DNA of 64,000 bases from Rugalucina vietnamica. Lineage: Eukaryota > Mollusca > Bivalvia > Lucinida > Lucinidae. The first letter of the stretch is position 1, and each line of letters begins with the position of its first letter. Below the pieces are notes generated by a model, which worked only from the letters and a program-made list of their open reading frames with translations, was not told the DNA's origin and did not search any database. The DNA lies in the NCBI GenBank assembly GCA_964017185.1, contig OZ024877.1:3326006-3390005 (forward strand), given 5' to 3'. Below are positions 1-64,000 of the stretch, piece after piece. Both the position numbers and the translations under genes were made by a program.

Positions 1-545
1 TGTTAACCAACATAAGACAACATGCAGAACACAAGAACCGTAACTCTGGATTGTATATTTTTGAGTTATTGCCCTTTGATGGAAAATAGCAGAATTTACA
101 TTCAAGTCGTGTCCGCCCTCTAACTCGAAAGCCGTTTAAGATATCATGATGAAACTTCATAGGATTACTAACCAACATTAGATGACGTGCTGAACACAAG
201 AACATTAAGTCTGGATTGCATATTTTTTTAGTTATGGCCCTTTGATGGAAACTAGCAGAATTTGCATTCTTGTCGTGTCTGCTCTGTAACTCGAAAACCG
301 TTTAAGATACTAAGATGAAACTTCGTAGGATTACTAACCAACATGAGACGACATGCAGAACACAAGAACCGTAATACTGTATTGCATATTTTTCGAGTTA
401 TGGCCCTTTGAAATGGAGAATGGCAGAATTTGCATTCTAGTCGTGTGCGCTCAGTAACTTAAAAATGCGTTTAAGATATCATGATGAAACTTCATAGGAT
501 TATTAACCAACATCGGACAATGTGCAGAACACAAGAACTTAAGTT
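1..545. repeat. Tandem array of ~167-bp units
   Basis: About 3.3 head-to-tail units run off the left edge. The word ACCAACAT recurs near 5, 170, 337 and 506, giving spacings of 165-169 bp. Each unit also carries GCAGAACACAAGAAC and GATGAAACTTC. Units differ by scattered substitutions, so the array is not recent. No coding potential is seen. Confidence 0.9.
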
Positions 546-989
546 CAGGTAAGTTCTTCTTTCTTGAAAATGTAGTGGACATTAATTTTGCTCATTTAAT
601 TTGATTGGCTTACTAAAACATTAGCCCTGTATTTTCCCTCCTATTAACCTTTGCTATATGTTTTCTTATATTCCCTAGCTCCTATTAACTTTCATTATTG
701 TTTGCACTCATTAACACTCATTTTGCTATGTATATTTCTCTTTGTATAGTTTAGCTTTTATTTATCATTTATTTGCAAGAAAACAGCCAGTATTATTTGC
801 CAGAAAACCAGTGTTTTATACATAAAAGCTAATAGTAAAGCAGTCAGGCTAAAGATTTTTGCTTAAGGTAAAGTGGCACCAGTTCTATATTATTGAAGAC
901 GCGGCTTGGTTACATGCACTTAGAAAGGGGGGAGACATCAGTTTTCACATAGAAAACAAATTCTAGTTTATTTTATTTATTTTGTCGGA
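546..989. other. AT-rich stretch, nothing recognised
   Basis: No open frame with splice support, no tRNA head and no PLE similarity was found. Confidence 0.5.
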
Positions 990-1163
990 TTTACAGACGC
1001 TCTACTGCATCGGGAATAAGTATTTAAGCAGGAGGTCCGATTCCTGGTCGCGGCACGACCGACTTTTGTACGCTAATTCAGTTTGTTTATATAATTTCCT
1101 GTATCGTGCTGTTCTCTGTTTCTTAAATGCTTATTCCCGATGTAGTAGAGCGTCTGTATCCAT
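990..1163. repeat. Foldback hairpin, ~38-bp arms
   Basis: The left arm (about 992-1036) contains CAGACGCTCTACTGCATCGG and the right arm (about 1118-1161) contains its near-perfect reverse complement, separated by about 80 bp. It lies directly beside the 3' tip of a PLE piece and has no coding content. It looks like a small foldback or MITE. Confidence 0.75.
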
Positions 1164-1167
1164 CTCA

Positions 1168-1331
1168 TATACGGTAAAAGTAATCGGTGATCAGAAAGAT
1201 CTTCCGACTCTAAAATCCGTGGTGGATAATAGCTAAATTGACAATCAGGTACATATACATAGAGAACATATCGTAGGCCGATTGAGCAGCTGTTTACCGT
1301 TATTAGGGTGCAACCAGCACTAAAACAACAC

Positions 1332-1362
<31 letters not shown>

Positions 1363-1600
1363 AACAACAGAAGTATCGCTCTGGAACGATCTTAGATATA
1401 AAATTACTGGGAGGCTTTAATCGATTTTACAGGCGCATGACCTCACACAGCTTCTACAGCGGTTCACAACATTTAATTAGTTGTTTTGTCCTCATAGTGT
1501 ATCATTAACTTGTCAGTGGATCATCACGGACATACAATTATAATAAACACCATGATGAACCAGAAATGAGAACTCACAGATACGATAACCTGCTCGGTAA
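1168..1600 (-). mobile_element. Old PLE 3' UTR piece with poly(A) tract
   Basis: Diverged copy of the window's PLE 3' UTR in reverse orientation. Landmarks are a degenerate 3' tip, the ATCGTAGGCCG block, the ACAGAAGTATCG block and the CTGATGAACC-like block. Between the second and third lies a pure run of 27 A at 1332-1358, where other copies have a mixed A-rich stretch. Confidence 0.7.
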
Positions 1601-1719
1601 TTGGCCAATCAAAGACAATTTCGATTTGAAGGGCGAAGTTTGTACAAATGGTCACTGACTGGCCATATGGCAAAATGGCTGCAAGCGTGAGGATATATAA
1701 TATAACAAAAACGTGTTAG

Positions 1720-2300
1720 CTTACCTGAGCCGAAGGCCCACAGGTGATCTTATAGGATAGGCAGGTATCCGTCGTCGTCGTCCGTCGTCCACCATTTTAA
1801 AGAACATCTTCTCTGAAAGCGCTTGGTCAATCAAATCCAAATTTTACGTTTATCTTCTATGGGAAGGGTAAACCAATGTAATTATAAATGATTTAGGTCA
1901 CATGACCAAGAAGGCTGCCATGCCCAAATATGTTAAAACCCTCTAAAATGTTCTTCTCCGGAACCGCTGGACCGATTTCAACGAAACTTGGCATGTAGCT
2001 TTGGGACTGTAGCACTACAATGTATTTATAAATCATGGCCTTTGGATGACCTTGATTTATTTACGACAAGATCAACATAAGTCGTCCATGCATTTGAATG
2101 GTGGAATAAAAATAAAACTGACATTCTATAGGAGCAGTGGACATATACATGTAAATGAGAAAGGGGATGGGCCATACCTGTTAAAATGTCAAACTTGCAG
2201 AACATGAGCAATTGGACTGAAGATATATTATTCTGAAAAGATTTTGACCATAGGAGCTGGTCTGGTCTTCGGGGCAATATACTTGTATACTGACAGACTT
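1720..2300. repeat. GCTCACCT-ended dispersed repeat, part
   Basis: Starts with a hairpin-like end (TTACCTGAGCCGAAGGCCCA) and a CGTCGTCGTC tract, then carries words shared with 26165-31813 such as 'cttggcatgtagcttt', 'gtcacatgacca' and 'tgcatttgaatg'. A PLE piece follows directly. Confidence 0.65.
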
Positions 2301-2304
2301 CAAG

Positions 2305-2635
2305 GGGATAGGCGCCTGTAAAACCAGTTTAAGCCCCCAGTAATTTCATTTTACTGATCGTTCCAAGGCGATACTTATGTTGTGGTTAATTGTTTTGTGT
2401 TATGGAGTCGAATTTTTGTGCTGTTTGAGCCTTATGTACGTTTTCATATTTTTAGTTCTGTTCGGGTAACAGAGTGACCGCCTATTGAGGAATAGCTGCC
2501 CACTCGTCTTACGACATGTTTGTATTGTATAAGTACCTAAGTGTCATTTTAGTTTTTTCCCAACCCTCGGTTAATGGAGTGGAAATTTCTTTCTGATCGC
2601 ACCATTTCCTGAGCATTGCCTATTTGTATTCTTTT
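2305..2635 (+). mobile_element. Old PLE 3' UTR piece
   Basis: Diverged copy ending in GCCTATTTGTATTCTTTTT, the worn form of the 3' tip GCCTACTTGTACCTTTTT. The internal blocks CATATTTTTAGTTCTG and TAGCTGCCCACTCG match the family in order. Confidence 0.75.
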
Positions 2636-3359
2636 TCAATAACGCAACACTCTACCTCGGTTACAATTTGCTTAAAACTGACTTAAACTTGATCTGAAGC
2701 ATAAAATAAACATAATATCCTGAATCTGTACACCATAGACAATATTTTTCCATAAAAAATTGTTGGTTGAATTCTTTGTTAAAGCTCTTTCTTGCAAGAA
2801 AAAGCAAGGAGACATTTGCGCTTTCTTTTAATGACGTTTAAGGCGCTAGTGTTTTTCGCTGACGTCAAACGCAGAATGCTCAAAACACAGAGGCATTCGA
2901 TTACATCACCAAACATTACGGTACATTTACGCTACTCCCTTGCGTAAATAATGTGTTCAAAAATTTTGAATTTGTATATTTTTACGCGCAAATATTAAGC
3001 GTTCTTGATAAATGTTAAACTGATGTAATTACTGCGTTTTTAATGCAAATGAAAGCCAACCAAAAGCATTGTTTGGCTTTTGATATTTCTTTCCAGAAAT
3101 AATGCTGGACTAGATTTTTCCGTCCCCATTGTCATATTATGCAATTTAATTTTGATTAATCTTGGGTAACGCTTGAAATCATACAATGTGGCGTTAATCG
3201 TGGACACTGGCATTTTTGTTTTTGTTTTGTACTGAAGTTACGCAGACTGATTGTTCTGTTTAGTTCGACAAATATATTTCTAAAACATTGTGTATTCTGA
3301 GAGGTACGTAGAATAGATAATGCAAGTGTTGCGTTTTTAAAGCCATTGAGTATATTTTA
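2636..3359. other. No recognised feature
   Basis: AT-rich sequence with no supported exon or repeat family. Confidence 0.4.
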
Positions 3360-3570
3360 CAATAATATTCAAAGATTTTCTTCACTGAAACTGCTTGTCC
3401 AGTCAAAACCAAATTTTATAGAAACATCTATTATACAAAGTGGGAACCAATGAGTTTATAAATAATCCTGGTCACATGACAAAGATGGCCGCCATGCCCT
3501 TGTATGGTAAAACACTTCATACACCTTCTTCTCCGGAACCAATTAACAGATTTCAATAAAACGTAGCTTT
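3360..3570. repeat. GCTCACCT-family repeat fragment
   Basis: Shares phrases with the 26-31 kb repeats ('aagatggccgccatgcccttg', 'cttctccggaacc', 'ggtcacatgac'). No ends are visible. Confidence 0.6.
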
Positions 3571-4789
3571 AAAGTTCCTCAGCACTTTTCATCATATTTT
3601 AACATTTATTTTACATCTTATGCCAAAGAAACCAGGAGACATTTTCGATTTTCTTTTGGTAGGAATGGATAGACATAGGTGGAATGTAAATATGGATGCC
3701 AAAACAATTTACATCAATACTGACAGATTCAGTTAGATGTTGAAATCTATTTCAAAACTACCTTTTTGACATAGTCCGAAGAATATTTCTACATACAAGT
3801 TTTGAACATGTCCCAAATCTTTCACAACAATGGTCGCAGTCTGTGAGAACCAGTATTTCACCTGCATGAAGTGTATAAAAGGAAATGAATTGACATGAGC
3901 ATATGCACAACTAGACTCTGGTGTCTATGATGGTCACACTCAGTGTCATATAAGCTTGCTTGGATCAGACAGAAATGTCTGCTGTTGCTGATCTAAGTTT
4001 GACATATAAGTCATAAATTGAGTTTTAATGATTCAGTTGTATTTTTCATGCTATGGCCCATTATGTTGATACTATATACAGGTACTGGAAAGCATGTGAG
4101 CAGTTTTCATGCACATAGGTAAAAACTGGACCATCACATGAAAAAACAAATTGACCATGTCCCCAGCTATTTTAAAATAACTTAGCAGTGAATCAATTTA
4201 CAATACCACCTTTTCCTGCTCTAGTCCATTTATCAGTTGTACTGTACTATGAAGCATGCAAACAAAGGTGAGTAGTTTTAAAGGGTAGATAAAATGGGAC
4301 ATTGCATGAAGAAAAACACTGGTGTGCTTAGCAATGACTTAACTTAAATGACCCAAATCAGAACCACTAGGATATTTTCTGTCTGTTCAAAGAAACCTAA
4401 GACCAATAGTTTAGACATTGAATGTATTTAAAACCATGACAACCAGCAGCTGCTCAGCTAAGCTGGTCTGCTTTATTCTTTTACTCTTCACTGCAGTATA
4501 CAATGCGTTTTGTCAGGCAATTCCCAATTGTAAAAAGTGTTTGGGGATGTTCAAAACATACATGTACAGATAGAACTTGGAATATTCTGAAAAGGTACTT
4601 CTGGAGTTCAACAAATATTTTATTGTTTCTATTAGCATTTATGTTAATACATGTGGCACTCAGGTATGTATGTAACTCGTATCTATCCACTCCTAGCAAA
4701 TAGGAATCGGAAATGACTCTGTATTTCTTTGAAATCAGATGTAGAAAACATGCTGAAATATGGCAAAATGTGCTGAGGAACCTTAAGCA
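3571..4789. other. No recognised feature
   Basis: About 1.2 kb of AT-rich sequence. Overlapping open frames at 4481-4703 on both strands are short and have no splice or family support. Confidence 0.4.
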
Positions 4790-5665
4790 TCAGGGAGAAT
4801 TATGTCCATGTGATTATAACTCATGACCCTTCAATAACTTGACCTATTTAAAGACATGGTCAATGTGAGTCGCCTATGCATTTGAATGACGAAAACTGTT
4901 AAAATGACATTTGAAGGAAAAACAGCGCAGGAGTTTGACAAATGGACAGAATATTGATTATTGGCCCACCGGGGTCCAACTGGTGTTTTTCTTTTGCTCC
5001 GGAGTTAGTAGGTTATTCGGCGCCCAGAAATCTCCATCGTCGGGCAGCTTATCCAATCTGTAAGTCCTGGGTTTTGATTCATCAGGATGTTTATCGTGAT
5101 TTATTTGTTTGTTCTTGATGATTCATTGACTAGTTAGTGATTCACCACGAGGACCGAAGAACTAACTAAATTTTATGAACCACTGCAGAAGCTGAGGGTG
5201 AGGTTATGGCCATGTAAAACCGGTTTAAGCCCGCCAGAAACTTTGTGTTACTGATCGTTCCAAGGGGATACTTCTTTGGTGGTTCTTTTTGTTTATGTCT
5301 AGGTGTTTAAAATTTTTGTGCTGTTGGCGCCTATTGTATGTTTTCATATTTTTAGTGAAGTTAAGGTAACTGAGTGGCCACCTATTGGGAAAATAGCTGC
5401 TCATTCGGCTTACGATATGGTTTCATGGTATAAGTACTTGATTGTTAGTTTGGTTTTTCCCACCTCGGTTTTTGGAGTGGTAATCTTTTTTCTGATTGTG
5501 CCTTTTCCTGATCTTTGTCTATTTGAAATTTTGTTTTCTCAAAAACAAAATGGTCCCAGAGCTTTATCGGACCCTTTACTGGGGCTATATACCCTAACAT
5601 GTTTATTGGTATAAATAGCAGATCTCAGTTTTCAAGAAGGTTTACAGGGCCACAGGCCTCTGGTT
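4790..5665. repeat. GCTCACCT-family repeat split by a PLE
   Basis: 4790-4960 and 5535-5665 carry repeat-family phrases (TTTGAATGACG, CAGATCTCAGTTTTCAAG, ending CAGGCCTCTGGTTT). The intervening sequence is a PLE 3' piece. Confidence 0.6.
4962..5532 (+). mobile_element. PLE 3' UTR piece
   Basis: Begins in the PLE 3' UTR just after the RT stop region (GGCCCACCGGGGTCCAACTG) and runs to a slightly worn 3' tip (TTTGTCTATTTG). It contains the TTGATTCATCAGGATG and GTTACTGATCGTTCC blocks. The open frame at 5303-5614 lies within this piece and is not a host gene. Confidence 0.9.
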
Positions 5666-6689
5666 TGAATATCGTTTTCTCCAAAATCTGATGGACAGGT
5701 CATATACTAAATAAAATTGCTAACCGACACCTGCCCTTCAGCGATAAATTCTGAATCAAAAAAGGTGTGGGATTATAATTTGTATGCAGGATTATTAAGT
5801 AATTCAACATTAGTTTGCCACAAATTTAGATTCATTTCGCTTTGTTCTGAACATGTGATCAATTATTTCCCATAACAATCCCAATATAATAAAAAAAAGT
5901 CTAACGAAACACACGTTTACGACTTTGGAACTAAATTTGCCCATCCTACCGTTCATATAGTTTATTGATGTCAGCTATAGTTTTGGGCTTTGTCTGAAAT
6001 TCCGGTACAGGACGAATTCCCTGGCAGCTTATAACTACTGAAAGCATAACGGTGGTCTTACTACTACCTCTTCCGTTTAATATTTGAGTCAAACTAAACC
6101 TCGAAAAGTTCAAAGTTCAAAAACCAAATACATAAATAATGGCAAATTGATGTAGAAACGCGACGTACTGCAATAGTTTGTCCTTGTTCAAGCGCGCCTT
6201 GCATCGCAGTTTCGATGGTAATGCTAAGTCTCTTAGTAGATTTATCTCAGTTATGAACAATTAAATTTATTTTAGATATATATGAAAATTAAGAAAAATT
6301 GCAGACAACAGCAATTTTGATCAGGGTTATTATATTCCATAAAAAAGTACAAGTAGGCAAAGATCATAAGTCTTTCGTTTAAACTAAGGGTTATTAGCAT
6401 TCCTTCTCTCGGTAATTCGTATTCTACAAAAAAGTTCAGAAATAGCCGAAAAGAAGAATTTGAAAATATTCGGTTAGCAATGCTTAATTAGTATATTTAT
6501 AACATTTACGTCAATACTCAAATATGGTTTGCACTACCAGAAAGTTTATACGAAGAAACCTTGGTAATGGGTTCCTTCATGAGCTAAGCATGTCTTACAG
6601 CACTGTGGAGTCTCCTCTGGCTTTGTATTCTGCCAACACGCTTGTTGGATTTTCATCATGCAGTTCCATGATTTGTTTTCTCGGCAGAA
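5666..6689. other. No recognised feature
   Basis: No repeat family, RNA gene or splice-supported exon recognised. It could contain 5' regulatory sequence or undetected 5' exons of the + strand gene at 10932-22438, but no signal peptide or propeller exon was found. Confidence 0.4.
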
Positions 6690-7613
6690 TAAACCAAGAT
6701 GGCCGCCACACCCACATATGGTAAAATCCCTGATTCGTTCTTCAGAGCTGTTGGGCCAATTTCAACGAAACTTGGAAACTCAGAAATGCTCGAAAATCTT
6801 CTTCAGAACCGGTGGACCGATTACAATGAAACTTGGTATGTGGCATTAGGGACTCTGGCCCATCATAGTGTATTCAATTAATGGACCTGTGTTTTCCATG
6901 ACAAGCAAAGTCAAATTCCAAAGTCATAGCACGGTTAAGGTATTGGTTGACCAGCATCTTGGCTTTTTAATGAAGTAGACGTAATGCTTGTTAGGACGTC
7001 TTTAGAGTTTAATGTGATTATAAACCTGGACAAATTGTTTATGTTGGCTTTTTAACTACTGCAGACCTAAGGTTCCATGAATAAGGGAAGCAGGATGACA
7101 CTGTGTTGTTGGGCTAAATTACCAGCCAGGGCACATGTGACACTCGAGGATTTTTTTCTGATCTGTCAAACTGCATTACCAGCCAAACCTAAAGTTTTTT
7201 ATGGAATCAGCTACATAATTGATAAAATAATCTTTGTGTTATCAGCTCATGGCAAAATGCCCATTAATGAATCAATATATTTCAGAACCCGAGGTTTTAT
7301 AGTCTTGAAAATTAGCAAGAATGATGGGGAAATCGAGTTCCAACATATGATAATCCGGTGTCAACCTTGACGTTCCTGATCATCGCCTATTTTTACCTTT
7401 TTATGGTAAGATCAATTTTAACTAAACTTTTCTTTTGTCAGGAGAGCGGTTACAGGATCATTGGTCCTCTTGTTACTAAATATGGTTACGGCGGCCATCT
7501 TGGCCATGTGACCTGGATTATTTAAAAGGATATTGGTTCCTCTTTGCTATAGATGCTTCATATCAAATTTTGCTTTGATTTTTCAAAGGGGTTTCAGAGA
7601 ACACCTTTGAAAA
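6690..7613. repeat. GCTCACCT-family repeat fragments
   Basis: 6690-6960 and about 7440-7613 contain family phrases (AAGATGGCCGCCA, ATTTCAACGAAACTTGG, GGCGGCCATCTTGG). Between them, about 7370-7408 resembles a worn PLE 3' tip (CCTATTTTTACCTTTTT). The rest of 6960-7370 is unassigned. Confidence 0.55.
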
Positions 7614-7967
7614 ACGGTCACAAGTAGGCAATGATCAGGAAAAGGCGCAACTAGAAAGAAACTCACACTCCAAATATTGAGGCGGGAAAGAAACAAACCG
7701 ACAACGAGGCACGAACACTTAGAAAACATACCGCAAGCCGAGCGAGCATGCACCCCACAACAGGTGGCCACTCAGCCACCCAACCTTTACTAAAACTACG
7801 AAACGTACATAAGGTTCAAACAGCACAAAAATTCGACTCCAAAACACCATACAAATTGTAACACAACAGGAGTATTGCCTTTGAACGATCAGTAATATAA
7901 AATGACTGGGGGCTTAAATCGATTTAACAGAGCGCTAACCTCGCCCTCAGCTTCAGCAGTGGTTCAA
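7614..7967 (-). mobile_element. Old PLE 3' UTR piece
   Basis: Starts with the reverse-complement 3' tip (CACAAGTAGGCAATGATCAGG) and runs back through the GGTGGCCACTCAG and GAACGATCAGTAATAT blocks. Diverged. Confidence 0.85.
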
Positions 7968-8066
7968 TTATACACAAATTTAAACAAGGAATAAGGAAAA
8001 TCATGTATTATACATAGATACCAACATGCAACATGTATAACGGAAAGCAGGATGAGCAGCTATTGA

Positions 8067-9125
8067 AAGGTACAAGTAGGCAAAGATCAGGAAAAGGCGC
8101 AATCATAAAAAGATTCCCACTTCAAAAACCGAGGTGAGAAAAACCAAATCAACAACCAGGCACTTATAACACATCGTAAGCCGAATGAGAAGCTATTTTT
8201 CTAATAGGTGGCCACTCAGTTACCTAAACTTAACTAAATATATGAAAACATACATAAGGCGCCAACAGCACAAAACATATGTTTCAGTCTGCGATAAATT
8301 TTAGACAATGGTTTTCGAAGTTTATGATACCGATAGCCCTGCTGGGTTCGGCTGTTATACATTTATTTCGCGCGTTTAATTCCACAACATAATTGCAGAC
8401 TCAGGCAAACCTACGAAGTTGCAAAAATGTATGCACCATAAGAAGCACGGCGAGGAAAGTCACCATCCAAAAACGGAAAATTTACTATATCAAAATCAAA
8501 TTCATCGCGTTTATCATAAATATTTTATATACAATGTATGATATAAACAAACCCATTTGAAATAAGAAGATGCAAATCTAAAAAAGGAGGATATGGTATC
8601 TTCGGCGTTTGCTTTATTCAACTGTAGTTCAAGTGGATAAATCTGATTGACAATGCCTTCAAAATAAGGATTGTCAATATTTAGAAGGTCATCGAGGTAC
8701 CTGAAAGTCGAATGAAAAAGGTACAAGTAGGCAACGATCAGGAAAAGGCGCAATCAGTAAAAGATTCCCACTCCAAAAACCGAGGCGGGAAAAAACCAAA
8801 CTAACAATAAGGTACTTATACCGTGAATACATTTCGTAAGCCGAATGAGCAGTTATTTTCCCAATATGTGGCCACTCAGTTACATAAACTTAACTAAAAT
8901 ATGATAACATACATAAGGCGCCAACAGCACAAAAAATTTAAACACCAAGGCATAAAACAATAACAACCACCATAGAAGTATCACCTTGGAACGATCAGTG
9001 ATATAAAAACCTCGATAACATCAGCTTGATTGTTATGGTTAAGAGAATCAATGAAATCTCTTTCGTAGCAGCATAAAATAAATCAGCTACGAGTGGAGCG
9101 CAATTTGTACCCATCGGATGCCGAC
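8067..9125 (-). mobile_element. PLE copy with broken RT and a nested PLE piece
   Basis: From the 3' tip (8067) the copy covers about 200 bp of 3' UTR. It then jumps by internal deletion into C-terminal RT sequence (about 8280-8717), recognisable as the arm after the YLDD motif. A second, co-oriented PLE 3' piece (about 8718-9007) interrupts it. RT sequence resumes at 9008 and ends near the motif B codons at 9125. The frame is broken several times, so it is a dead copy. Confidence 0.85.
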
Positions 9126-9162
9126 ATCTGTTTACGCCGACGGGTGCAAGGTCTATGCCTGT

Positions 9163-10533
9163 CTTATGCCTAGGTCACACTAGAAATTACGTACGCTGCG
9201 GATAGTTGCGGATACTAAACGTAGCAATCCGCAGGAATTAGTGGGCGGGGCTAACTGTTCTTAATGCATTTACGTAATGATCATTACCTATAAATACGAA
9301 TACATACAGTATAGTTACGGATATATTCGGATACATACGGAAAGTTACTTGTCTACATACCTTTCGATACCATCTGTTACGTTTAGACACGGACCTGCAC
9401 CTTCAGATACGCATTTGTTACGCTCTCTTGCGTATAAACGCTGCAATGTGCTGTAAGTAACCGTTGTTTATTGTCAAAGCACAGTCACACTAACACATAC
9501 GGATGCGACGGACGCTACGAACAAGTCATACGTATCTATCCGTTATATCCGTAACAATTCGCATCGTATGCGTATATGACCGTAGCTGTACGTGTTGTAT
9601 CCGCAGGGTCCGTAGAATCCGCGCCCAAATTTTGAAAAAAAGTCAAAATTTCGATACGGACGAAACATCCGTATCTGCACGTGAAGAAATTATAGAACAT
9701 AATATGCTTTGATTGATTGATTGCTCGATCGCGATCGATCTCTCGGTCTCTGGGTCAATCGATAGACTGATTGATCGATGATCGATCAATTGATTGATCG
9801 AGTTATAAACTGATCGAAAGAACGAGTGATCGATCAAGACCGATCGATTGAGTGATCGTTCTTTTGATCGATCTATCGTGTGATTGATCGATTGCGATCG
9901 ATCGATCGATTGTTTGATATCTTGACGGATCGATCGAGTTATTGATTAATCGAGTGATAGTCGTAAAACAACAGAAATAACTTCTCATAATACTATAATT
10001 TGAGTAACATTTGTATGTTTGCTTGTTCGTTTGTTGGTTCTCCAATTTTCTTAGATATTCAATTCAGCCTGCTTCTTAGCTAGTAAACGCAGTGCTAAAA
10101 TCTCGGCTAAAGGAATGCATTCAAAGCACGTGCATATTTGTGAGCATTGAGCGCACGGGCGATTCAGTGAGTAAGCGGAATACTTTTCATTACATAACAG
10201 TACGCCGACAAAGACCGTAACCGAACGAAACAACACATATGAAACAGTATCGATCCGCAACCAATGCTTACGACAAGATACGTTTAGTTACGGAATAGAT
10301 ACGTTTTTTGATACCGATTAGAAACGGACAATTACGGGTTTTTCATCCGTGCCTGATTTTTGACAATTATCAAAGCTTGGTTTCGGATCTTCTGTGCCCT
10401 GTAAATAAATGCACGTACAGATACGGACTTTACGATTATGATACGAATCGTTACGGACAGGACGGACAAATACGGAAGCCCTATCCGCAGCGTCCGCAGC
10501 GACCGTAAGTGCTAGTGTGACCTAGGCATTATT
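9163..10533. mobile_element. ~1.37-kb terminal-inverted-repeat element
   Basis: Its ends are inverted copies: ATGCCTAGGTCACACTAG at the left and CTAGTGTGACCTAGGCAT at the right, and similarity extends inward (GCTGCGGATAG / CTATCCGCAGC). The interior is unusually rich in the words TACGGA, TCCGTA and GGATACG and holds a GATC-rich stretch at about 9710-9950. No transposase is visible. A smaller element with related ends is at 22596-23141. The target duplication is ambiguous (around TTAT/ATTAT). Confidence 0.8.
9710..9950. repeat. GATC-rich low-complexity tract
   Basis: Dense alternation of GATC, GATT and CGAT words, highly self-complementary, inside the TIR element. Open frames here encode repetitive Ser/Ile/Asp/Arg and are not genes. 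Confidence 0.8.
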
Positions 10534-10931
10534 AGCTCACCTTCGGCTCAGGTTAGCCTATTTAATAATTTTCCTCTTGTTCTGTTTTGTCGCAAAACTG
10601 GAGAAAAAAAATCTACAAGTATCATGCATGACCATTGGGTGGAGGGTTTTCTTTTAAGGATCTACATGTAGAAAAAATGTGCTTTTATCATTTAATATAC
10701 TAAATGTTAAGGTACTTTAAAGTATTCAGCAGTACTCATCAGCACATTTTGTAAAGTACATGATACTTACTTGAGTATTTGTTTTCAAAACTTAGTCGAA
10801 TACTGTACCTCAGTTCTCAGTCCATCCGTGGTACATGTCTATGATTTATTTGCAGGTTTCTGTTTGCCTTAGTACTCACTCCGATACACGTCTATGATTT
10901 GTTTGCAGATTTCTGTTTTCCCTTATACTAG
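10534..10931 (+). other. Intron or 5' flank with duplicated acceptor tract
   Basis: Contains a truncated GCTCACCT end (10528-10555). At about 10836-10931 there is a roughly 60-bp direct duplication of the sequence leading into the first visible exon: TCTATGATTTATTTGCAG and TCTATGATTTGTTTGCAG, each followed by TTTCTGTTT. Confidence 0.5.
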
Positions 10932-11042
10932 CTGCTGGAAGTGTGTATAATATAGTCAAATTGGATTTCAATGGTTCAAATGTAGAAGTATTGAAAAGCG
11001 GAATAACCAGTACCACTTATTGCATCGCTGTTGATATAACTG
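10932..11042 (+). CDS. Gene 1 exon: YWTD-type propeller blade
   Basis: First recognisable exon of a + strand type I membrane protein whose 3' exons run to 22438. It follows the acceptor CCTTATACTAG and ends before GTAAGT, phase 1 to phase 1, 111 nt. The product reads AGSVYNIVKLDFNGSNVEV..., then CIAVDIT. The pattern 'K-L-D-x-N-G-S-N' followed by 'I-A-V-D' is typical of LDL-receptor class B (YWTD) blades, where blade strands precede 'giAvD'. The signal peptide and earlier blades must lie upstream but were not found. In this family, propellers act extracellularly in ligand binding or release. The family call rests on short motifs in two exons, so it is good but not certain. Confidence 0.75.
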
Positions 11043-11269
11043 GTAAGTTATGGGATTCGAGAAAAGCTTGTGATTTGGTATCAGAACACATTAACTAATC
11101 ATTAATATTTGAGTAAAGTGATTCCGAGTATGCAAAGACACATATTTCCCCTGCATTAAATAATTTAAGCATCCGATACGGTGTCATCGAGAAAGTGTTA
11201 CGTATATAGCATTGAAGGAATTGAACCTTAGCTTTTTCAAAGTGTATGTTAAGTTTTATTCCAATATGG

Positions 11270-11402
11270 AGGTACATGCAGGCAAAGATCAAAAAAAGGC
11301 GCAATCAGAAAAAGATTCCCACTCCAAAAATCGAGGTGTGAAAAAACCAAACCAACAATCAGGTACTTATACCATGAAAGCATATCGAATGAGCAGCTTC
11401 TG
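11270..11402 (-). mobile_element. PLE 3' tip piece
   Basis: Reverse-oriented tip (GGTACATGCAGGCAAAGATC) with about 130 bp of 3' UTR, in a gene 1 intron. Confidence 0.85.
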
Positions 11403-11493
11403 TACAAGATACAGAATTTTTTTTTTCAGCTGTAAAAATGAAATATTTTACTTTATTTGTATTATTTATGAGTAAATTTGTTATTTGTAAGTT

Positions 11494-11605
11494 TTACGTC
11501 CCTTTCAAGATTATTTAAGCTCATATAAGACGGGCCAATCAGTAGGTGGAGCGAAAATGGGAGAACCGCGAGAAAAACCACTAGGCACACCGCAAGCAGA
11601 ACCAT
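11494..11605 (-). mobile_element. Truncated tRNA-derived SINE
   Basis: Matches the body of the SINEs at 29003, 31385 and 32058 (phrases CAAGATTATTTAAGCTCATAT, GACGGGCCAATCAG, GCAAGCAGAAC). The tRNA head is missing. Confidence 0.65.
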
Positions 11606-12512
11606 AGATTGTGGGTTCACGCAAAGCGTATATATATGATCTAGGATTTTGGAGTCATTATAAGAAAATGTATAGCGCACCCCTCATGTGCCATATACAT
11701 GTAAAAATGGTGTCACAGACATGCTATCATAATACACAAAAACACTATTTTAAAATTTTGTCGCCACCCGGCAAGAGGTTTTGTAACCCGGAATTGACCT
11801 GCAGAGATTGTAGTGGGTGTGGCTTAACTCCTGGCACAGGAATTAAAAGCCAATGAGAATACTTGTAATATTTAATAACGGCATTGAGGTGGAGTCATGG
11901 ATTAAGTACGCTAAGCACAGGAAGAAAAGCCTACATCCCACTTTTGTTATTGTAATATTTGAGCCGCCCCATGGGAAAACCAACAATCTGCATAGACAAA
12001 AACAAATGCGCAGATCAGCTTCGCGGTAACCGCGGTGCTGATCAGCGCCTTTGTTTTCGCTACTCGGATAGTACAATTCTTCCTATACTTAACTCCAAAA
12101 TTTCAAGCATTTGGCTATCTTCTGAGCTTGTACAGGTCGGTTTGTGTCAGACCTGTTCGGAAACCACATTGTTGGTTTTCCCACGAGACGGCTCATTTAA
12201 TCTGCTGATTAGAGCTGTCACAATTTCCATTGGTAACTCTTCTCCCTGAAATAATCTTCAATCAACCATTAGACACTTGGCACAAGTGGCCGAAGATTTC
12301 CATAGAAAGTAAAGTGGAGGTAGAACTTGAGGTTACAGGAAGTGCACTTCTTGTGCACATTCTTTGAGAGACAAGTGCACTTTAATAAGAGCGACATCTG
12401 AACATGATGTGCACATTGATTTGCACTCCATGTGCACCTCGGTCTAAAATTGCACTGTTTTAGAGAGACATCTGAATATATACCAACTATAATCTGCAAA
12501 CGATCTTGAACT

Positions 12513-12933
12513 TCATTGACTAGTTAGAGATTCACCACGAGGACCGAAGAACTAACTAAATGTTATGAACCACTGCAGAAGCTGAGGGTGAGGTTAGGTA
12601 CCTGTAAAACCGGTTTAAACCCGCCAGTAACTTTGTGTTACTGATTGTTCCAAGCCGATACTTCTGTGGTGGTTCTTTTTGTTTTATGTCTTGGTGTTTA
12701 AATTTTTTGTGCTGTTGACGCCTTATGTATGTTTTCATATTTTTAGTTAAGGTAAGGTAACTGAGTGGCCACCTATTGGGAAAATAGCTGCTCATTCGGC
12801 TTGCGGTGTGTTTCATGGTATAAGTACCTGTTTGTTAGTTTGGTTTTTTCCCACCTCGGTTTTTGGAGTGGGAATCTTTTTCTGATTGCGCCTTTTCCTG
12901 ATCTTTGCCTACTTGTACCTTTTTCTTGAGTTA
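12513..12933 (+). mobile_element. PLE 3' UTR piece
   Basis: Runs from GACTAGTTAGAGATTCACC to the intact tip GCCTACTTGTACCTTTTT. It lies in a gene 1 intron, in the same orientation as the gene. Confidence 0.9.
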
Positions 12934-13708
12934 AATCAACAATTATATTCAACTTTTCAGGTCACTTAATGACAGTAGTCGCTTAATTTCTTTTTTATCA
13001 AAAATATCTTTGCCTTTGGTAAGCGATTAATAAACAACCATCTGAGAATAATTTGGAATTATTTTCTTTTTTAAACATGAAATCGCTGCCATCAATAATA
13101 TCTCGAGTATTCAAGATTTTTTGACACATTCTCATGTATTCTAGATTTATGACAGGTCACAGATTCAAGGGTATTCTATCTATGACATGTGTGAATATTT
13201 GACACCTTAAAATTTTCTCAAAATACGAATTCGATATTTCTGATACGTAAAAACGTGTATATGTGATTTTCTTCTCAAATGTAATAATAATAATGGTAAA
13301 AGCAAAGTGTTTGTCACACACATGTATAAATTGATTATTTACCTATTCTTCAAAATTGACTAAATACAAACCAGTATAATAATCATCTGGTCTCTTCTCT
13401 TATATATTAAGACGTACATGTATATTAACACATGTAAAAGATGCACTTCGATCTAAGATGTGTCACAGAACTTCAAGTGCACTTCATTCTTAACGTGCAT
13501 CATAGCTCAGAAATCGCTCTGTTGTCGTGCACATCATGAGGACACGAAGTGCACAAGGATGTGAAGTTGTGTCTCCACTGTATGAGGAAAAAATGATTTA
13601 CATTTAATTAATTAACAGTATCTTAAAGGTGCAAAAACATATGGAGAGATATCTACCAAAAATAAGTGCAATTTTAGGATTTTACCATATTTGGAAATTC
13701 CTTTACAG

Positions 13709-13865
13709 CTGAAAAGGTACTATGGTCTGACGGATACAGCAATATCTATATGATTGGGTACGATGGTAGTAATGAAGCTACCTTTTCCTCTATACCCTCG
13801 GGAGGAGCAGCCATTGATATGAACATTGTTGGTGACTACATATATTATGTTGGTGGGACATCTGT
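13709..13865 (+). CDS. Gene 1 exon: YWTD-type propeller blades
   Basis: Acceptor CCTTTACAG, donor GTAAGT, 157 nt, entered in phase 1 and left in phase 2. The product includes AEKVLWSDGYSNIYMIGYDG, then a 'GGAAID' strand, then GDYIYYVGG. The repeated pattern 'hydrophobic-W-S/T-D ... I-Y ... D-G-S-N ... A-x-D ... I-Y-Y-V' is the LDL-receptor class B repeat. It joins the previous exon in frame across the split Ala codon. Together the two exons give about two blades of a normally six-bladed propeller, so upstream exons are expected. Confidence 0.8.
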
Positions 13866-13914
13866 GTAAGTATTTGTATGTATTCTTTTGTTTAGATTTG
13901 TTGTCGACTTTTGA

Positions 13915-14105
13915 GATGTTTGCACTTTTTATATACGTCTTCATATATTAGGTGTAGAGGTTCCTGAGCGTCCTCATATGGGGGAATAGCTGCTCACTCG
14001 GATAGACGTTTTTTTTCTCATTGTTTTAGTCAGTTCTGTACCTGGTGTTTGGGTAGTATTGTTGATTCCGACTGCACCAGGTAGTGATCATTTCTTATCT
14101 TTGAA
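13915..14105 (+). mobile_element. Very old PLE 3' piece
   Basis: Weak similarity only, in the right order: CGTCTTCATATATTAGG, then GGGGGAATAGCTGCTCACTCGG. The tip is not clear. Confidence 0.45.
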
Positions 14106-14293
14106 AAATTCCTTGTCTGTGTATAATGAAATGAGATTTGACTCATATCCTGTTTCCAAGACTTATTTTAAATGTGTGTATATATTGTACAAATTGTTAA
14201 TAATTTTGTTCTATTTTTCTGTTATGTTGCAGAGGACCATATGTTAGATAAGTAATTTCATTTGCTTAATATGTCATCCTCTTAAAATAAAAA

Positions 14294-15048
14294 GGTACAA
14301 GTAGGCAAAGATCAGGAAAAGGCGCAACCAGAAAAAGATTCCCACTCCAAAAACCGAGATGGGAAAAAACTAAATTAACAATCAAGTACTTATACCATGA
14401 AAACATATCGTAAGCTGAATGTGCAGCTATTTTCCCAATAGGTGGCCAATCAGTTACCTAAACTTAACTAAAAAAATGAAAACAAACATAAGGTGCCAAC
14501 AGCACAAAAATTGAAAAAAAAAAAAAACAAAAAACACCAAGACATAAAACGAACGAACCACCACAGAATGATCGCCTTGGAACGATCAGTAATATAAAAT
14601 TACTGGCGGGCTTTAATCGATTTTACATGGCCATAACCTCACCATAGGCTTCTGCAGTGGTTCATAACATTTAGTTAGTTCTTCGGTCCTCGTGGTGAAT
14701 CTCTAACTAGTCAATGAATCGTCAAGAACAAACAGATAAATCACGATAAACATCCTGATGAATCAAAAACGAGGACTCACAGTAAGCTGTCCGACGATGG
14801 AGATCGCTGGGCGCCGAATAACTTACTAACTCCGGAGCAAAAGAAAAACACCAGTTGGACCCCGGTGGGCCAAGCAAAAGACAAGAAGCTCCGGTCCCAA
14901 CCAACTAAAATGAATAGCTTTAAGTCGGGGCCATCATAGAGTCTGACGCCCGACCCACCGGCGTGCAATTAAAAAGGTACAAGTAGGCAACATAGTTATC
15001 AACCATGATTGGGTTAAAAACTAAGCATGCAGACTGTCGCATAACAAG
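14294..15048 (-). mobile_element. PLE 3' UTR plus end of RT
   Basis: Runs from the 3' tip through the whole 3' UTR into the C-terminal RT codons. Its RT end carries an odd junction at about 14973-14990: where sister copies read AAAGAAGGCAGCATAG, this one reads AAAAAGGTACAAGTAGGCAA then CATAG, so a solo PLE 3' tip of about 17 nt is embedded there. The element is followed at once by (ATT)n. Confidence 0.9.
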
Positions 15049-15049
15049 A

Positions 15050-15096
<47 letters not shown>
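15050..15096. repeat. (ATT)n microsatellite
   Basis: Near-perfect trinucleotide run at the 5'-truncated end of the PLE. Confidence 0.95.
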
Positions 15097-15097
<1 letters not shown>

Positions 15098-15446
15098 ATA
15101 CGTCACGATTTTATGACGTGTCAAATACACTGTAAAGTAACCGAAACGTTTACATCTGACGCTTGGCAGACTTTTTTTCTTGACAAAATATCTCTGCGGC
15201 ATTGCTTTTGCTAGAAATCTCCACTTCAGGCAAATGTGCAAGTATATCCGTCCAGTTCTCTCCGTTATTCCTTTAATTTAAAAAATGTATATTTGTTTTG
15301 TCATCTGTTGTATTGATGCCTTGTATGTGTTATTAATGGTAAATGATCGGGATCTAGTGTTATCACAACCAAAGTCCGATCTGAGGTCGAAACCGTCATG
15401 ACAACCAGTCACTGATACGAACGGAAAAATAATCTAATTCTGTAAA

Positions 15447-15693
15447 GGGGATTACCCAGTTACCTGAGCTTAACTGAATATATGAACACACACATTAAAG
15501 GAATACATAAAATCAGTTTTTGAGTAACTGAGTGGCCACCTATTGGGAAAATAGCTGCTCATTCGGCTTACGAAATGTTTTTTATGGTATCAGTACCTGA
15601 TTGTTAGTTTGTTTTTTTCCCACCTCGGTTTTTGGAGTGGGAATCTTTCTCTGATTGCGCCTTTTCCTGATCTTTGCCTACTTGTACCTTTTT
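15447..15693. mobile_element. Two small PLE pieces, inverted
   Basis: About 15447-15500 matches the 3' UTR in reverse (TTACCTGAGCTTAACTGAAT). About 15528-15693 matches it forward and ends with an intact 3' tip. The tip lies only about 68 bp before the acceptor of the next gene 1 exon. Confidence 0.75.
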
Positions 15694-15760
15694 GTTTCGC
15701 TTGTGCATTTGTTGTGGCTCTGATTCGCAATGTGATGTCAAATTCAATTTTTGATTGCAG

Positions 15761-15879
15761 AAAAATCACGAAATTGCACAGACTCGATGCATCTAATGTC
15801 ACAGAATTTGAACCAACAAACGGACTTCAATACATGTATTTCATGGACGTACCGACGGTATTTGGGTCGGCCATAACGA
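15761..15879 (+). CDS. Gene 1 exon: linker/end of propeller
   Basis: Acceptor TTTTTGATTGCAG, donor GTAGGT, 119 nt, phase 2 to phase 1. The product begins VKITKLHRLDASNVTEFEP and ends VPTVFGSAIT. The 'K-L-x-R-L-D-A-S-N-V' stretch resembles another blade's 'I-x-R-x-D-x-x-N' strand, so this may close the propeller or link it to the CCP modules. One N-glycosylation site (N-V-T) is visible. The frame joins both neighbours without a stop. The function of this exon alone cannot be named. Confidence 0.7.
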
Positions 15880-17102
15880 GTAGGTTTCTACTCTTTATTT
15901 TTACCCGCAATTCATAGTCGATGAAGAAGAAAGTTTTCTGGATCACTCGTGAATATAGATATAGAAATTGTGGTTCTTAGGTTTATAAGTTACATCTCCA
16001 TACATAGACGAAATATTTTTATCGGTATTCCGTTAAACCTCTCCATACCGACGGAAATGGGATATGTATATTTAGCTCTTGGTCGAAAATGAAAATTCAG
16101 CAAAATTGTGGTATTTTTAGTTATGTTAGATCTGTTCTAGCATATGTGCCATAAATTATAAATATTCTATTTGTTAAACTTCGCAGAGTCATAAAATAAA
16201 TAATGTTTTTTTTTTTCTCTGGAAAATTTTAAAAAAAGTCTATAAATAGATCAGTGGATACTTCTGTAGAATTAGCGACTCAAAGTCGAAAATCGTTTGT
16301 TTTTCTACATAAATTTAAACGTTTTAGGCAATTTTATGTGTCAAATGGAAGGTACAAATACATGACAAAAATAATATGAAACATAGCTGCAAGTCACTTA
16401 CAAAATCTGCAACCAGTTCGACATTAGTTTAAATGCAACCAATGCTAAGCTTGGGAAGTGGAACGAGGTACAGAGGTGGAGCGTAGTGACAGTTAGCCAG
16501 CTGATCTACTCCATACAATGGCGGCAAGAGTTTCTTCCATAAGACCTGAGTTTGATTGTTTCTTCTCAGGATTTATTCGTAATCACAAAAATTGGTAAAA
16601 TTTGGAAAGGAAAACTAGTAAATGCATTGCCACCTTAATACGGATCCGTATTTCATGCGACCAGTTCTCGAACAAACGCAAATTTTTATTTTAATCTAAA
16701 AAAATCATAAATTGATCTTTCAACTAGTTTGGAATTTAAAGTTGAGATTATCCCTTTTAAAATAGCAGTCATTTGGCAAATCGTTACATCCTTTGGATCG
16801 TGTTAAAATTTGTAATTATAATAATTGAGCCCCGATAGCTCAAGAGGTAGAGCGTCCGCTTCGGGATCGAGGGGTCGCAGATTCGATCCTCGGCCGCGCC
16901 ATACCAAAGGCGTAAAAATGGTACTGGTAGCTCCCTTGCTGACGCTCACAATAAAAGGGTAGTTCCAGGAAGTTACAAGAAGGCAGGTAAGTATCTCAAA
17001 ATAGCTCATGAGCTAATGTTGTCTGTTAAAAACGCGACGTTAAATAAAGCTTCTTTATCTTTATCTCTTTATCTTTATCTTATAGTGTCTTTATCCATAT
17101 AG
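15880..17102 (+). other. Intron of gene 1
   Basis: 15880-16827 is AT-rich with nothing recognised. The 3' part is a tRNA-derived SINE listed separately, whose tail abuts the next splice acceptor. Confidence 0.6.
16828..17088 (+). mobile_element. tRNA-derived SINE with (TTTATC)n tail
   Basis: The head is a tRNA-like sequence with an A box (TAGCTCAAGAGGTAGAGCG) and a B box (GATTCGATCCT). A body follows, then GACGTTAAATAAAGCTTC and a TTTATC-type tail. The head resembles a tRNA but has an unrelated body fused to it, as in SINEs. The tail supplies much of the pyrimidine-rich tract before the acceptor at 17101-17102. Confidence 0.85.
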
Positions 17103-17282
17103 GTTGCAGTGTAGCGGACCTCGGCAACACCACACTGCCAGAAAATTGCACACAACTAGGCGGATTGTGCAATATGTTCGATATTCAGTGTGGTTATGGA
17201 TTTAAGAAGAACTCAACCATTGTCTACTTAATATGTTCTTCATCTGGGTTATGGAATGTTCAACTACCAACGTTGTGTCATG
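17103..17282 (+). CDS. Gene 1 exon: six-Cys CCP module 1
   Basis: Acceptor TTTATCCATATAG, donor GTTAGT, 180 nt, phase 1-1, so one exon is one module. Cysteines occur in the order CSV, ENC, GLC, IQC, LIC, TLC, with C-G-Y-G-F after the fourth and a G-x-W before the last. This is the sushi/CCP pattern (C...C-x-x-G-Y...C...G-x-W...C) plus two extra cysteines, as also known in selectin CCPs. At least three N-x-S/T sites are visible. CCP modules mediate extracellular protein binding. Confidence 0.85.
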
Positions 17283-17637
17283 GTTAGTTTTACCTTCCTA
17301 ACTTTAAATAGCTCACCGAAATCACCTTTTGATCATGCTCATTGATCTCCAAGCATCAGTGTGGATTGCTACATTTTTACATTCCTGTTTAAAGCCCTTA
17401 GGTTAAATAATTTTGGTTGGGTTTTCGGGCTAGAAGTAATAAATCTGTCAACGTAACACTTTATACTTCATACATATACGATAAACCGCCATTCTTACTT
17501 TCAAGAAGTGGATATAATAAAAACACAAAGTTTAACGCTAAGGAACAACCAATAATTGACACAATCCGAATTAAACATTGCTTCGTTGTTATCTACAAAC
17601 TGGGCATATATAAATAAATGGCCAATATTAATAAATG

Positions 17638-17853
17638 TTGAGGCTTAACGTCCCAGTCAACCCCTGAGGCTTAACGTTCTAGTCAAATGCTTTCAGTCAT
17701 GTCGCGACGGAGCCAACGCTTCCTTGGTTTACCAGTACTGTAGGGAGTCAATGTGTCTTGCTCAAGGACACAACATGGTGTCGTTTGTAGGGATCGAACA
17801 CAGGACCTCTCGTCTCGGAGTCCGACGCTCTACCACTACGCCACCGCGCTGCA
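17638..17853 (-). mobile_element. tRNA-derived SINE
   Basis: Reverse-oriented. Its head reads GGTGGCGTAGTGGTAGAGCG on the - strand with B box TGTTCGATCCC. The body contains the 'GTGTCCTTGAGCAAGACA' and 'ACGTTAAGCC' phrases shared with 45211-45420. The 3' phrase is present twice. Confidence 0.85.
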
Positions 17854-17890
17854 TATATTCATAAATGAAATATTCTTTAGCTTTTATATA

Positions 17891-17997
17891 AAAAGGTACA
17901 AGTAGGCAAAGATCAGGAAACGGCGCAATCAGAAAAAGATTCCCACTCCAAAAACCGAGGTGGGAAAAAACCAAACTAACAATCAGGTACTGGTACT
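17891..17997 (-). mobile_element. PLE 3' tip piece
   Basis: About 105 bp of PLE 3' end in reverse, ending just upstream of the next gene 1 exon. Confidence 0.9.
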
Positions 17998-18074
17998 TGA
18001 TACGGTTGTAATCAAAATATAGCTCAATGCAGTTTCATCATTATCTGATTAATGCCATTATGTTGTGTTTTCAG

Positions 18075-18251
18075 AAATCATATGTAGCAGTGACAGCATA
18101 GACAATGCAACTGACACGTGTACTGCCAAGGTAGGAGAGACATGTGACACCCTTACGTGTAACTATGGTTACCATAGAAACCCGGATGTTGGTTCTCTGA
18201 ATTGTACTGAATCAGGCGATTGGAACTACAACCATTCAAGTATTTGCTTAG
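18075..18251 (+). CDS. Gene 1 exon: six-Cys CCP module 2
   Basis: Acceptor TTGTGTTTTCAG, donor GTTGGT, 177 nt, phase 1-1. It opens EIICSSDSIDNATDTC. Cysteines follow the same six-Cys spacing as module 1, with CNYGYHRN and SGDW before the last Cys. N-A-T, N-C-T and N-H-S are N-glycosylation sites. Being symmetrical, the exon could be skipped without changing frame. Confidence 0.87.
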
Positions 18252-18532
18252 GTTGGTTATTTGTAATACGTATATTTTCACTCAGGTTACTGTATCTTAG
18301 GCATGTATTAACAAGTGTTCGAGCATCGTATGTGTCCATGCTGTTTAAGTTTCTGCTGTATTCTCAGTGATATTGTATTTCCAAAAACCATAAGTTTTGC
18401 TAGAAGTGAATGACACTTAAATAGACGGTGTACTTATTAACGACCCCACAAAAATGAGCAAGTAGGCATTCACCAGGAAATATTTACATTTTTCTAAAAC
18501 CTCCTTAGATGAACCATTAGATGTTCATCTGT

Positions 18533-18793
18533 GTTCATACTTCCATGAACAACATTGTGTCACGCGACGCGACGTAATCCAAACTTGACGTCAAAAACAT
18601 GAATCTCGCCAATCTGATTGGACGTTGTAAACGTCGACGCCGTTCCGCTGTTTGAACACACACTGTGTGTAGATTCTCTGTTTGCTGGTAAATGTGACCG
18701 CATTGGTGATTTTTCAACAAGCGATAGAGAGAAATGAATGTAAATATAAGCAATGAGTTTAATTTTTCTGTTGTTCATGGAGCTATGAACAGC
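18533..18793. repeat. Imperfect inverted repeat
   Basis: Near 18533-18558 the word CCATGAACAAC occurs and near 18767-18793 its reverse complement GTTGTTCATGG, with extended weaker pairing. Probably the ends of a small MITE. No coding content. Confidence 0.5.
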
Positions 18794-18904
18794 AGTGGGT
18801 CGCTAGCAAAGCTTACATGAACTCCTTTGGGGTTCATTCACTTTGCACGCGACCCACTGCGGTCACTCATTTACACAAATCCAACCAACAATATTTAAAA
18901 AAAA

Positions 18905-19580
18905 AAAAAAAATGCAAAGAGGACAAAAATTCAACACCAACACATTAAACAATAAGAACCATAACAGAAGCATCGCATTGGAACGATCAGTAGTATAAAA
19001 TTGCTGGCGGGCTTATATATAAGTTATCTCCGCCAATCTCTGCAGTGGTTCACAACATTGAGTTTGTTGTTCGGTCCTCTTGGTGAATCTCTAACTAGTC
19101 AATGAATCATCAAGGTAAAATAAATAAACCATGATACCACCATGATGAATCAAACATAAGGACCCACAGATTCAGTGAGCTACCGGACGATGGAGATCCC
19201 TGGGCGCCAATTAACTTTCTGGGGGAAAAGAAAAACAGCAGTTGAACCCGACGATCCAAGCAATACACAAGAAGCTCCGGCCCCAACCAACTCAAGGAAT
19301 AGCTTTAAGTAGGGTCATCATAGGAATGTACAAGTAGGCAATTATCAGAAAAATGCGCAGTCAGAAATTCGCACACCAAATACCGAGATGGGAAAAAACT
19401 AAAACTACAATTAGGTACTTATACCTAGAAAACATGACATAAGCCGAGTGAGCAGCTATTTCCCAAAAGGCGGCCACTGAGTTACCAGAGATTAACTAAA
19501 ACAATGTAAACGTAAGGTTCAAACAGCACAAAATTCAGAGTCTGGCGCCAGACCCACAAAAGAATCGGACGCCCGACCAA
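18905..19580 (-). mobile_element. PLE 3' region with a nested PLE piece
   Basis: The outer piece (18905-19320, lacking its own tip) covers the 3' UTR to the end of RT. A second co-oriented 3' piece (about 19321-19543) interrupts it at the RT terminus. Outer sequence resumes at GAGTCTGGCGCC. Both are moderately diverged. Confidence 0.85.
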
Positions 19581-19639
19581 CAAAGCTACAAATATTAATA
19601 TAACCGTTATGCAAACTAGTAGATATTTAAGAAGGCATT

Positions 19640-19793
19640 GGTTGGTTTATTAGGGTTTAACGTCCTACCAACAGCTAAGGTCATATGGAGACGGGACTTC
19701 GGTTTATAGTCCCATCCAACGTATTGGAGAAGCCCGGGATCGAAACTGCGACCACTGGTTTACAAGGCAAATAACATAACCACTGCACCACCG
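19640..19793 (-). mobile_element. tRNA-derived SINE
   Basis: On the - strand the head reads GGCGGTGGTGCAGTGGTTAT with B box GTTTCGATCCC. The other end carries a GGTAGGACGTTAAACCC phrase typical of these SINEs. Confidence 0.75.
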
Positions 19794-20098
19794 CCAGTAA
19801 CTTTGTGTTACTGATCGTTCCAAGTCGATACTTCTGTAGTGGTTCTTTTTGTTTTATGTCTTGGTGTTTAAAATTTTTTGTGCTGTTGGCGCCTTATGTA
19901 TGTTTTCATATTTTTAGTTAAGTTAAGGTAACTGAGTGGCCACCTATTGGGAAAATAGCTGCTCATTCGGCTTACGATATGTTTCATGGTATAAGTACCT
20001 GATTGTTAGTTTGGTTTTTTCCCACCTCGGTTTTTGGAGTGGGAATCTTTTTCTGATTGCGCCTTTTCCTGATCTTTGCCTGCTTGTACCTTTTTTTC
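19793..20098 (+). mobile_element. PLE 3' UTR piece
   Basis: Begins at CGCCAGTAACTTTGTGTTAC and ends with the tip GCCTGCTTGTACCTTTTTTT. It faces the next piece tail to tail. Confidence 0.92.
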
Positions 20099-20156
20099 TT
20101 TAAAACTCGTGAGCATAGCCATAGAGTTGTATGTATGGCAAATGACAGGTCTATAT

Positions 20157-20425
20157 AAAGGTACAAGTAGACCACGATCAGGAAAAGGCGCAATCATAAA
20201 AATATTCCCACTCCAAAAGCCGAGGTGGAAAAAATCACTAAATAAAAAGTCAGGTACTTATACCATGAAAACATATCGTAAGCCGAATGAGCAGCTTCTT
20301 TCCAAATAGGTGGCCACTCAGTTACCTTAACTTAACTAAAATATGAAAACACACATTTGGCGCCAACAGCACAAAAATTTAAACAACAAGACATAAACAA
20401 AATAAGAACCAACACAGAAGTAAAG
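20157..20425 (-). mobile_element. PLE 3' UTR piece, tail-to-tail partner
   Basis: About 265 bp of the same 3' UTR in the opposite orientation, 59 bp after the previous piece. The pair forms an intronic inverted repeat. Confidence 0.92.
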
Positions 20426-20576
20426 CTGTTTTTGTTGATTTTGTTGATAATCTGACTCGATAATTAAGTGTATCTACTACCAATGGTGCAATTAATTTGA
20501 CGTTGTCTTGATATTCCATTTTTTTGTTATTTACACAAATCACATTTGTCATAGTGTTTTTGTTAATTCCATATAG

Positions 20577-20756
20577 AGACAGTTTGTGACAGACAGATCC
20601 CGAACGGCAACCTGAGCGATGCATGTGGTATACAAGTCGGTGACTCCTGTGATACGTTTACCTGTGATTATGGTTACAATAAAACAGACGGCGTAGGGTC
20701 ATTCAATTGTTCGGAAGACGGAATCTGGGACTACAATATGTCTGTGTTATGTTTTG
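20577..20756 (+). CDS. Gene 1 exon: six-Cys CCP module 3
   Basis: Acceptor AATTCCATATAG, donor GTAGGT, 180 nt, phase 1-1. It opens ETVCDRQIPNGNLSDACG; the 'I-P-N-G-N-L' stretch is the classical CCP start. It continues GDSCDTFTCDYGYNKTDG, with DGIWDYN and a final LCFG. N-L-S, N-K-T, N-C-S and N-M-S sites suggest heavy glycosylation. Confidence 0.9.
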
Positions 20757-20916
20757 GTAGGTTCTTTTGTCCTTATGAGGGAGAGGTTATAATCGTAAGT
20801 AAACGATGACATTAGGTTTTATTGCAAAATGTAAGTTTAGAATAGTGGATAATTAGGTTCTCAGGACCTAGGATTGAGTCTATTTACAACAGGAGCCGAT
20901 AATAGTTCATTTCAAG

Positions 20917-21374
20917 CGATGCTGTGTCCTACTACGATCGCATACGGGAATCTCTCAGACAGTTGTGGAAAGGTACACGTAGACAAAGATCAGGAAAAGG
21001 CGCAATCAGAAAAAGATTCCCACTCCAAAACCCGAGGTGGGAAAAATCATGAAAACATGTTGTAAGCCGAATGAGCAGCTATTTTCCAAATAGGTGGACA
21101 CTCAGTTACCTTAACTTAACTAAAAATATGAAAACACACATAAGGCGCCAACAGCACAAAAAGTTTTAACACCAAGACATAAAACAAAAAGAACCACCAC
21201 AGAAGTATCGCCTTGGAACGATCAGTAACACAAAGTTACTGCTGGTGGAGCACGCTGGTGATTCTTGTAGCAATTTCACGTTTGATGTCGGTTATGACAA
21301 AAGAACTGGATTCAAGCTGTTTAACTGCACTAACGCCGGGAAATGGGGCGTTAATCTGACCACATTGTGCATTT
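20917..21374 (+). pseudogene. Gene 1 exon: CCP module 4, split by a PLE
   Basis: Acceptor TTCATTTCAAG in phase 1, then AMLCPTTIAYGNLSDSCG, matching the start of module 3. PLE sequence begins at about 20968. Module sequence resumes at about 21248 as EHAGDSCSNFTFDVGYDK and ends GKWGVNLTTLC before a weak donor (GTACTT). Reading through the insertion hits a stop at 21063. The resumed part also has Phe where other modules have the fourth Cys (F-T-C becomes F-T-F), a second sign of decay. The exon is phase 1-1, so skipping it would keep the stalk and membrane exons in frame. An alternative acceptor (ACAACAG at 20892) is in the same frame. Confidence 0.85.
20968..21247 (-). mobile_element. PLE 3' UTR piece inside a coding exon
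   Basis: About 280 bp of PLE 3' end in reverse, from AAGGTACACGTAGAC to CACAAAGTTACTG. The flanks TTGTGGA and GGTGGAG may reflect a short target duplication, but the 5' junction has a few bases not explained by either the element or the exon. Confidence 0.93.
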
Positions 21375-21743
21375 GTACTTGCAATTAGACGCCTTAAGGC
21401 TTATCCTTGTCGAATAAAAAATGTATGTTCGCGCCCCTGTTGAACGGCAAAGCTAACTTGTCACTTTCAAGCTGATTTCTTTTAAACATAACAGACAGAT
21501 ATACATATAACTTCATTTCATTTTAAGCAATATTTGGTATATGTATCATTTTAAGTTACATGTACCCTTTCCATCACCCAACAGACGTTTAGTTATTCAA
21601 AGCTTGATTGCAGCGCGGATGCCAAGAAGATGTGCATCAAATAGCCAGATCACATGATCAATCATGCTAGTACGCTAATTCATTGCAATGTCTGGGTACA
21701 GCTGTATGATTATATATACGATTTATAGATTGTTTTAATTCAG

Positions 21744-22077
21744 TACCTAAGACGGTTTCTGCAACTACCACTAGCGTCATAACACATGCCAAGGCAACAA
21801 AGCCAGTGGACCCTACTACTTTGAAAGATACTGGTTTCGCAAGTGGGCCGACCTCTAGCATGACAGAAGATATATCGACATCTACGACTTCAACTGTTAC
21901 AACAGTCCCAGTCAGCCAATCCACAACACAACAATGCGGGTCAGTCAGAGGATCACTCCTTGATGAACCTGTCTTCTTGGTCTCGGCGGGCATGATAGCT
22001 GGGGCGATACTATCGTTATCAGGCGCAGTGTTGACAGCAATAATCAAGCGCTGTATCACCAGAAACAATTTTGAAAG
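21744..22077 (+). CDS. Gene 1 exon: Ser/Thr stalk and TM helix
   Basis: Acceptor TTTTAATTCAG, donor GTAATG, 334 nt, phase 1 to phase 2. The first about 65 residues are rich in Thr, Ser, Val and Pro (for example DISTSTTSTVTTVPVSQST), typical of an O-glycosylated, mucin-like stalk. A hydrophobic run follows (VFLVSAGMIAGAILSLSGAV, extending to LTAII), then the basic stop-transfer K-R-C-I-T-R. The N-terminus is therefore extracellular and the C-terminus cytoplasmic. It joins CCP module 3 or module 4 in frame. Confidence 0.88.
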
Positions 22078-22398
22078 GTAATGCAAGTGTGTCAATAAAC
22101 TTATCAAATAAATATAAGACAATGTAGATGCGCCGCTAGAATATTTTTCAGCGATTCGACATATGACAGAAAACACGCGGCGGGAAATTGATATCTGGCC
22201 TAACATATTTTTACTTGCTTTTAAATTAGAATATTTGTTGATTAAAATTGTTGACTTGGACGCTAAACCATAACACAAGTAAACAAACATATTTGCATCT
22301 TAATAAAAAAAAAGTAGATTGTAAGACGTGAGTTGCTTGATTCCAACGTTTTGCTACTTTCTTTTAAAGTATGCTATATGAATTTTAAATTTTTACAG

Positions 22399-22438
22399 AA
22401 CACATGTTGCGCCGATGAACAGTGTCACAGAGGCTTAA
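22399..22438 (+). CDS. Gene 1 last coding exon: cytoplasmic tail
   Basis: Acceptor AAATTTTTACAG in phase 2. It encodes RTHVAPMNSVTEA and then TAA at 22436-22438. The whole cytoplasmic tail is only about 20 residues and shows no kinase, ITAM or similar motif. No canonical AATAAA was seen close downstream. Confidence 0.8.
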
Positions 22439-22595
22439 CTGCTGCCGAAAGAAAGTGTCATAGTTTACGCTTATGATGTGTGCATGAATATATAAAACTT
22501 ATATATCCCGTTTTCCCATTAGCGTTACACTAGCAAAATTGTGACTCTTGTGGTTATTTATTGATTGTTTGATTTATTTTATTTTTGGTTTGTTA

Positions 22596-23141
22596 TGCCT
22601 AGGTTACATTTGGCCTACGATTAGCTTGCGGTGATCATACGATGCCAATTTTTGCATTTTCGTACGGTCTCCGCAACGTGACCCTAACATGCCCCTACGA
22701 TTCTACGGCTTTCTACGATCTCCGTAGCCTCTACAATTGTGTAATCCTCTGCACGTTTACATCTTTTTAGAAATCGAAAGACCGTAGTCAGAAGGCATGT
22801 CGTGCGGGCGCCGTACGGAGACCCTGTCACTATCTTGGGGACACCACACGATTTTGTATGATAATTAGGGGACAAGATGTCGTACGGTGATCGTTAAGAG
22901 ACCGCAAGAGCTCAGTCATAAATCGAAAGCTCTTCGCGGACATCGCATAGGCGCCGTACGTTTTTGACTTAAAGTGTGCGGATACACGATATTCCTACGA
23001 CCTTCGTACGGTTCTGACGAAAGCCAAAACAAGAAATCGTACGGTGCCCGTATGAATTGTAACCACATAAGTTAACCTACGATAGTGAAAATTGCATACC
23101 TAATAATCGTACAATGATCGGGGTAAATGTAACCTATGCAT
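22596..23141. mobile_element. ~0.55-kb terminal-inverted-repeat MITE
   Basis: The left end TATGCCTAGGTTACATTT and the right end AAATGTAACCTATGCATT are inverted copies. The interior is dense in TACG words (CGTACGG, CTACGAT), like the larger element at 9163-10533, so the two look related. No transposase. Confidence 0.75.
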
Positions 23142-23237
23142 TAGAGAGAGATAGAGAAAGAGTTTTTTTTTATTATTTTGGTGAATACTTACTTAATTCA
23201 TTACTCGGAAGTAGTTTTCAAGAACTCGAATTTTAAT

Positions 23238-23273
<36 letters not shown>

Positions 23274-23705
23274 AGAGAGAGAAATGTGACTGATGATTTT
23301 GCGAGAGTTTATAACTGGGAAGTAGAAATCTTTATGTTTTCTTTGTTATTTCTATTTTAATTTTAATTAAAAAATATATACATTATATATTTCATTACTT
23401 TGTAAAAGATATATAATCCGGAAGTAGAAATCTTCGAATTACTCTAGATTTTTTTTTATTTTGAATACCACAAAATTGGAGTGAGAGCCAAGAGTGTGCT
23501 GAGGTATGGCAAGATAGATGTAGACTGTAGATGGTGCGCTCGGCTTGATGACCTTGCAAATAATTTAAAACATCAGAGTAGACATTGTCAGATGTGTTTA
23601 TTTATTTCTATTCATAAATTGAGGGAATGAGAGATATGCATGGTGATAATACAACACTTGACTTACTGTTAGTAGAAGGAGAAGTCGACACATTAGTCCG
23701 AGTGT
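23142..23705. other. AT-rich stretch with (GA)n
   Basis: A GAGA microsatellite lies at about 23241-23282. The rest has nothing recognised. Confidence 0.6.
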
Positions 23706-23984
23706 AAAAAGGTACAAGTAGGCAAAGATCAGGAAAAGGCGCAATCAGAAAAAGATTCCCACTCCAAAAACCGAGGTGGGAAAAAACCAAACTAACAATC
23801 AGGTACTCATACCATGAAACATATCGTAAGCCGAATGAGCAGCTATTTTCCCAATAGGTGGCCACTCAGTTACCTTAACTTAACTAAAAATATGAAAACA
23901 TACATTGTACATAAGGCGCCAACAGCACAAAATAATTTTTTTTATACACCAAGACATAAAACAAAAAGAACCACCACAGAAGTA
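23706..23984 (-). mobile_element. PLE 3' UTR piece
   Basis: Intact tip and about 280 bp of 3' UTR, stopping at CACAGAAGTA next to a second (GA)n run at about 23996-24028. Confidence 0.93.
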
Positions 23985-23989
23985 TTTTA

Positions 23990-24029
<40 letters not shown>

Positions 24030-24226
24030 CTCCTTTGCTATAACGTTAAATAATATTGATGTTGATTTATATTTTATATTTTATTCTTTGCATTTTTAAA
24101 ATTGTTACTTAAAGGAGTAAACGAGTACAAAATTGATTCACAATCGTACTATGCCTTTCAATGGAAGGAACTCGTCCATGTCGTCGTAGCTGTAGGAACG
24201 GGGGACTAGTATATACAAAATTGATT

Positions 24227-24413
24227 AAAAAGGTACAAGTAGGCAACGATCAGGAAAAGGCGCAATCAGAAAAAGATCCCCTTTCCAAAAACCGAGGTGG
24301 GAAAAACCAATCCAACAATCAAGTTTTTATACCATGAAAACATATCGTAAGCCGAATGAGCAGTTATTTCCCAATAGGAGGCCACTCAGTTACCTTAACT
24401 TAACTAAAATATT
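24227..24413 (-). mobile_element. PLE 3' tip piece
   Basis: About 187 bp with an intact tip. Confidence 0.93.
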
Positions 24414-25084
24414 AATATGAATTTAATAGGTGGTACCTATACTCGGTCGTTCTAGAGTAAACATCCACTGCCATATATAATGCTATTGGCCGTGGTTAAA
24501 CTAAATGCCTTTGTTCTCCTCTAAAAGAAATTAAGTTGCATGCCATGGCTTTGACTGATCAAGTAATCTCATAGAAAAACTTTGAAGTTTGATTTTTGAA
24601 GGTTGACTTACGCCAGAGCATGGTATGTAATAAGTTTATCGGTAAGGTCAAGGTTGTGGGAATATACTTGTAAAAATTCACTTATGAAAACATATAAACA
24701 CTTGTCAAACAAATCAAGTGTAAACCTAAGCTGAGTCAGGTGTAGACGCAGGTGGAAGCCTGGAAGCCTAGGCTTCAACATAACTTTTTTTCAATTATGG
24801 TCTTTCTGAGAAAAATCTATGAAAAAGAAAAGAAATTTAAACTAAAAAAGAAAGAAAAAATAGAAAATGAAAAGAAAATCAAAAAAATATAGAAAATGAA
24901 AAGAAAATTAATAAATATCTTTAATCTGGTCTGATTTTTTTTCTTTTCGCATTTTGATTCCACTGTAGGTAGAAGTCTGATGAAACTGTGTATTTACTGG
25001 CTGATCCATGATCAGTTTTAATCTGAAAATGAACAATGGCCATTGTGTTTCTTAATACATGCATCCAAGTATTTATGGGCTTGA
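24414..25084. other. A-rich stretch, nothing recognised
   Basis: Contains an A-rich low-complexity patch (about 24820-24910). No exon or repeat family identified. Confidence 0.4.
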
Positions 25085-25370
25085 TTGATTCTCCTCAGTG
25101 GTAGAGTATTTTACTCCTGATTCAGGGGTCTTAGATTCGAGACCTACTGCCGCCGTGATGTGTCAATGAGCAAAGACTTTTTGACTTCCCACAGTAAAGG
25201 TTAAATATCCATGAAGTGGTGGCTCCGCCCAGAAGAACTGTTGACTGGAATCAAATCAAATTCAAAAATTTCTCCTCCAGTTTCACTTAATAATTATCTA
25301 AAGCTGTGTTTCTGTCCAACATGACTGGAAAATTGTTGACTGGCACACTAAGCCTTAAATCAAATCAGTT
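25085..25370 (+). mobile_element. Diverged tRNA-derived SINE(s)
   Basis: A tRNA-like head (CCTCAGTGGTAGAGTATTTT, B-box-like TTAGATTCGAG) is followed by AATGAGCAAAGAC and GTTGACTGG phrases. The GTTGACTGG 3' phrase occurs twice, suggesting two adjoining copies. Confidence 0.65.
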
Positions 25371-25489
25371 AAAAAAATCTATCCCAGATTTCACCAAATA
25401 ATTATGTAAAAATTTTGGACAGACAAATGGACCCTGCCTATCTTTTAGGCTCATTTGTAGGCCTCGAGCTAAGGTGAGCTAAAAAGGCA

Positions 25490-26164
25490 TGGTAAATAGG
25501 AGAATATATATTGATTTTAATTCACTTTATTTTATATCTTTAACATTGAAGGGATACAAAAACAAAATGGAAAACCAGGAAAGCTCCTAGAAAATTCCTT
25601 AAAACATAAGGGTTGAAGGTAAAAAAAAAATGACACAATTACATAAAATCTATCACACACATATTTTTGTTTATGGTAAGGATGTTTGCTGCCAAAGAAA
25701 AAGTATTCAAACTTTTTTTTCTAATTGCTCTTTTTTGCTTCCAAACTATAAAACATGACATTTGAAAACAAAATTACTATAGGGCAGTGTCCATTTTTCA
25801 AGCTACATGCCTCTAAATGCGACCTCTTAACAACACGTTTAAAATTTAGAAGAAAAAAAAAACAGTTAAATTTTATTTCTTTCATATATGGTTGTCCTGC
25901 ACACAAATTCATGAAGAATGTCTTTGACTATTGTTTTATTTTGCTAAAACAGAATATTCTGAACTTCAGTTATTCGAAATTTCAACTTGAACTGGATGTT
26001 AAAATTTTACGAACCATGTAACAACCCTATCCCCTAACTTGAAAAGTTGTAAAAAGTCAGAATTTGTAAATTTGTCAAATCCATATTTGTAGATTCAAAC
26101 TTTTTAAATATATTTTCTCATAAAATAATACTAAGTATAAAGCTTGTCCATATTGTTCGAATAA
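25490..26164. other. No recognised feature
   Basis: AT-rich. The overlapping frames near 25721-26021 on both strands lack splice or family support. A short GCTCACCT-like end lies just before, at about 25455-25485. Confidence 0.4.
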
Positions 26165-28710
26165 AGAAACCAGAGGACCAATGGTCCTGTAAATGCTCAC
26201 CTGAGATCTGCTGTATATACCAATAAACATGTTTGAATATTATAGAAAACAGTTCCAGTATAGGGGCAGATGAAGCCCTGGGACCATTTTTTTCAGGATA
26301 ATCAATATCCTGTCCATTTGCCAATATCCTACAAGTTTTTCCCTTCAAATGACATTTCAACAGATCAACCCATTCAAATACATAGGCAACCCATGTTGAC
26401 CTTGCCTTAAAATAGGTCAAGGTCATCCCAGGGTCATGATTTATATATACATTGTAGTACTTGAGTCATCGGTGATTCATACCAAGTTTCTTTGAAATCG
26501 GTAAACCAGTTCCGGAGAAAAAGATTTTTGTAGGGTTTTACCATATATGGGCATGACGGCCATCTTGGTCATGTGACCTGAATTATTTAAATATACATTG
26601 GTTCCCCTTTCCTATAGATGCTTCATATAAAATTCGGCTTTGATTGGCCCAGCAGTTTCAAAGACGATCTTTGAATATTATTGTAATGTACATGTATACC
26701 CACCCCAGGGTGGGGGCAGAACAACCCCTGAGATCCTTTTTTTCAGAATCACATATCTTCAGTCTATTTGCCCATTTCCTGCAAGTTTTTCCTCTCAAAT
26801 GACATTTTAACAATTTTCCCCATTCAAATGCATGGGAAACATATGTTGACCTTGCCGTAAAAAAGGTAAAGGTCATCCAAAGGTTATAATTTATAAACAC
26901 ATTGTAGTACTCTAGTCCCCAATGCTTCATGCCAAGTTTCGTTGAAATCTGTCCAGTGGTTCCGGAGAAAAATAATTTTAAAGGGTTTTTACCATGTATG
27001 GGCATGGCGGCCATCTTGATCATGTGACCTGGATTATTTATAAATATATTGATTGACCCTTCCCATAGATGCTTCCTATAAAATTTGGCTTTGATTGGCC
27101 AAGTGGTTTCAGAGAAGAAGATCTTTGAATATTATTGTAATATACATGTATATTGCCCCCGGGTGAGAGCAGACCAACCCCTGGTGTCATTTTTTTTCAG
27201 AATCACATATCTTCAGTCCATTTTCCCATTATCTGCAACTTTATCCTTTCAAATGACATTTTAACAATTTTCCCCATTCAAATGCATGGGCGACCTATGT
27301 TGACCTTGCCATAAAATAGGTCAAGGTCATCCAAAGGTAATAATTTATAAATACATTGTAGTACTTTAGTCCCAATGCTTCATGCCAAGTTTCCTTGAAA
27401 TCGGTCCAGTGGTTCCGGAGAAGAAAAGTACAAGTAGGCAAAGATCAGGAAAAGGCGCAATCAGAAAAGACTCCCACTCCAAAAACCAAGATGGGAAAAA
27501 AAACAACAATCAGGTACTTATACCATGAAAACATTTAGTAAGCCGAATGAGCAGCTATTTTCCCAATAGGTGGCCACTCAGTTACCTTAACTTAACTAAA
27601 AATATGCAAACATACATAAGGCGCCAACAGCACAAAAATATTTTAAACACCAAGACATAAAACAAAAAGAACCACCACAGAAGTATCGACTTGGAACGAT
27701 CAGTAACACAAAGTTACTGGCGGGTTTAAATCGATTTTACACGGCCGTAACCTCACCCTTAGCTTCTGCAGTGGTTCATAACATTTAGTTAGTTCTTCGG
27801 TCCTCGTGGTGAATCTCTAACTAGTAAATGAATCATCAAGAACAAACAAATAAATCATGATAAACATCCTGATGAATCAAAAACCAGGACTCACAGATTC
27901 AGTAAGCTGCCCGACGATGGAGATCCCTTGGCGCCAAATAACTTACTAACTCCGGAGCTAAAGAAAAACATCAGTTGGACCCCGGTGGGCCAAGCAACAG
28001 ACAAGAAGCTCCGGCCCCAACCAACTAAAATGAAATAGCTTTAAGTCGGGGCCATCATAGAGTCTGACGCCCGACCCACCGGCGTGCAATTAAAGAAGGC
28101 AGCATAGTTATCAACCGTGATTGGGTTAAAACCTTAGCATGCAGACTGTCGCATAACATTCAAGTTATAACCTATACGTCTGTAACGTGTTATGATTTTT
28201 CTAAACTGAAAAGAAAAATCATTACTTCCTATAAGTTTCTTAAATTTGTAAACCAAGTCACCATAAAATTCTGGTTCCGAAAGACCCTCACTTAAAAGCG
28301 TCTTTAACCCAACATTATATTTGGAAATCAATTCATAGTGTCTACGATAAAATTTAGAAAAGGTTTTTCGAAGTTTATGATACCGATAGCCCTGTTGGAG
28401 AAGTTTGGCCGTTAAAGATTTATTTCGAGCGTTGAAGTCTGTAACATGATTGCAGACTCTAGAATTTTGAAGTTTTTTACCATATATGGGCGTGGTGGCC
28501 ATCTTGGTCATGTGACCTGGTTTATTTATAAACACATTGGTCCCCCCTTCCCACAGATGCTTCATATAAAATTTGGCTTTGATCGGCCAAGCGGTTTCAG
28601 AGAAGAAGATCTTTGAAAATGGTGGAAGACGACGGACGACGGATGGACGCGGGATCATGGCCATCCTATTAGCTCACCTTGTGAGCCTAACGCCGCAGGT
28701 GAGCTAATTA
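26165..28710. repeat. GCTCACCT-ended element with ~450-bp internal repeats
   Basis: Starts AACCAGAGGACCAATGGTCC and ends with the hairpin TAGCTCACCTTGTGAGCC...GCAGGTGAGCTA. Inside are about three tandem units of roughly 450 bp, each with TTCCTGCAAGTTTTTCC-, GACCTTGCC..., AGGTCAAGGTCATC-, GGTTCCGGAGAA- and CATCTTGGTCATGTGACC-like phrases. A PLE copy interrupts the third unit. No protein is encoded; the frames are remnants. Confidence 0.8.
27426..28464 (-). mobile_element. PLE 3' UTR plus C-terminal RT
   Basis: Runs from the tip (AAAGTACAAGTAGGC) through the full 3' UTR and about 330 bp of C-terminal RT. The RT frame is open (for example KYNVGLKTLLSEGLSEPEFY). It is inserted in a repeat unit between CCGGAGAAG and AGAATTTTGAAG; a short AGAA-type target duplication is possible. 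Confidence 0.93.
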
Positions 28711-29937
28711 AACCAGAGGACCAATGGTCTTGTAAACACTCAACTTCGATTTGACTATAATGGTCATATACATGTATAGCCACAAGGCAGTGTCAATTTC
28801 CTTTTCAAAACCCAAATCATAAATATTCTACTAATTCTAGCCATTTGCCCATTTCCTGAAGTTTTTCCCTTCAATGGCATTTTGACAGCTTTCTGCATAT
28901 TTATGTGACCGAAGTTGACCTTGACTTTAAATTTGTCAAGGTCATCACAGGGTAATGATTTTTTTTTATTATTCAATTTAATGTCCCTTACAAGATTATT
29001 TCAGCTCATATGAGACGGGCCAATCAGTAGCTGGGGCGAAAACAGAGAACCCCGATAAAAAAATGACACACCCACAAGCAGAACTTGGCTTTTCTCTCAT
29101 GTGGCCAGAGCGGGGCTTGAAACCACACCAGACACAGTTGTGAGATGATCGAATAGTTAAGTGCGGTAATGAAATATCAGCGCTCTTAACCACTCGGCCA
29201 CGGGGGGCCGCCAAAGGGTAATGATTTAAAAACACATTGTACATGTTCTACACTAGTTCCAATTAATACATACCAAGTTTCATTGCAATAGGTTCATCAG
29301 TTCCGAAGCATATTTTTGAAGAATTTTTACCATATATGGCCATGGTGGCCATTTTGCTCATGTAACACATTGGTTCCACCTTCATATACAGAAGTTTCCT
29401 TGAAAATTTGACTTTGATCAGCCAAGGGGTTTGGGAGAAGAAGACTTTTGAATATTATGATTATATACATGAAATACCTCTGGGATCCAGTTTTTCTTTC
29501 AGAATCTTAAATTGTAAGCATATTTGCACATTTCCTGCAAGATTTGCCCTTCAAATGACATTTCAACATTTTCCCCATTCAAATGCATGGGCAACCTAAG
29601 ATGACCTTGTCATAAAATAGGTCAAGGTCATCACGGGGTCATGATTTATACAACTTTGTAGAGCTCCATTCCCTGATGCTTCATGCCAAGTTTCAAAATC
29701 AAAAGCCTTCTGCTTCTGAAGAAGATAAATAAAGGTTTATGCTATTTATAGTCATGGGTGCCTTCTTGGTCATGTGACCTGGACCATTTCTATAAACTTT
29801 TGTTCCCCCTTCCTAAGGATGCTCCACATGATGTTTGGCTTTGACTGGCCTAGCTGTTTCAGAGAAGATCTTTGAAATTGTGAAGCATGGGTATACTATA
29901 AGCTCACCTGTGAGCCTTTGCCTCAGGTGAGCTTAAA
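28711..29937. repeat. Second GCTCACCT-ended element
   Basis: Begins AAACCAGAGGACCAATGGTC and ends with a hairpin-forming TAAGCTCACCTGTGAGCC...CTCAGGTGAGCTTA. It has about two internal units and a SINE inserted at 29003-29212. Confidence 0.78.
29003..29212 (-). mobile_element. tRNA-derived SINE
   Basis: On the - strand the head reads CGTGGCCGAGTGGTTAAGAG, a Leu/Ser-type tRNA A box. The body includes CACATGAGAGAAAAGCC and GACGGGCCAATC in reverse sense, shared with 31385 and 32058. Confidence 0.82.
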
Positions 29938-30534
29938 ATGGTTTGGTGCTCGCTATTTTTGATCCCTGAAAAAAATGTTTTAAAAGTTTGTGTTTCTTTT
30001 TGTACAGACTGTATTTAACACTTTCACTTCTCCAATAATTCTGACTTTTCCACTTTTTTTTTTGGTATCAAGTTTAAAGTTTCTCAGTGTCTACAATATT
30101 TCATTTATGTTGTGACAGAGCCACCTCTTCCTGGGTACTAACCAGTACTCTAGTGAGTTCATGTGTCTTGCTCAAGGACACAACATGGTGCCTGGGGGTG
30201 TTCGAACCCAGGACCTCTCAATTTTAAGTCTGATGTTCAACCACCAGGCCACTGACTCCCCTTTCCATGTTTTGATTTCAAATGGCTTAATCAGTTTGCA
30301 GTGAGTATTTCCTTGTGTTCTTTAAGTTTCATTTCCAACACTAGCTTCCACTTTTATCACTGGCTTAGCATATAGGAGTCACATACAGAATGTTCAATTT
30401 CACCGTCGTTTCTTCAGCATGCTTCCTCAGAGGGATCACCATTCTGAAACGAAAAATACCACATCGAATAAAGAGAAAAGTAGTGTTACCAGATGTAGCC
30501 TACCACATTGTAAATTTTTACTCTGTTCAAAATC
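29938..30534. other. Unassigned, with one SINE
   Basis: Apart from the SINE at 30100-30262 nothing is recognised. Confidence 0.5.
30100..30262 (-). mobile_element. Diverged tRNA-derived SINE
   Basis: Contains the reverse B box GTTCGAACCCAGG and the CTTGCTCAAGGACACAACATG phrase of the SINE family at 17638 and 45211. Confidence 0.75.
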
Positions 30535-30742
30535 CAACCACAGGACCAATGGTGCTGTAAATGCTCACCTGAGATAAATACTGATAAACTTGTTATAAAG
30601 CTTGTTTGATTATGATGGTCAAATACATGAATATTATAGCCCCAGGGTGGGGTCAAATGAACTGCTTTGATCATTTTTTTCAGAATCATACATGAATCTT
30701 GGAAGCTTTTCCCTTCAATGACATTTCAACAGTTTACAGTTT

Positions 30743-31034
30743 AAGACGATACTTCTGTTGTGGTTCTAATTGTTTTTGTGTTTTGGAGTCAATTTTTGTG
30801 CTGTTTGAGCCTTACATGTATGAACGTTTTCATATTTTTAGTTCAGTTCGGGTAACTGATTGGCCGCCTATTGGGGAATAGCTGCTCACTTGGCTAATGA
30901 TATATCTTCTTGGTATACATACATGTACCTAAATGTCATTTTAGTTGTGTTTATTTTCCATCCCTCGGTTTATAGAGTGGGAATATCTTTCTGATTGTGC
31001 CATTTCCTGATCATTGCCTACTTGTGCCTTTCTG
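30743..31034 (+). mobile_element. Old PLE 3' UTR piece
   Basis: Diverged copy ending GCCTACTTGTGCCTTT. It shares the older sub-type spelling (TTCGGGTAACTGA, GGGGAATAGCTGCTCAC) with 2305-2635. Confidence 0.82.
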
Positions 31035-31384
31035 TACATATAAAAGTTGGCTTTAATTGGTCAAATGGTCTCAGGGAAAAAGACCTTTGAATGTTATGGT
31101 AATATACTCAAGTATATTGGGGGCACACAAACCCATGGGCTTAAAAGCTTTTTAGATTCATAAATTTTCAGTCCATTCGCCCATTTCCTGCAAGATTTTC
31201 CCTTCAAATATTTTTAACACTTTTCCCCATTCAAATGCATCCACAGATGACCACCTAAGTTCACCTTGCAGCATTGAGTAAAATAGGTAAAGTCATCACA
31301 GGGCCATCTTTTATAAACACATAATAATGACATTGTAGTAGTGCCTGAAGCTATATGCCAAGTTTTGTTGGGCCAGCAGTTCTG

Positions 31385-31585
31385 GAGATTTTTTTTAATT
31401 CATTTTAACGTTCCTTTCATGCTGGTGGGACAAAAATGGGAGAACCCTGAGACAAACCACCTGGCACACCTGCAAGCAGAACTTGGCTTATCTCACATGT
31501 GGCCAGTGCTGGGCTCCAACCCACATGAGATAATCAAGTGATAAATAAACTGTGCTCTTAACCGCAAGGCCTTGGGGACCGCCCT
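31385..31585 (-). mobile_element. tRNA-derived SINE
   Basis: Same family as 29003-29212. The head is eroded; the CACATGTGGCCAG and CAAGCAGAACTTGGC phrases are present. Confidence 0.7.
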
Positions 31586-32057
31586 TTGAGACTTTTAAGG
31601 ACTTTTACCTTATATGGGCATGGCAGCCATCATGGTCATGTGACCTGGATTGTTTATTGGTTCCCTCTTCCTAGGGATGCTTCATGTAAAATTTGGCTGA
31701 AATTAGCCAAGCAGTTTCAGTGAAGATCTTTGAAAATAGCGTACGACGACAGATGTCAGGTGCTTCCTATCCTATAAGCTCACCCGTGAAAATTTTGGCT
31801 TGGGTGAGCTAATAATGCTACCCTTACTATGGGCTTAAGGCTAGATCACTGAGGAGCTGGTATTCTTGCACATCATGTGTGCTGTTCAAAATTTTGTGTT
31901 GTATACTGTATAATAATAATAATACATGCGAGTACTTCTTTTTCAGCATACTGCATGGGTTGATATTTTAAATGCAACTGAATCTTCCCACTAAGAATTT
32001 GAAATAATGATGGATGTTTGAAGTATGTGTACATGATTGTTCTTCTTTCTTTTTCTT

Positions 32058-32298
32058 TGATTTAGTTCAAAGTCCCTGTCAAGATTATTTCAACTCATAT
32101 GAGATGGGCCAATTGGTAGTTGGGGAAGAACCCCGAGAAAAACCACCTGGTACACCCACAAGCAGAACTTGCTTGTCTCACATGTGCCCTGTGTGGGGTT
32201 CGAACTTCGAAACCATATCAGACATCGGTGAAATGATCAAATAATTAAGTGTGGTAATGAAATATCAGCGCTCTTAACCACTCAGCTATGGGGCCGCC
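32058..32298 (-). mobile_element. tRNA-derived SINE
   Basis: Same family. The reverse head is seen at GCTCTTAACCACTCAGC. Phrases CAAGATTATTTCAACTCATA and GATGGGCCAATTGG match the body. Confidence 0.8.
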
Positions 32299-32434
32299 CA
32301 CACAATATTTCAAAATGTAAAGGATGATGCTCTAGTAAACCTCTCTATAGTCTAGAAATAATTGCAATGTATATATCTGTTGATTCAAGTAGTAACATTT
32401 TTTTATATTTCTGTTTTTGAGAACATTGCTGAAA

Positions 32435-32546
32435 AAAAGGTACAAGTAGGCAAAGATCAGGAAAAGACGCAATCAGAAAAAGATTCCCACTCCAAAAACC
32501 GAGGTGGGAAAAAACCAAAGTAACAATCAGGTACTTTATACCATAA
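32435..32546 (-). mobile_element. PLE 3' tip piece
   Basis: About 110 bp with an intact tip. Confidence 0.92.
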
Positions 32547-33964
32547 AACATTTATACCATGAAGCATGTATACCTCAAATGACATATCAAATGTCATTCA
32601 CGCTTGAAGAATTTCTAGTACATGTAGTAATGAAGATCTTGTCATCTAGAAATTAACCTCAACTAGCTGGAGGATCTTCAAGCCACCCTAGGACACACTC
32701 TACCATGTCTGTCATTGTCCTCTCCCGACTCCACCCGATCTATCAGCGAAATTCAACACAAATGAAGTTGAAAGGTCAAGCACCACCACAAACCATATCT
32801 GAAGTAGAACATCAGTTGATAACAGACCTAGATATTGTACAAATGGTTTCCTCCCAACTCAGTTGTGTATGAAATTTATTCTGCTCACAATTTACAGCAA
32901 ACTGATACAAGCATACAACTTGAACATATTTCATCACCAGGTAAAAAGAATGCATGTTTGTGAGGTTAACATAAATACACTTAAAATAAAGTTTAAATGT
33001 CGAAGTTTGAATAAAATATAAATATGTTAGTCACGCAGGGTGCGCTAATGCATGTGTAGGGTGTTTCGGAAATGGCCAGGGTGTGCACTTATTGGAGCAT
33101 GTGTGCTAATTAGAACAAATATTATGGTATATCTAGCTACCAACCTAATTACTGCGTAGTTCTACATGGTTTTTTTCTATGCATACAGTTAGCTGGTCAC
33201 ATCAGTTTCCACACTGTGTTAACAAAATGATGATGGAGTAGACTCCTAGTTCTGTATGGACCACCTCAACCCATTCCTCAACCTGAGAACCTGAAAAAGA
33301 AATTGCTATTATCTCAGTGGCATTCAACAACTTGTGACTAGTTAGCAACTACTTAGCAACATATTGGCAACAAAATTTAGAATTACAGATTTGCAATTTT
33401 CATGTTTCAGCCTCACTGAATGGAAGTTTAAAGTATACAACATTTTTCTTAGCAAATTTCCGCCTAACTTTGCCATGACAGTAACTAGTGAGAAATTCGT
33501 GAGTGTCACAGGTTGTTCACACACATTTCCACTTGTATGACAGCAGCGAGACATTCACAAGGACACAAACTGCTGGGGATAAACATTTATGGACTACTTC
33601 ATGCAAATGAGTCAAATGTTGAGGGTTCCCACTGAATTTTGAATTTGAGGGTAGACTGGCTTACTTTTCTTAGTTTTATACCCCTGTGTATAGGCCTGTA
33701 TGCAAATTTTCGGGTATATGTATGGCAAACTTTAGGCTTAAAAAACACCTGTATAGAGGGTAAATGGGAACACTGATGTCAAAATGGTGAACTCACTGGA
33801 CATCTGTCCAAGGATACCATGACAATCCAAATAAAGAAATTCTGATTCAAATGTATCAAATTTAATGCTAACAATCTATCATAAATACATGTATTGTTGA
33901 AGAAATACAGGGTATGGATTTAAAAAATGTTTTTGTATTGAAAAGAAAAATCTACATGTACAGC
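32547..33964. other. No recognised feature
   Basis: About 1.4 kb without supported exons, PLE, SINE or TIR ends. Confidence 0.4.
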
Positions 33965-34055
33965 AGGAGCAGACTGGCACAGGGGTAGAGTGGTTGACTG
34001 CAGTCCCAGAGGCCCTGGGTTCAATTCACAGCCCATACATGGGAAACCTCCCTAT
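33965..34055 (+). mobile_element. Possible tRNA-like SINE head
   Basis: GGCACAGGGGTAGAGTGGTT resembles an A box and GGGTTCAATTC a worn B box. The body was not matched to the other SINEs. Confidence 0.45.
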
Positions 34056-34976
34056 TTCCGAGGGATCTCCCTATTTTTGACAAAATTTTCCTATTTTGAA
34101 TTTCAGAATTTCTCTATATATCTTATACATCTCCGTATTTCAAATCAATCAATTTCTTCTTTGTTTAATCATTCTCTGTATTTGGAAAGAGAAATCTCCC
34201 TCTTTGGCTTCTCAAGAGTATCACATGTATGCCTCAGCCTAGGCGCCTTTCCTTGTGATATCTTTTCTTTGAAGGTTTGCGAAATTTGTGAATATGCGGA
34301 AGGCCATACAATAAACAGGTTCGTTGATGCCTGTACCGTGAATATCCGAGCCCGAGTTGTTATCAATGCAGCCCTAAGTCTATCCCCATGGGGAAGGATG
34401 GGGGTTAGCTGGGTTAAATGCGGGGCAATAACTGTTAGAACTTGGAGTATCCCCACACTTCACAGGAAATGACAGGGCTTTGATCCTTCCCCAAGAGAGA
34501 TTTTCTATTGCAAAGGGCAGCAGGCCTGGCTCATCTCGGAAAATCGTGATTTAAATTATCGAGCATATACGCGACATTTAATTCTCCATATCAAGAAGAA
34601 TCACTCCAAACCAATAATTCTGACTAAATAATGAAACGAATTGAGACTAAATAATGAAACGAATTGGAAATGGCTGATCACGCATATGCGCAATCTTCGA
34701 TACTTGCGGTGTGGACTCCAGCTGTAAGGTCCCCCTCTTAAAAAAGATTACAACCCAGAAATAAAAGATTACAAACAGATATTTTACTATCTGAAACCCT
34801 TTCAAAGATCAGAAATCAAAATGGTGTAAAAATTGGTTCGTAGAAAAATTCTGTGATTCTGTCGGCAGATGATTAAAATCCTTGTTTGTTTTGCAAAATT
34901 TTCGTCTGTACTTCTGTAGTTTCCCTCTACATGGTCTGATCACATCCGAAAAAAGCCAAGCCGATTCGTTGAAAAC
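34056..34976. other. No recognised feature
   Basis: Open frames at 33990-34472 (+) and 34169-34456 (-) overlap each other and lack splice or family support. Confidence 0.4.
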
Positions 34977-35230
34977 CAGGCATCCGAATAGCTCAGTGGT
35001 TTTGTACAGGAATTTCTGAGCTACATACCTATTCCGTAGGTTGAGGGTTCGCATCACGGCTTGGGCGAATATATTCTGTACAGAAATACAAAAGATATTA
35101 ATCAAATACCCGACGAAACGTATGTGGCCTGGCTGTCGCCTTCCTAACGCGGTGGTGTCACAGGCACATTCCAGGAAGCAGAGATGTGACCTGGCTTTCC
35201 TCCATCTCAGGCAGCCCTGCCGCGCATAAT
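34977..35230 (+). mobile_element. tRNA-derived SINE-like element
   Basis: The head has GAATAGCTCAGTGGTTTTG (A box) and GAGGGTTCGCATC (B-box-like) with an intervening arm. The following sequence to about 35230 is probably the SINE body. The 149-codon reverse frame across it (34809-35258) is read as accidental. Confidence 0.6.
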
Positions 35231-35238
35231 ACTCAGTA

Positions 35239-35664
35239 ATGAGGCAGGGTTCCCACACAAATTATCAAATATAATTCCATGACTTTTCCATGATAATTCC
35301 ATGATGGGAGTTAAATTTCCAGGACTTATTTGTCTATTTATTTGTTTATTTTTTGTCACATAACACCTTTTAAAAGGCAAGGACGGATAATTTTATTGCA
35401 AAAGTAGCTTACTCCAAGGTATTATCTGTTTTTCTGATGAAGACAAATTAGTTTGAATGCCCTTTTGAAAAGCATAACTATTTATCAATATTCATTGAGC
35501 GAGCGTAGCGAGCGCTGAAAAAATGAATCCCAAAGACATCAAAACTGGCATTTCATAACAAAATTCCATGATTTATCCATGATATTTAATCATTTTTCAA
35601 ATTCCATGATATTCTTTTTAGCAATTTTCCATGTGTTCCGGTGCCCGTGGGAACCCTGATGAGG
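35239..35664. mobile_element. hAT-like MITE
   Basis: The ends CAGGGTTCCCAC (35245) and GTGGGAACCCTG (ending 35658) are perfect 12-bp inverted repeats with the C-A-G-G-G terminus usual for hAT elements. ATGAGG directly flanks both sides (35239-35244 and 35659-35664). hAT duplications are usually 8 bp, so the 6-bp match is short. The interior has TTCCATGA repeats and no transposase. Confidence 0.82.
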
Positions 35665-35962
35665 GTGTCGCAGTATCTATAGATAGATATATAGGATAGC
35701 AATCGTATAAGCTTTCTATCGCGCAGAACCACGATAAAAATGTCTCATTTCTATTGAAATATGGAACCTTCTGTACTGCCGGTACATACATGGCGCCGTT
35801 GCGCATCTGCGCGATAATTTCGATCGCGATTTTCCGAGTTTATCTAGACCTGGGCAGGGCAAATGGGAAAGTTTTGACCTCCAATTTGTTCCCTTGGCGG
35901 TGGGGCTTATATCACAGATACTTGGGGTTACTGCTTAGATTTTTCAAAAAGCGTATACTTCT

Positions 35963-35966
<4 letters not shown>

Positions 35967-36012
<46 letters not shown>
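35967..36012. repeat. Pure A tract, 46 nt
   Basis: Uninterrupted A run, not at the end of a recognisable retroelement. The poly-Lys frame across it is not a gene. Confidence 0.95.
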
Positions 36013-36013
<1 letters not shown>

Positions 36014-36227
36014 ATGTACTTTTTTTCTTCATTTAGCTTTTCTGCATTAGTCCTGCTGACATTATACAATTAGAAAAACATGTCTAGAATACATAGAAAG
36101 CATTAGAAAAACTGATAGGCAATCACTAATGTAAAGAAAAAACACAAGATAACTTCGCTTTTCCAAATACTCACCCGTCTTTTTGAAAAGACAAACTGAT
36201 TCACTAATCCGTAACTTGAATGGTGGA

Positions 36228-36500
36228 AGCGAAGTAGCTGAGTGGTTAGCACACTGGCTTCTTGTGCTCAAGGTCCCAGGTTCGATCCCCGCCGGCGGCA
36301 AGAAAATTTGTTGGTCCCAACACGCTTCCTTTAGTGTCACTTGCAGGAATGACATGATACAGTGCGCCGTCCTTCGGATCGGGACATTATCTGGAGGCCC
36401 CCTGTGCAGGGACAGTCATCCCCTGTACAGGTTAAAGATCCCTACACAGGTTCTATCCTCATGCATGTAGGCTCATCCTGTAAACACACTGGAGTGTACA
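36228..36500 (+). mobile_element. tRNA-derived SINE
   Basis: The head GAAGTAGCTGAGTGGTTAGC (A box) and GGTTCGATCCC (B box) is followed by a conserved body with GTGCAGGGACAGTCATCCC and GGTTAAAGATCC, a phrase common in invertebrate tRNA-SINE bodies. Confidence 0.85.
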
Positions 36501-36513
36501 ATGTACGACACTG

Positions 36514-36594
36514 GCTATCCGCACGACGGTCGTGCCGATAACGCTGCTTATCGGCACGACCGTCGTGCGGATAAGCGGCGTTATCCGCACGACA
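36514..36594. repeat. Dense palindrome cluster, MITE end
   Basis: TATCCGCACGACGGTCGTGC and its reverse complement alternate. Each unit is itself an imperfect dyad, so the 80-bp block can fold several ways. It matches the ends of the element at 41507-41942. Confidence 0.85.
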
Positions 36595-37135
36595 GGGAAA
36601 TCGATATCCAAATGTTAAGAATGTTTAGAAATCGGTACATTTTAAGTTGATAAATATATTACACTGGCTTCAAAACTGAAACAGAGTATTCACATGCAGG
36701 AATTTTTACTTTCTAATTAACAAAAAGGTACAAGCAGGCAAAGATCAGGAAAAGGCGCAATCAGAAAAAGATTCCCACTCCAAAAACCGAGGTGGGAAAA
36801 AACCAAACTAACAATCAGGTACTTATACCATGAAACAATCGTAAGTCGAATGGGCAGCTATTTTCCCAACAGGTGGCCACTCAGTTACCTTAACTTAACT
36901 AAAAATATGAAAACATACATAAGGCGCCAACAGCACAAAAAATTTTTAAACACCAAGACATAAAACAAAAAGAACCACCACAGAAGTATCGACTTGGAAC
37001 GATCAGTAACACAAAGTTACTGGCGGGCTTAAACCGGTTTTACATGGCCATAACCTCACCCTCAGCTTCTGCAGTGGTTCATAACATTTAGTTAGTTATT
37101 CGGTCCTCGTGGTGAATCTCTAACTAGTCAATGAA

Positions 37136-38066
37136 AAGGTACAAGTAGGCAAAGATCAGGAAAAGGCGCAATCAGAAAAAAATTCCCACTCCAAAAACCG
37201 AGGTGGGAAAAAACCAAACTAACAATCAGGTACTTATACCATGAAACATATCGTAAGCCGAATGAGCAGCTATTTTCCCAATAGGTGGCCACTCAGTTAC
37301 CTTAACTTAACTAAAAATATGAAAACATACATAAGGCGCCAACAGCACAAAAAATTTTAAACACCAAGACATAAAACAAAAAGAACCACTACAGAAGTAT
37401 CGACTTGGAACGATCAGTAACACAAAGTTACTGGCGGGCTTAAACCGGTTTTACAGGTACCTAACCTCACCCTCAGCTTCTGCAGTGGTTCACAACATTT
37501 AGTTAGTTCTTCGGTCCTCGTGGTGAATCTCTAACTAGCCAATGAATCATCAAGAACAAACAAACAAACCATGACAAACATCCCGACGAATCAAAAACCA
37601 GGACCCACAGACTGAGCAAGCCGCCCGACGACGGAGACCCCCGGGCGCCGAACAACCCACCAACTCCGGAGCAAAAGAAAAACACCAGCCGGACCCCGGT
37701 GGGCCAAGCAACAGACAAGAAGCCCCGGCCCCAACCAACCAAAATGAATAGCCCCAAGTCGGGGCCACCATAGAGTCCGACGCCCGACCCACCGGCGCGC
37801 AACCAAAGAAGGCAGCACAGCTATCAACCGCGACTGGGCCAAAAACCAAGCATGCAGACCGCCGCATAACACCCAAGCCACAACCCACACGCCCGCAACG
37901 CGCTATGATTCTTCCGAACCGAAAAGAAAAACCATTTATTCCCCCAAGCCTCCCCAATCTGCAAACCAAGTCACCATAAAATTCAGGTTCCGAAAGGCCC
38001 CCACCCAAAAGCGTCTTTAACCCAACACCACATTTGGAAATCAATTCATAGTGCCCACGACAAAAT
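37136..38066 (-). mobile_element. Nested, A-to-G hypermutated PLE copy
   Basis: Co-oriented 3' piece with an intact tip, 3' UTR and about 250 bp of C-terminal RT. From 37539 to 38061 about 70 positions differ from the sister copies by T-to-C on the + strand (A-to-G in the element sense strand), against two or three other changes. The distal 3' UTR (37136-37490) is nearly unaffected. The RT stop TAA has become TGG, and Lys, Asn, Ile, Tyr and Thr codons are turned to Arg/Gly, Asp/Ser/Gly, Val, Cys and Ala. This opens a 164-codon readthrough frame (37550-38044) that is an editing artefact, not a gene. Confidence 0.93.
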
Positions 38067-38272
38067 CATCAAGAACAAACAAATAAATCATGATAAACAT
38101 CCTGATGAATCAAAAACCAGGACTCACAGACTGAGTAAGCTGCCCGACGATGGAGATCCCTGGGCGCCGAATAACCTACTAACTCCGGAGCAAAAGAAAA
38201 ACACCAGTTGGACCCCGGTGGGCCAAGCAACAGACAAGAAGCTCCGGCCCCAACCAACTAAAATGAATAGCT

Positions 38273-40195
38273 TTATGTCGGGGCCATCATAGAGTCTGAC
38301 GCCCGACCCACAGGCGTGCAATTAAAGAAGGCAGCATAGTTATCAACCATGACTGGGTTAAAAACTAAGCATGCAGACTGTCGCAAAACATTCAAGTTAT
38401 AACCTATACGTTTGTAACGTGTTATGATTTTTCTGAACTGAAAAGAAAAATCATTAATTCCTTTAAGTTTCTTAAATTTGTAAACCAAGTCACCATAAAA
38501 TTCAGGTTCCGAAAGGCCCTCACTTAAAAGCGTCTTTAACCCAACATTATATTTGGAAATCAATTCATAGTGTCTACGATAAAATTTAGAAAAGGTTTTT
38601 CGAAGTTTATGATACCGATAGCCCTGTTGGAGAAGTTTTGCCGTTAAACATTTATTTCGAGCGTTGAAGTCTGTAACATGATTGCAGACTCTAGCAAACC
38701 TAATAAGTTGCGAAATGTATACACCATAAGAAGCACGACGAGGAACGTCACCATCCAAAAAAGGAAAATTTACTATATCAAAATCAAAGTCATCGCGCTT
38801 ATCATAAATTTTAGAAGAAACAAATCCATTTGCAACAGAAAGATGTAGATCTAAAAAGGGGGCTTCAGTATCCGAGATATTGGCTTTGTTCAACTGAAGT
38901 TCAGGTGGATAAATTTGATTGACCATACCTTCAAAATAAGGGTTGTCAATGTTCAATAGGTCATCGAGGTACCTAGATGTGGAATTAAAAGCCTCGATAA
39001 CATCAGCTTGATTATCATGGTTAAGAGAATCCATGAAATCTCTTTCGTAGCAGTATAAAAATAAATCAGCTACGAGAGGTGCGCAATTTGTACCCATCGG
39101 AATTCCAACAATTTGTCTGTATAACTTGGTCCCAAATCTAATATAAATATTATCAAGGAGATAGGATAAGGCGTCGCATACATTCTGACATGACCAAAGT
39201 GTATACCGACTTTGGTCAGAGGAAGTGAAAAAAGCCTTTCTGTCATTACATGCCAAATAAAGTGAACCATAGTTTTTTAATGCCCTTTTGAAGGTCCACT
39301 CTATCAAATCCAGAAGTTTTTCTTTAATTAGATTATGTGGTAATGTTGTATACAGAGTAGAAAAATCATATGTGGACAAGCTTGTCGCACGGAACCCTCT
39401 ACACTTCAATTTACTGAGCACCTCACCAGAATTTTTAATTGACCAAAACCAATTTTTATTTGAAGTTTCATACACTGTCTCACAGTATCTTATAACATGA
39501 GATTTGATAGCAGTAAGACAGGAAGTTAATAATTTAGAAAGTTCAGTGGTAGTACAAGAGCTAGAATTTGCAATAAATCTAGCTTTGTATGGTCTTTTGT
39601 GAAGCTTAGGTAACCAATACATCGTAGGAAGTTTGTCTTGGCCTTCATTGACACAAACAGAAAACTTAACAGGTAAATCGTTTAAGTGGGCATTAACTAC
39701 AGACACCTCATCAGTATCTGTCTCCAGATAAGCCCTGGTACCATCAAGCTCCTGTTTTAAGGTATTAACGTAGTGAAGCCTACAAACGACAACAACATTG
39801 TTTGCGGCTTTATCTGCCGGAACCAAGACATACTTTCTATGAAATTCTTGGATACCCTGCTTCAAATGCCTAAATGACGATTTGGGTTTAGGAGGTAAAA
39901 GATTAGTATTTTGTGAATAAAACTTAATACGTTTATCCACGATAGTGAAGATACTTCTTTTCCATTCTTTAAGAGCATTATCCTCAACACCCTCTCGTTT
40001 ACACCATCGATTACCGAAATCATTTAATGCAGATGAAATCTCCTCTCTACATTTGTCGAAATTAATGTAGGAAGGGAATCTATATTTCGGACCTTTAGAA
40101 ACAATTTTGCGAATTCTAGAATCCGAAATTATTTTTAAATTTCCAGTAACAATATGTCCAGCGGGTTGATAAACATATTTTGAATCTTTACAATC
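38273..40195 (-). CDS. PLE reverse transcriptase
   Basis: Reverse transcriptase of the Penelope-like element. Counting from the GTG codon at 39940, V-P-A-D-K-A lies at 40-45 (the PLE 'DKG'-type block with Ala for Gly), YWLPKLHKRPYKARF at 108-122, motif A YDFSTLYTTLP at 191-201 (Asp192), motif B GIPMGTNCAP at 279-288, and motif C YLDDLLNID at 324-332 (Asp326, Asp327). All three catalytic Asp are present. The frame ends TAA at 38273-38275. No ATG opens this part: 85 in-frame codons precede the GTG back to the TGA at 40196-40198, beyond which the nuclease part continues in the same frame. The protein is therefore the C-terminal part of one nuclease-RT polyprotein interrupted by one nonsense mutation. 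Confidence 0.92.
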   Translation of the reverse strand, partial: DCKDSKYVYQPAGHIVTGNLKIISDSRIRKIVSKGPKYRFPSYINFDKCREEISSALNDFGNRWCKREGVEDNALKEWKRSIFTIVDKRIKFYSQNTNLLPPKPKSSFRHLKQGIQEFHRKYVLVPADKAANNVVVVCRLHYVNTLKQELDGTRAYLETDTDEVSVVNAHLNDLPVKFSVCVNEGQDKLPTMYWLPKLHKRPYKARFIANSSSCTTTELSKLLTSCLTAIKSHVIRYCETVYETSNKNWFWSIKNSGEVLSKLKCRGFRATSLSTYDFSTLYTTLPHNLIKEKLLDLIEWTFKRALKNYGSLYLACNDRKAFFTSSDQSRYTLWSCQNVCDALSYLLDNIYIRFGTKLYRQIVGIPMGTNCAPLVADLFLYCYERDFMDSLNHDNQADVIEAFNSTSRYLDDLLNIDNPYFEGMVNQIYPPELQLNKANISDTEAPFLDLHLSVANGFVSSKIYDKRDDFDFDIVNFPFLDGDVPRRASYGVYISQLIRFARVCNHVTDFNARNKCLTAKLLQQGYRYHKLRKTFSKFYRRHYELISKYNVGLKTLLSEGLSEPEFYGDLVYKFKKLKGINDFSFQFRKIITRYKRIGYNLNVLRQSACLVFNPVMVDNYAAFFNCTPVGRASDSMMAPT

Positions 40196-41065
40196 TCAAG
40201 ACTTAGGAGTATTAGCATGGATATCAAGATCAGAAACAAGTTTATTGAAATTAAAAATTGTATTTCTGATTGGTTTGTTATATTTGAAACAAATAATAGG
40301 AGGTTCTGAATTTTGGAAGTAGGTTGGTATAGACTGTATCACTGATTTATCCTGGAATATGCTTGGTAAATCAATAAAGTCAATTCCTTTATTGATGAAA
40401 GGAATTTTGATAAAACTTCTAATGTGATTGGATTCGGAATCGATAAATGGACGAAGAGCATGCTGAGTATAACATCTTGTTAACAGTGCAGCGTCATACA
40501 TTTGATGATTTCTATCGTAAAATCTATTAGCCTCTGTGTCCAAGGAACGTAATGCAGCAATAGGTAGAGAACTAAGATACGACAGCATTGGATGTCGACC
40601 GTGAATCCTTAGTTTAACAGCTAAATCATTAAGAGAAATGTTCAATTTCAATGCAGCACACCGTTTACGTTTGTCATTACCCCTTTTCCGTATACCATGA
40701 GATCTAGATTTACGTTTACGAGAGTCCGAAAGTGTAAGTACATCAAAATCGGGCATTTTGGAAATATTGCCTTCATGGTAAATGTTGTCGTTAAATCCCA
40801 GTGGAAAGGGTGTTTGCAGTAATTTTATCCATTTAAGTTCAGTTTCAAATCGTTTAATGTTTTTGAATCTAACTGAAGAATTTTCATCATATGAGATTTT
40901 CTCCACTGGTTGAACTTTAACATCATTGGGAGAATGACCAGTGCGCTTAAAATGCTGGTACAGAAAGGTATCATTAGTTTTGGGTTTTCTGATTCTACGA
41001 TAGTGCTCACCAAATCGTTTTTGCAAAGTTCGACAAGTTTGTCCAACATATTGCATCCTACAATT
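40196..41065 (-). CDS. PLE GIY-YIG endonuclease, N-terminal part
   Basis: 286 codons from ATG at 41056. QYVGQT at residues 2-7 is the Y-I-G half of the motif, followed by R-T-L-x-K-R-F-G-E-H (9-18), a His/Cys-type 'YQHFKRTGHS' (33-42), and FETELKWIKL with F-P-L-G-F-N (70-89), the usual Glu and 'WI..L.T..P.GLN' block of PLE nucleases. A basic segment (KRKSRSHGIRKRG, 114-126) may aid nuclear entry or nucleic-acid binding. The G-I-Y half and the residues before QYVG are missing or unrecognisable; nine open codons precede the Met. The nuclease makes the nick that primes reverse transcription. Its N-terminal position is the distinguishing mark of Naiad/Chlamys PLEs. Confidence 0.88.
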   Translation of the reverse strand, partial: NCRMQYVGQTCRTLQKRFGEHYRRIRKPKTNDTFLYQHFKRTGHSPNDVKVQPVEKISYDENSSVRFKNIKRFETELKWIKLLQTPFPLGFNDNIYHEGNISKMPDFDVLTLSDSRKRKSRSHGIRKRGNDKRKRCAALKLNISLNDLAVKLRIHGRHPMLSYLSSLPIAALRSLDTEANRFYDRNHQMYDAALLTRCYTQHALRPFIDSESNHIRSFIKIPFINKGIDFIDLPSIFQDKSVIQSIPTYFQNSEPPIICFKYNKPIRNTIFNFNKLVSDLDIHANTPKS

Positions 41066-41244
41066 GTTAAAATTGTTATTTTGCTGAAATTGGCTTACCT
41101 GTGAATTTACCTGTAAAAATCAGTCATGCGTATGCGTAAATGAGAGTAATTATCGTAACCTAAATAAAATTAATGTGGTAGGCCTAATCCAAAAGAATAA
41201 ACAGCCTTTGATTTTAACAATGGAGTATGGAAACATTTCAGTTA

Positions 41245-41245
<1 letters not shown>

Positions 41246-41291
<46 letters not shown>
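41246..41291. repeat. Pure A tract, 46 nt
   Basis: Uninterrupted A run about 180 bp beyond the PLE nuclease end. It reads as T on the element's sense strand, so it is not the element's own poly(A). Confidence 0.95.
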
Positions 41292-41293
<2 letters not shown>

Positions 41294-41506
41294 CAATGGT
41301 TATATTTTTCTCCGCTGTTAGAAATCTACTGTGATTCAGATTAAATTTCTTAGTCATAATTAAAAAATAAAAGTGAATTTCGAATGCATTTCAATAGCTA
41401 AACACATAATTAATCTATTTAATGACAAATTAATAGTTCAATGCCTATGTAAGCTTGTTAGAAAATCTTATACTCCCGTCGTGCCGATAGCTAATACCTG
41501 TAGCAT

Positions 41507-41942
41507 TGGCTATCCGCACGACGGTCGGGCCGATAACGCCGCTTATCGGCACGACCGTCGTGCGGATAACGCCATTCTCGCGAGATCTGACGATATATCA
41601 TCTAGATCTCTCGCATTTGACGCTTTGAATTATGGGAAATAGCCAAAATCGGCTAATCCCGTTCAGTTCTCGCGAGAATCAATTAATAGATTGCTTGAAT
41701 TTGCTGGACTAGAATGTATTTCTTTCATTCGAGCTGTGCATAGGTAAAACACAGGATGTAACCAAAAGACGAAAATAAAATGTATGTAAAATTATATTAA
41801 TATGATCCACATATAAAATTGATTCCATGGCGGACATTCCCAGCATGCAACGAGCCAAAGGCGACAGGTCAGTGTTATAGCGCTACCTGTCGGCGACAAT
41901 GGGATAACGCCGCTTATCGGCACGACCGTCGTGCGGATAGCC
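41507..41942. mobile_element. ~435-bp TIR MITE with palindromic ends
   Basis: Left end GGCTATCCGCACGACGGTCG and right end CGACCGTCGTGCGGATAGCC are inverted copies. Each end carries a further inverted copy of itself, giving multi-hairpin termini. Two TCTCGCGAGA-like words (about 41578 and 41671) lie inside. No coding capacity. A solo end is at 36514-36594. Confidence 0.82.
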
Positions 41943-42253
41943 TCAGCCACGATGTACACCTCCCAAGAATAATCAGAAATTGATTGATGGGAGTAACGAG
42001 AAAAAAAAAATAAAAAAAAAAAATAAATAAATAAAAAAAATAAAGTATGAGCTTTTGAAAAAAAAATCTGAACAGTAACCCCAAGTCTCTGTGGCTTATA
42101 TCAGCTGTTTCAGACGTGTTATTTAGAATTTGGCAGTTTCTGAAAGAAGGATAATAACTGCTGTACTTCTGTGTTCATTTTCAGTGCTGGCTTGACAAGA
42201 ATTATCTAAAAGCGCAATTTTACCGGACTGTACAAACTTGAGTTGAGGCTTAC

Positions 42254-42413
42254 CGAAGGAAAAATAAGACGCTAAACAGCTATGTGTAAATCCTTGACCT
42301 TGTGGTTGCCTCCACTTTGCCTCCGACCGATTTCCAGTAACAACCATTAACCATTTACCAAGGATGGTCGCAAAAACACCCACAAGAACTGGTCTTCTCA
42401 GATTCTCATTCAT
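42254..42413 (-). CDS. Candidate 5' exon, unknown protein
   Basis: ATG at 42413 opens MNENLRRPVLVGVFATILGK with a Val/Leu/Gly-rich segment. The frame runs to a good donor (TTCG then GTAAGC) at 42253, leaving phase 1. Upstream on the same strand are CCGCCATGATC (YY1-like, about 42425), a reverse CCAAT (ATTGGCT, about 42473) and CACGTG (about 42490), which would suit a promoter. No family is recognised and no second exon was found, so this is only a candidate. Confidence 0.3.
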
Positions 42414-42671
42414 GAAAAATGATCATGGCGGAACGTCTCAATGGTAAACAATGCCGACGTTTCGTGGTCTGTGATTGGCTATGGTGCATCACGTGCTCCT
42501 CCAGTGAAAATCTTTTAGTCACGTGATTAACTATGTGAACAGACGCTTTCATTTTAAATACTCCTTATGAGATTGTAAGAATTCGTTGCGCCCCAATGAT
42601 TCAAAGTGCCCGGATGAAAGTGGGACAAAACTTCTCGACTCTAAACTCAACCTATAGTCGTTCGTCCCGAA

Positions 42672-44405
42672 CAAGACATAAAACAATAGGAACCACAACA
42701 GAAGTATCGCCTTGGAATGATCAGTAATGTAAAATTACTGGCGGGCTTAAACCGGTTTTACAGTATCCTAACCTCACCCTCAGCTTCTGCAGTGGTTCAT
42801 AACACTTAGTTGTTCGGTCCTCGTAGTGAATCTCTAACTAGTCAATGAATCATCATGGACAAACAAATGAATCATGATAAATTCCACGATGAATCAAAAA
42901 CGAGGACTCACAGAATGAGTAAGCTGCCCGACGATGGAGATCCCTGGGCGCCCAATAACTTACTAACTCCCGAGCAAAAGAAAACCACCAGTTGAACCCT
43001 GGTGGGCCAAGCAACAGACAAGAAGCTCCGGCCCCATCCAACTAAAATGAAAAGGTACAAGTAGGCAAAGATCGGGAAAGGCGCAATCAGAAAGAGATTC
43101 CCACTCCTAAAACCGAGGTGGGAAAAACAAACTAACAATCAGGCACTTATACCATGAAACATATCGTAAGCCGAATTAGCAGCTATTTTCCCAATAGGTG
43201 GCCACTCAGTTACCTTAACTTAATTAAAAATATGAAAACATACATAAGGCGCCAACAGCACAATTTTTTTTAAACAACAAGACATAAGACAAAAAGAACC
43301 ACCACAGAAGTATCGCCTTGGAACGATCAGTAACACAAAGTTACTGGCAGGCTTAAACCGGTTTTACAGGATCCTAACCTCACCCTCAGCATCTGCAGTG
43401 GTTCATAACATTTTGTAAGTTCTTCGGTCCTCGTGGTGAATCTCTAACTAGTCAATGAATCATCAAGAACAAACAAATAAATCATGATAAACATCCTGAT
43501 GAATCGAAAACAAGGACTCTTGAAAAGCTTTAAAGGAAAAGCTTTATGTCGGGGCCATCATAGAGTCTGACGCCCGACCCACCAGCGTGCAATTAAAGAA
43601 GGCAGCATAGTTATCAATCGTGATTGGGTTAAAAACTAAACATGCAGCCTGTCGCATAACATTTAAGTTATATCCTATACGTCTGTAACGCGCAGTGCTT
43701 TCTCTGAATTGAAGAGAAAAATCATTCCTTCCAAAAAGTTTCTTAAATTTGTAAACCAAGTCACCATAAAATTCTGGTTCCGAAAGGCCCTCACGTAAGA
43801 GGGTCTTTAGCCAAATATAAAATTTATAAATCAGTTCATCGTGTCTGCGATAAAATTTAGAAAAGGTTTTTCGAAGTTTATGATACCTATAGCCCTGCTG
43901 AAGAAGTTTGGCTGTTAAACATTTATTTCGTACATTGAAGTCCGCAACATGATTGCAGACTCTAGCAAACCTAATTAGTTGTGAAATGTATACGCCATAA
44001 GAAGCACGGCGAGGAACGTCACCATCCCAAAACGGAAAGTTTACCATATCAAAATCAAAGTCTCGTTAATCATAAATTTTAGAAGAAACGAATCCATTTG
44101 CAATAGAAAGATGTAAGTCTAAAAATGGGGCTTCGGTACCTGTGCTGTTTGCTTTATTCAACTGTAGTTCAGGGGGATAAATTGTTTTGACCATACCTTC
44201 AAAATAAGGATTGTCAATGTTCAAAAGGTCATCGAGGTACTTAGAAGTCGAATTAAAGGCCTCGATAACATTAGCTTGATTGTCATGGTTAAGAGAATCC
44301 ATGAAGTATCTTTCGTAGCAGTATAAAAATAGATCAGCTACGAGAGGGGCGCAATTGGTAGCCATCGGGATTCCAACTATTTGTCTGTATAACTTGGTCC
44401 AAAAC
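42672..44405 (-). mobile_element. PLE copy with broken RT and a nested PLE
   Basis: Outer copy: 3' UTR 42672-43048 (own tip missing), resuming at about 43537 with the RT C-terminus and running to 44405 near motif B. The RT is frameshifted around 44048-44065. Within it, 43049-43536 is a younger co-oriented PLE 3' piece inserted after CTAAAATGA. A short unaligned stretch (about 43520-43536) lies at its 5' junction. Confidence 0.9.
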
Positions 44406-44779
44406 CTAATATAAATATAATATTCTCATCAAACAATATATCTTTAAAACCAATCATCAAGTCAATCGTTCTTTCATAAGAATGAGAGGAAATACAATAT
44501 AAAAGTTTGATCCTTTGGAAGCAGTAAAACGTTCAAAGGGAGGTAGTATGGGCCATATTGCGCCGGATTTCTTTCATTAATGTTAATAGCAAAAATTGGC
44601 CAGGTCAGCCATTAAAGAACACATTAACACATATGAACAACTAATATTCAAGAGGGTAAATATCGGTATTGTAACGAGAAAACTGTTAAAATGTCATTTG
44701 AAAGGAAAAGCAAACTTGCATGGAAATTGGCAAATGGACAAAATGTAAATTATTCTGAAAAAAAAATGTTTCAGGGGTT
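44406..44779. other. No recognised feature
   Basis: AT-rich; its end has the 'aaatgtcatttgaaaggaaaa' phrase of the GCTCACCT repeats. Confidence 0.4.
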
Positions 44780-45051
44780 TGATATTACTGATTGTTCCAA
44801 GGCGATACTTCTGTTTTGGTTCTTTTTGTTATGTTTTGATGTTGAATTTTTGTGCTTTTTGTATCTTATACTATTTCATATTTAAGAGAAGTTCATGTAT
44901 CTGAATGGCAAACTATTAGGGAATAGCTGTCACTCGGCCTACGACATGCCAATTATATAAGTACCTAATTGTCAATTTAGTTTTCCCGCTTCGGTTTTTG
45001 GAGTGAGAATTTCTTTCTGATAGTGTCATTTCCTGATATTTGCCGACTTTT
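44780..45051 (+). mobile_element. Old PLE 3' UTR piece
   Basis: Older sub-type, ending TTGCCGACTTTTTCC. Order of blocks conserved. Confidence 0.75.
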
Positions 45052-45210
45052 TCCTGCACTTGGATTAATATACCATATGGTGAACATGCTTATCTGGTGA
45101 GTGTTTATATGATCATAGATCCTCTGGTTTCTTTTTAATATTCAGATATTTGTATTTTCTTTTGCTAACAATATCATTAATTACATGTACATGTCATATT
45201 ATAAATTATC

Positions 45211-45420
45211 TAGGGAGCGCGGTGGCGTAGTGGTAGAGCGTCGGACTCCGAGTCGAGAGGGCCTGGGTTCATCCCCACAAGCGTCACCGTGCTGTGTCCT
45301 TGTGCAAGACACCTTAACTCCCTAGAGTACAGGCAAAGCCCAGGAAGCGTTGGCTCCATCCCGACATAACTGAAAAATGGTTGACTAGGACGTTAAGCCT
45401 TAACATAATCAAACAAACAA
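45211..45420 (+). mobile_element. tRNA-derived SINE
   Basis: GCGGTGGCGTAGTGGTAGAG (A box) and GGGTTCATCCC (B box), then a CCTTGTGCAAGACACC body phrase and a 3' end GGACGTTAAGCC with AAAC-type tail. Same family as 17638-17853. Confidence 0.88.
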
Positions 45421-45685
45421 ACATGATATTATTATTTGTTCAAAAATAAAAGAAATTAGTTGCAAACACACTATAGCCAAACGACTTTCAATTTGAGTTT
45501 GGTTCGTTATAGCTATTCGTCCAAACAAAGAACGTTACGTTATAATTCGAATTGTTATCACTATTTTATAACTCTGGCATAGCATGTCCATATGGATCGA
45601 CTGTTCTCGTAGCCTAACATAGACATTCTGAAATCAAAGGATATACATTGTTTACGGCAGAAATATTGTTAGGTATGCAACATCT

Positions 45686-45912
45686 TAAAATATTTTTGTG
45701 CTGTTGGCGCCTTATGTGTGTTTGCATATTTTTAGTTAAGTTAAGGTAACTGAGTGGCCACCTATTGGGAAAATAGTTGCTCATTCGGCTTACGAAATGT
45801 TTTCATGGTATAAGTACCTGATTGTTAGTTTGGTTTTTTCCCACCTTGGTTTTTGGAGTGGGAGTCTTTTTCTGATTGCACCTTTTCCTGATCTTTGCCT
45901 ACTTGTACTTTC
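45686..45912 (+). mobile_element. PLE 3' tip piece
   Basis: About 225 bp with a tip GCCTACTTGTACTTTC. Confidence 0.92.
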
Positions 45913-46045
45913 TTATTGCATTTAGTGCATGATAAAACTTTGTGCTGAGAAAAAATTTTGTCGAATCATTTGCATTGCTTTGTCTTAGAAGTCATTTTCT
46001 TATCGCTATGATTTCATTGAAGTCGACATAAACCGGCCAACGGTT

Positions 46046-47680
46046 TAAAAAGGTACAAGTAGGCAAAGATCAGGAAAAGGCGCAATCAGAAAGAGATTCC
46101 CACTTCAAAAACCGAGGTGGGAAAAAACCAAACTAACAATCAGGCAATTATACCATGAAACATATCGTAAGCCGAATGAGCAGCTATTTTCCCAATAGGT
46201 GGCCACTCAGTTACCTTAACTTAATTAAAAATATGAAAACATACATAAGGCGCCAACAGCACAAAAAAAACTAAACACCAAGACATAAAACAAAAAGAAC
46301 CACCACAAAAGTATCGGCTTGGAACGATCAGTAACACAAAGTTACTGGCGGGCTTAAACCGGTTTTACAGGATCCTAACCTCACCCTCAGCTTCTGCAGT
46401 GGTTCATAACATTTAGTAAGTTCTTCAGTCCTCGTGGTGAATCTCTAACTAGTCATTGAATCATCAAGAACAAACAAATAAATCATGATAGATATCCTGA
46501 TGAATCAAAAACAAGGACTCACAGATTGAGTAAGCTGCCCGACGATGGAGATCCCTGGGCGCCGAATAACCTACTAACTCCGGAGCAAAAGAAAAACACC
46601 AGTTGGACCCCGGTGGGACAAGCAACAGACAAGAAGCTCCGGCCCCAACCAACTAAAATGAATAGCTTTAAGTCGGGGCCATCATAGAGTCTGACGCCCG
46701 ACCCACCGGCGTGCAATTAAAGAAGGCAGCATAGTTATCAACCATGATTGGGTTAAAAACTAAGCATGCAGACTGTCGCATAATATTCAAGTTATAACCT
46801 ATAGTTCTGTAACGTGTTATGATTTTTCTGAACTGAAAAGAAAAATCATTAATTCCTACAAGTTTCTTAAATTTGTAAACTAAGTCACCATAAAATTCAG
46901 GTTCCGAAAGGCCCTCACTTAAAAGCGTCTTTAATCCAACATTATATTTGGAAATCAATTCATAGTGTCTACGATAATTTAGAAAAGGTTTTTCGAAGTT
47001 TCTGATACCGATAGCCCTGCTGGAGAAGTTTTGCCGTTAAACATTTATTTCGAGCGTTGAAGTCTGTAACATGATTGCAGACTCTAGCAAACCTAATAAG
47101 TTGCGAAATGTAAACACCATAAGAAGCACGACGAGGAACGTCACCATCCAAAAAAGGAAAATTTACAATATCAAAATCAAAGTCATCGCGCTTATCATAA
47201 ATTTTAGAAGAAACTAATCCATTTGCAACAGAAAGATGTAGATCTAAAAAGGGGGCTTCAGTATCTGAGATACTGGCTTTGTTCAACTGAAGTTCAGGTG
47301 GATAAATTTGATTGACCATACCTTCAAAATAAGGGTTGCCAATGTTCAAAAGGTCATCGAGGTACCTAGATATGGAATTAAAAGCCTCGATAACATCAGC
47401 TTGATTATCATGGTTAAGAGAATCCATGAAATCTCTTTCGTAGCAGTATAAAAATAAATCAGCTATGAGAGGTGCGCAATTTGTACCCATCGGAATTCCA
47501 ACAGTTTTTCTGTATAACTTGGTCCCAAATCTAATATAAATATTATCAAGGAGATAGGACAAGGCGTCGCACACATTCTGACATGACCAAAGTGTATACC
47601 GATTTGGTCAGAGGAAGTGAAAAAAGCCTTTCTGTCACTACATGCCAAATAAAGTGAACCATAGTTTTTAATGCTTTTAA
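46046..47680 (-). mobile_element. PLE copy: 3' UTR and two-thirds of RT, frameshifted
   Basis: Intact 3' UTR, then RT codons back to the block before motif B. A 2-nt deletion near 46967 splits the frame into 46668-46958 and 46969-47574. Motifs B (GIPMGTNCAP) and C (YLDD) are retained. Its 5' end abuts a + strand PLE piece. Confidence 0.93.
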
Positions 47681-47681
47681 C

Positions 47682-48082
47682 GATTCACCACGAGGACCGA
47701 AGAAGTAACTAAATGTTATGAACCACTGCAGTAGCTGAGGGTGAGGTTATGTCCATGTAAAATCGATTTAAACCCGCCAGTAACTTTGTGTTACTGATCG
47801 TTCCAAGTCGATACTTCTGTGGTGGTTCTTTTTGTTTTATGTCTTGGTGTTTAAAATATCTTAAGCTGTTGGCGCCTTATGTGTGTTTTCATATTTTTAG
47901 TTAAGTTAAGGTAACTGAGTGGCCACCTATTGGGAAAATAGCTGCTCATTCGGCTTACGAAATGTTTTCATGGTATAAGTACCTGATTGTTAGTTTGGTT
48001 TTTTTCCCACCTCGGTCTTTGGAGTGGGAATCTTTTTCTGACTGCGCCTTTTCCTGATCTTTGCCTACTTGTACCTTTTTAA
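47682..48082 (+). mobile_element. PLE 3' UTR piece, opposite orientation
   Basis: From GATTCACCACGAGGACC to the intact tip. It is complementary to the 3' UTR of the preceding copy, forming an inverted pair with a loop of about 1.2 kb. Confidence 0.92.
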
Positions 48083-48454
48083 CCCTTCTGAAACTTGATA
48101 AAAGAAGGAGACAAAATATACAAAAAACCTGGGGCAGCATGCATGCAGGCAACGAAGACAGATAATTCTACACGGTTGTTTGAAAGGGCTAATTTTTGAT
48201 ATATGTCATATTACTTGTACCTGTACGAGGAAAGATTGGGACCCTTCACTGAAGACTTACGTTTCATCATGAATCAGTTCGCTGGATAATTGCAGTCAAT
48301 GGAACGTATAGAAGCAGCAGGCATAGAAGTTTGACAGATGAAAATTTCACCGAGTGTCCTCCACTGCATTCGGATGCTGGAACAATCGAAATAAAGATGA
48401 CGATCTAAGAAGATATATAGTTTATTGAACGCAGAATATTTATATGATTTTATA
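48083..48454. other. No firm feature
   Basis: A short + strand frame near 48292-48408 reads ENFTECPPLHSDAGTIEIKM, faintly like the middle of the DUF3011-like exons, but it lacks splice sites and the C-terminal block, so it is not called. Confidence 0.3.
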
Positions 48455-48767
48455 ACCGATTTAAGACCCCCAGTAGTTTCATATAAATGACTTTTCTAAT
48501 GCAATAATCTGTTGTGGATCTAATCGTTTTGTTGTTTATGTGTTGAATTCTGTGCTGTATGTACCACTTTTGTACGTTTTCGTATATTTAGTTAAGTCCG
48601 TGCAACTGACTGACCACCTATTGGGTAATAGCTACTCACTTTGGGAACGAAATGCTTTCCTTGTATTAATACCTGGTTGTCATATTTGATTTTCTAATCT
48701 CGGTTTTGGGTGTGTGACTTTCGTTATGATTGGTCCATTTGCTGACCATTGCTTACTTTCATTTTAA
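48455..48767 (+). mobile_element. Old PLE 3' UTR piece
   Basis: Diverged; the tip is worn to GCTTACTTTCATTTT. It borders the mariner-like element directly. Confidence 0.7.
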
Positions 48768-48769
48768 TA

Positions 48770-49731
48770 CGAGGGGGGTGGGGGAAAGTTCAAGGAAAAG
48801 TGCTGCCAAAATTTGTAATTGTCATGGGAAATTTTCGTTCTCTGTGCATGTTAATATATAGTTAACATATGCACAAAATTTGAATAAAATCGGATAAAAA
48901 TTAGGCATTAAATCACGTGCGTTTCTAAGGTAACAACAGTAAAACCGGCCCAACGCCATAACAATATTATGCTATACGCATTCATGCCGTTGTTGGCTAG
49001 CTCTTAAGCATTTTTGGAATCTACCTGGCATACGTGCGTCTTATTGTCAGTTCTGTGTGTATAATGCGGTGAATTGTGCCGAAACTACAATTCGATATGT
49101 TCTGTATTTCACGAATTCTACTCTATTCTATCAGGACGGTCATTTTCGACAGTATGACGTTACTTGACGTTACGCTGCGCGAGTCGACATGGACGCTTTT
49201 CTGGTCGTGTGGAAATCATGCATACTAGTTGTTGATTGCCGTTTTCTTAATTTCCTTGTTGCCAAATGCACTTTCTGCTCTTAGCAGTGTTTCTTTCTTT
49301 TAGAGTCCGTTCCAAACAAACAATTTATCGAATACCGTTGTTCCCTTCGCATTTTAGGCATATTCACTTAAATAATATGGCCGCTTTACGCCAAAATGAC
49401 GTCACACACTTATATGACGCCATGTGCTCACCGCAAACATAATATTGAACTTAGCTCATACCAAGTTTGGTGAAAAAGCAAGGTAAATTATCAAATGCAA
49501 CGTCATCATTAAAATTCGACTTTTCGCAAAAAATGAACATAAGTGGGCCGGTAATCGTGATGTACGGTTTCCATAGCAGCCACTGTTAACATTGTATTCA
49601 CGACAGAGCAGCAAAATGTGCTGTATAAGTACAAATAATGTTTGTATATATAACTATACTAATATAATTTAGCTGATTTGCAAAATAAGAATATGATGGT
49701 ATTTTTCCGCGAAGTTTTTGAACGCCCCTCG
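48770..49731. mobile_element. Mariner-like element, 962 bp
   Basis: The ends CGAGGGGGGTGGGGGAAAGT and its imperfect inverse (…TTTTTGAACGCCCCTCG) are flanked by TA on both sides, as expected for Tc1/mariner. No transposase is readable. Confidence 0.75.
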
Positions 49732-49896
49732 TATGTCCTTATCTTTGCTCAAATCATAGATTGAGTGTACAGTAAGGCGGTTCTATCGAGTACCTAAGAA
49801 AAAAGTTTACCCCTGTTAACCATAATTTCACTATATTCAAGTACATTGTACTAGGGTATTTATTTCACGGGCACGTTGTCCTGTTTGTTGACATAC

Positions 49897-50076
49897 CTGA
49901 ACACTTGACAGCATCATAGACTTCGAAATTATTTGATGCCATACACACGACTGAGTAGTTGTTTTGTACAGATCGGAAGTTATCATTACAGATGGTATAG
50001 TTACAAGTACTCCCGAGTTGGTCAATCCAGTCTGGCAACAAGGGTCCATTAGGAGGTGTCACCCGACAGTTTATAG
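49897..50076 (-). CDS. Gene 2 exon: six-Cys CCP module
   Basis: Acceptor ATAATCTTTTCAG, donor GTATGT, 180 nt, phase 1-1. It begins AINCRVTPPNGPLLPDW; 'P-P-N-G' is the CCP start. Cysteines: NCR, STC, TIC, VVC, VKC. This module has N-Y-S and N-Y-T sites and lacks the C-x-x-G-Y block of its relatives, with CNDNFRSVQ instead. It is the last exon found of this gene; later exons (linker, membrane anchor or stop) were not identified below 49897. Confidence 0.75.
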
Positions 50077-50399
50077 CTGAAAAGATTATAAAGCGTTTTG
50101 CTCAAATGCACCAATGCCAAATCAATGGTGAAGGTTGGTAGACAGTCTTACATAACGCTTATTACATAATTTGAATATGTGCACTGAGTAATTCGATCAC
50201 CTAAAATATCTCGTTTCCTGTAAAAACAAATTTCTTATAGGAATATACCTCGTTACTAGCTTCAAGTTTAGTATGTTTGTAAGTTAGTGCACCAGTGTGA
50301 ATGTTTTTTTCTGTGACAACTTATCAACCAGGACTCCATCTGTTTGCATTGTATTATAATTGACTATTGATGTCTATTGATCTAAAAGAACATATTTAC

Positions 50400-50591
50400 C
50401 ACTTTCCATACTATCACATACAAACGACACTTCATAGTCCCATGTCCCTGCATCGTTACATACAAGGGCGGTGACGTCACTGTTTCTCACGTGCCCGACG
50501 TCACAAATGATATCATCACAACTGGCGTTGATATTTGTAGAGCAATTGTTCGACAGATGACCGTTGTCAATAGTCTGTGGACATGTTGCCT
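50400..50591 (-). CDS. Gene 2 exon: six-Cys CCP module
   Basis: Acceptor TTGTTTGTTTATCAG. It opens EATCPQTIDNGHLSNNC, with 'I-D-N-G-H-L' the CCP start, and has six Cys ending SFVCD. Two donors are possible, both phase 1: GTAAAT after AAAGTG (exon to 50400) or GTATGG after TGTGATA (exon to 50412). The second matches the module boundary of the other CCP exons better. N-C-S and N-A-S sites are present. Confidence 0.85.
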
Positions 50592-52229
50592 CTGATAAAC
50601 AAACAAGAATCAAAATAATTATCGAATTGAATTACCCAATTCAATCACCAGACAGCTTATTGTTTCTCTGAATCCTCTTTTCTGATTCACCATGGTGTGT
50701 ATTATATTTTTCGTTTGTCCTTGATGATTCATAGAAATCCTACTCTGTCTTCAGGAGAAATGTTTTATACACAGAGGAAAAAGTTTAGTTAGTAGCTTTG
50801 ACCAGCCCGATTACTATAATGTCCAGCCGCTTGCCTTAGATGTTCCTGTTGATTAAATTCGCAAAGTCAGTCTCTTTCTAATTCTGGAAAGGAAGACCAC
50901 CAGTTGTCAGTTTCGACAGAATTATTGGTCTTTTTCGTAAAACATCATTTTTGTAATTTCCGGATAAATGATCAAATTGGCGCTTTGATTAATAGCGCTT
51001 TCTGAAAGTGAAAGAGGTGGTTGCCAATGACAAAAATCCAAAAAACATATTTACAAAATTTAGCCACAGTCTTGAGAAAAAAAAAACAGTCAAATATTTT
51101 TAGATTACCTCCCTTTCATTTAAAACAAGAACGAAAACTTATGTATGCACTGTTACAAAACAACATGCGACATTTCGATCGTTTTGTGGGAAATTTTAGA
51201 TTTTTTTACAGCTTTATGACTGGTAATTTAATCCCAAACTATGGAGGGGTTTTAAAGCTTTAGCGATTTAAACTGTCCACATGGGATTTTACATGCATTT
51301 TTACTGACTAAACTTTTGCCGGTGAGCATACTATCACTTGTTTTACACATATGTATACAAAGGTACAAGTAGGCAAAGATCAGGAAAAGGCGCAATCAGA
51401 AAAAGATTCCCACTCCAAAAACCGAGGCGGGAAAAAACCAAACCAACAATCAGGTACTTATACCATGAAACATATCGTAAGCCGAATGAGCAGCTATTTT
51501 CCCAATAGGTGGCCACTCAGTTACCTTAACTTAACTAAAAATATGAAAACACACACAAGGCGCCAACAGCACAAAAGAAATTTTCAAACACCAAGACATA
51601 AAACGAAAAGAACCACCACAGAAGTATCGACTTGGAACGATCAGTAACACAAAGTTACTGGCGGGCTTAAACCGGTTTTACATGGCCATAACCTCACCCT
51701 CAGCTTCTGCAGTGGTTCATAACATTTAGATAGTTATTCGGTCCTCGTGGTGAATCTCTAACTAGTCAATGAATCATCAAGAACAAACAAATAAATCATG
51801 ATAAACATCCTGATGAATCAAAAACCAGGACTCACAGACTGAGTAAGCTGCCCGACGATGGAGATCCCTGGGCGCCGAATAACCTACTAACTCCGGAGCA
51901 AAAGAAAAACACCAGTTGGACCCCGGTGGGCCAAGCAACAGACAAGAAGCTCCGGCCCCAACCAACTAAAATGAATAGCTTTATGTCGGGGCCATCATAG
52001 AGTCTGACGCCCGACCCACCGGCGTGCAATTAAAGAAGGCAGCATAGTTATCAACCATGATTGGGTTAAAAACTAAGCATGCAGACTGTCGCATAACATT
52101 CAAGTTATAACCTATACGTCTGTAACGTGTTATGATTTTTCTGAACTGAAAAGAAAAATCATTAATTCCTTATTGTTTATGAGTACTGATACACTCCTCG
52201 TGGTTCTATATTGTGCTTGATCAACCTAC
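50592..52229 (-). other. Intron of gene 2
   Basis: 50592-51357 has nothing recognised. 51358-52170 is a PLE copy. Confidence 0.6.
51358..52170 (-). mobile_element. PLE 3' UTR plus C-terminal RT
   Basis: Nearly identical to the unedited copy at 38067 onward, so it is young. It includes about 180 bp of RT C-terminus with the normal stop. It is in the same orientation as gene 2 and serves as a good unedited reference for the 37136-38066 copy. Confidence 0.95.
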
Positions 52230-52397
52230 CGCTTTGTGATTGGGTAACACACCAATTATCGCCACATTCAAAACTGTAACAACACACAAGACCCGGGTCA
52301 CAATCATCGCTGCTGGCACAGGCACCGTCAGGATCAGCAGCACAGGCGTCCTCGGCATACAAGGCTGGGGCATATGGACAGCCATCAGCATCTGCAC
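52230..52397 (-). CDS. Gene 2 exon: WAP module 2
   Basis: Acceptor CTTATTATATTCAG, donor GTAGGT, 168 nt, phase 1-1. The product starts GADADGCPYAP. Cysteines are spaced C-x(12)-C-x(7)-C-x(5)-C-x(5)-C-C-x(4)-C-x(4)-C, with ASSDDC and LVCC. This is the eight-Cys WAP four-disulfide core, found in secreted protease inhibitors and antimicrobial proteins. An upstream open stretch to about 52550 stays in frame, so an extended exon is possible, but the clear acceptor favours this start. Confidence 0.88.
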
Positions 52398-52967
52398 CTG
52401 AATATAATAAGACGATTTTTGAGTGTGTGTGAAAGAATACATCTGTATCTGAGAATAATAAGACGAAAAACATTCGAAAATATGATCTGCACAATGGATG
52501 ATGTATGAGATGAGGAGACTTTTTAGGGCCGCCACTCGGCAGAACACCAGCTGCAGAAATAACAAATAAAAATATAACTGAGACACTTAAATAGCAGTGA
52601 ACATATTAATGAGACATAGGATGGGCCATACCGCGGTTTCGGCTCCTTAGGCCTCTTCATTTGCTAGCATCAAATATTTGGTGAAGTACATGCCGATTTA
52701 TTTAGTTTTAGTCATCAGATAATGTATACCCTCTCACAGCCTTGTTCGATATAGTTTACTGGGGTATAAAGGGGTTTACCTGTTTTATATTTCTTCTTAT
52801 TTTTGACCCAAGACAGATTTTTGGGTACTCGTTATGTTCTTACGTGTACCCACAATCAATATTTTGAGCAAAAGTATTAAAATAGCAAAACTTCTCTAAT
52901 TAATTTTTTTTGCAGTGTTCAAGAAAAAAATCTTTTTATTGGGCAAATTATCGTAATGCAGTATTAC

Positions 52968-53123
52968 CTTGACCTTCTAAGGACAAAACACAAACATCAC
53001 TATCACAGGTGTCACTTGGGCAGCAAATCTCATCCCCACTACAGCTTCCCGAGGAACACACAGAGTCGCACAGAAAACTCAGCATTTTAGAATCAGGGGA
53101 TGGACAGGTCTTGATGGCTGATG
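52968..53123 (-). CDS. Gene 2 exon: WAP module 1
   Basis: Acceptor TTTTCTTGCAG, donor GTAATA, 156 nt, phase 1-1. ASAIKTCPSPDSKM is followed by C-D-S-V-C-S-S-G-S-C-S-G-D-E-I-C-C, P-S-D-T-C and D-S-D-V-C: eight cysteines in WAP order, with slightly shorter first loops than canonical. It joins the signal-peptide exon in frame. Confidence 0.85.
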
Positions 53124-53786
53124 CTGCAAGAAAATTGGGATCAAAAGCGGGTTGCATATAGTAATAAACATGTATGTATTTACTTTTGTGACACGAATTC
53201 GTCGGAACCACGTTAAGAACACATACACGTTATATCTCATATGGCTGGGTGTCGTGGATAAACATATCCATACAAACAATCATGTACATATCATATTGTT
53301 TGTTTGCTTTATACGTTTGTTTGTATAGACATGCGTCACTCAAATAAATTACTACTACTCCTATTGATTGTATTTTCATCTGAATAACATGTTCATCAAG
53401 TAAAAACAAGCAAATTGAAGCCATAATATGGCGTCAAACACTCCAGCAACACAGGCTGACTGATAACATTAACTTCTAGATTTATATTTTAAAAAAACTA
53501 CAGGAGCATTCTCCTGTTCTGACACTTGGATTACGAAATCGCCCCCTGACTTCATAAAGAACATACTAATAATGTTATGGCGATTGTATACATTAAATAT
53601 GTCTCTTTCAAATACATCATTATTAACGCATATTTACATCTAATATTCACCTGACGAGAAATCAATTTAAAGAAAACAAACGTTGGATAAAAACAACTTT
53701 GGTCCAAAAAAGTTCATTTCAATTCAATAATCATTATTTAATATCCCCTAGTACTGACGGTGATGTATAACTAGCAGTATACATAC

Positions 53787-53856
53787 CGAGTGATGCATGA
53801 AAAGCATGTCCAATAACAAAGTAAAAAATAACCCGACATAAAATGCTGAGTGACAT
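53787..53856 (-). CDS. Gene 2 first coding exon: signal peptide
   Basis: ATG at 53856 gives MSLSILCRVIFYFVIGHAFH and then A-S-L before the donor GTATGT, leaving phase 1, exactly the phase needed by WAP module 1. The hydrophobic core (ILCRVIFYFVIG) followed by small residues fits a secretory signal peptide with cleavage near H-A or H-A-S. This separates gene 2 from the DUF3011-like exon 750 bp upstream. Confidence 0.8.
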
Positions 53857-54597
53857 GTTCAGATGTTGAGATGCAACTTAATGATTGAAGATACTCGTGT
53901 ATTAAAATGAACCAAAATCATCATGATTCTCCACAAAGGTGATTGTGTTCTTAAAAATAATAAATTATCTACTGTTAAAACGTATGACTGCGTGAGTAAT
54001 TCGTGATTTTCAATAGTCACCCCAAAAAGTTTTTTTTATAAAGACATCTTGGTCTACTTATGTTCTATTTCAGATCTATTTTTCTTTGTAAATATTCAAT
54101 ATTTTTTAAATACATTGAAGTAAATTATACCCGGTGTCAACTAAAGCAAGAGACAAATGTCTGAGTTTTTAAGTATTTGTTATTTATATTTGACATATGA
54201 TTGAAATATTTTATTCAACGTTGCAAACAACAATGCTATTCAAATCTATCAAAATCAAACTGATTGGCAATATTGAAATATGATCATAGGTTATTGTAAT
54301 TCCCATCATTTTCAAAAAATATACTTATTGTAATATATTAGAGCCTAATCACAATAAAGTCTTCAACCAGGGTTGCCAACCAGGCCCAACACAAACGCGG
54401 CTGTACAGTCACAGGAGAATACTAGACGTTTATTTAAGGGATCATGCAAACACAAATGCGATGATCAGCGTTGCAGCTGTGTAGTTGCTGCAAAGCTACA
54501 TATACTGCAGATATTGCTCAGCCGGTTTGCTTCTTTTACATGTATATTGTTTTCTATTTTTGAAAGAATATTTTTCATGATGTGTCTCATTTCATAC
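53857..54597. other. Upstream of gene 2, nothing recognised
   Basis: AT-rich. It should hold the gene 2 promoter and perhaps the 3' end of the upstream gene. No clear motif called. Confidence 0.4.
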
Positions 54598-54855
54598 CTG
54601 AACAAACCCGAAATGTCGCCTCGCACCCATTGTAAATCCATATTTTACTATTAGTGAACCCATATACCAGATCATCTCCATCATAGTCTGATTTCTGGCC
54701 ACTAAAATAATCACAGGAGCTTGAGAACAACTGAGAGATTGTAACGACAATGTCTCCTGATATCCCTTCAATTGGACATTCTGCATAATGGTGGTACCAA
54801 CTGCCAGTACAAGTGATGGTTTTCAATAGGGCTGTGCATGTTAATGGGGCGCTCT
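54598..54855 (-). CDS. DUF3011-like exon B
   Basis: Acceptor TTATTTCACAG, donor GTATGA, 258 nt, phase 1-1. It opens ESAPLTCTALLKTITCTGSW and ends SKIWIYNGCEATFRVCSG. The order 'C-x-G-S-x(6)-C-P ... G-D-I-V-V-T-I-S-Q-L ... C ... Y-G-F ... I-W-I-x-x-G-C-x-A-x-F-x-V-C' matches what I know of DUF3011, a small, mostly bacterial, Cys-containing domain. It is a close duplicate, of equal length, of the exon at 62673-62930. It is followed by no identified 3' exon before gene 2 starts. Confidence 0.75.
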
Positions 54856-56983
54856 CTGTGAAATAATAAAATACTATTGTAACTACAGAACGCAGAGGTA
54901 TTCCATAAATTCGCTCTAGATTTACATGTACAGTACATGTATAATCTCAGTTTTATTTTATTGCCACCAACTACTATTGTTTATAGTTAAGACAGAAAAT
55001 GAGAAAAACGCTTCGTTATGAAGGTACAGGCATTTTGTGAGGAAAAGGGTTTGAGATCATTTTTAGGGGTATTCGGGTATGCTGAATCCAAAAACTAATG
55101 TTGGCAAGCTGAGAAATGACTCCTTCACCACCTAATTTGCATATTTCCAAGATGGCCGCCATATTAAGAAAAACATCAATTGTTGCAAATTGGTATATGT
55201 TTAGGATTCATAACTGCTACAAAATGATAAAAATGACATTTTATAATGATGAGAAGGTCTTCAATGAGTAAAAAAAATTCTCAAAAGTTAAAAGGCTGAG
55301 GTGGGGGTGCGGAGGGGGCAGGGGTGTGGGCTTTTCTACTTGTACCTACAAAAGTGATCATATTTCCACTGCAACAAGTTCTAGACCACTGCACTTGGTC
55401 TCATTGTTAAGCATAGATATAGCCTTTTGATCCTTTGGTAAGTAATACAAATGATCGAATTTGCATATTCATGAACTTTTAATGAAAAATTTAAAAATGG
55501 CTGAAAATGGTTTTAAAATCCATAAATAAACACATTCAGACCGAAACTATCATTATGACAACTTGTTATTGCACCAGTAATACCATATATGACAAACATA
55601 TTGATGTCATGGCAAATAAGGCTCATCTCATTAGCATATTCATGAATATAATTGAAATGTCAAAAATAGGGGCGAAACCCAGGGAAAAACTATTGTCATT
55701 GAAACGGTTTTTGGTGCGTTATATGATCATTCTTGCTTTTTAGGACAAATTTTCATGGCTGCCAGTTTGGTCAGATGGGCCAATAAAATACCATTAAAAG
55801 TTTTCTTCAACAATGAACACATTCTCATGATGTAAACATCAAATTGTTTGCACAATCACCCCTAGTGTGTTTCCATAGAATGGGATGAACTTACAAAAAA
55901 ACCCATGTCCCACCAAAAGCATACTTCAGAATGCTATGACTGGCCCGATAGTATTGCATTGACATAGCTATTTAACCTTCATACCTAATATTGAAATCAT
56001 TGAATTTACATATATTCATGAATAATATTAATAAAAATCATAATGGGAGAAAAATCATGGACAAATAGGGGGTATACGTACAAAAACACCTGTACCCAGG
56101 CTCTTAATGAACCTCGGATGCCGAAAGAGATATCAAGTGAATGCTGTGGCAATGTACTATCACTCTGAAATATTATATGAGAATAAACGGATTTGTAATT
56201 TCATATTTATTAATGAAATCTTCAAAAACAGGGAAAAAAATAAAATAAAAAATAAATAAACGTAAGAAATGGCTTGTATCTTGGCAACCCAAAGTCTTAA
56301 AGTGCTGAATAATGTATCAAATTGCCGTAAAGGCAATATTATGCCATCCTATATTAAAATTTATAAGTCATTTGATTTTTATTTTCATGAATATTAATAA
56401 CATCTTTAGAAATTTGGGTAAACGCATAAGCACACGTAATACTCTCATATCATATTGTTTTATAACCATGTAATCTGCTATTTGCTTTATCTGACATATT
56501 TGTTGTATGAATGTTAATAAGATCTTTACAAATAAGAGAAAAATGACCGGAAAATGAAGGGGGTTAACCAATAAAATTGCTTATATCTAGGCTGCAAATA
56601 TGCTTAGAGAGTTCAAAGTAGCATCAAATTATTGCAAGTATACGTACAATCTATAAAGCATATTTGTTAGCAACCAAGATACAAGTGATTTTGTTTAAGC
56701 ACAACCTTCAGTTTTATGTAATGTTTACAGTTTTTCGTAACATTCATGGCTTTTAATAAGATATGGCTTATCTATCAGACTACAGGGATTTAATCAGATA
56801 CTGTTTATCTATTAGACTACATTGTCTTAACATTCTATGAGTACCTTTTCATCCCTTTAAGGGTATTAGCAGTGGAGTTATAAGCAACTTTGTCGGTATA
56901 CCGCCTTTACTTTTCGGTGATATTTCTCTAATTTAAAAGATACCATAAATGTCGATACAACAAAAATATCGAGATGCCTTATA

Positions 56984-58159
56984 CGTAGGTTGTTCGGAAA
57001 GTTCGTGTAATTGTGTTATATCTCTCATAATTTTCATCCGTTGTACCGGAAAGTTGTTGTGCGTGAACTTCCACTTATTCTAAATTGTTGATACAAAAAA
57101 GAAAGAAAAGTGATCATAGAAACCGAAAATACAGGTTGTCGTGGCAAACGTCATCATCGGTACCCGGAGCAGTCCGAAAAATATCACTTTTTTAAACGAA
57201 GTCTTAAAGAAATAAACTTAATTTCTGACTGTTTGCTCATCGCTAGAAAAGCACAGAATCGTCTTGTAATATTTCAACAACATGACATTGTTTCCTGAAA
57301 ATTTAAAGTCAATTGGATGTTCCACAAAGAAGTTATTGTCCTTTATTACGATGGTTGTATGGGGAAACCATGACTTCAAACGGAGTCGTTGTGTTGCAAA
57401 AGATTATGAACATCTGTATTTTCTTCATAAAACACACACAGAAACACTTAAGATGGTAAAATAAACTGGAAAACTATCAATAATATATTTTGATAATGCT
57501 TCAAAATGGATGCCACCTAGTTGCAGAAATTTAAAGTTACTTTCCTGATGAAGGCCTAGTGCCGAAAATTTGAAATAGAGTGAAAAATTAACCTAGTGTT
57601 TATCATCTATTCCCTTTGGAATATGGAATATTTATTTGAGAATATCAATAATATAGTTCAACATTTATGTACAAATGATTCGCATGTTTTAAGAGTGGAA
57701 TAAAATAAACTGGCGGCGATTTTAGGAACAACCAACCGGCAGTGGAATTGTGTTCCATTAAAATTTGCAAAAAATCTGATGATTCAGTGGAGAATACTCA
57801 GGGAGCTGTATCACCACATACTGATACTGGTTACGAAAACTTATAACAAAAGAATGAACAGGCACATTATATGCGTAGATATTGTTGGTGTTTATGCTGG
57901 GAAAGTGTGATCATCGCCAACTGGATTAAAATAAAGTTTGACGTTTTTGCAACGTCATCTTGACGTTGGCGTGCTCCGGGTATCAATACCTCACCTTTTT
58001 GTAATGAACATATTTTTATTATGTCTTTGTGCATCATTTTGGTTTTCACAGCATTTATAGAGGACATGTTGAAGTTAAATTAGGTATGTTTCTTTTTGTT
58101 TTACTATGAATATTAGTTGAATGATCATACAATTATTCGAACTTTCCGAACGCCCCTCG
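56984..58159. mobile_element. Mariner-like element at the fold centre
   Basis: The ends CGTAGGTTGTTCGGAAAGTT and the inverse of CGAGGGGCGTTCGGAAAGTT are flanked by TA. At 1176 bp it is near full mariner length, but no intact transposase frame is seen. Confidence 0.78.
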
Positions 58160-58842
58160 TATATCAGATCATATGGTCATAAAACATGGTCATAGCAATC
58201 ATTTGATTCCAACTTCGGCTCTTTAGGTCCTTCAGTAGCCAAGATACATGTGTTTTAATGTATACCTCCTTATTTTTACTGCATTTTACCCAAATTCCTA
58301 AAGACTTTATTAATATTTATAAAAATGAAACTCAAATAACGTATCTTTTACAGTATGTATGGTATTATATTGCCCTAGCAACCATTTCAGCACTTTGGGG
58401 CTTTTGGTTGCCAAGATACATTTGAATTTGAAGGTGTGTCTGTTTAATCTTTTCCATTTTTTTCTCCCAATTTCATAAGTTTTCATTTATATACATGAAA
58501 TAGAAAATCTTTTTTTTTTCTTATATCACACTTCAAAAGGATAGCACGATACCTTAGTATTTTATTTGATACCATTTTCAACGTCCTATGTTTATTTACA
58601 GCCCAGGTACACGTGATTTTGTATGTACACCACATATTTTTTCCAAGATTTTCCTCCCATTCCTTACGATTTTCATTAATGTTCTTGAATATGCAAATTC
58701 AATGATTTGAATATTAGGATTACCATGAAATCGTTATGTCCAAGCACTACTATCTACTATCAGATCAATCACATTATTCTAGAGTAAGCTATTGGTAGGA
58801 TATGGGTATGTTTTTAAGTGCACCCCATTCTTTATTTCATTG

Positions 58843-59541
58843 TTACTGATCGTTCCAAGTCGATTCATTTACTAGTTAGAGATTCACCACGAGGACCGAA
58901 GAACTAACTAAATGTTATGAACCACTGCAGAAGCTGAGGGTGAGGTTACGGCCGTGTAAAATCGATTTAAACCCGCCAGTAACTTTGTGTTACTGATCGT
59001 TCCAAGTCGATACTTCTGTGGTGGTTCTTTTTGTTTTATGTCTTGGTGTTTAAAATATTTTTGTGCTGTTGGCGCGTTATGTGTGTTTGCAAATTTTTAG
59101 TTAAGTTAAGGTAACTGAGTGGCCACCTATTGGAAAATAGCTGCTCATTCGGCTTACGAAATGTTTTCATGGTATAAGTACCTGATTGTTAGTTTGTTTT
59201 TTCCCACCTTGGTTTTTGGAGTGGGAGTCTTTTTCTGATTGCGCATTTTCCTGATCTTTGCCTGCTTGTACTTTTTTCTGTGGTGGTTCTTTTTGTTTTA
59301 TGTCTTGGTGTTTAAAAATTGTTTGTGCTGTTGGCGCCTTATGTATGTTTTCATATTTTTAGTTAAGTTAAGGTAACTGAGTGGCCACCTATTGGATAAA
59401 TAGCTGCTCATTCGGCTTACGATATGTTTCATGGTATAAGTACCTGATTGTTAGTTTGGTTTTTTCCCACCTCGGTTTTTGGAGTGGGAATCTTTTTCTG
59501 GTTGCGCCTTTTCCTGATCTTTGCCTACTTGTACCTTTTTA
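58843..59541 (+). mobile_element. PLE 3' UTR piece with nested PLE piece
   Basis: Outer piece: 58843-58865 (GTTACTGATCGTTCCAAGTC) continues at about 59276 (CTGTGGTGGTTCTTTTTG) to the tip at 59541. The nested piece, about 58866-59275, starts in ACTAGTTAGAGATTCACC and has its own tip TGCTTGTACTTTTTT. Both are + oriented. Confidence 0.88.
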
Positions 59542-60112
59542 GAATCACACAATGGATGGGTGCAGAAACAATATGATTTTACATAATGTAAATATGTTCA
59601 TTGTTGAGTGCAATATTTCAAAGCATTTAAGTGGTCCCTCTAACCAAACTGGCAGCTATGAAAAGTTACCTAAAATGCAAGAAAGATCTTATAATCCACC
59701 AAAAACCTTTCAATGGCAATAGTTTTCCCCTGGTTTTCGCCCCAGTTTTCAACATTATAATTAATATTCATGAATATGCAAATGAGATAAAAAAAATTCC
59801 AATAGGTCCAGGAAATCAATACATTTGTCACATGATATATTAATAGTGCAATAACAGTGTCAAAAGGATGATTTGGGCCTGAAAATTGTTTCTTTATGGA
59901 TTTTAACCCATTTTAATGTTTTCATTGAAATTCATGAATATGCAAATTAGATAATTTGCATTTCTTATCACAGGATAAAAGGGATATGTCTAAGCTTAAC
60001 AACGAGACCAGGCTAAGTGGTCTAGAACAAGCAACAGTGGCCATATGATCAATTTTGTAGGTTCACCCCTGGTCAAGAATCACGTTAACTGTTTCCATGG
60101 AAACCATGCATT

Positions 60113-60636
60113 TTTAGCTCACCTGAGCCGAAGGCTCACAGGTGAGCTTATAGGATAGGCAGGCATCCGTCGTCCGTCGTCGTCCGTCGTCCGTCCGTCG
60201 TCCGTCCGTCCGTCGTCCGTCCACAATTTCAAAGAAGAATATTTCTGAAGCTAGTAGGCCGATCTTGATCAAATTTAATGTGAACCATAATTGGGTTGGG
60301 GGATTGATGGCATAAGGTCTTGGAGCAGATTGTATCAAAATTGTGGTTTCCATGGCAACAGATAGGTCCCATAGACTTACAATGTGAAAAACTAAAAAAA
60401 TCTTCTTCTCTGAAACCACTAGGCCCACAGCTTTGATATTTGGTATGTAGCAATGGCTAATGGTCCTCTACATAAATTGTGTCATTCATGCCCCTGGGGT
60501 CAAATTTGGCCACGCCCCGGGGGTCAATAGTGTCCATGCATAGACTTTCATTGGTCGATTCTCAATTAATTTAAATCTCATGAGCTTACAATGTGATAAT
60601 CTCTCAGGTGAGCTACAGGACCAATGGTCCTCTAGT
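60113..60636. repeat. GCTCACCT-ended element
   Basis: Starts with the hairpin TAGCTCACCTGAGCCGAAGG and a (CGTCCGT)n tract at about 60165-60220. It ends CTCAGGTGAGCTACAGGACC then AATGGTCCTCTAG. The reverse frame across it is not a gene. Confidence 0.78.
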
Positions 60637-61569
60637 TCATAGTGCATTTGAGTTTACCTTGCATTTAAATTTATGTAATTTCGTCAATCAATCATCTACC
60701 AATATATTTAAGTGATTTTAGGCTGAGATCATGACAAACAAATGAAATGTTTCATCAATATAACAGATTCTAGATACTTTGGCGGCCATTTTGAAAATAT
60801 ACAAATTAGGACATGAAGACGTCCCGGGGGTCGATAGTCTCCATAGACTTACTATGGGAAAAAAATTAAAAAATCTTCTTCTCTGAAACCACAGGGCCCA
60901 CAGCTTTGATATTTGGTATGTGGCAATGGCTAATGGTCCTCTACATAAATTGTGCCATTCATGCCCCTGGGGTCAAATTTGGCCACGCCCCGGGGGTAGA
61001 TAGTCTCCATAGACTGCAGAAGCTGAGGGTGAGGTTATGGCCATGTAAAACCGGTTTAAGCCCGCCAGTAACTTTGTGTTACTGATCGTTCCAAGTCGAT
61101 ACTTCTGTGGTGGTTCTTTTTGTTTTATGTCTTGGTGTATAAAACATTTTTGTGCTGTTGGCGCCTTATGTGTGTTTTCATATTTTTAGTTAAGTTAAGG
61201 TAACTGAGTGGCCACCTATTGGGAAAATAGCTCCTCATTCGGCTTACGATATGTTTCATGGTATAATAGTTTGGTTTTTTCCCACCTCGGTTTTTGGAGT
61301 GGGAATCATTTTCTGATTGCGCCTTTTCCTGATCTTTGCCTACTTGTACCTTTTTACAATGGGAAAAACTAACTAAAATCTTCTTCTCTGAAACCAAAAG
61401 GCCCAGAGCTTCTATATTTTGTATGTAGCAATGTTTGGTAGTCCCCATTATAAATTGTGCCAGTCATGCCCCTGGGTCAAATTTGGCCATGCCCCGGGGG
61501 TCAATAGTGTCCATGCATAGACTTTCATTGGTCGATTCTCAATTAATTTAAATCTCATGAGCTTACAAT

Positions 61570-61613
<44 letters not shown>

Positions 61614-61855
61614 TGGTTACAATGTGATAATCTCTCAGGTGAGCTACAGGACCAATGGTCCTCTAGTTCATAGTGCATTTGAGTTTACCTTGCATTTAAA
61701 TTTATGTAATTTCGTCAATCAATCATCTACCAATATATTTAAGTGATTTTAGGCTGAGATCATGACAAACAAATGAAATGTTTCATCAATATAACAGATT
61801 CTAGATACTTTGGCGGCCATTTTGAAAATATACAAATTAGGACATGAAGACGTCA
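60517..61855. repeat. Recent direct duplication, ~340-bp units
   Basis: 60517-60829 and about 61492-61855 are almost identical, from CCCCGGGGGTCAATAG to GACATGAAGACGTC. A neighbouring block (CCTGGGGTCAAATTTGG) occurs three times (about 60490, 60968, 61470). The second long unit has a 39-nt T run (61571-61609) absent from the first. Confidence 0.85.
61014..61357 (+). mobile_element. PLE 3' UTR piece
   Basis: From TGCAGAAGCTGAGGGTGAGG to the intact tip, inserted into the duplicated block between CATAGACT and TACAATGGG. Confidence 0.93.
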
Positions 61856-62250
61856 TTTCTCAACTTGCCAACATTGGTTTTTGGATTCAGCACACCAAAT
61901 TACCCCTAGTTCAAGTGTCAAATCCTTTTACTCACAAAATGCCTGTACTTGTTAACTTTTCTCAATTCCTGTTTTAACTATTACAGCAACATGTATAGTT
62001 ACGTCAACGTATTGGTTGCTCGATTTGATATAAGATTTGTGAAAATATTGAAATGTTGTAAGAGGATGGATGGACCCCATAGCAGGTTCGGCTACTTAAA
62101 CATTATTAGTTTGACACTATAAATATGATAGCATTGAGTCAGAGAGCATAATAGTTACTGTTATTCTGCAAATTTCAGCAGCATGGTCGATTCAAATTTT
62201 GTGGGCTATTCTAGTCTTAAAGTACAACACAAAAAATAAGTGTTAACTAC

Positions 62251-62433
62251 CAATGCAAATTGTAGACAAATCATGATTCCAAACTAACGCTTCAGTACAT
62301 ATCAAGGTGGTGACGATTGGGTTTCTCTCGTAGCCAAAGTCACAGACAAAGTTATCACATTCCTCCCCTGCTCTAAACAGACAGGTGTCTGGTATTGTCG
62401 CATGTGACAGATCATCGATGTTGCACATGTTAT
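62251..62433 (-). CDS. CCP module exon downstream of DUF3011-like exon A
   Basis: Acceptor CCTTGATTTCAG, donor GTAGTT, 183 nt, phase 1-1. It opens DNMCNIDDLSHATIPDTC, then GEECDNFVCDFGYERNP, with six Cys in the spacing of gene 1 modules and V-W before the last. It directly follows DUF3011-like exon A on the - strand, so both belong to one gene. The next exon would lie across or within the foldback region. Confidence 0.83.
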
Positions 62434-62672
62434 CTGAAATCAAGGAAAGCTCAACACAGATACTTGAACATAATTTTAAAACAATCGAACTATTCCATAA
62501 TGGGATATTCTTTTTCAAAACAAGACACAGCAAAACAACATTAGAGAATAATTCAAACGGATTGATTGTCAGCGTCCAATCATGTCACATTTGTTCCAAG
62601 GGGTTTTCCCATCTGAACGGAACGATGACAACTACTCTTGCTTTCACCTTCCGATGTCAGTTTAGCACTCAC

Positions 62673-62930
62673 CTGCACAGATATGGAAGGTCGCTTCGCA
62701 GCCATTATAAATCCATATTTTACTATTGGTGAACCCATATACAAGTTTTTCTCCATTGTAGTCTGATTTCTGACCACTAACGTACTCGCAAGAACCTGAT
62801 ATTAATTTTGCGATTGTAACAACAAGGTCCCCTGTTACACCTTCTATGGGGCATTCCGTATAATGGTGGAACCAACTCCCGGTACAATTCATAGTTTTCA
62901 CAACGTTCGAGCAGGTAGTGGGTGGTGTTT
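62673..62930 (-). CDS. DUF3011-like exon A
   Basis: Acceptor TTAAACTTTCAG, donor GTGAGT, 258 nt, phase 1-1. It opens ETPPTTCSNVVKTMNCTGSW and ends SKIWIYNGCEATFHICAG. It is about three-quarters identical by eye to the exon at 54598-54855, with all five core Cys kept. The role of DUF3011 is not established; the extracellular module context suggests a secreted or surface protein, possibly in recognition. No signal-peptide exon was found in 62931-64000. Confidence 0.75.
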
Positions 62931-63062
62931 CTGAAAGTTTAACCCAAATATGACGAATGGATTTTCCCATCATTATCATTTGGGTCAGTCCACTTTCATT
63001 ATTAGGGGCATCAGGAGTGATTTTTTTAAATTTTATTCAATTTTTCGATGAAAATTCTCTAA

Positions 63063-63129
63063 GCAAACAGAATAGCCCCAGATGGGACGCCGCAGAATGC
63101 GGCGTCACATCTGGGGCTATTCTGTTTGC
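63063..63129. repeat. 67-bp hairpin
   Basis: GCAAACAGAATAGCCCCAGA and its reverse complement flank a short centre (GCCGCAGAATGCGGC). Almost perfect dyad, probably a foldback MITE core. Confidence 0.9.
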
Positions 63130-63200
63130 CTATGTCCCATAAAAGGGACGCCAGGCTTAAATGAGTTAAAATAATAGCGCAAGTAGATAAATAGAATCCA

Positions 63201-63340
63201 TCATGGGTGTCCAGTGGAGATAGGAAAATCCCAACCCGAGGGTCCACCCGTTCCAGTGGGAAACGAGGCTCGCCGAGTTTCCCACTGGAACGGTGAACCC
63301 GAGGGTTTGGATTTTCCTTTCTCCACTGGGCACCCATGAT
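63201..63340. repeat. 140-bp hairpin
   Basis: TCATGGGTGTCCAGTGGAGA pairs with TCTCCACTGGGCACCCATGA, and pairing continues inward to TTCCAGTGGGAAAC / GTTTCCCACTGGAA with a few mismatches. Non-coding. Confidence 0.9.
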
Positions 63341-64000
63341 CGATTCTTTTTCTTACATACTCCGATTTAATCTTTTTACCGGTAACGTAACCTGGTACCG
63401 CGCTTTAACCCTTGTGACGTTTGCATATTACGGATGTGACGTCACATGTAAATAAATCGTTGTCATGTAGTTTTTATTTGTTTTTATTTTAAAACGAGCG
63501 TGATTCAAGAATACTCGCTGTGAAAAACATCACTTTTGTCTACTTTTGGTGAACGCCATTGCTGCAAACAGTAGAAACGATCGAATTATATCACGTGCTT
63601 TTCTTATCTAGCATGAGCAACCAAACCAGCAGTGTAAGATCGATTTATCTACCACCACTAAAATACCGGAATTTTTCTATCTTTATGATAGAGGTATGTA
63701 AGAAAAATAAATTGTAGTCTCCTTGTTCAAGAGAAACCCAGTTGACTACTTGTAGAACATATGATGCCTGGTTTCGAACCCCTGATGCTAGCATGACTAT
63801 TCTTCTGTTCTATGATATTATTTAACAGCTAATGGAAAGTTTGTAATGGTTTTATATGAAATCATCTCTAAACATTATATTTTAGTAATTTGTGGAAGAC
63901 TTCTGCTAATACTGACATACATGTGGTACTTAAAAGTATTTGTTCAAATCTAGTCGTTTAGAATTAAGATACGATCCAATGTTTTGACCTTTACATATGA
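63341..64000. other. Unassigned right edge
   Basis: A pair TTTTTCTTACATAC (about 63339) and GTATGTAAGAAAAA (about 63693) marks a possible 370-bp TIR element. A CRE-like GTGACGTCAC lies at about 63437. No exon recognised. Confidence 0.45.

What the first reader, a model, noticed from the sequence alone, without database searches (positions are those of the whole stretch)
37136..38066. A-to-G hypermutated retroelement copy: an ADAR-type editing scar fixed in DNA
Compared by eye with unedited copies (38067 onward, 27838, 46440, 51775), about 70 of some 73 differences between 37539 and 38061 are T-to-C on +, i.e. A-to-G in the sense strand of this - strand element. Sense 5' neighbours of changed A are U 25, A 19, C 14, G 12. 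Set against unchanged A in the same stretch, the changed fractions are roughly U 0.74, A 0.63, C 0.58, G 0.38. U>A>C>G is the known ADAR preference. APOBEC or methyl-C decay would give C-to-T or G-to-A instead. The RT stop became TGG and Lys/Asn/Ile/Tyr/Thr codons were recoded, making a false 164-codon frame. The distal 3' UTR is spared, so only part of the RNA was double-stranded. The implied route is PLE RNA edited as dsRNA, then reverse transcribed and inserted.
Basis: partly seen in the sequence, partly recalled or inferred. Interest (0 to 1): 0.92.

Follow-up and report, generated by a model that had tools for sequence, protein, structure and literature searches.

The report
RNA-editing scar in a retroelement copy
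One copy of a Penelope-like jumping element carries dozens of A-to-G changes of the kind made by the RNA-editing enzyme ADAR, and related copies elsewhere carry their own separate sets, so edited RNA seems to have been copied back into DNA again and again.

Summary
Against four unedited copies in the window, 70 of 74 differences in 37539-38061 are T>C on + (A>G in the sense strand), 70 of 122 sense A. Changed A follow the ADAR order of 5' neighbours, U>A>C>G (one-sided permutation p=0.004; plain chi-square p=0.056). The distal unit is untouched. A protein search with the unedited reverse transcriptase listed its best 120 relatives; 13 differ from some relative mainly (at least 70%) by A>G, and none passes the same limits for T>C, C>T or any transversion. 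Pooled with two searches that favour edited copies, 49 of 334 pass looser limits, against 0 for each of the ten non-mirror types. Edited copies share A>G hotspots but at most three other changes per pair, so they look like separate events, not a GC-rich subfamily. Fifteen of them repeat the 5' preference (p=5e-5). ADAR-type editing of sense RNA before reverse transcription is the best explanation (0.9). Not shown: host identity, its ADAR, the partner strand. The 3'-neighbour preference did not replicate. Penelope RNA is a known massive editing target in lizard; no DNA scars were found described.

The parts
37539..38061 (-). A-to-G edited tract (sense strand = -): C-terminal RT codons, stop codon, SECIS-like element and proximal 3' UTR; dense run 37565-38061
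   Evidence: 70 of 74 differences T>C on +; largest one-type cluster in the window; context
37136..37538 (-). unedited distal 3' unit of the same copy
   Evidence: 37136-37548: 8 differences, 2 T>C of 89 T, at 37493 and 37539
36725..37135 (-). second, head-to-tail copy of the distal 411-base unit, unedited
   Evidence: 96% match to 37136-37546; 7 differences from consensus, 2 of them T>C
38064..38585 (-). unedited counterpart of the edited tract, end of the next PLE copy (T2)
   Evidence: 522-base direct match to 37545-38066 with 75 differences, 69 of them T>C
38064..38066 (.). junction of edited copy and T2, 3-base overlap AAT
   Evidence: overlap of the two matched stretches 37545-38066 and 38064-38585
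38273..39940 (-). RT open frame of T2 (555 aa, ends in TAA)
   Evidence: ORF list; YLDD and GTNCAP motifs by eye (recalled as RT motifs); 2086 matches
40196..41056 (-). upstream open frame with weak GIY-YIG match at its N-terminus, same frame as RT, separated from it by one TGA (40196-40198)
   Evidence: PF01541 E=0.0072, 17 bits against cut-off 22.6
37550..38044 (-). false 164-codon frame made by editing away stop codons
   Evidence: ORF; translation; sense stops in the three frames of the 528-column stretch fall from 18/4/11 to 5/2/5
38231..38298 (-). SECIS_1 element of T2, overlapping the RT stop; the edited counterpart (37712-37779 by the 519-base offset) is not matched
   Evidence: 37.4 bits, cut-off 35; no hit at the counterpart; core AUGA to AUGG and AUAAAG to UUGGGG read (the A>U there is not an edit)
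46440..46980 (-). unedited copy used for the consensus
27825..28360 (-). unedited copy used for the consensus
51763..52260 (-). unedited copy used for the consensus (matches to about 52169)

Best explanation
Sense RNA of a Penelope-like element (PLE) became double-stranded, most likely by pairing with antisense PLE RNA. An ADAR-type enzyme turned about half of the adenosines of the paired stretch into inosine. The element's reverse transcriptase read inosine as guanosine and the cDNA was inserted into the genome. Shown: the A>G-only, sense-only spectrum; the 5'-neighbour preference; the recurrence in other PLE copies with different patterns. Inferred: the duplex, the enzyme, the order of editing before reverse transcription, and a template switch at 38064-38066 that joined an edited and an unedited RNA.
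For: One-type spectrum, 70 of 74 differences, 70 of 122 sense A. 5' order U>A>C>G here (one-sided p=0.0043) and, inferred from residue changes, in 15 hand-chosen edited relatives: T .61, A .55, C .45, G .34 of 1311 sites, chi-square p=2.8e-11, within-copy permutation p=5e-5 (floor) and site-level p=1e-4. Recurrence: 13 of the best 120 relatives from the unedited-query search, 49 of 334 pooled, 0 for each of the ten non-mirror types. Independence: in two subfamilies (11 edited copies, 25 pairs) pairs share 6-33 identical A>G changes but 0-3 others; in the window's subfamily 89 of 120 pairs share no other change, 24 share 1, 3 share 2, 4 share 3. Patchy tracts: P0065 is edited only in reference nt 757-1195. 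Mollusc ADAR1 sites have T, A or C upstream and no strong downstream preference (PMC6651903, passages); G is depleted upstream across the Metazoa studied (PMC5625713, passages). The Penelope element of lizard is massively edited at RNA level, over 40 thousand sites (PMC5625713, passage). Nearly 50% of A changed in avian retrovirus cases ascribed to ADAR (PMC12925331, passages).
Against: The plain 5'-neighbour chi-square in this copy is p=0.056. The 3'-G preference here (21 of 24, p=0.0006) is not seen in the 15 others (p=0.69). Edited A are not more paired in the cis fold than unedited ones: 43 of 69 against 36 of 49, p=0.24; mean pairing probability .60 against .69, p=0.10, so no cis duplex is shown. 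Some pairs share more A>G sites than random choice predicts, read here as hotspots. Host genome, ADAR gene and RNA reads could not be examined. DNA-level evidence exists for one copy only; the rest is inferred from protein sequences.
Confidence: 0.9

Rival explanations
1. A low-fidelity polymerase wrote the patch: a Pol iota-like enzyme putting G opposite T during repair, or the element's RT putting C opposite template A.
For: The edited tract nearly coincides with a 522-base tandem duplication, as a patch of repair synthesis might. Pol iota's preference for G opposite T is recalled, not from a call.
Against: Neighbour order matches ADAR in this and 15 other copies. It recurs in at least three PLE subfamilies with sense A>G only. 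Other error types are nearly absent. P0121 appears edited beyond the unit boundary (read by eye).
Confidence: 0.06
2. A GC-rich PLE subfamily, or GC-biased gene conversion, gave the differences.
For: Some edited pairs share more A>G sites than random choice predicts, for example 24 against 7.0 for P0110 and P0086.
Against: That pair shares no other change; over 25 and 120 pairs the maximum is 3. Patterns and tract limits differ. A>G on + occurs once among 192 A, whereas gene conversion would act on both strands.
Confidence: 0.02
3. Sequencing or assembly artefact.
For: Only one DNA copy is in hand; a paper describes a G-to-A cluster artefact in Sanger traces (PMC2873906, passages).
Against: Candidates for editing lie on contigs whose longest sizes run from 7.4 and 8.3 kb (P0305, P0289) to several Mb (P0143, 6.8 Mb), with the element's sense polarity.
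Confidence: 0.01
4. An adenosine deaminase acted on DNA of an RNA:DNA hybrid during reverse transcription.
For: ADAR editing of DNA in hybrids is reported in vitro (PMC12925331, passages).
Against: Editing first-strand cDNA would give T>C in sense, for which none of 334 proteins passes the limits.
Confidence: 0.01

Closest known systems
A-to-G hyperedited avian retroviruses (Rous-associated virus, avian leukosis virus; Felder 1994, Hajjar and Linial 1995, as cited in PMC12925331, passages)
   Same: A>G clusters with nearly 50% of A changed in reverse-transcribed sequences, ascribed to a dsRNA adenosine deaminase
   Different: Those are retroviruses; here the copies are genomic PLE insertions and recur in several subfamilies
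ADAR hyper-editing of transcribed repeats, including the lizard Penelope element (PMC5625713, passages)
   Same: Clustered A-to-I in repeats, even in a Penelope element; upstream G depleted
   Different: There the change is read in RNA against DNA; here it is in the DNA itself
APOBEC-type DNA editing of retrotransposons (PMC2873906, passages)
   Same: One-type clusters in retroelement copies; that survey also lists A-to-G/T-to-C clusters as the smaller class (49 against 114 in mouse IAP regions, 129 against 247 in human)
   Different: The excess there is G-to-A, and the A-to-G class is not ascribed to editing in the passages seen
Mollusc ADAR1 editing of malacoherpesvirus RNA (PMC6651903, passages)
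   Same: Upstream T, A or C, weak downstream preference
   Different: Viral RNA, not a genomic retroelement
Penelope-like elements with N-terminal GIY-YIG (Naiad type, recalled; paper not held)
   Same: GIY-YIG-like stretch upstream of RT in one frame; tandem partial copies; SECIS (recalled for that group)
   Different: Editing scars not known to me for that group

Membership tests
ADAR hyper-editing footprint | clustered A>G with other types near background | tested here: met
   70 of 74
ADAR hyper-editing footprint | 5' neighbour U>A>C>G, G depleted | tested here: met
   ordered one-sided p=0.0043 here, four-class chi-square p=0.056; 15 other copies p=5e-5
ADAR hyper-editing footprint | 3' neighbour preference | tested here: inconclusive
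   G favoured here, none in 15 others; invertebrate ADARs differ
ADAR hyper-editing footprint | about half of the adenosines changed in a tract | tested here: met
   70 of 122; 670 of 1311 in 15 others within their tracts
ADAR hyper-editing footprint | double-stranded RNA substrate | tested here: inconclusive
   cis fold shows no excess pairing of edited A; trans duplex not observable
ADAR hyper-editing footprint | host encodes ADAR | not testable with these tools
APOBEC or methyl-C decay | C>T or G>A changes | tested here: not met
   0 C>T and 0 G>A among 74
Penelope-like element | reverse transcriptase | tested here: inconclusive
   YLDD, GTNCAP and YDFSTLYT motifs by eye (recalled); no Pfam match; best PDB match to the profile E=0.29, not RT; structure model too poor, pLDDT 41
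Penelope-like element | GIY-YIG endonuclease | tested here: inconclusive
   PF01541 E=0.0072, below cut-off
Penelope-like element | tandem or partial-tandem copies with pseudo-LTRs | tested here: met
   head-to-tail units 36725-38585 and 42672-43519; arrangement as in PMC11167929 (outline and part 1 of 2 of its main text) and PMC3846280 (passages)

The most novel reading that the evidence does not exclude
ADAR editing is a recurrent restriction of PLE retrotransposition in this animal lineage that leaves a permanent DNA record: a sizeable share of new PLE copies come from hyperedited sense RNA. The scar's polarity shows that the sense RNA is the template, a point left open in PLE biology. Because A>G removes stop codons, edited copies also seed the genome with longer open frames and broken SECIS elements.
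Probability: 0.6. Interest if true: 0.92.

Novelty: new variant of a known kind. Interest (0 to 1): 0.88.

Why it matters
It would give a genomic fossil record of RNA editing: dsRNA formation, ADAR preference and template strand could be read from DNA alone, without RNA samples. It makes a named open question testable: whether PLEs reverse-transcribe sense or antisense RNA (PMC3846280, passages, leaves both possible). It also suggests ADAR as a source of mutated, stop-poor retroelement copies.

Tried and rejected
APOBEC or methyl-C decay: no C>T or G>A among the 74 differences. GC-rich subfamily: rejected by non-shared background changes. Cis hairpin as the sole duplex: the 522-base unedited RNA folds better than shuffles (z -4.55), but edited A are not enriched in pairs. 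Hammerhead ribozyme at the 411-base boundary: no Rfam hit; the loose motif has 13 hits in the window, none within 36500-38600. Twister-like matches are weak (E 0.84 and 1.3). DNA of other copies: no relatives in genome contigs and viral contigs by protein patterns or by a 27-base pattern, none in plasmids. Detection bias: in a simulation of 200 tracts per type, A>G and T>C leave the frame equally open (555 aa) with 66 and 56 residue changes, so T>C copies should have been seen if common; G>A and C>T shorten it (393 and 331 aa), so their absence among proteins is weaker evidence. The structure model was too poor to use; no fold search was made.

Limits of the counts. Searches used edited queries; the unbiased figure is 13 of 120, and those 120 are the top of 2086 matches. 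In one search the mirror type G>A is met by 280 proteins; 17 of the 49 A>G proteins are also in it, 32 are not. The 15 copies were chosen by hand from the table (other A>G-rich rows of the same subfamily, such as P0163, P0214, P0159, were left out), and only sites between first and last inferred edit were counted. Six neighbour positions were tested and four; besides those reported, -2 gave p=0.021. Against a consensus, the unedited copy 51360 also has 5 T>C among 11 differences in the distal unit.

Full report
What is there. Window 36725-38585 holds, on the - strand, head-to-tail pieces of a Penelope-like element (PLE): two copies of a 411-base distal 3' unit (36725-37135, 37136-37546), then 37547-38066 with the proximal 3' UTR, RT stop and last RT codons, then the same 522 bases again at 38064-38585 as the end of a longer copy (T2) whose RT frame is 38273-39940. 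T2's upstream frame 40196-41056 has a weak GIY-YIG match at its start and is in frame with RT across one TGA.

The observation. Against the majority of four unedited copies, 70 of 74 differences are T>C on +, that is A>G in the sense strand, out of 122 possible sites; the reverse type occurs once in 192. Non-A>G differences are 4 of 528 against the majority, and 9, 12 and 13-14 against the three long single copies, while those three differ from each other at 22-27 sites, so apart from editing the copy looks no older than its relatives. The dense run is 37565-38061, ending three bases from the junction. T2 shows no comparable excess: C in T2 for T in the other copy is 7 of 22 and 4 of 23 differences. 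At the other end there is one lone change at 37539; over 37136-37548 there are 8 differences, 2 of them T>C (37493 and 37539) among 89 T.

Context in this copy. Fraction of sense A changed by 5' neighbour: T .74, A .59, C .54, G .39, chi-square p=0.056; ordered trend one-sided p=0.0043, G depletion p=0.022. By 3' neighbour: G .88, C .67, A .47, T .44, chi-square p=0.0027, G excess p=0.0006. Among triplets with more than three sites TAG (6 of 6) and GAA (1 of 7) are the extremes.

Recurrence. I searched the protein collection with the unedited RT, with the edited false frame and with one edited relative, P0143. Several hits to the edited frame read through the lost stop and carry N to S/G/D, K to R/G/E, Y to C, I to V, T to A, M to V. 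With T2's codons as reference, 17 of 189 proteins with at least 8 differences have 60% or more explained by A>G, and 0 for each of the 11 other types; 51 of the 240 had fewer differences. In the unedited-query list alone, compared all against all, 13 of 120 have at least 15 and at least 70% A>G against some relative over 150 or more residues; the only other type met is the mirror, G>A (76), from reading the same pairs backwards. That the A state is ancestral follows because the many unedited copies agree with each other while each edited copy has its own pattern. Examples: P0065, 40 of 40 differences from P0083; P0120, 63 forward, 1 reverse, 5 other against P0048. Pooled, 49 of 334 meet looser limits (10 changes, 70%, 90 residues), 0 for each of the ten other types, 280 for the mirror, 17 in both lists. 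They fall in at least three subfamilies (nearest unedited relatives P0083/P0002, P0079/P0104, P0048/P0026).

Independence. In two subfamilies, 11 edited copies (25 pairs) share 6-33 identical A>G changes, in some pairs more than random choice predicts, but only 0-3 identical other changes; unedited controls share 0-1 A>G with edited ones. In the window's own subfamily, with P0002 as reference, 120 pairs of 16 edited copies share 0 other changes in 89 pairs, 1 in 24, 2 in 3 and 3 in 4; the window copy shares 1-22 A>G and 0-1 other changes with each of the rest. Shared hotspots with separate backgrounds fit repeated editing by an enzyme with site preference. Tracts start and stop in different places.

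Context again. In 15 hand-chosen edited relatives of the window's subfamily, states of 1311 A could be inferred from residues, 670 edited: 5' T .61, A .55, C .45, G .34 (p=2.8e-11); 3' neighbour no effect, p=0.69. Within-copy permutation p=5e-5, site-level p=1e-4; G is the lowest class in 11 of 15 copies. This is the pattern described for mollusc ADAR1 (PMC6651903, passages). The strong 3'-G effect of the window copy stands alone; a downstream G is described for mammals and reptiles, A for invertebrates (PMC5625713, passages), and I do not rest the case on it.

Mechanism. Editing of a sense:antisense duplex followed by reverse transcription of the sense strand accounts for all of this. RNA of the lizard Penelope element is massively edited (PMC5625713, passage). 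Antisense PLE small RNA and possible bidirectional promoters are described for rotifer PLEs (PMC3846280, passages). The same paper proposes an antisense template as one possibility; edited antisense templates would leave T>C in sense, and no protein passed the limits for that, although a simulation shows such copies would be as easy to see. The tract's near-coincidence with the 522-base duplication suggests that the RT moved between an unedited and an edited RNA, with AAT at the junction; this is inference.

Consequences. Editing removed sense stops (18/4/11 to 5/2/5 in the three frames), which explains the false 164-codon frame, and changed the core of the SECIS element that four other copies keep.

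Host. Not identified. Two named hits with 78-82% identity lie in assemblies labelled Candidatus Thiodiazotropha, symbionts of lucinid clams (recalled), so an animal, perhaps bivalve, host is likely. The host's own genome could not be searched in 12 attempts.

Literature. Of the ten paper searches, seven bore on ADAR and retroelements; I saw their listings (searches list 20 of 26, 12 of 40 and 6 of 7 papers). No listed title or abstract start describes A-to-G scars of PLEs or recurrent ADAR scars in genomic retroelements. Passages of PMC2873906 report more G-to-A than A-to-G clusters in mouse IAP regions (114 against 49) and in human sequences (247 against 129). Retroviral cases are known; [quoted passage not shown] Papers outside the library were not seen.

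Noticed in passing
38231-38298, 46626-46693, 27998-28066, 51939-52006 (- strand): Four SECIS_1 elements above the gathering score in the 3' end of PLE copies, and a single in-frame TGA (40196-40198) between the GIY-YIG-like and RT frames: the element may encode a selenoprotein. In T2 the SECIS overlaps the RT stop codon.
   Followed up: partly
36725-37135, 12512-12921, 58862-59274, 37546, 38064: Position about 411 of the distal unit recurs as a breakpoint: three solo units end there and T2's match begins there. Cause unknown.
   Followed up: partly
36519-36576: Near-perfect inverted repeat of about 23 bases per arm (weak MIR4380 match, E 0.016, far below its cut-off).
   Followed up: no
36971-37035 and 37383-37446 (- strand): Weak twister-P1 ribozyme-like matches (E 0.84 and 1.3) in both copies of the distal unit.
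   Followed up: no
protein P0001: A 732-aa relative in which a stretch of the RT C-terminal half occurs twice within one open frame, suggesting an in-frame tandem PLE junction (read by eye).
   Followed up: no
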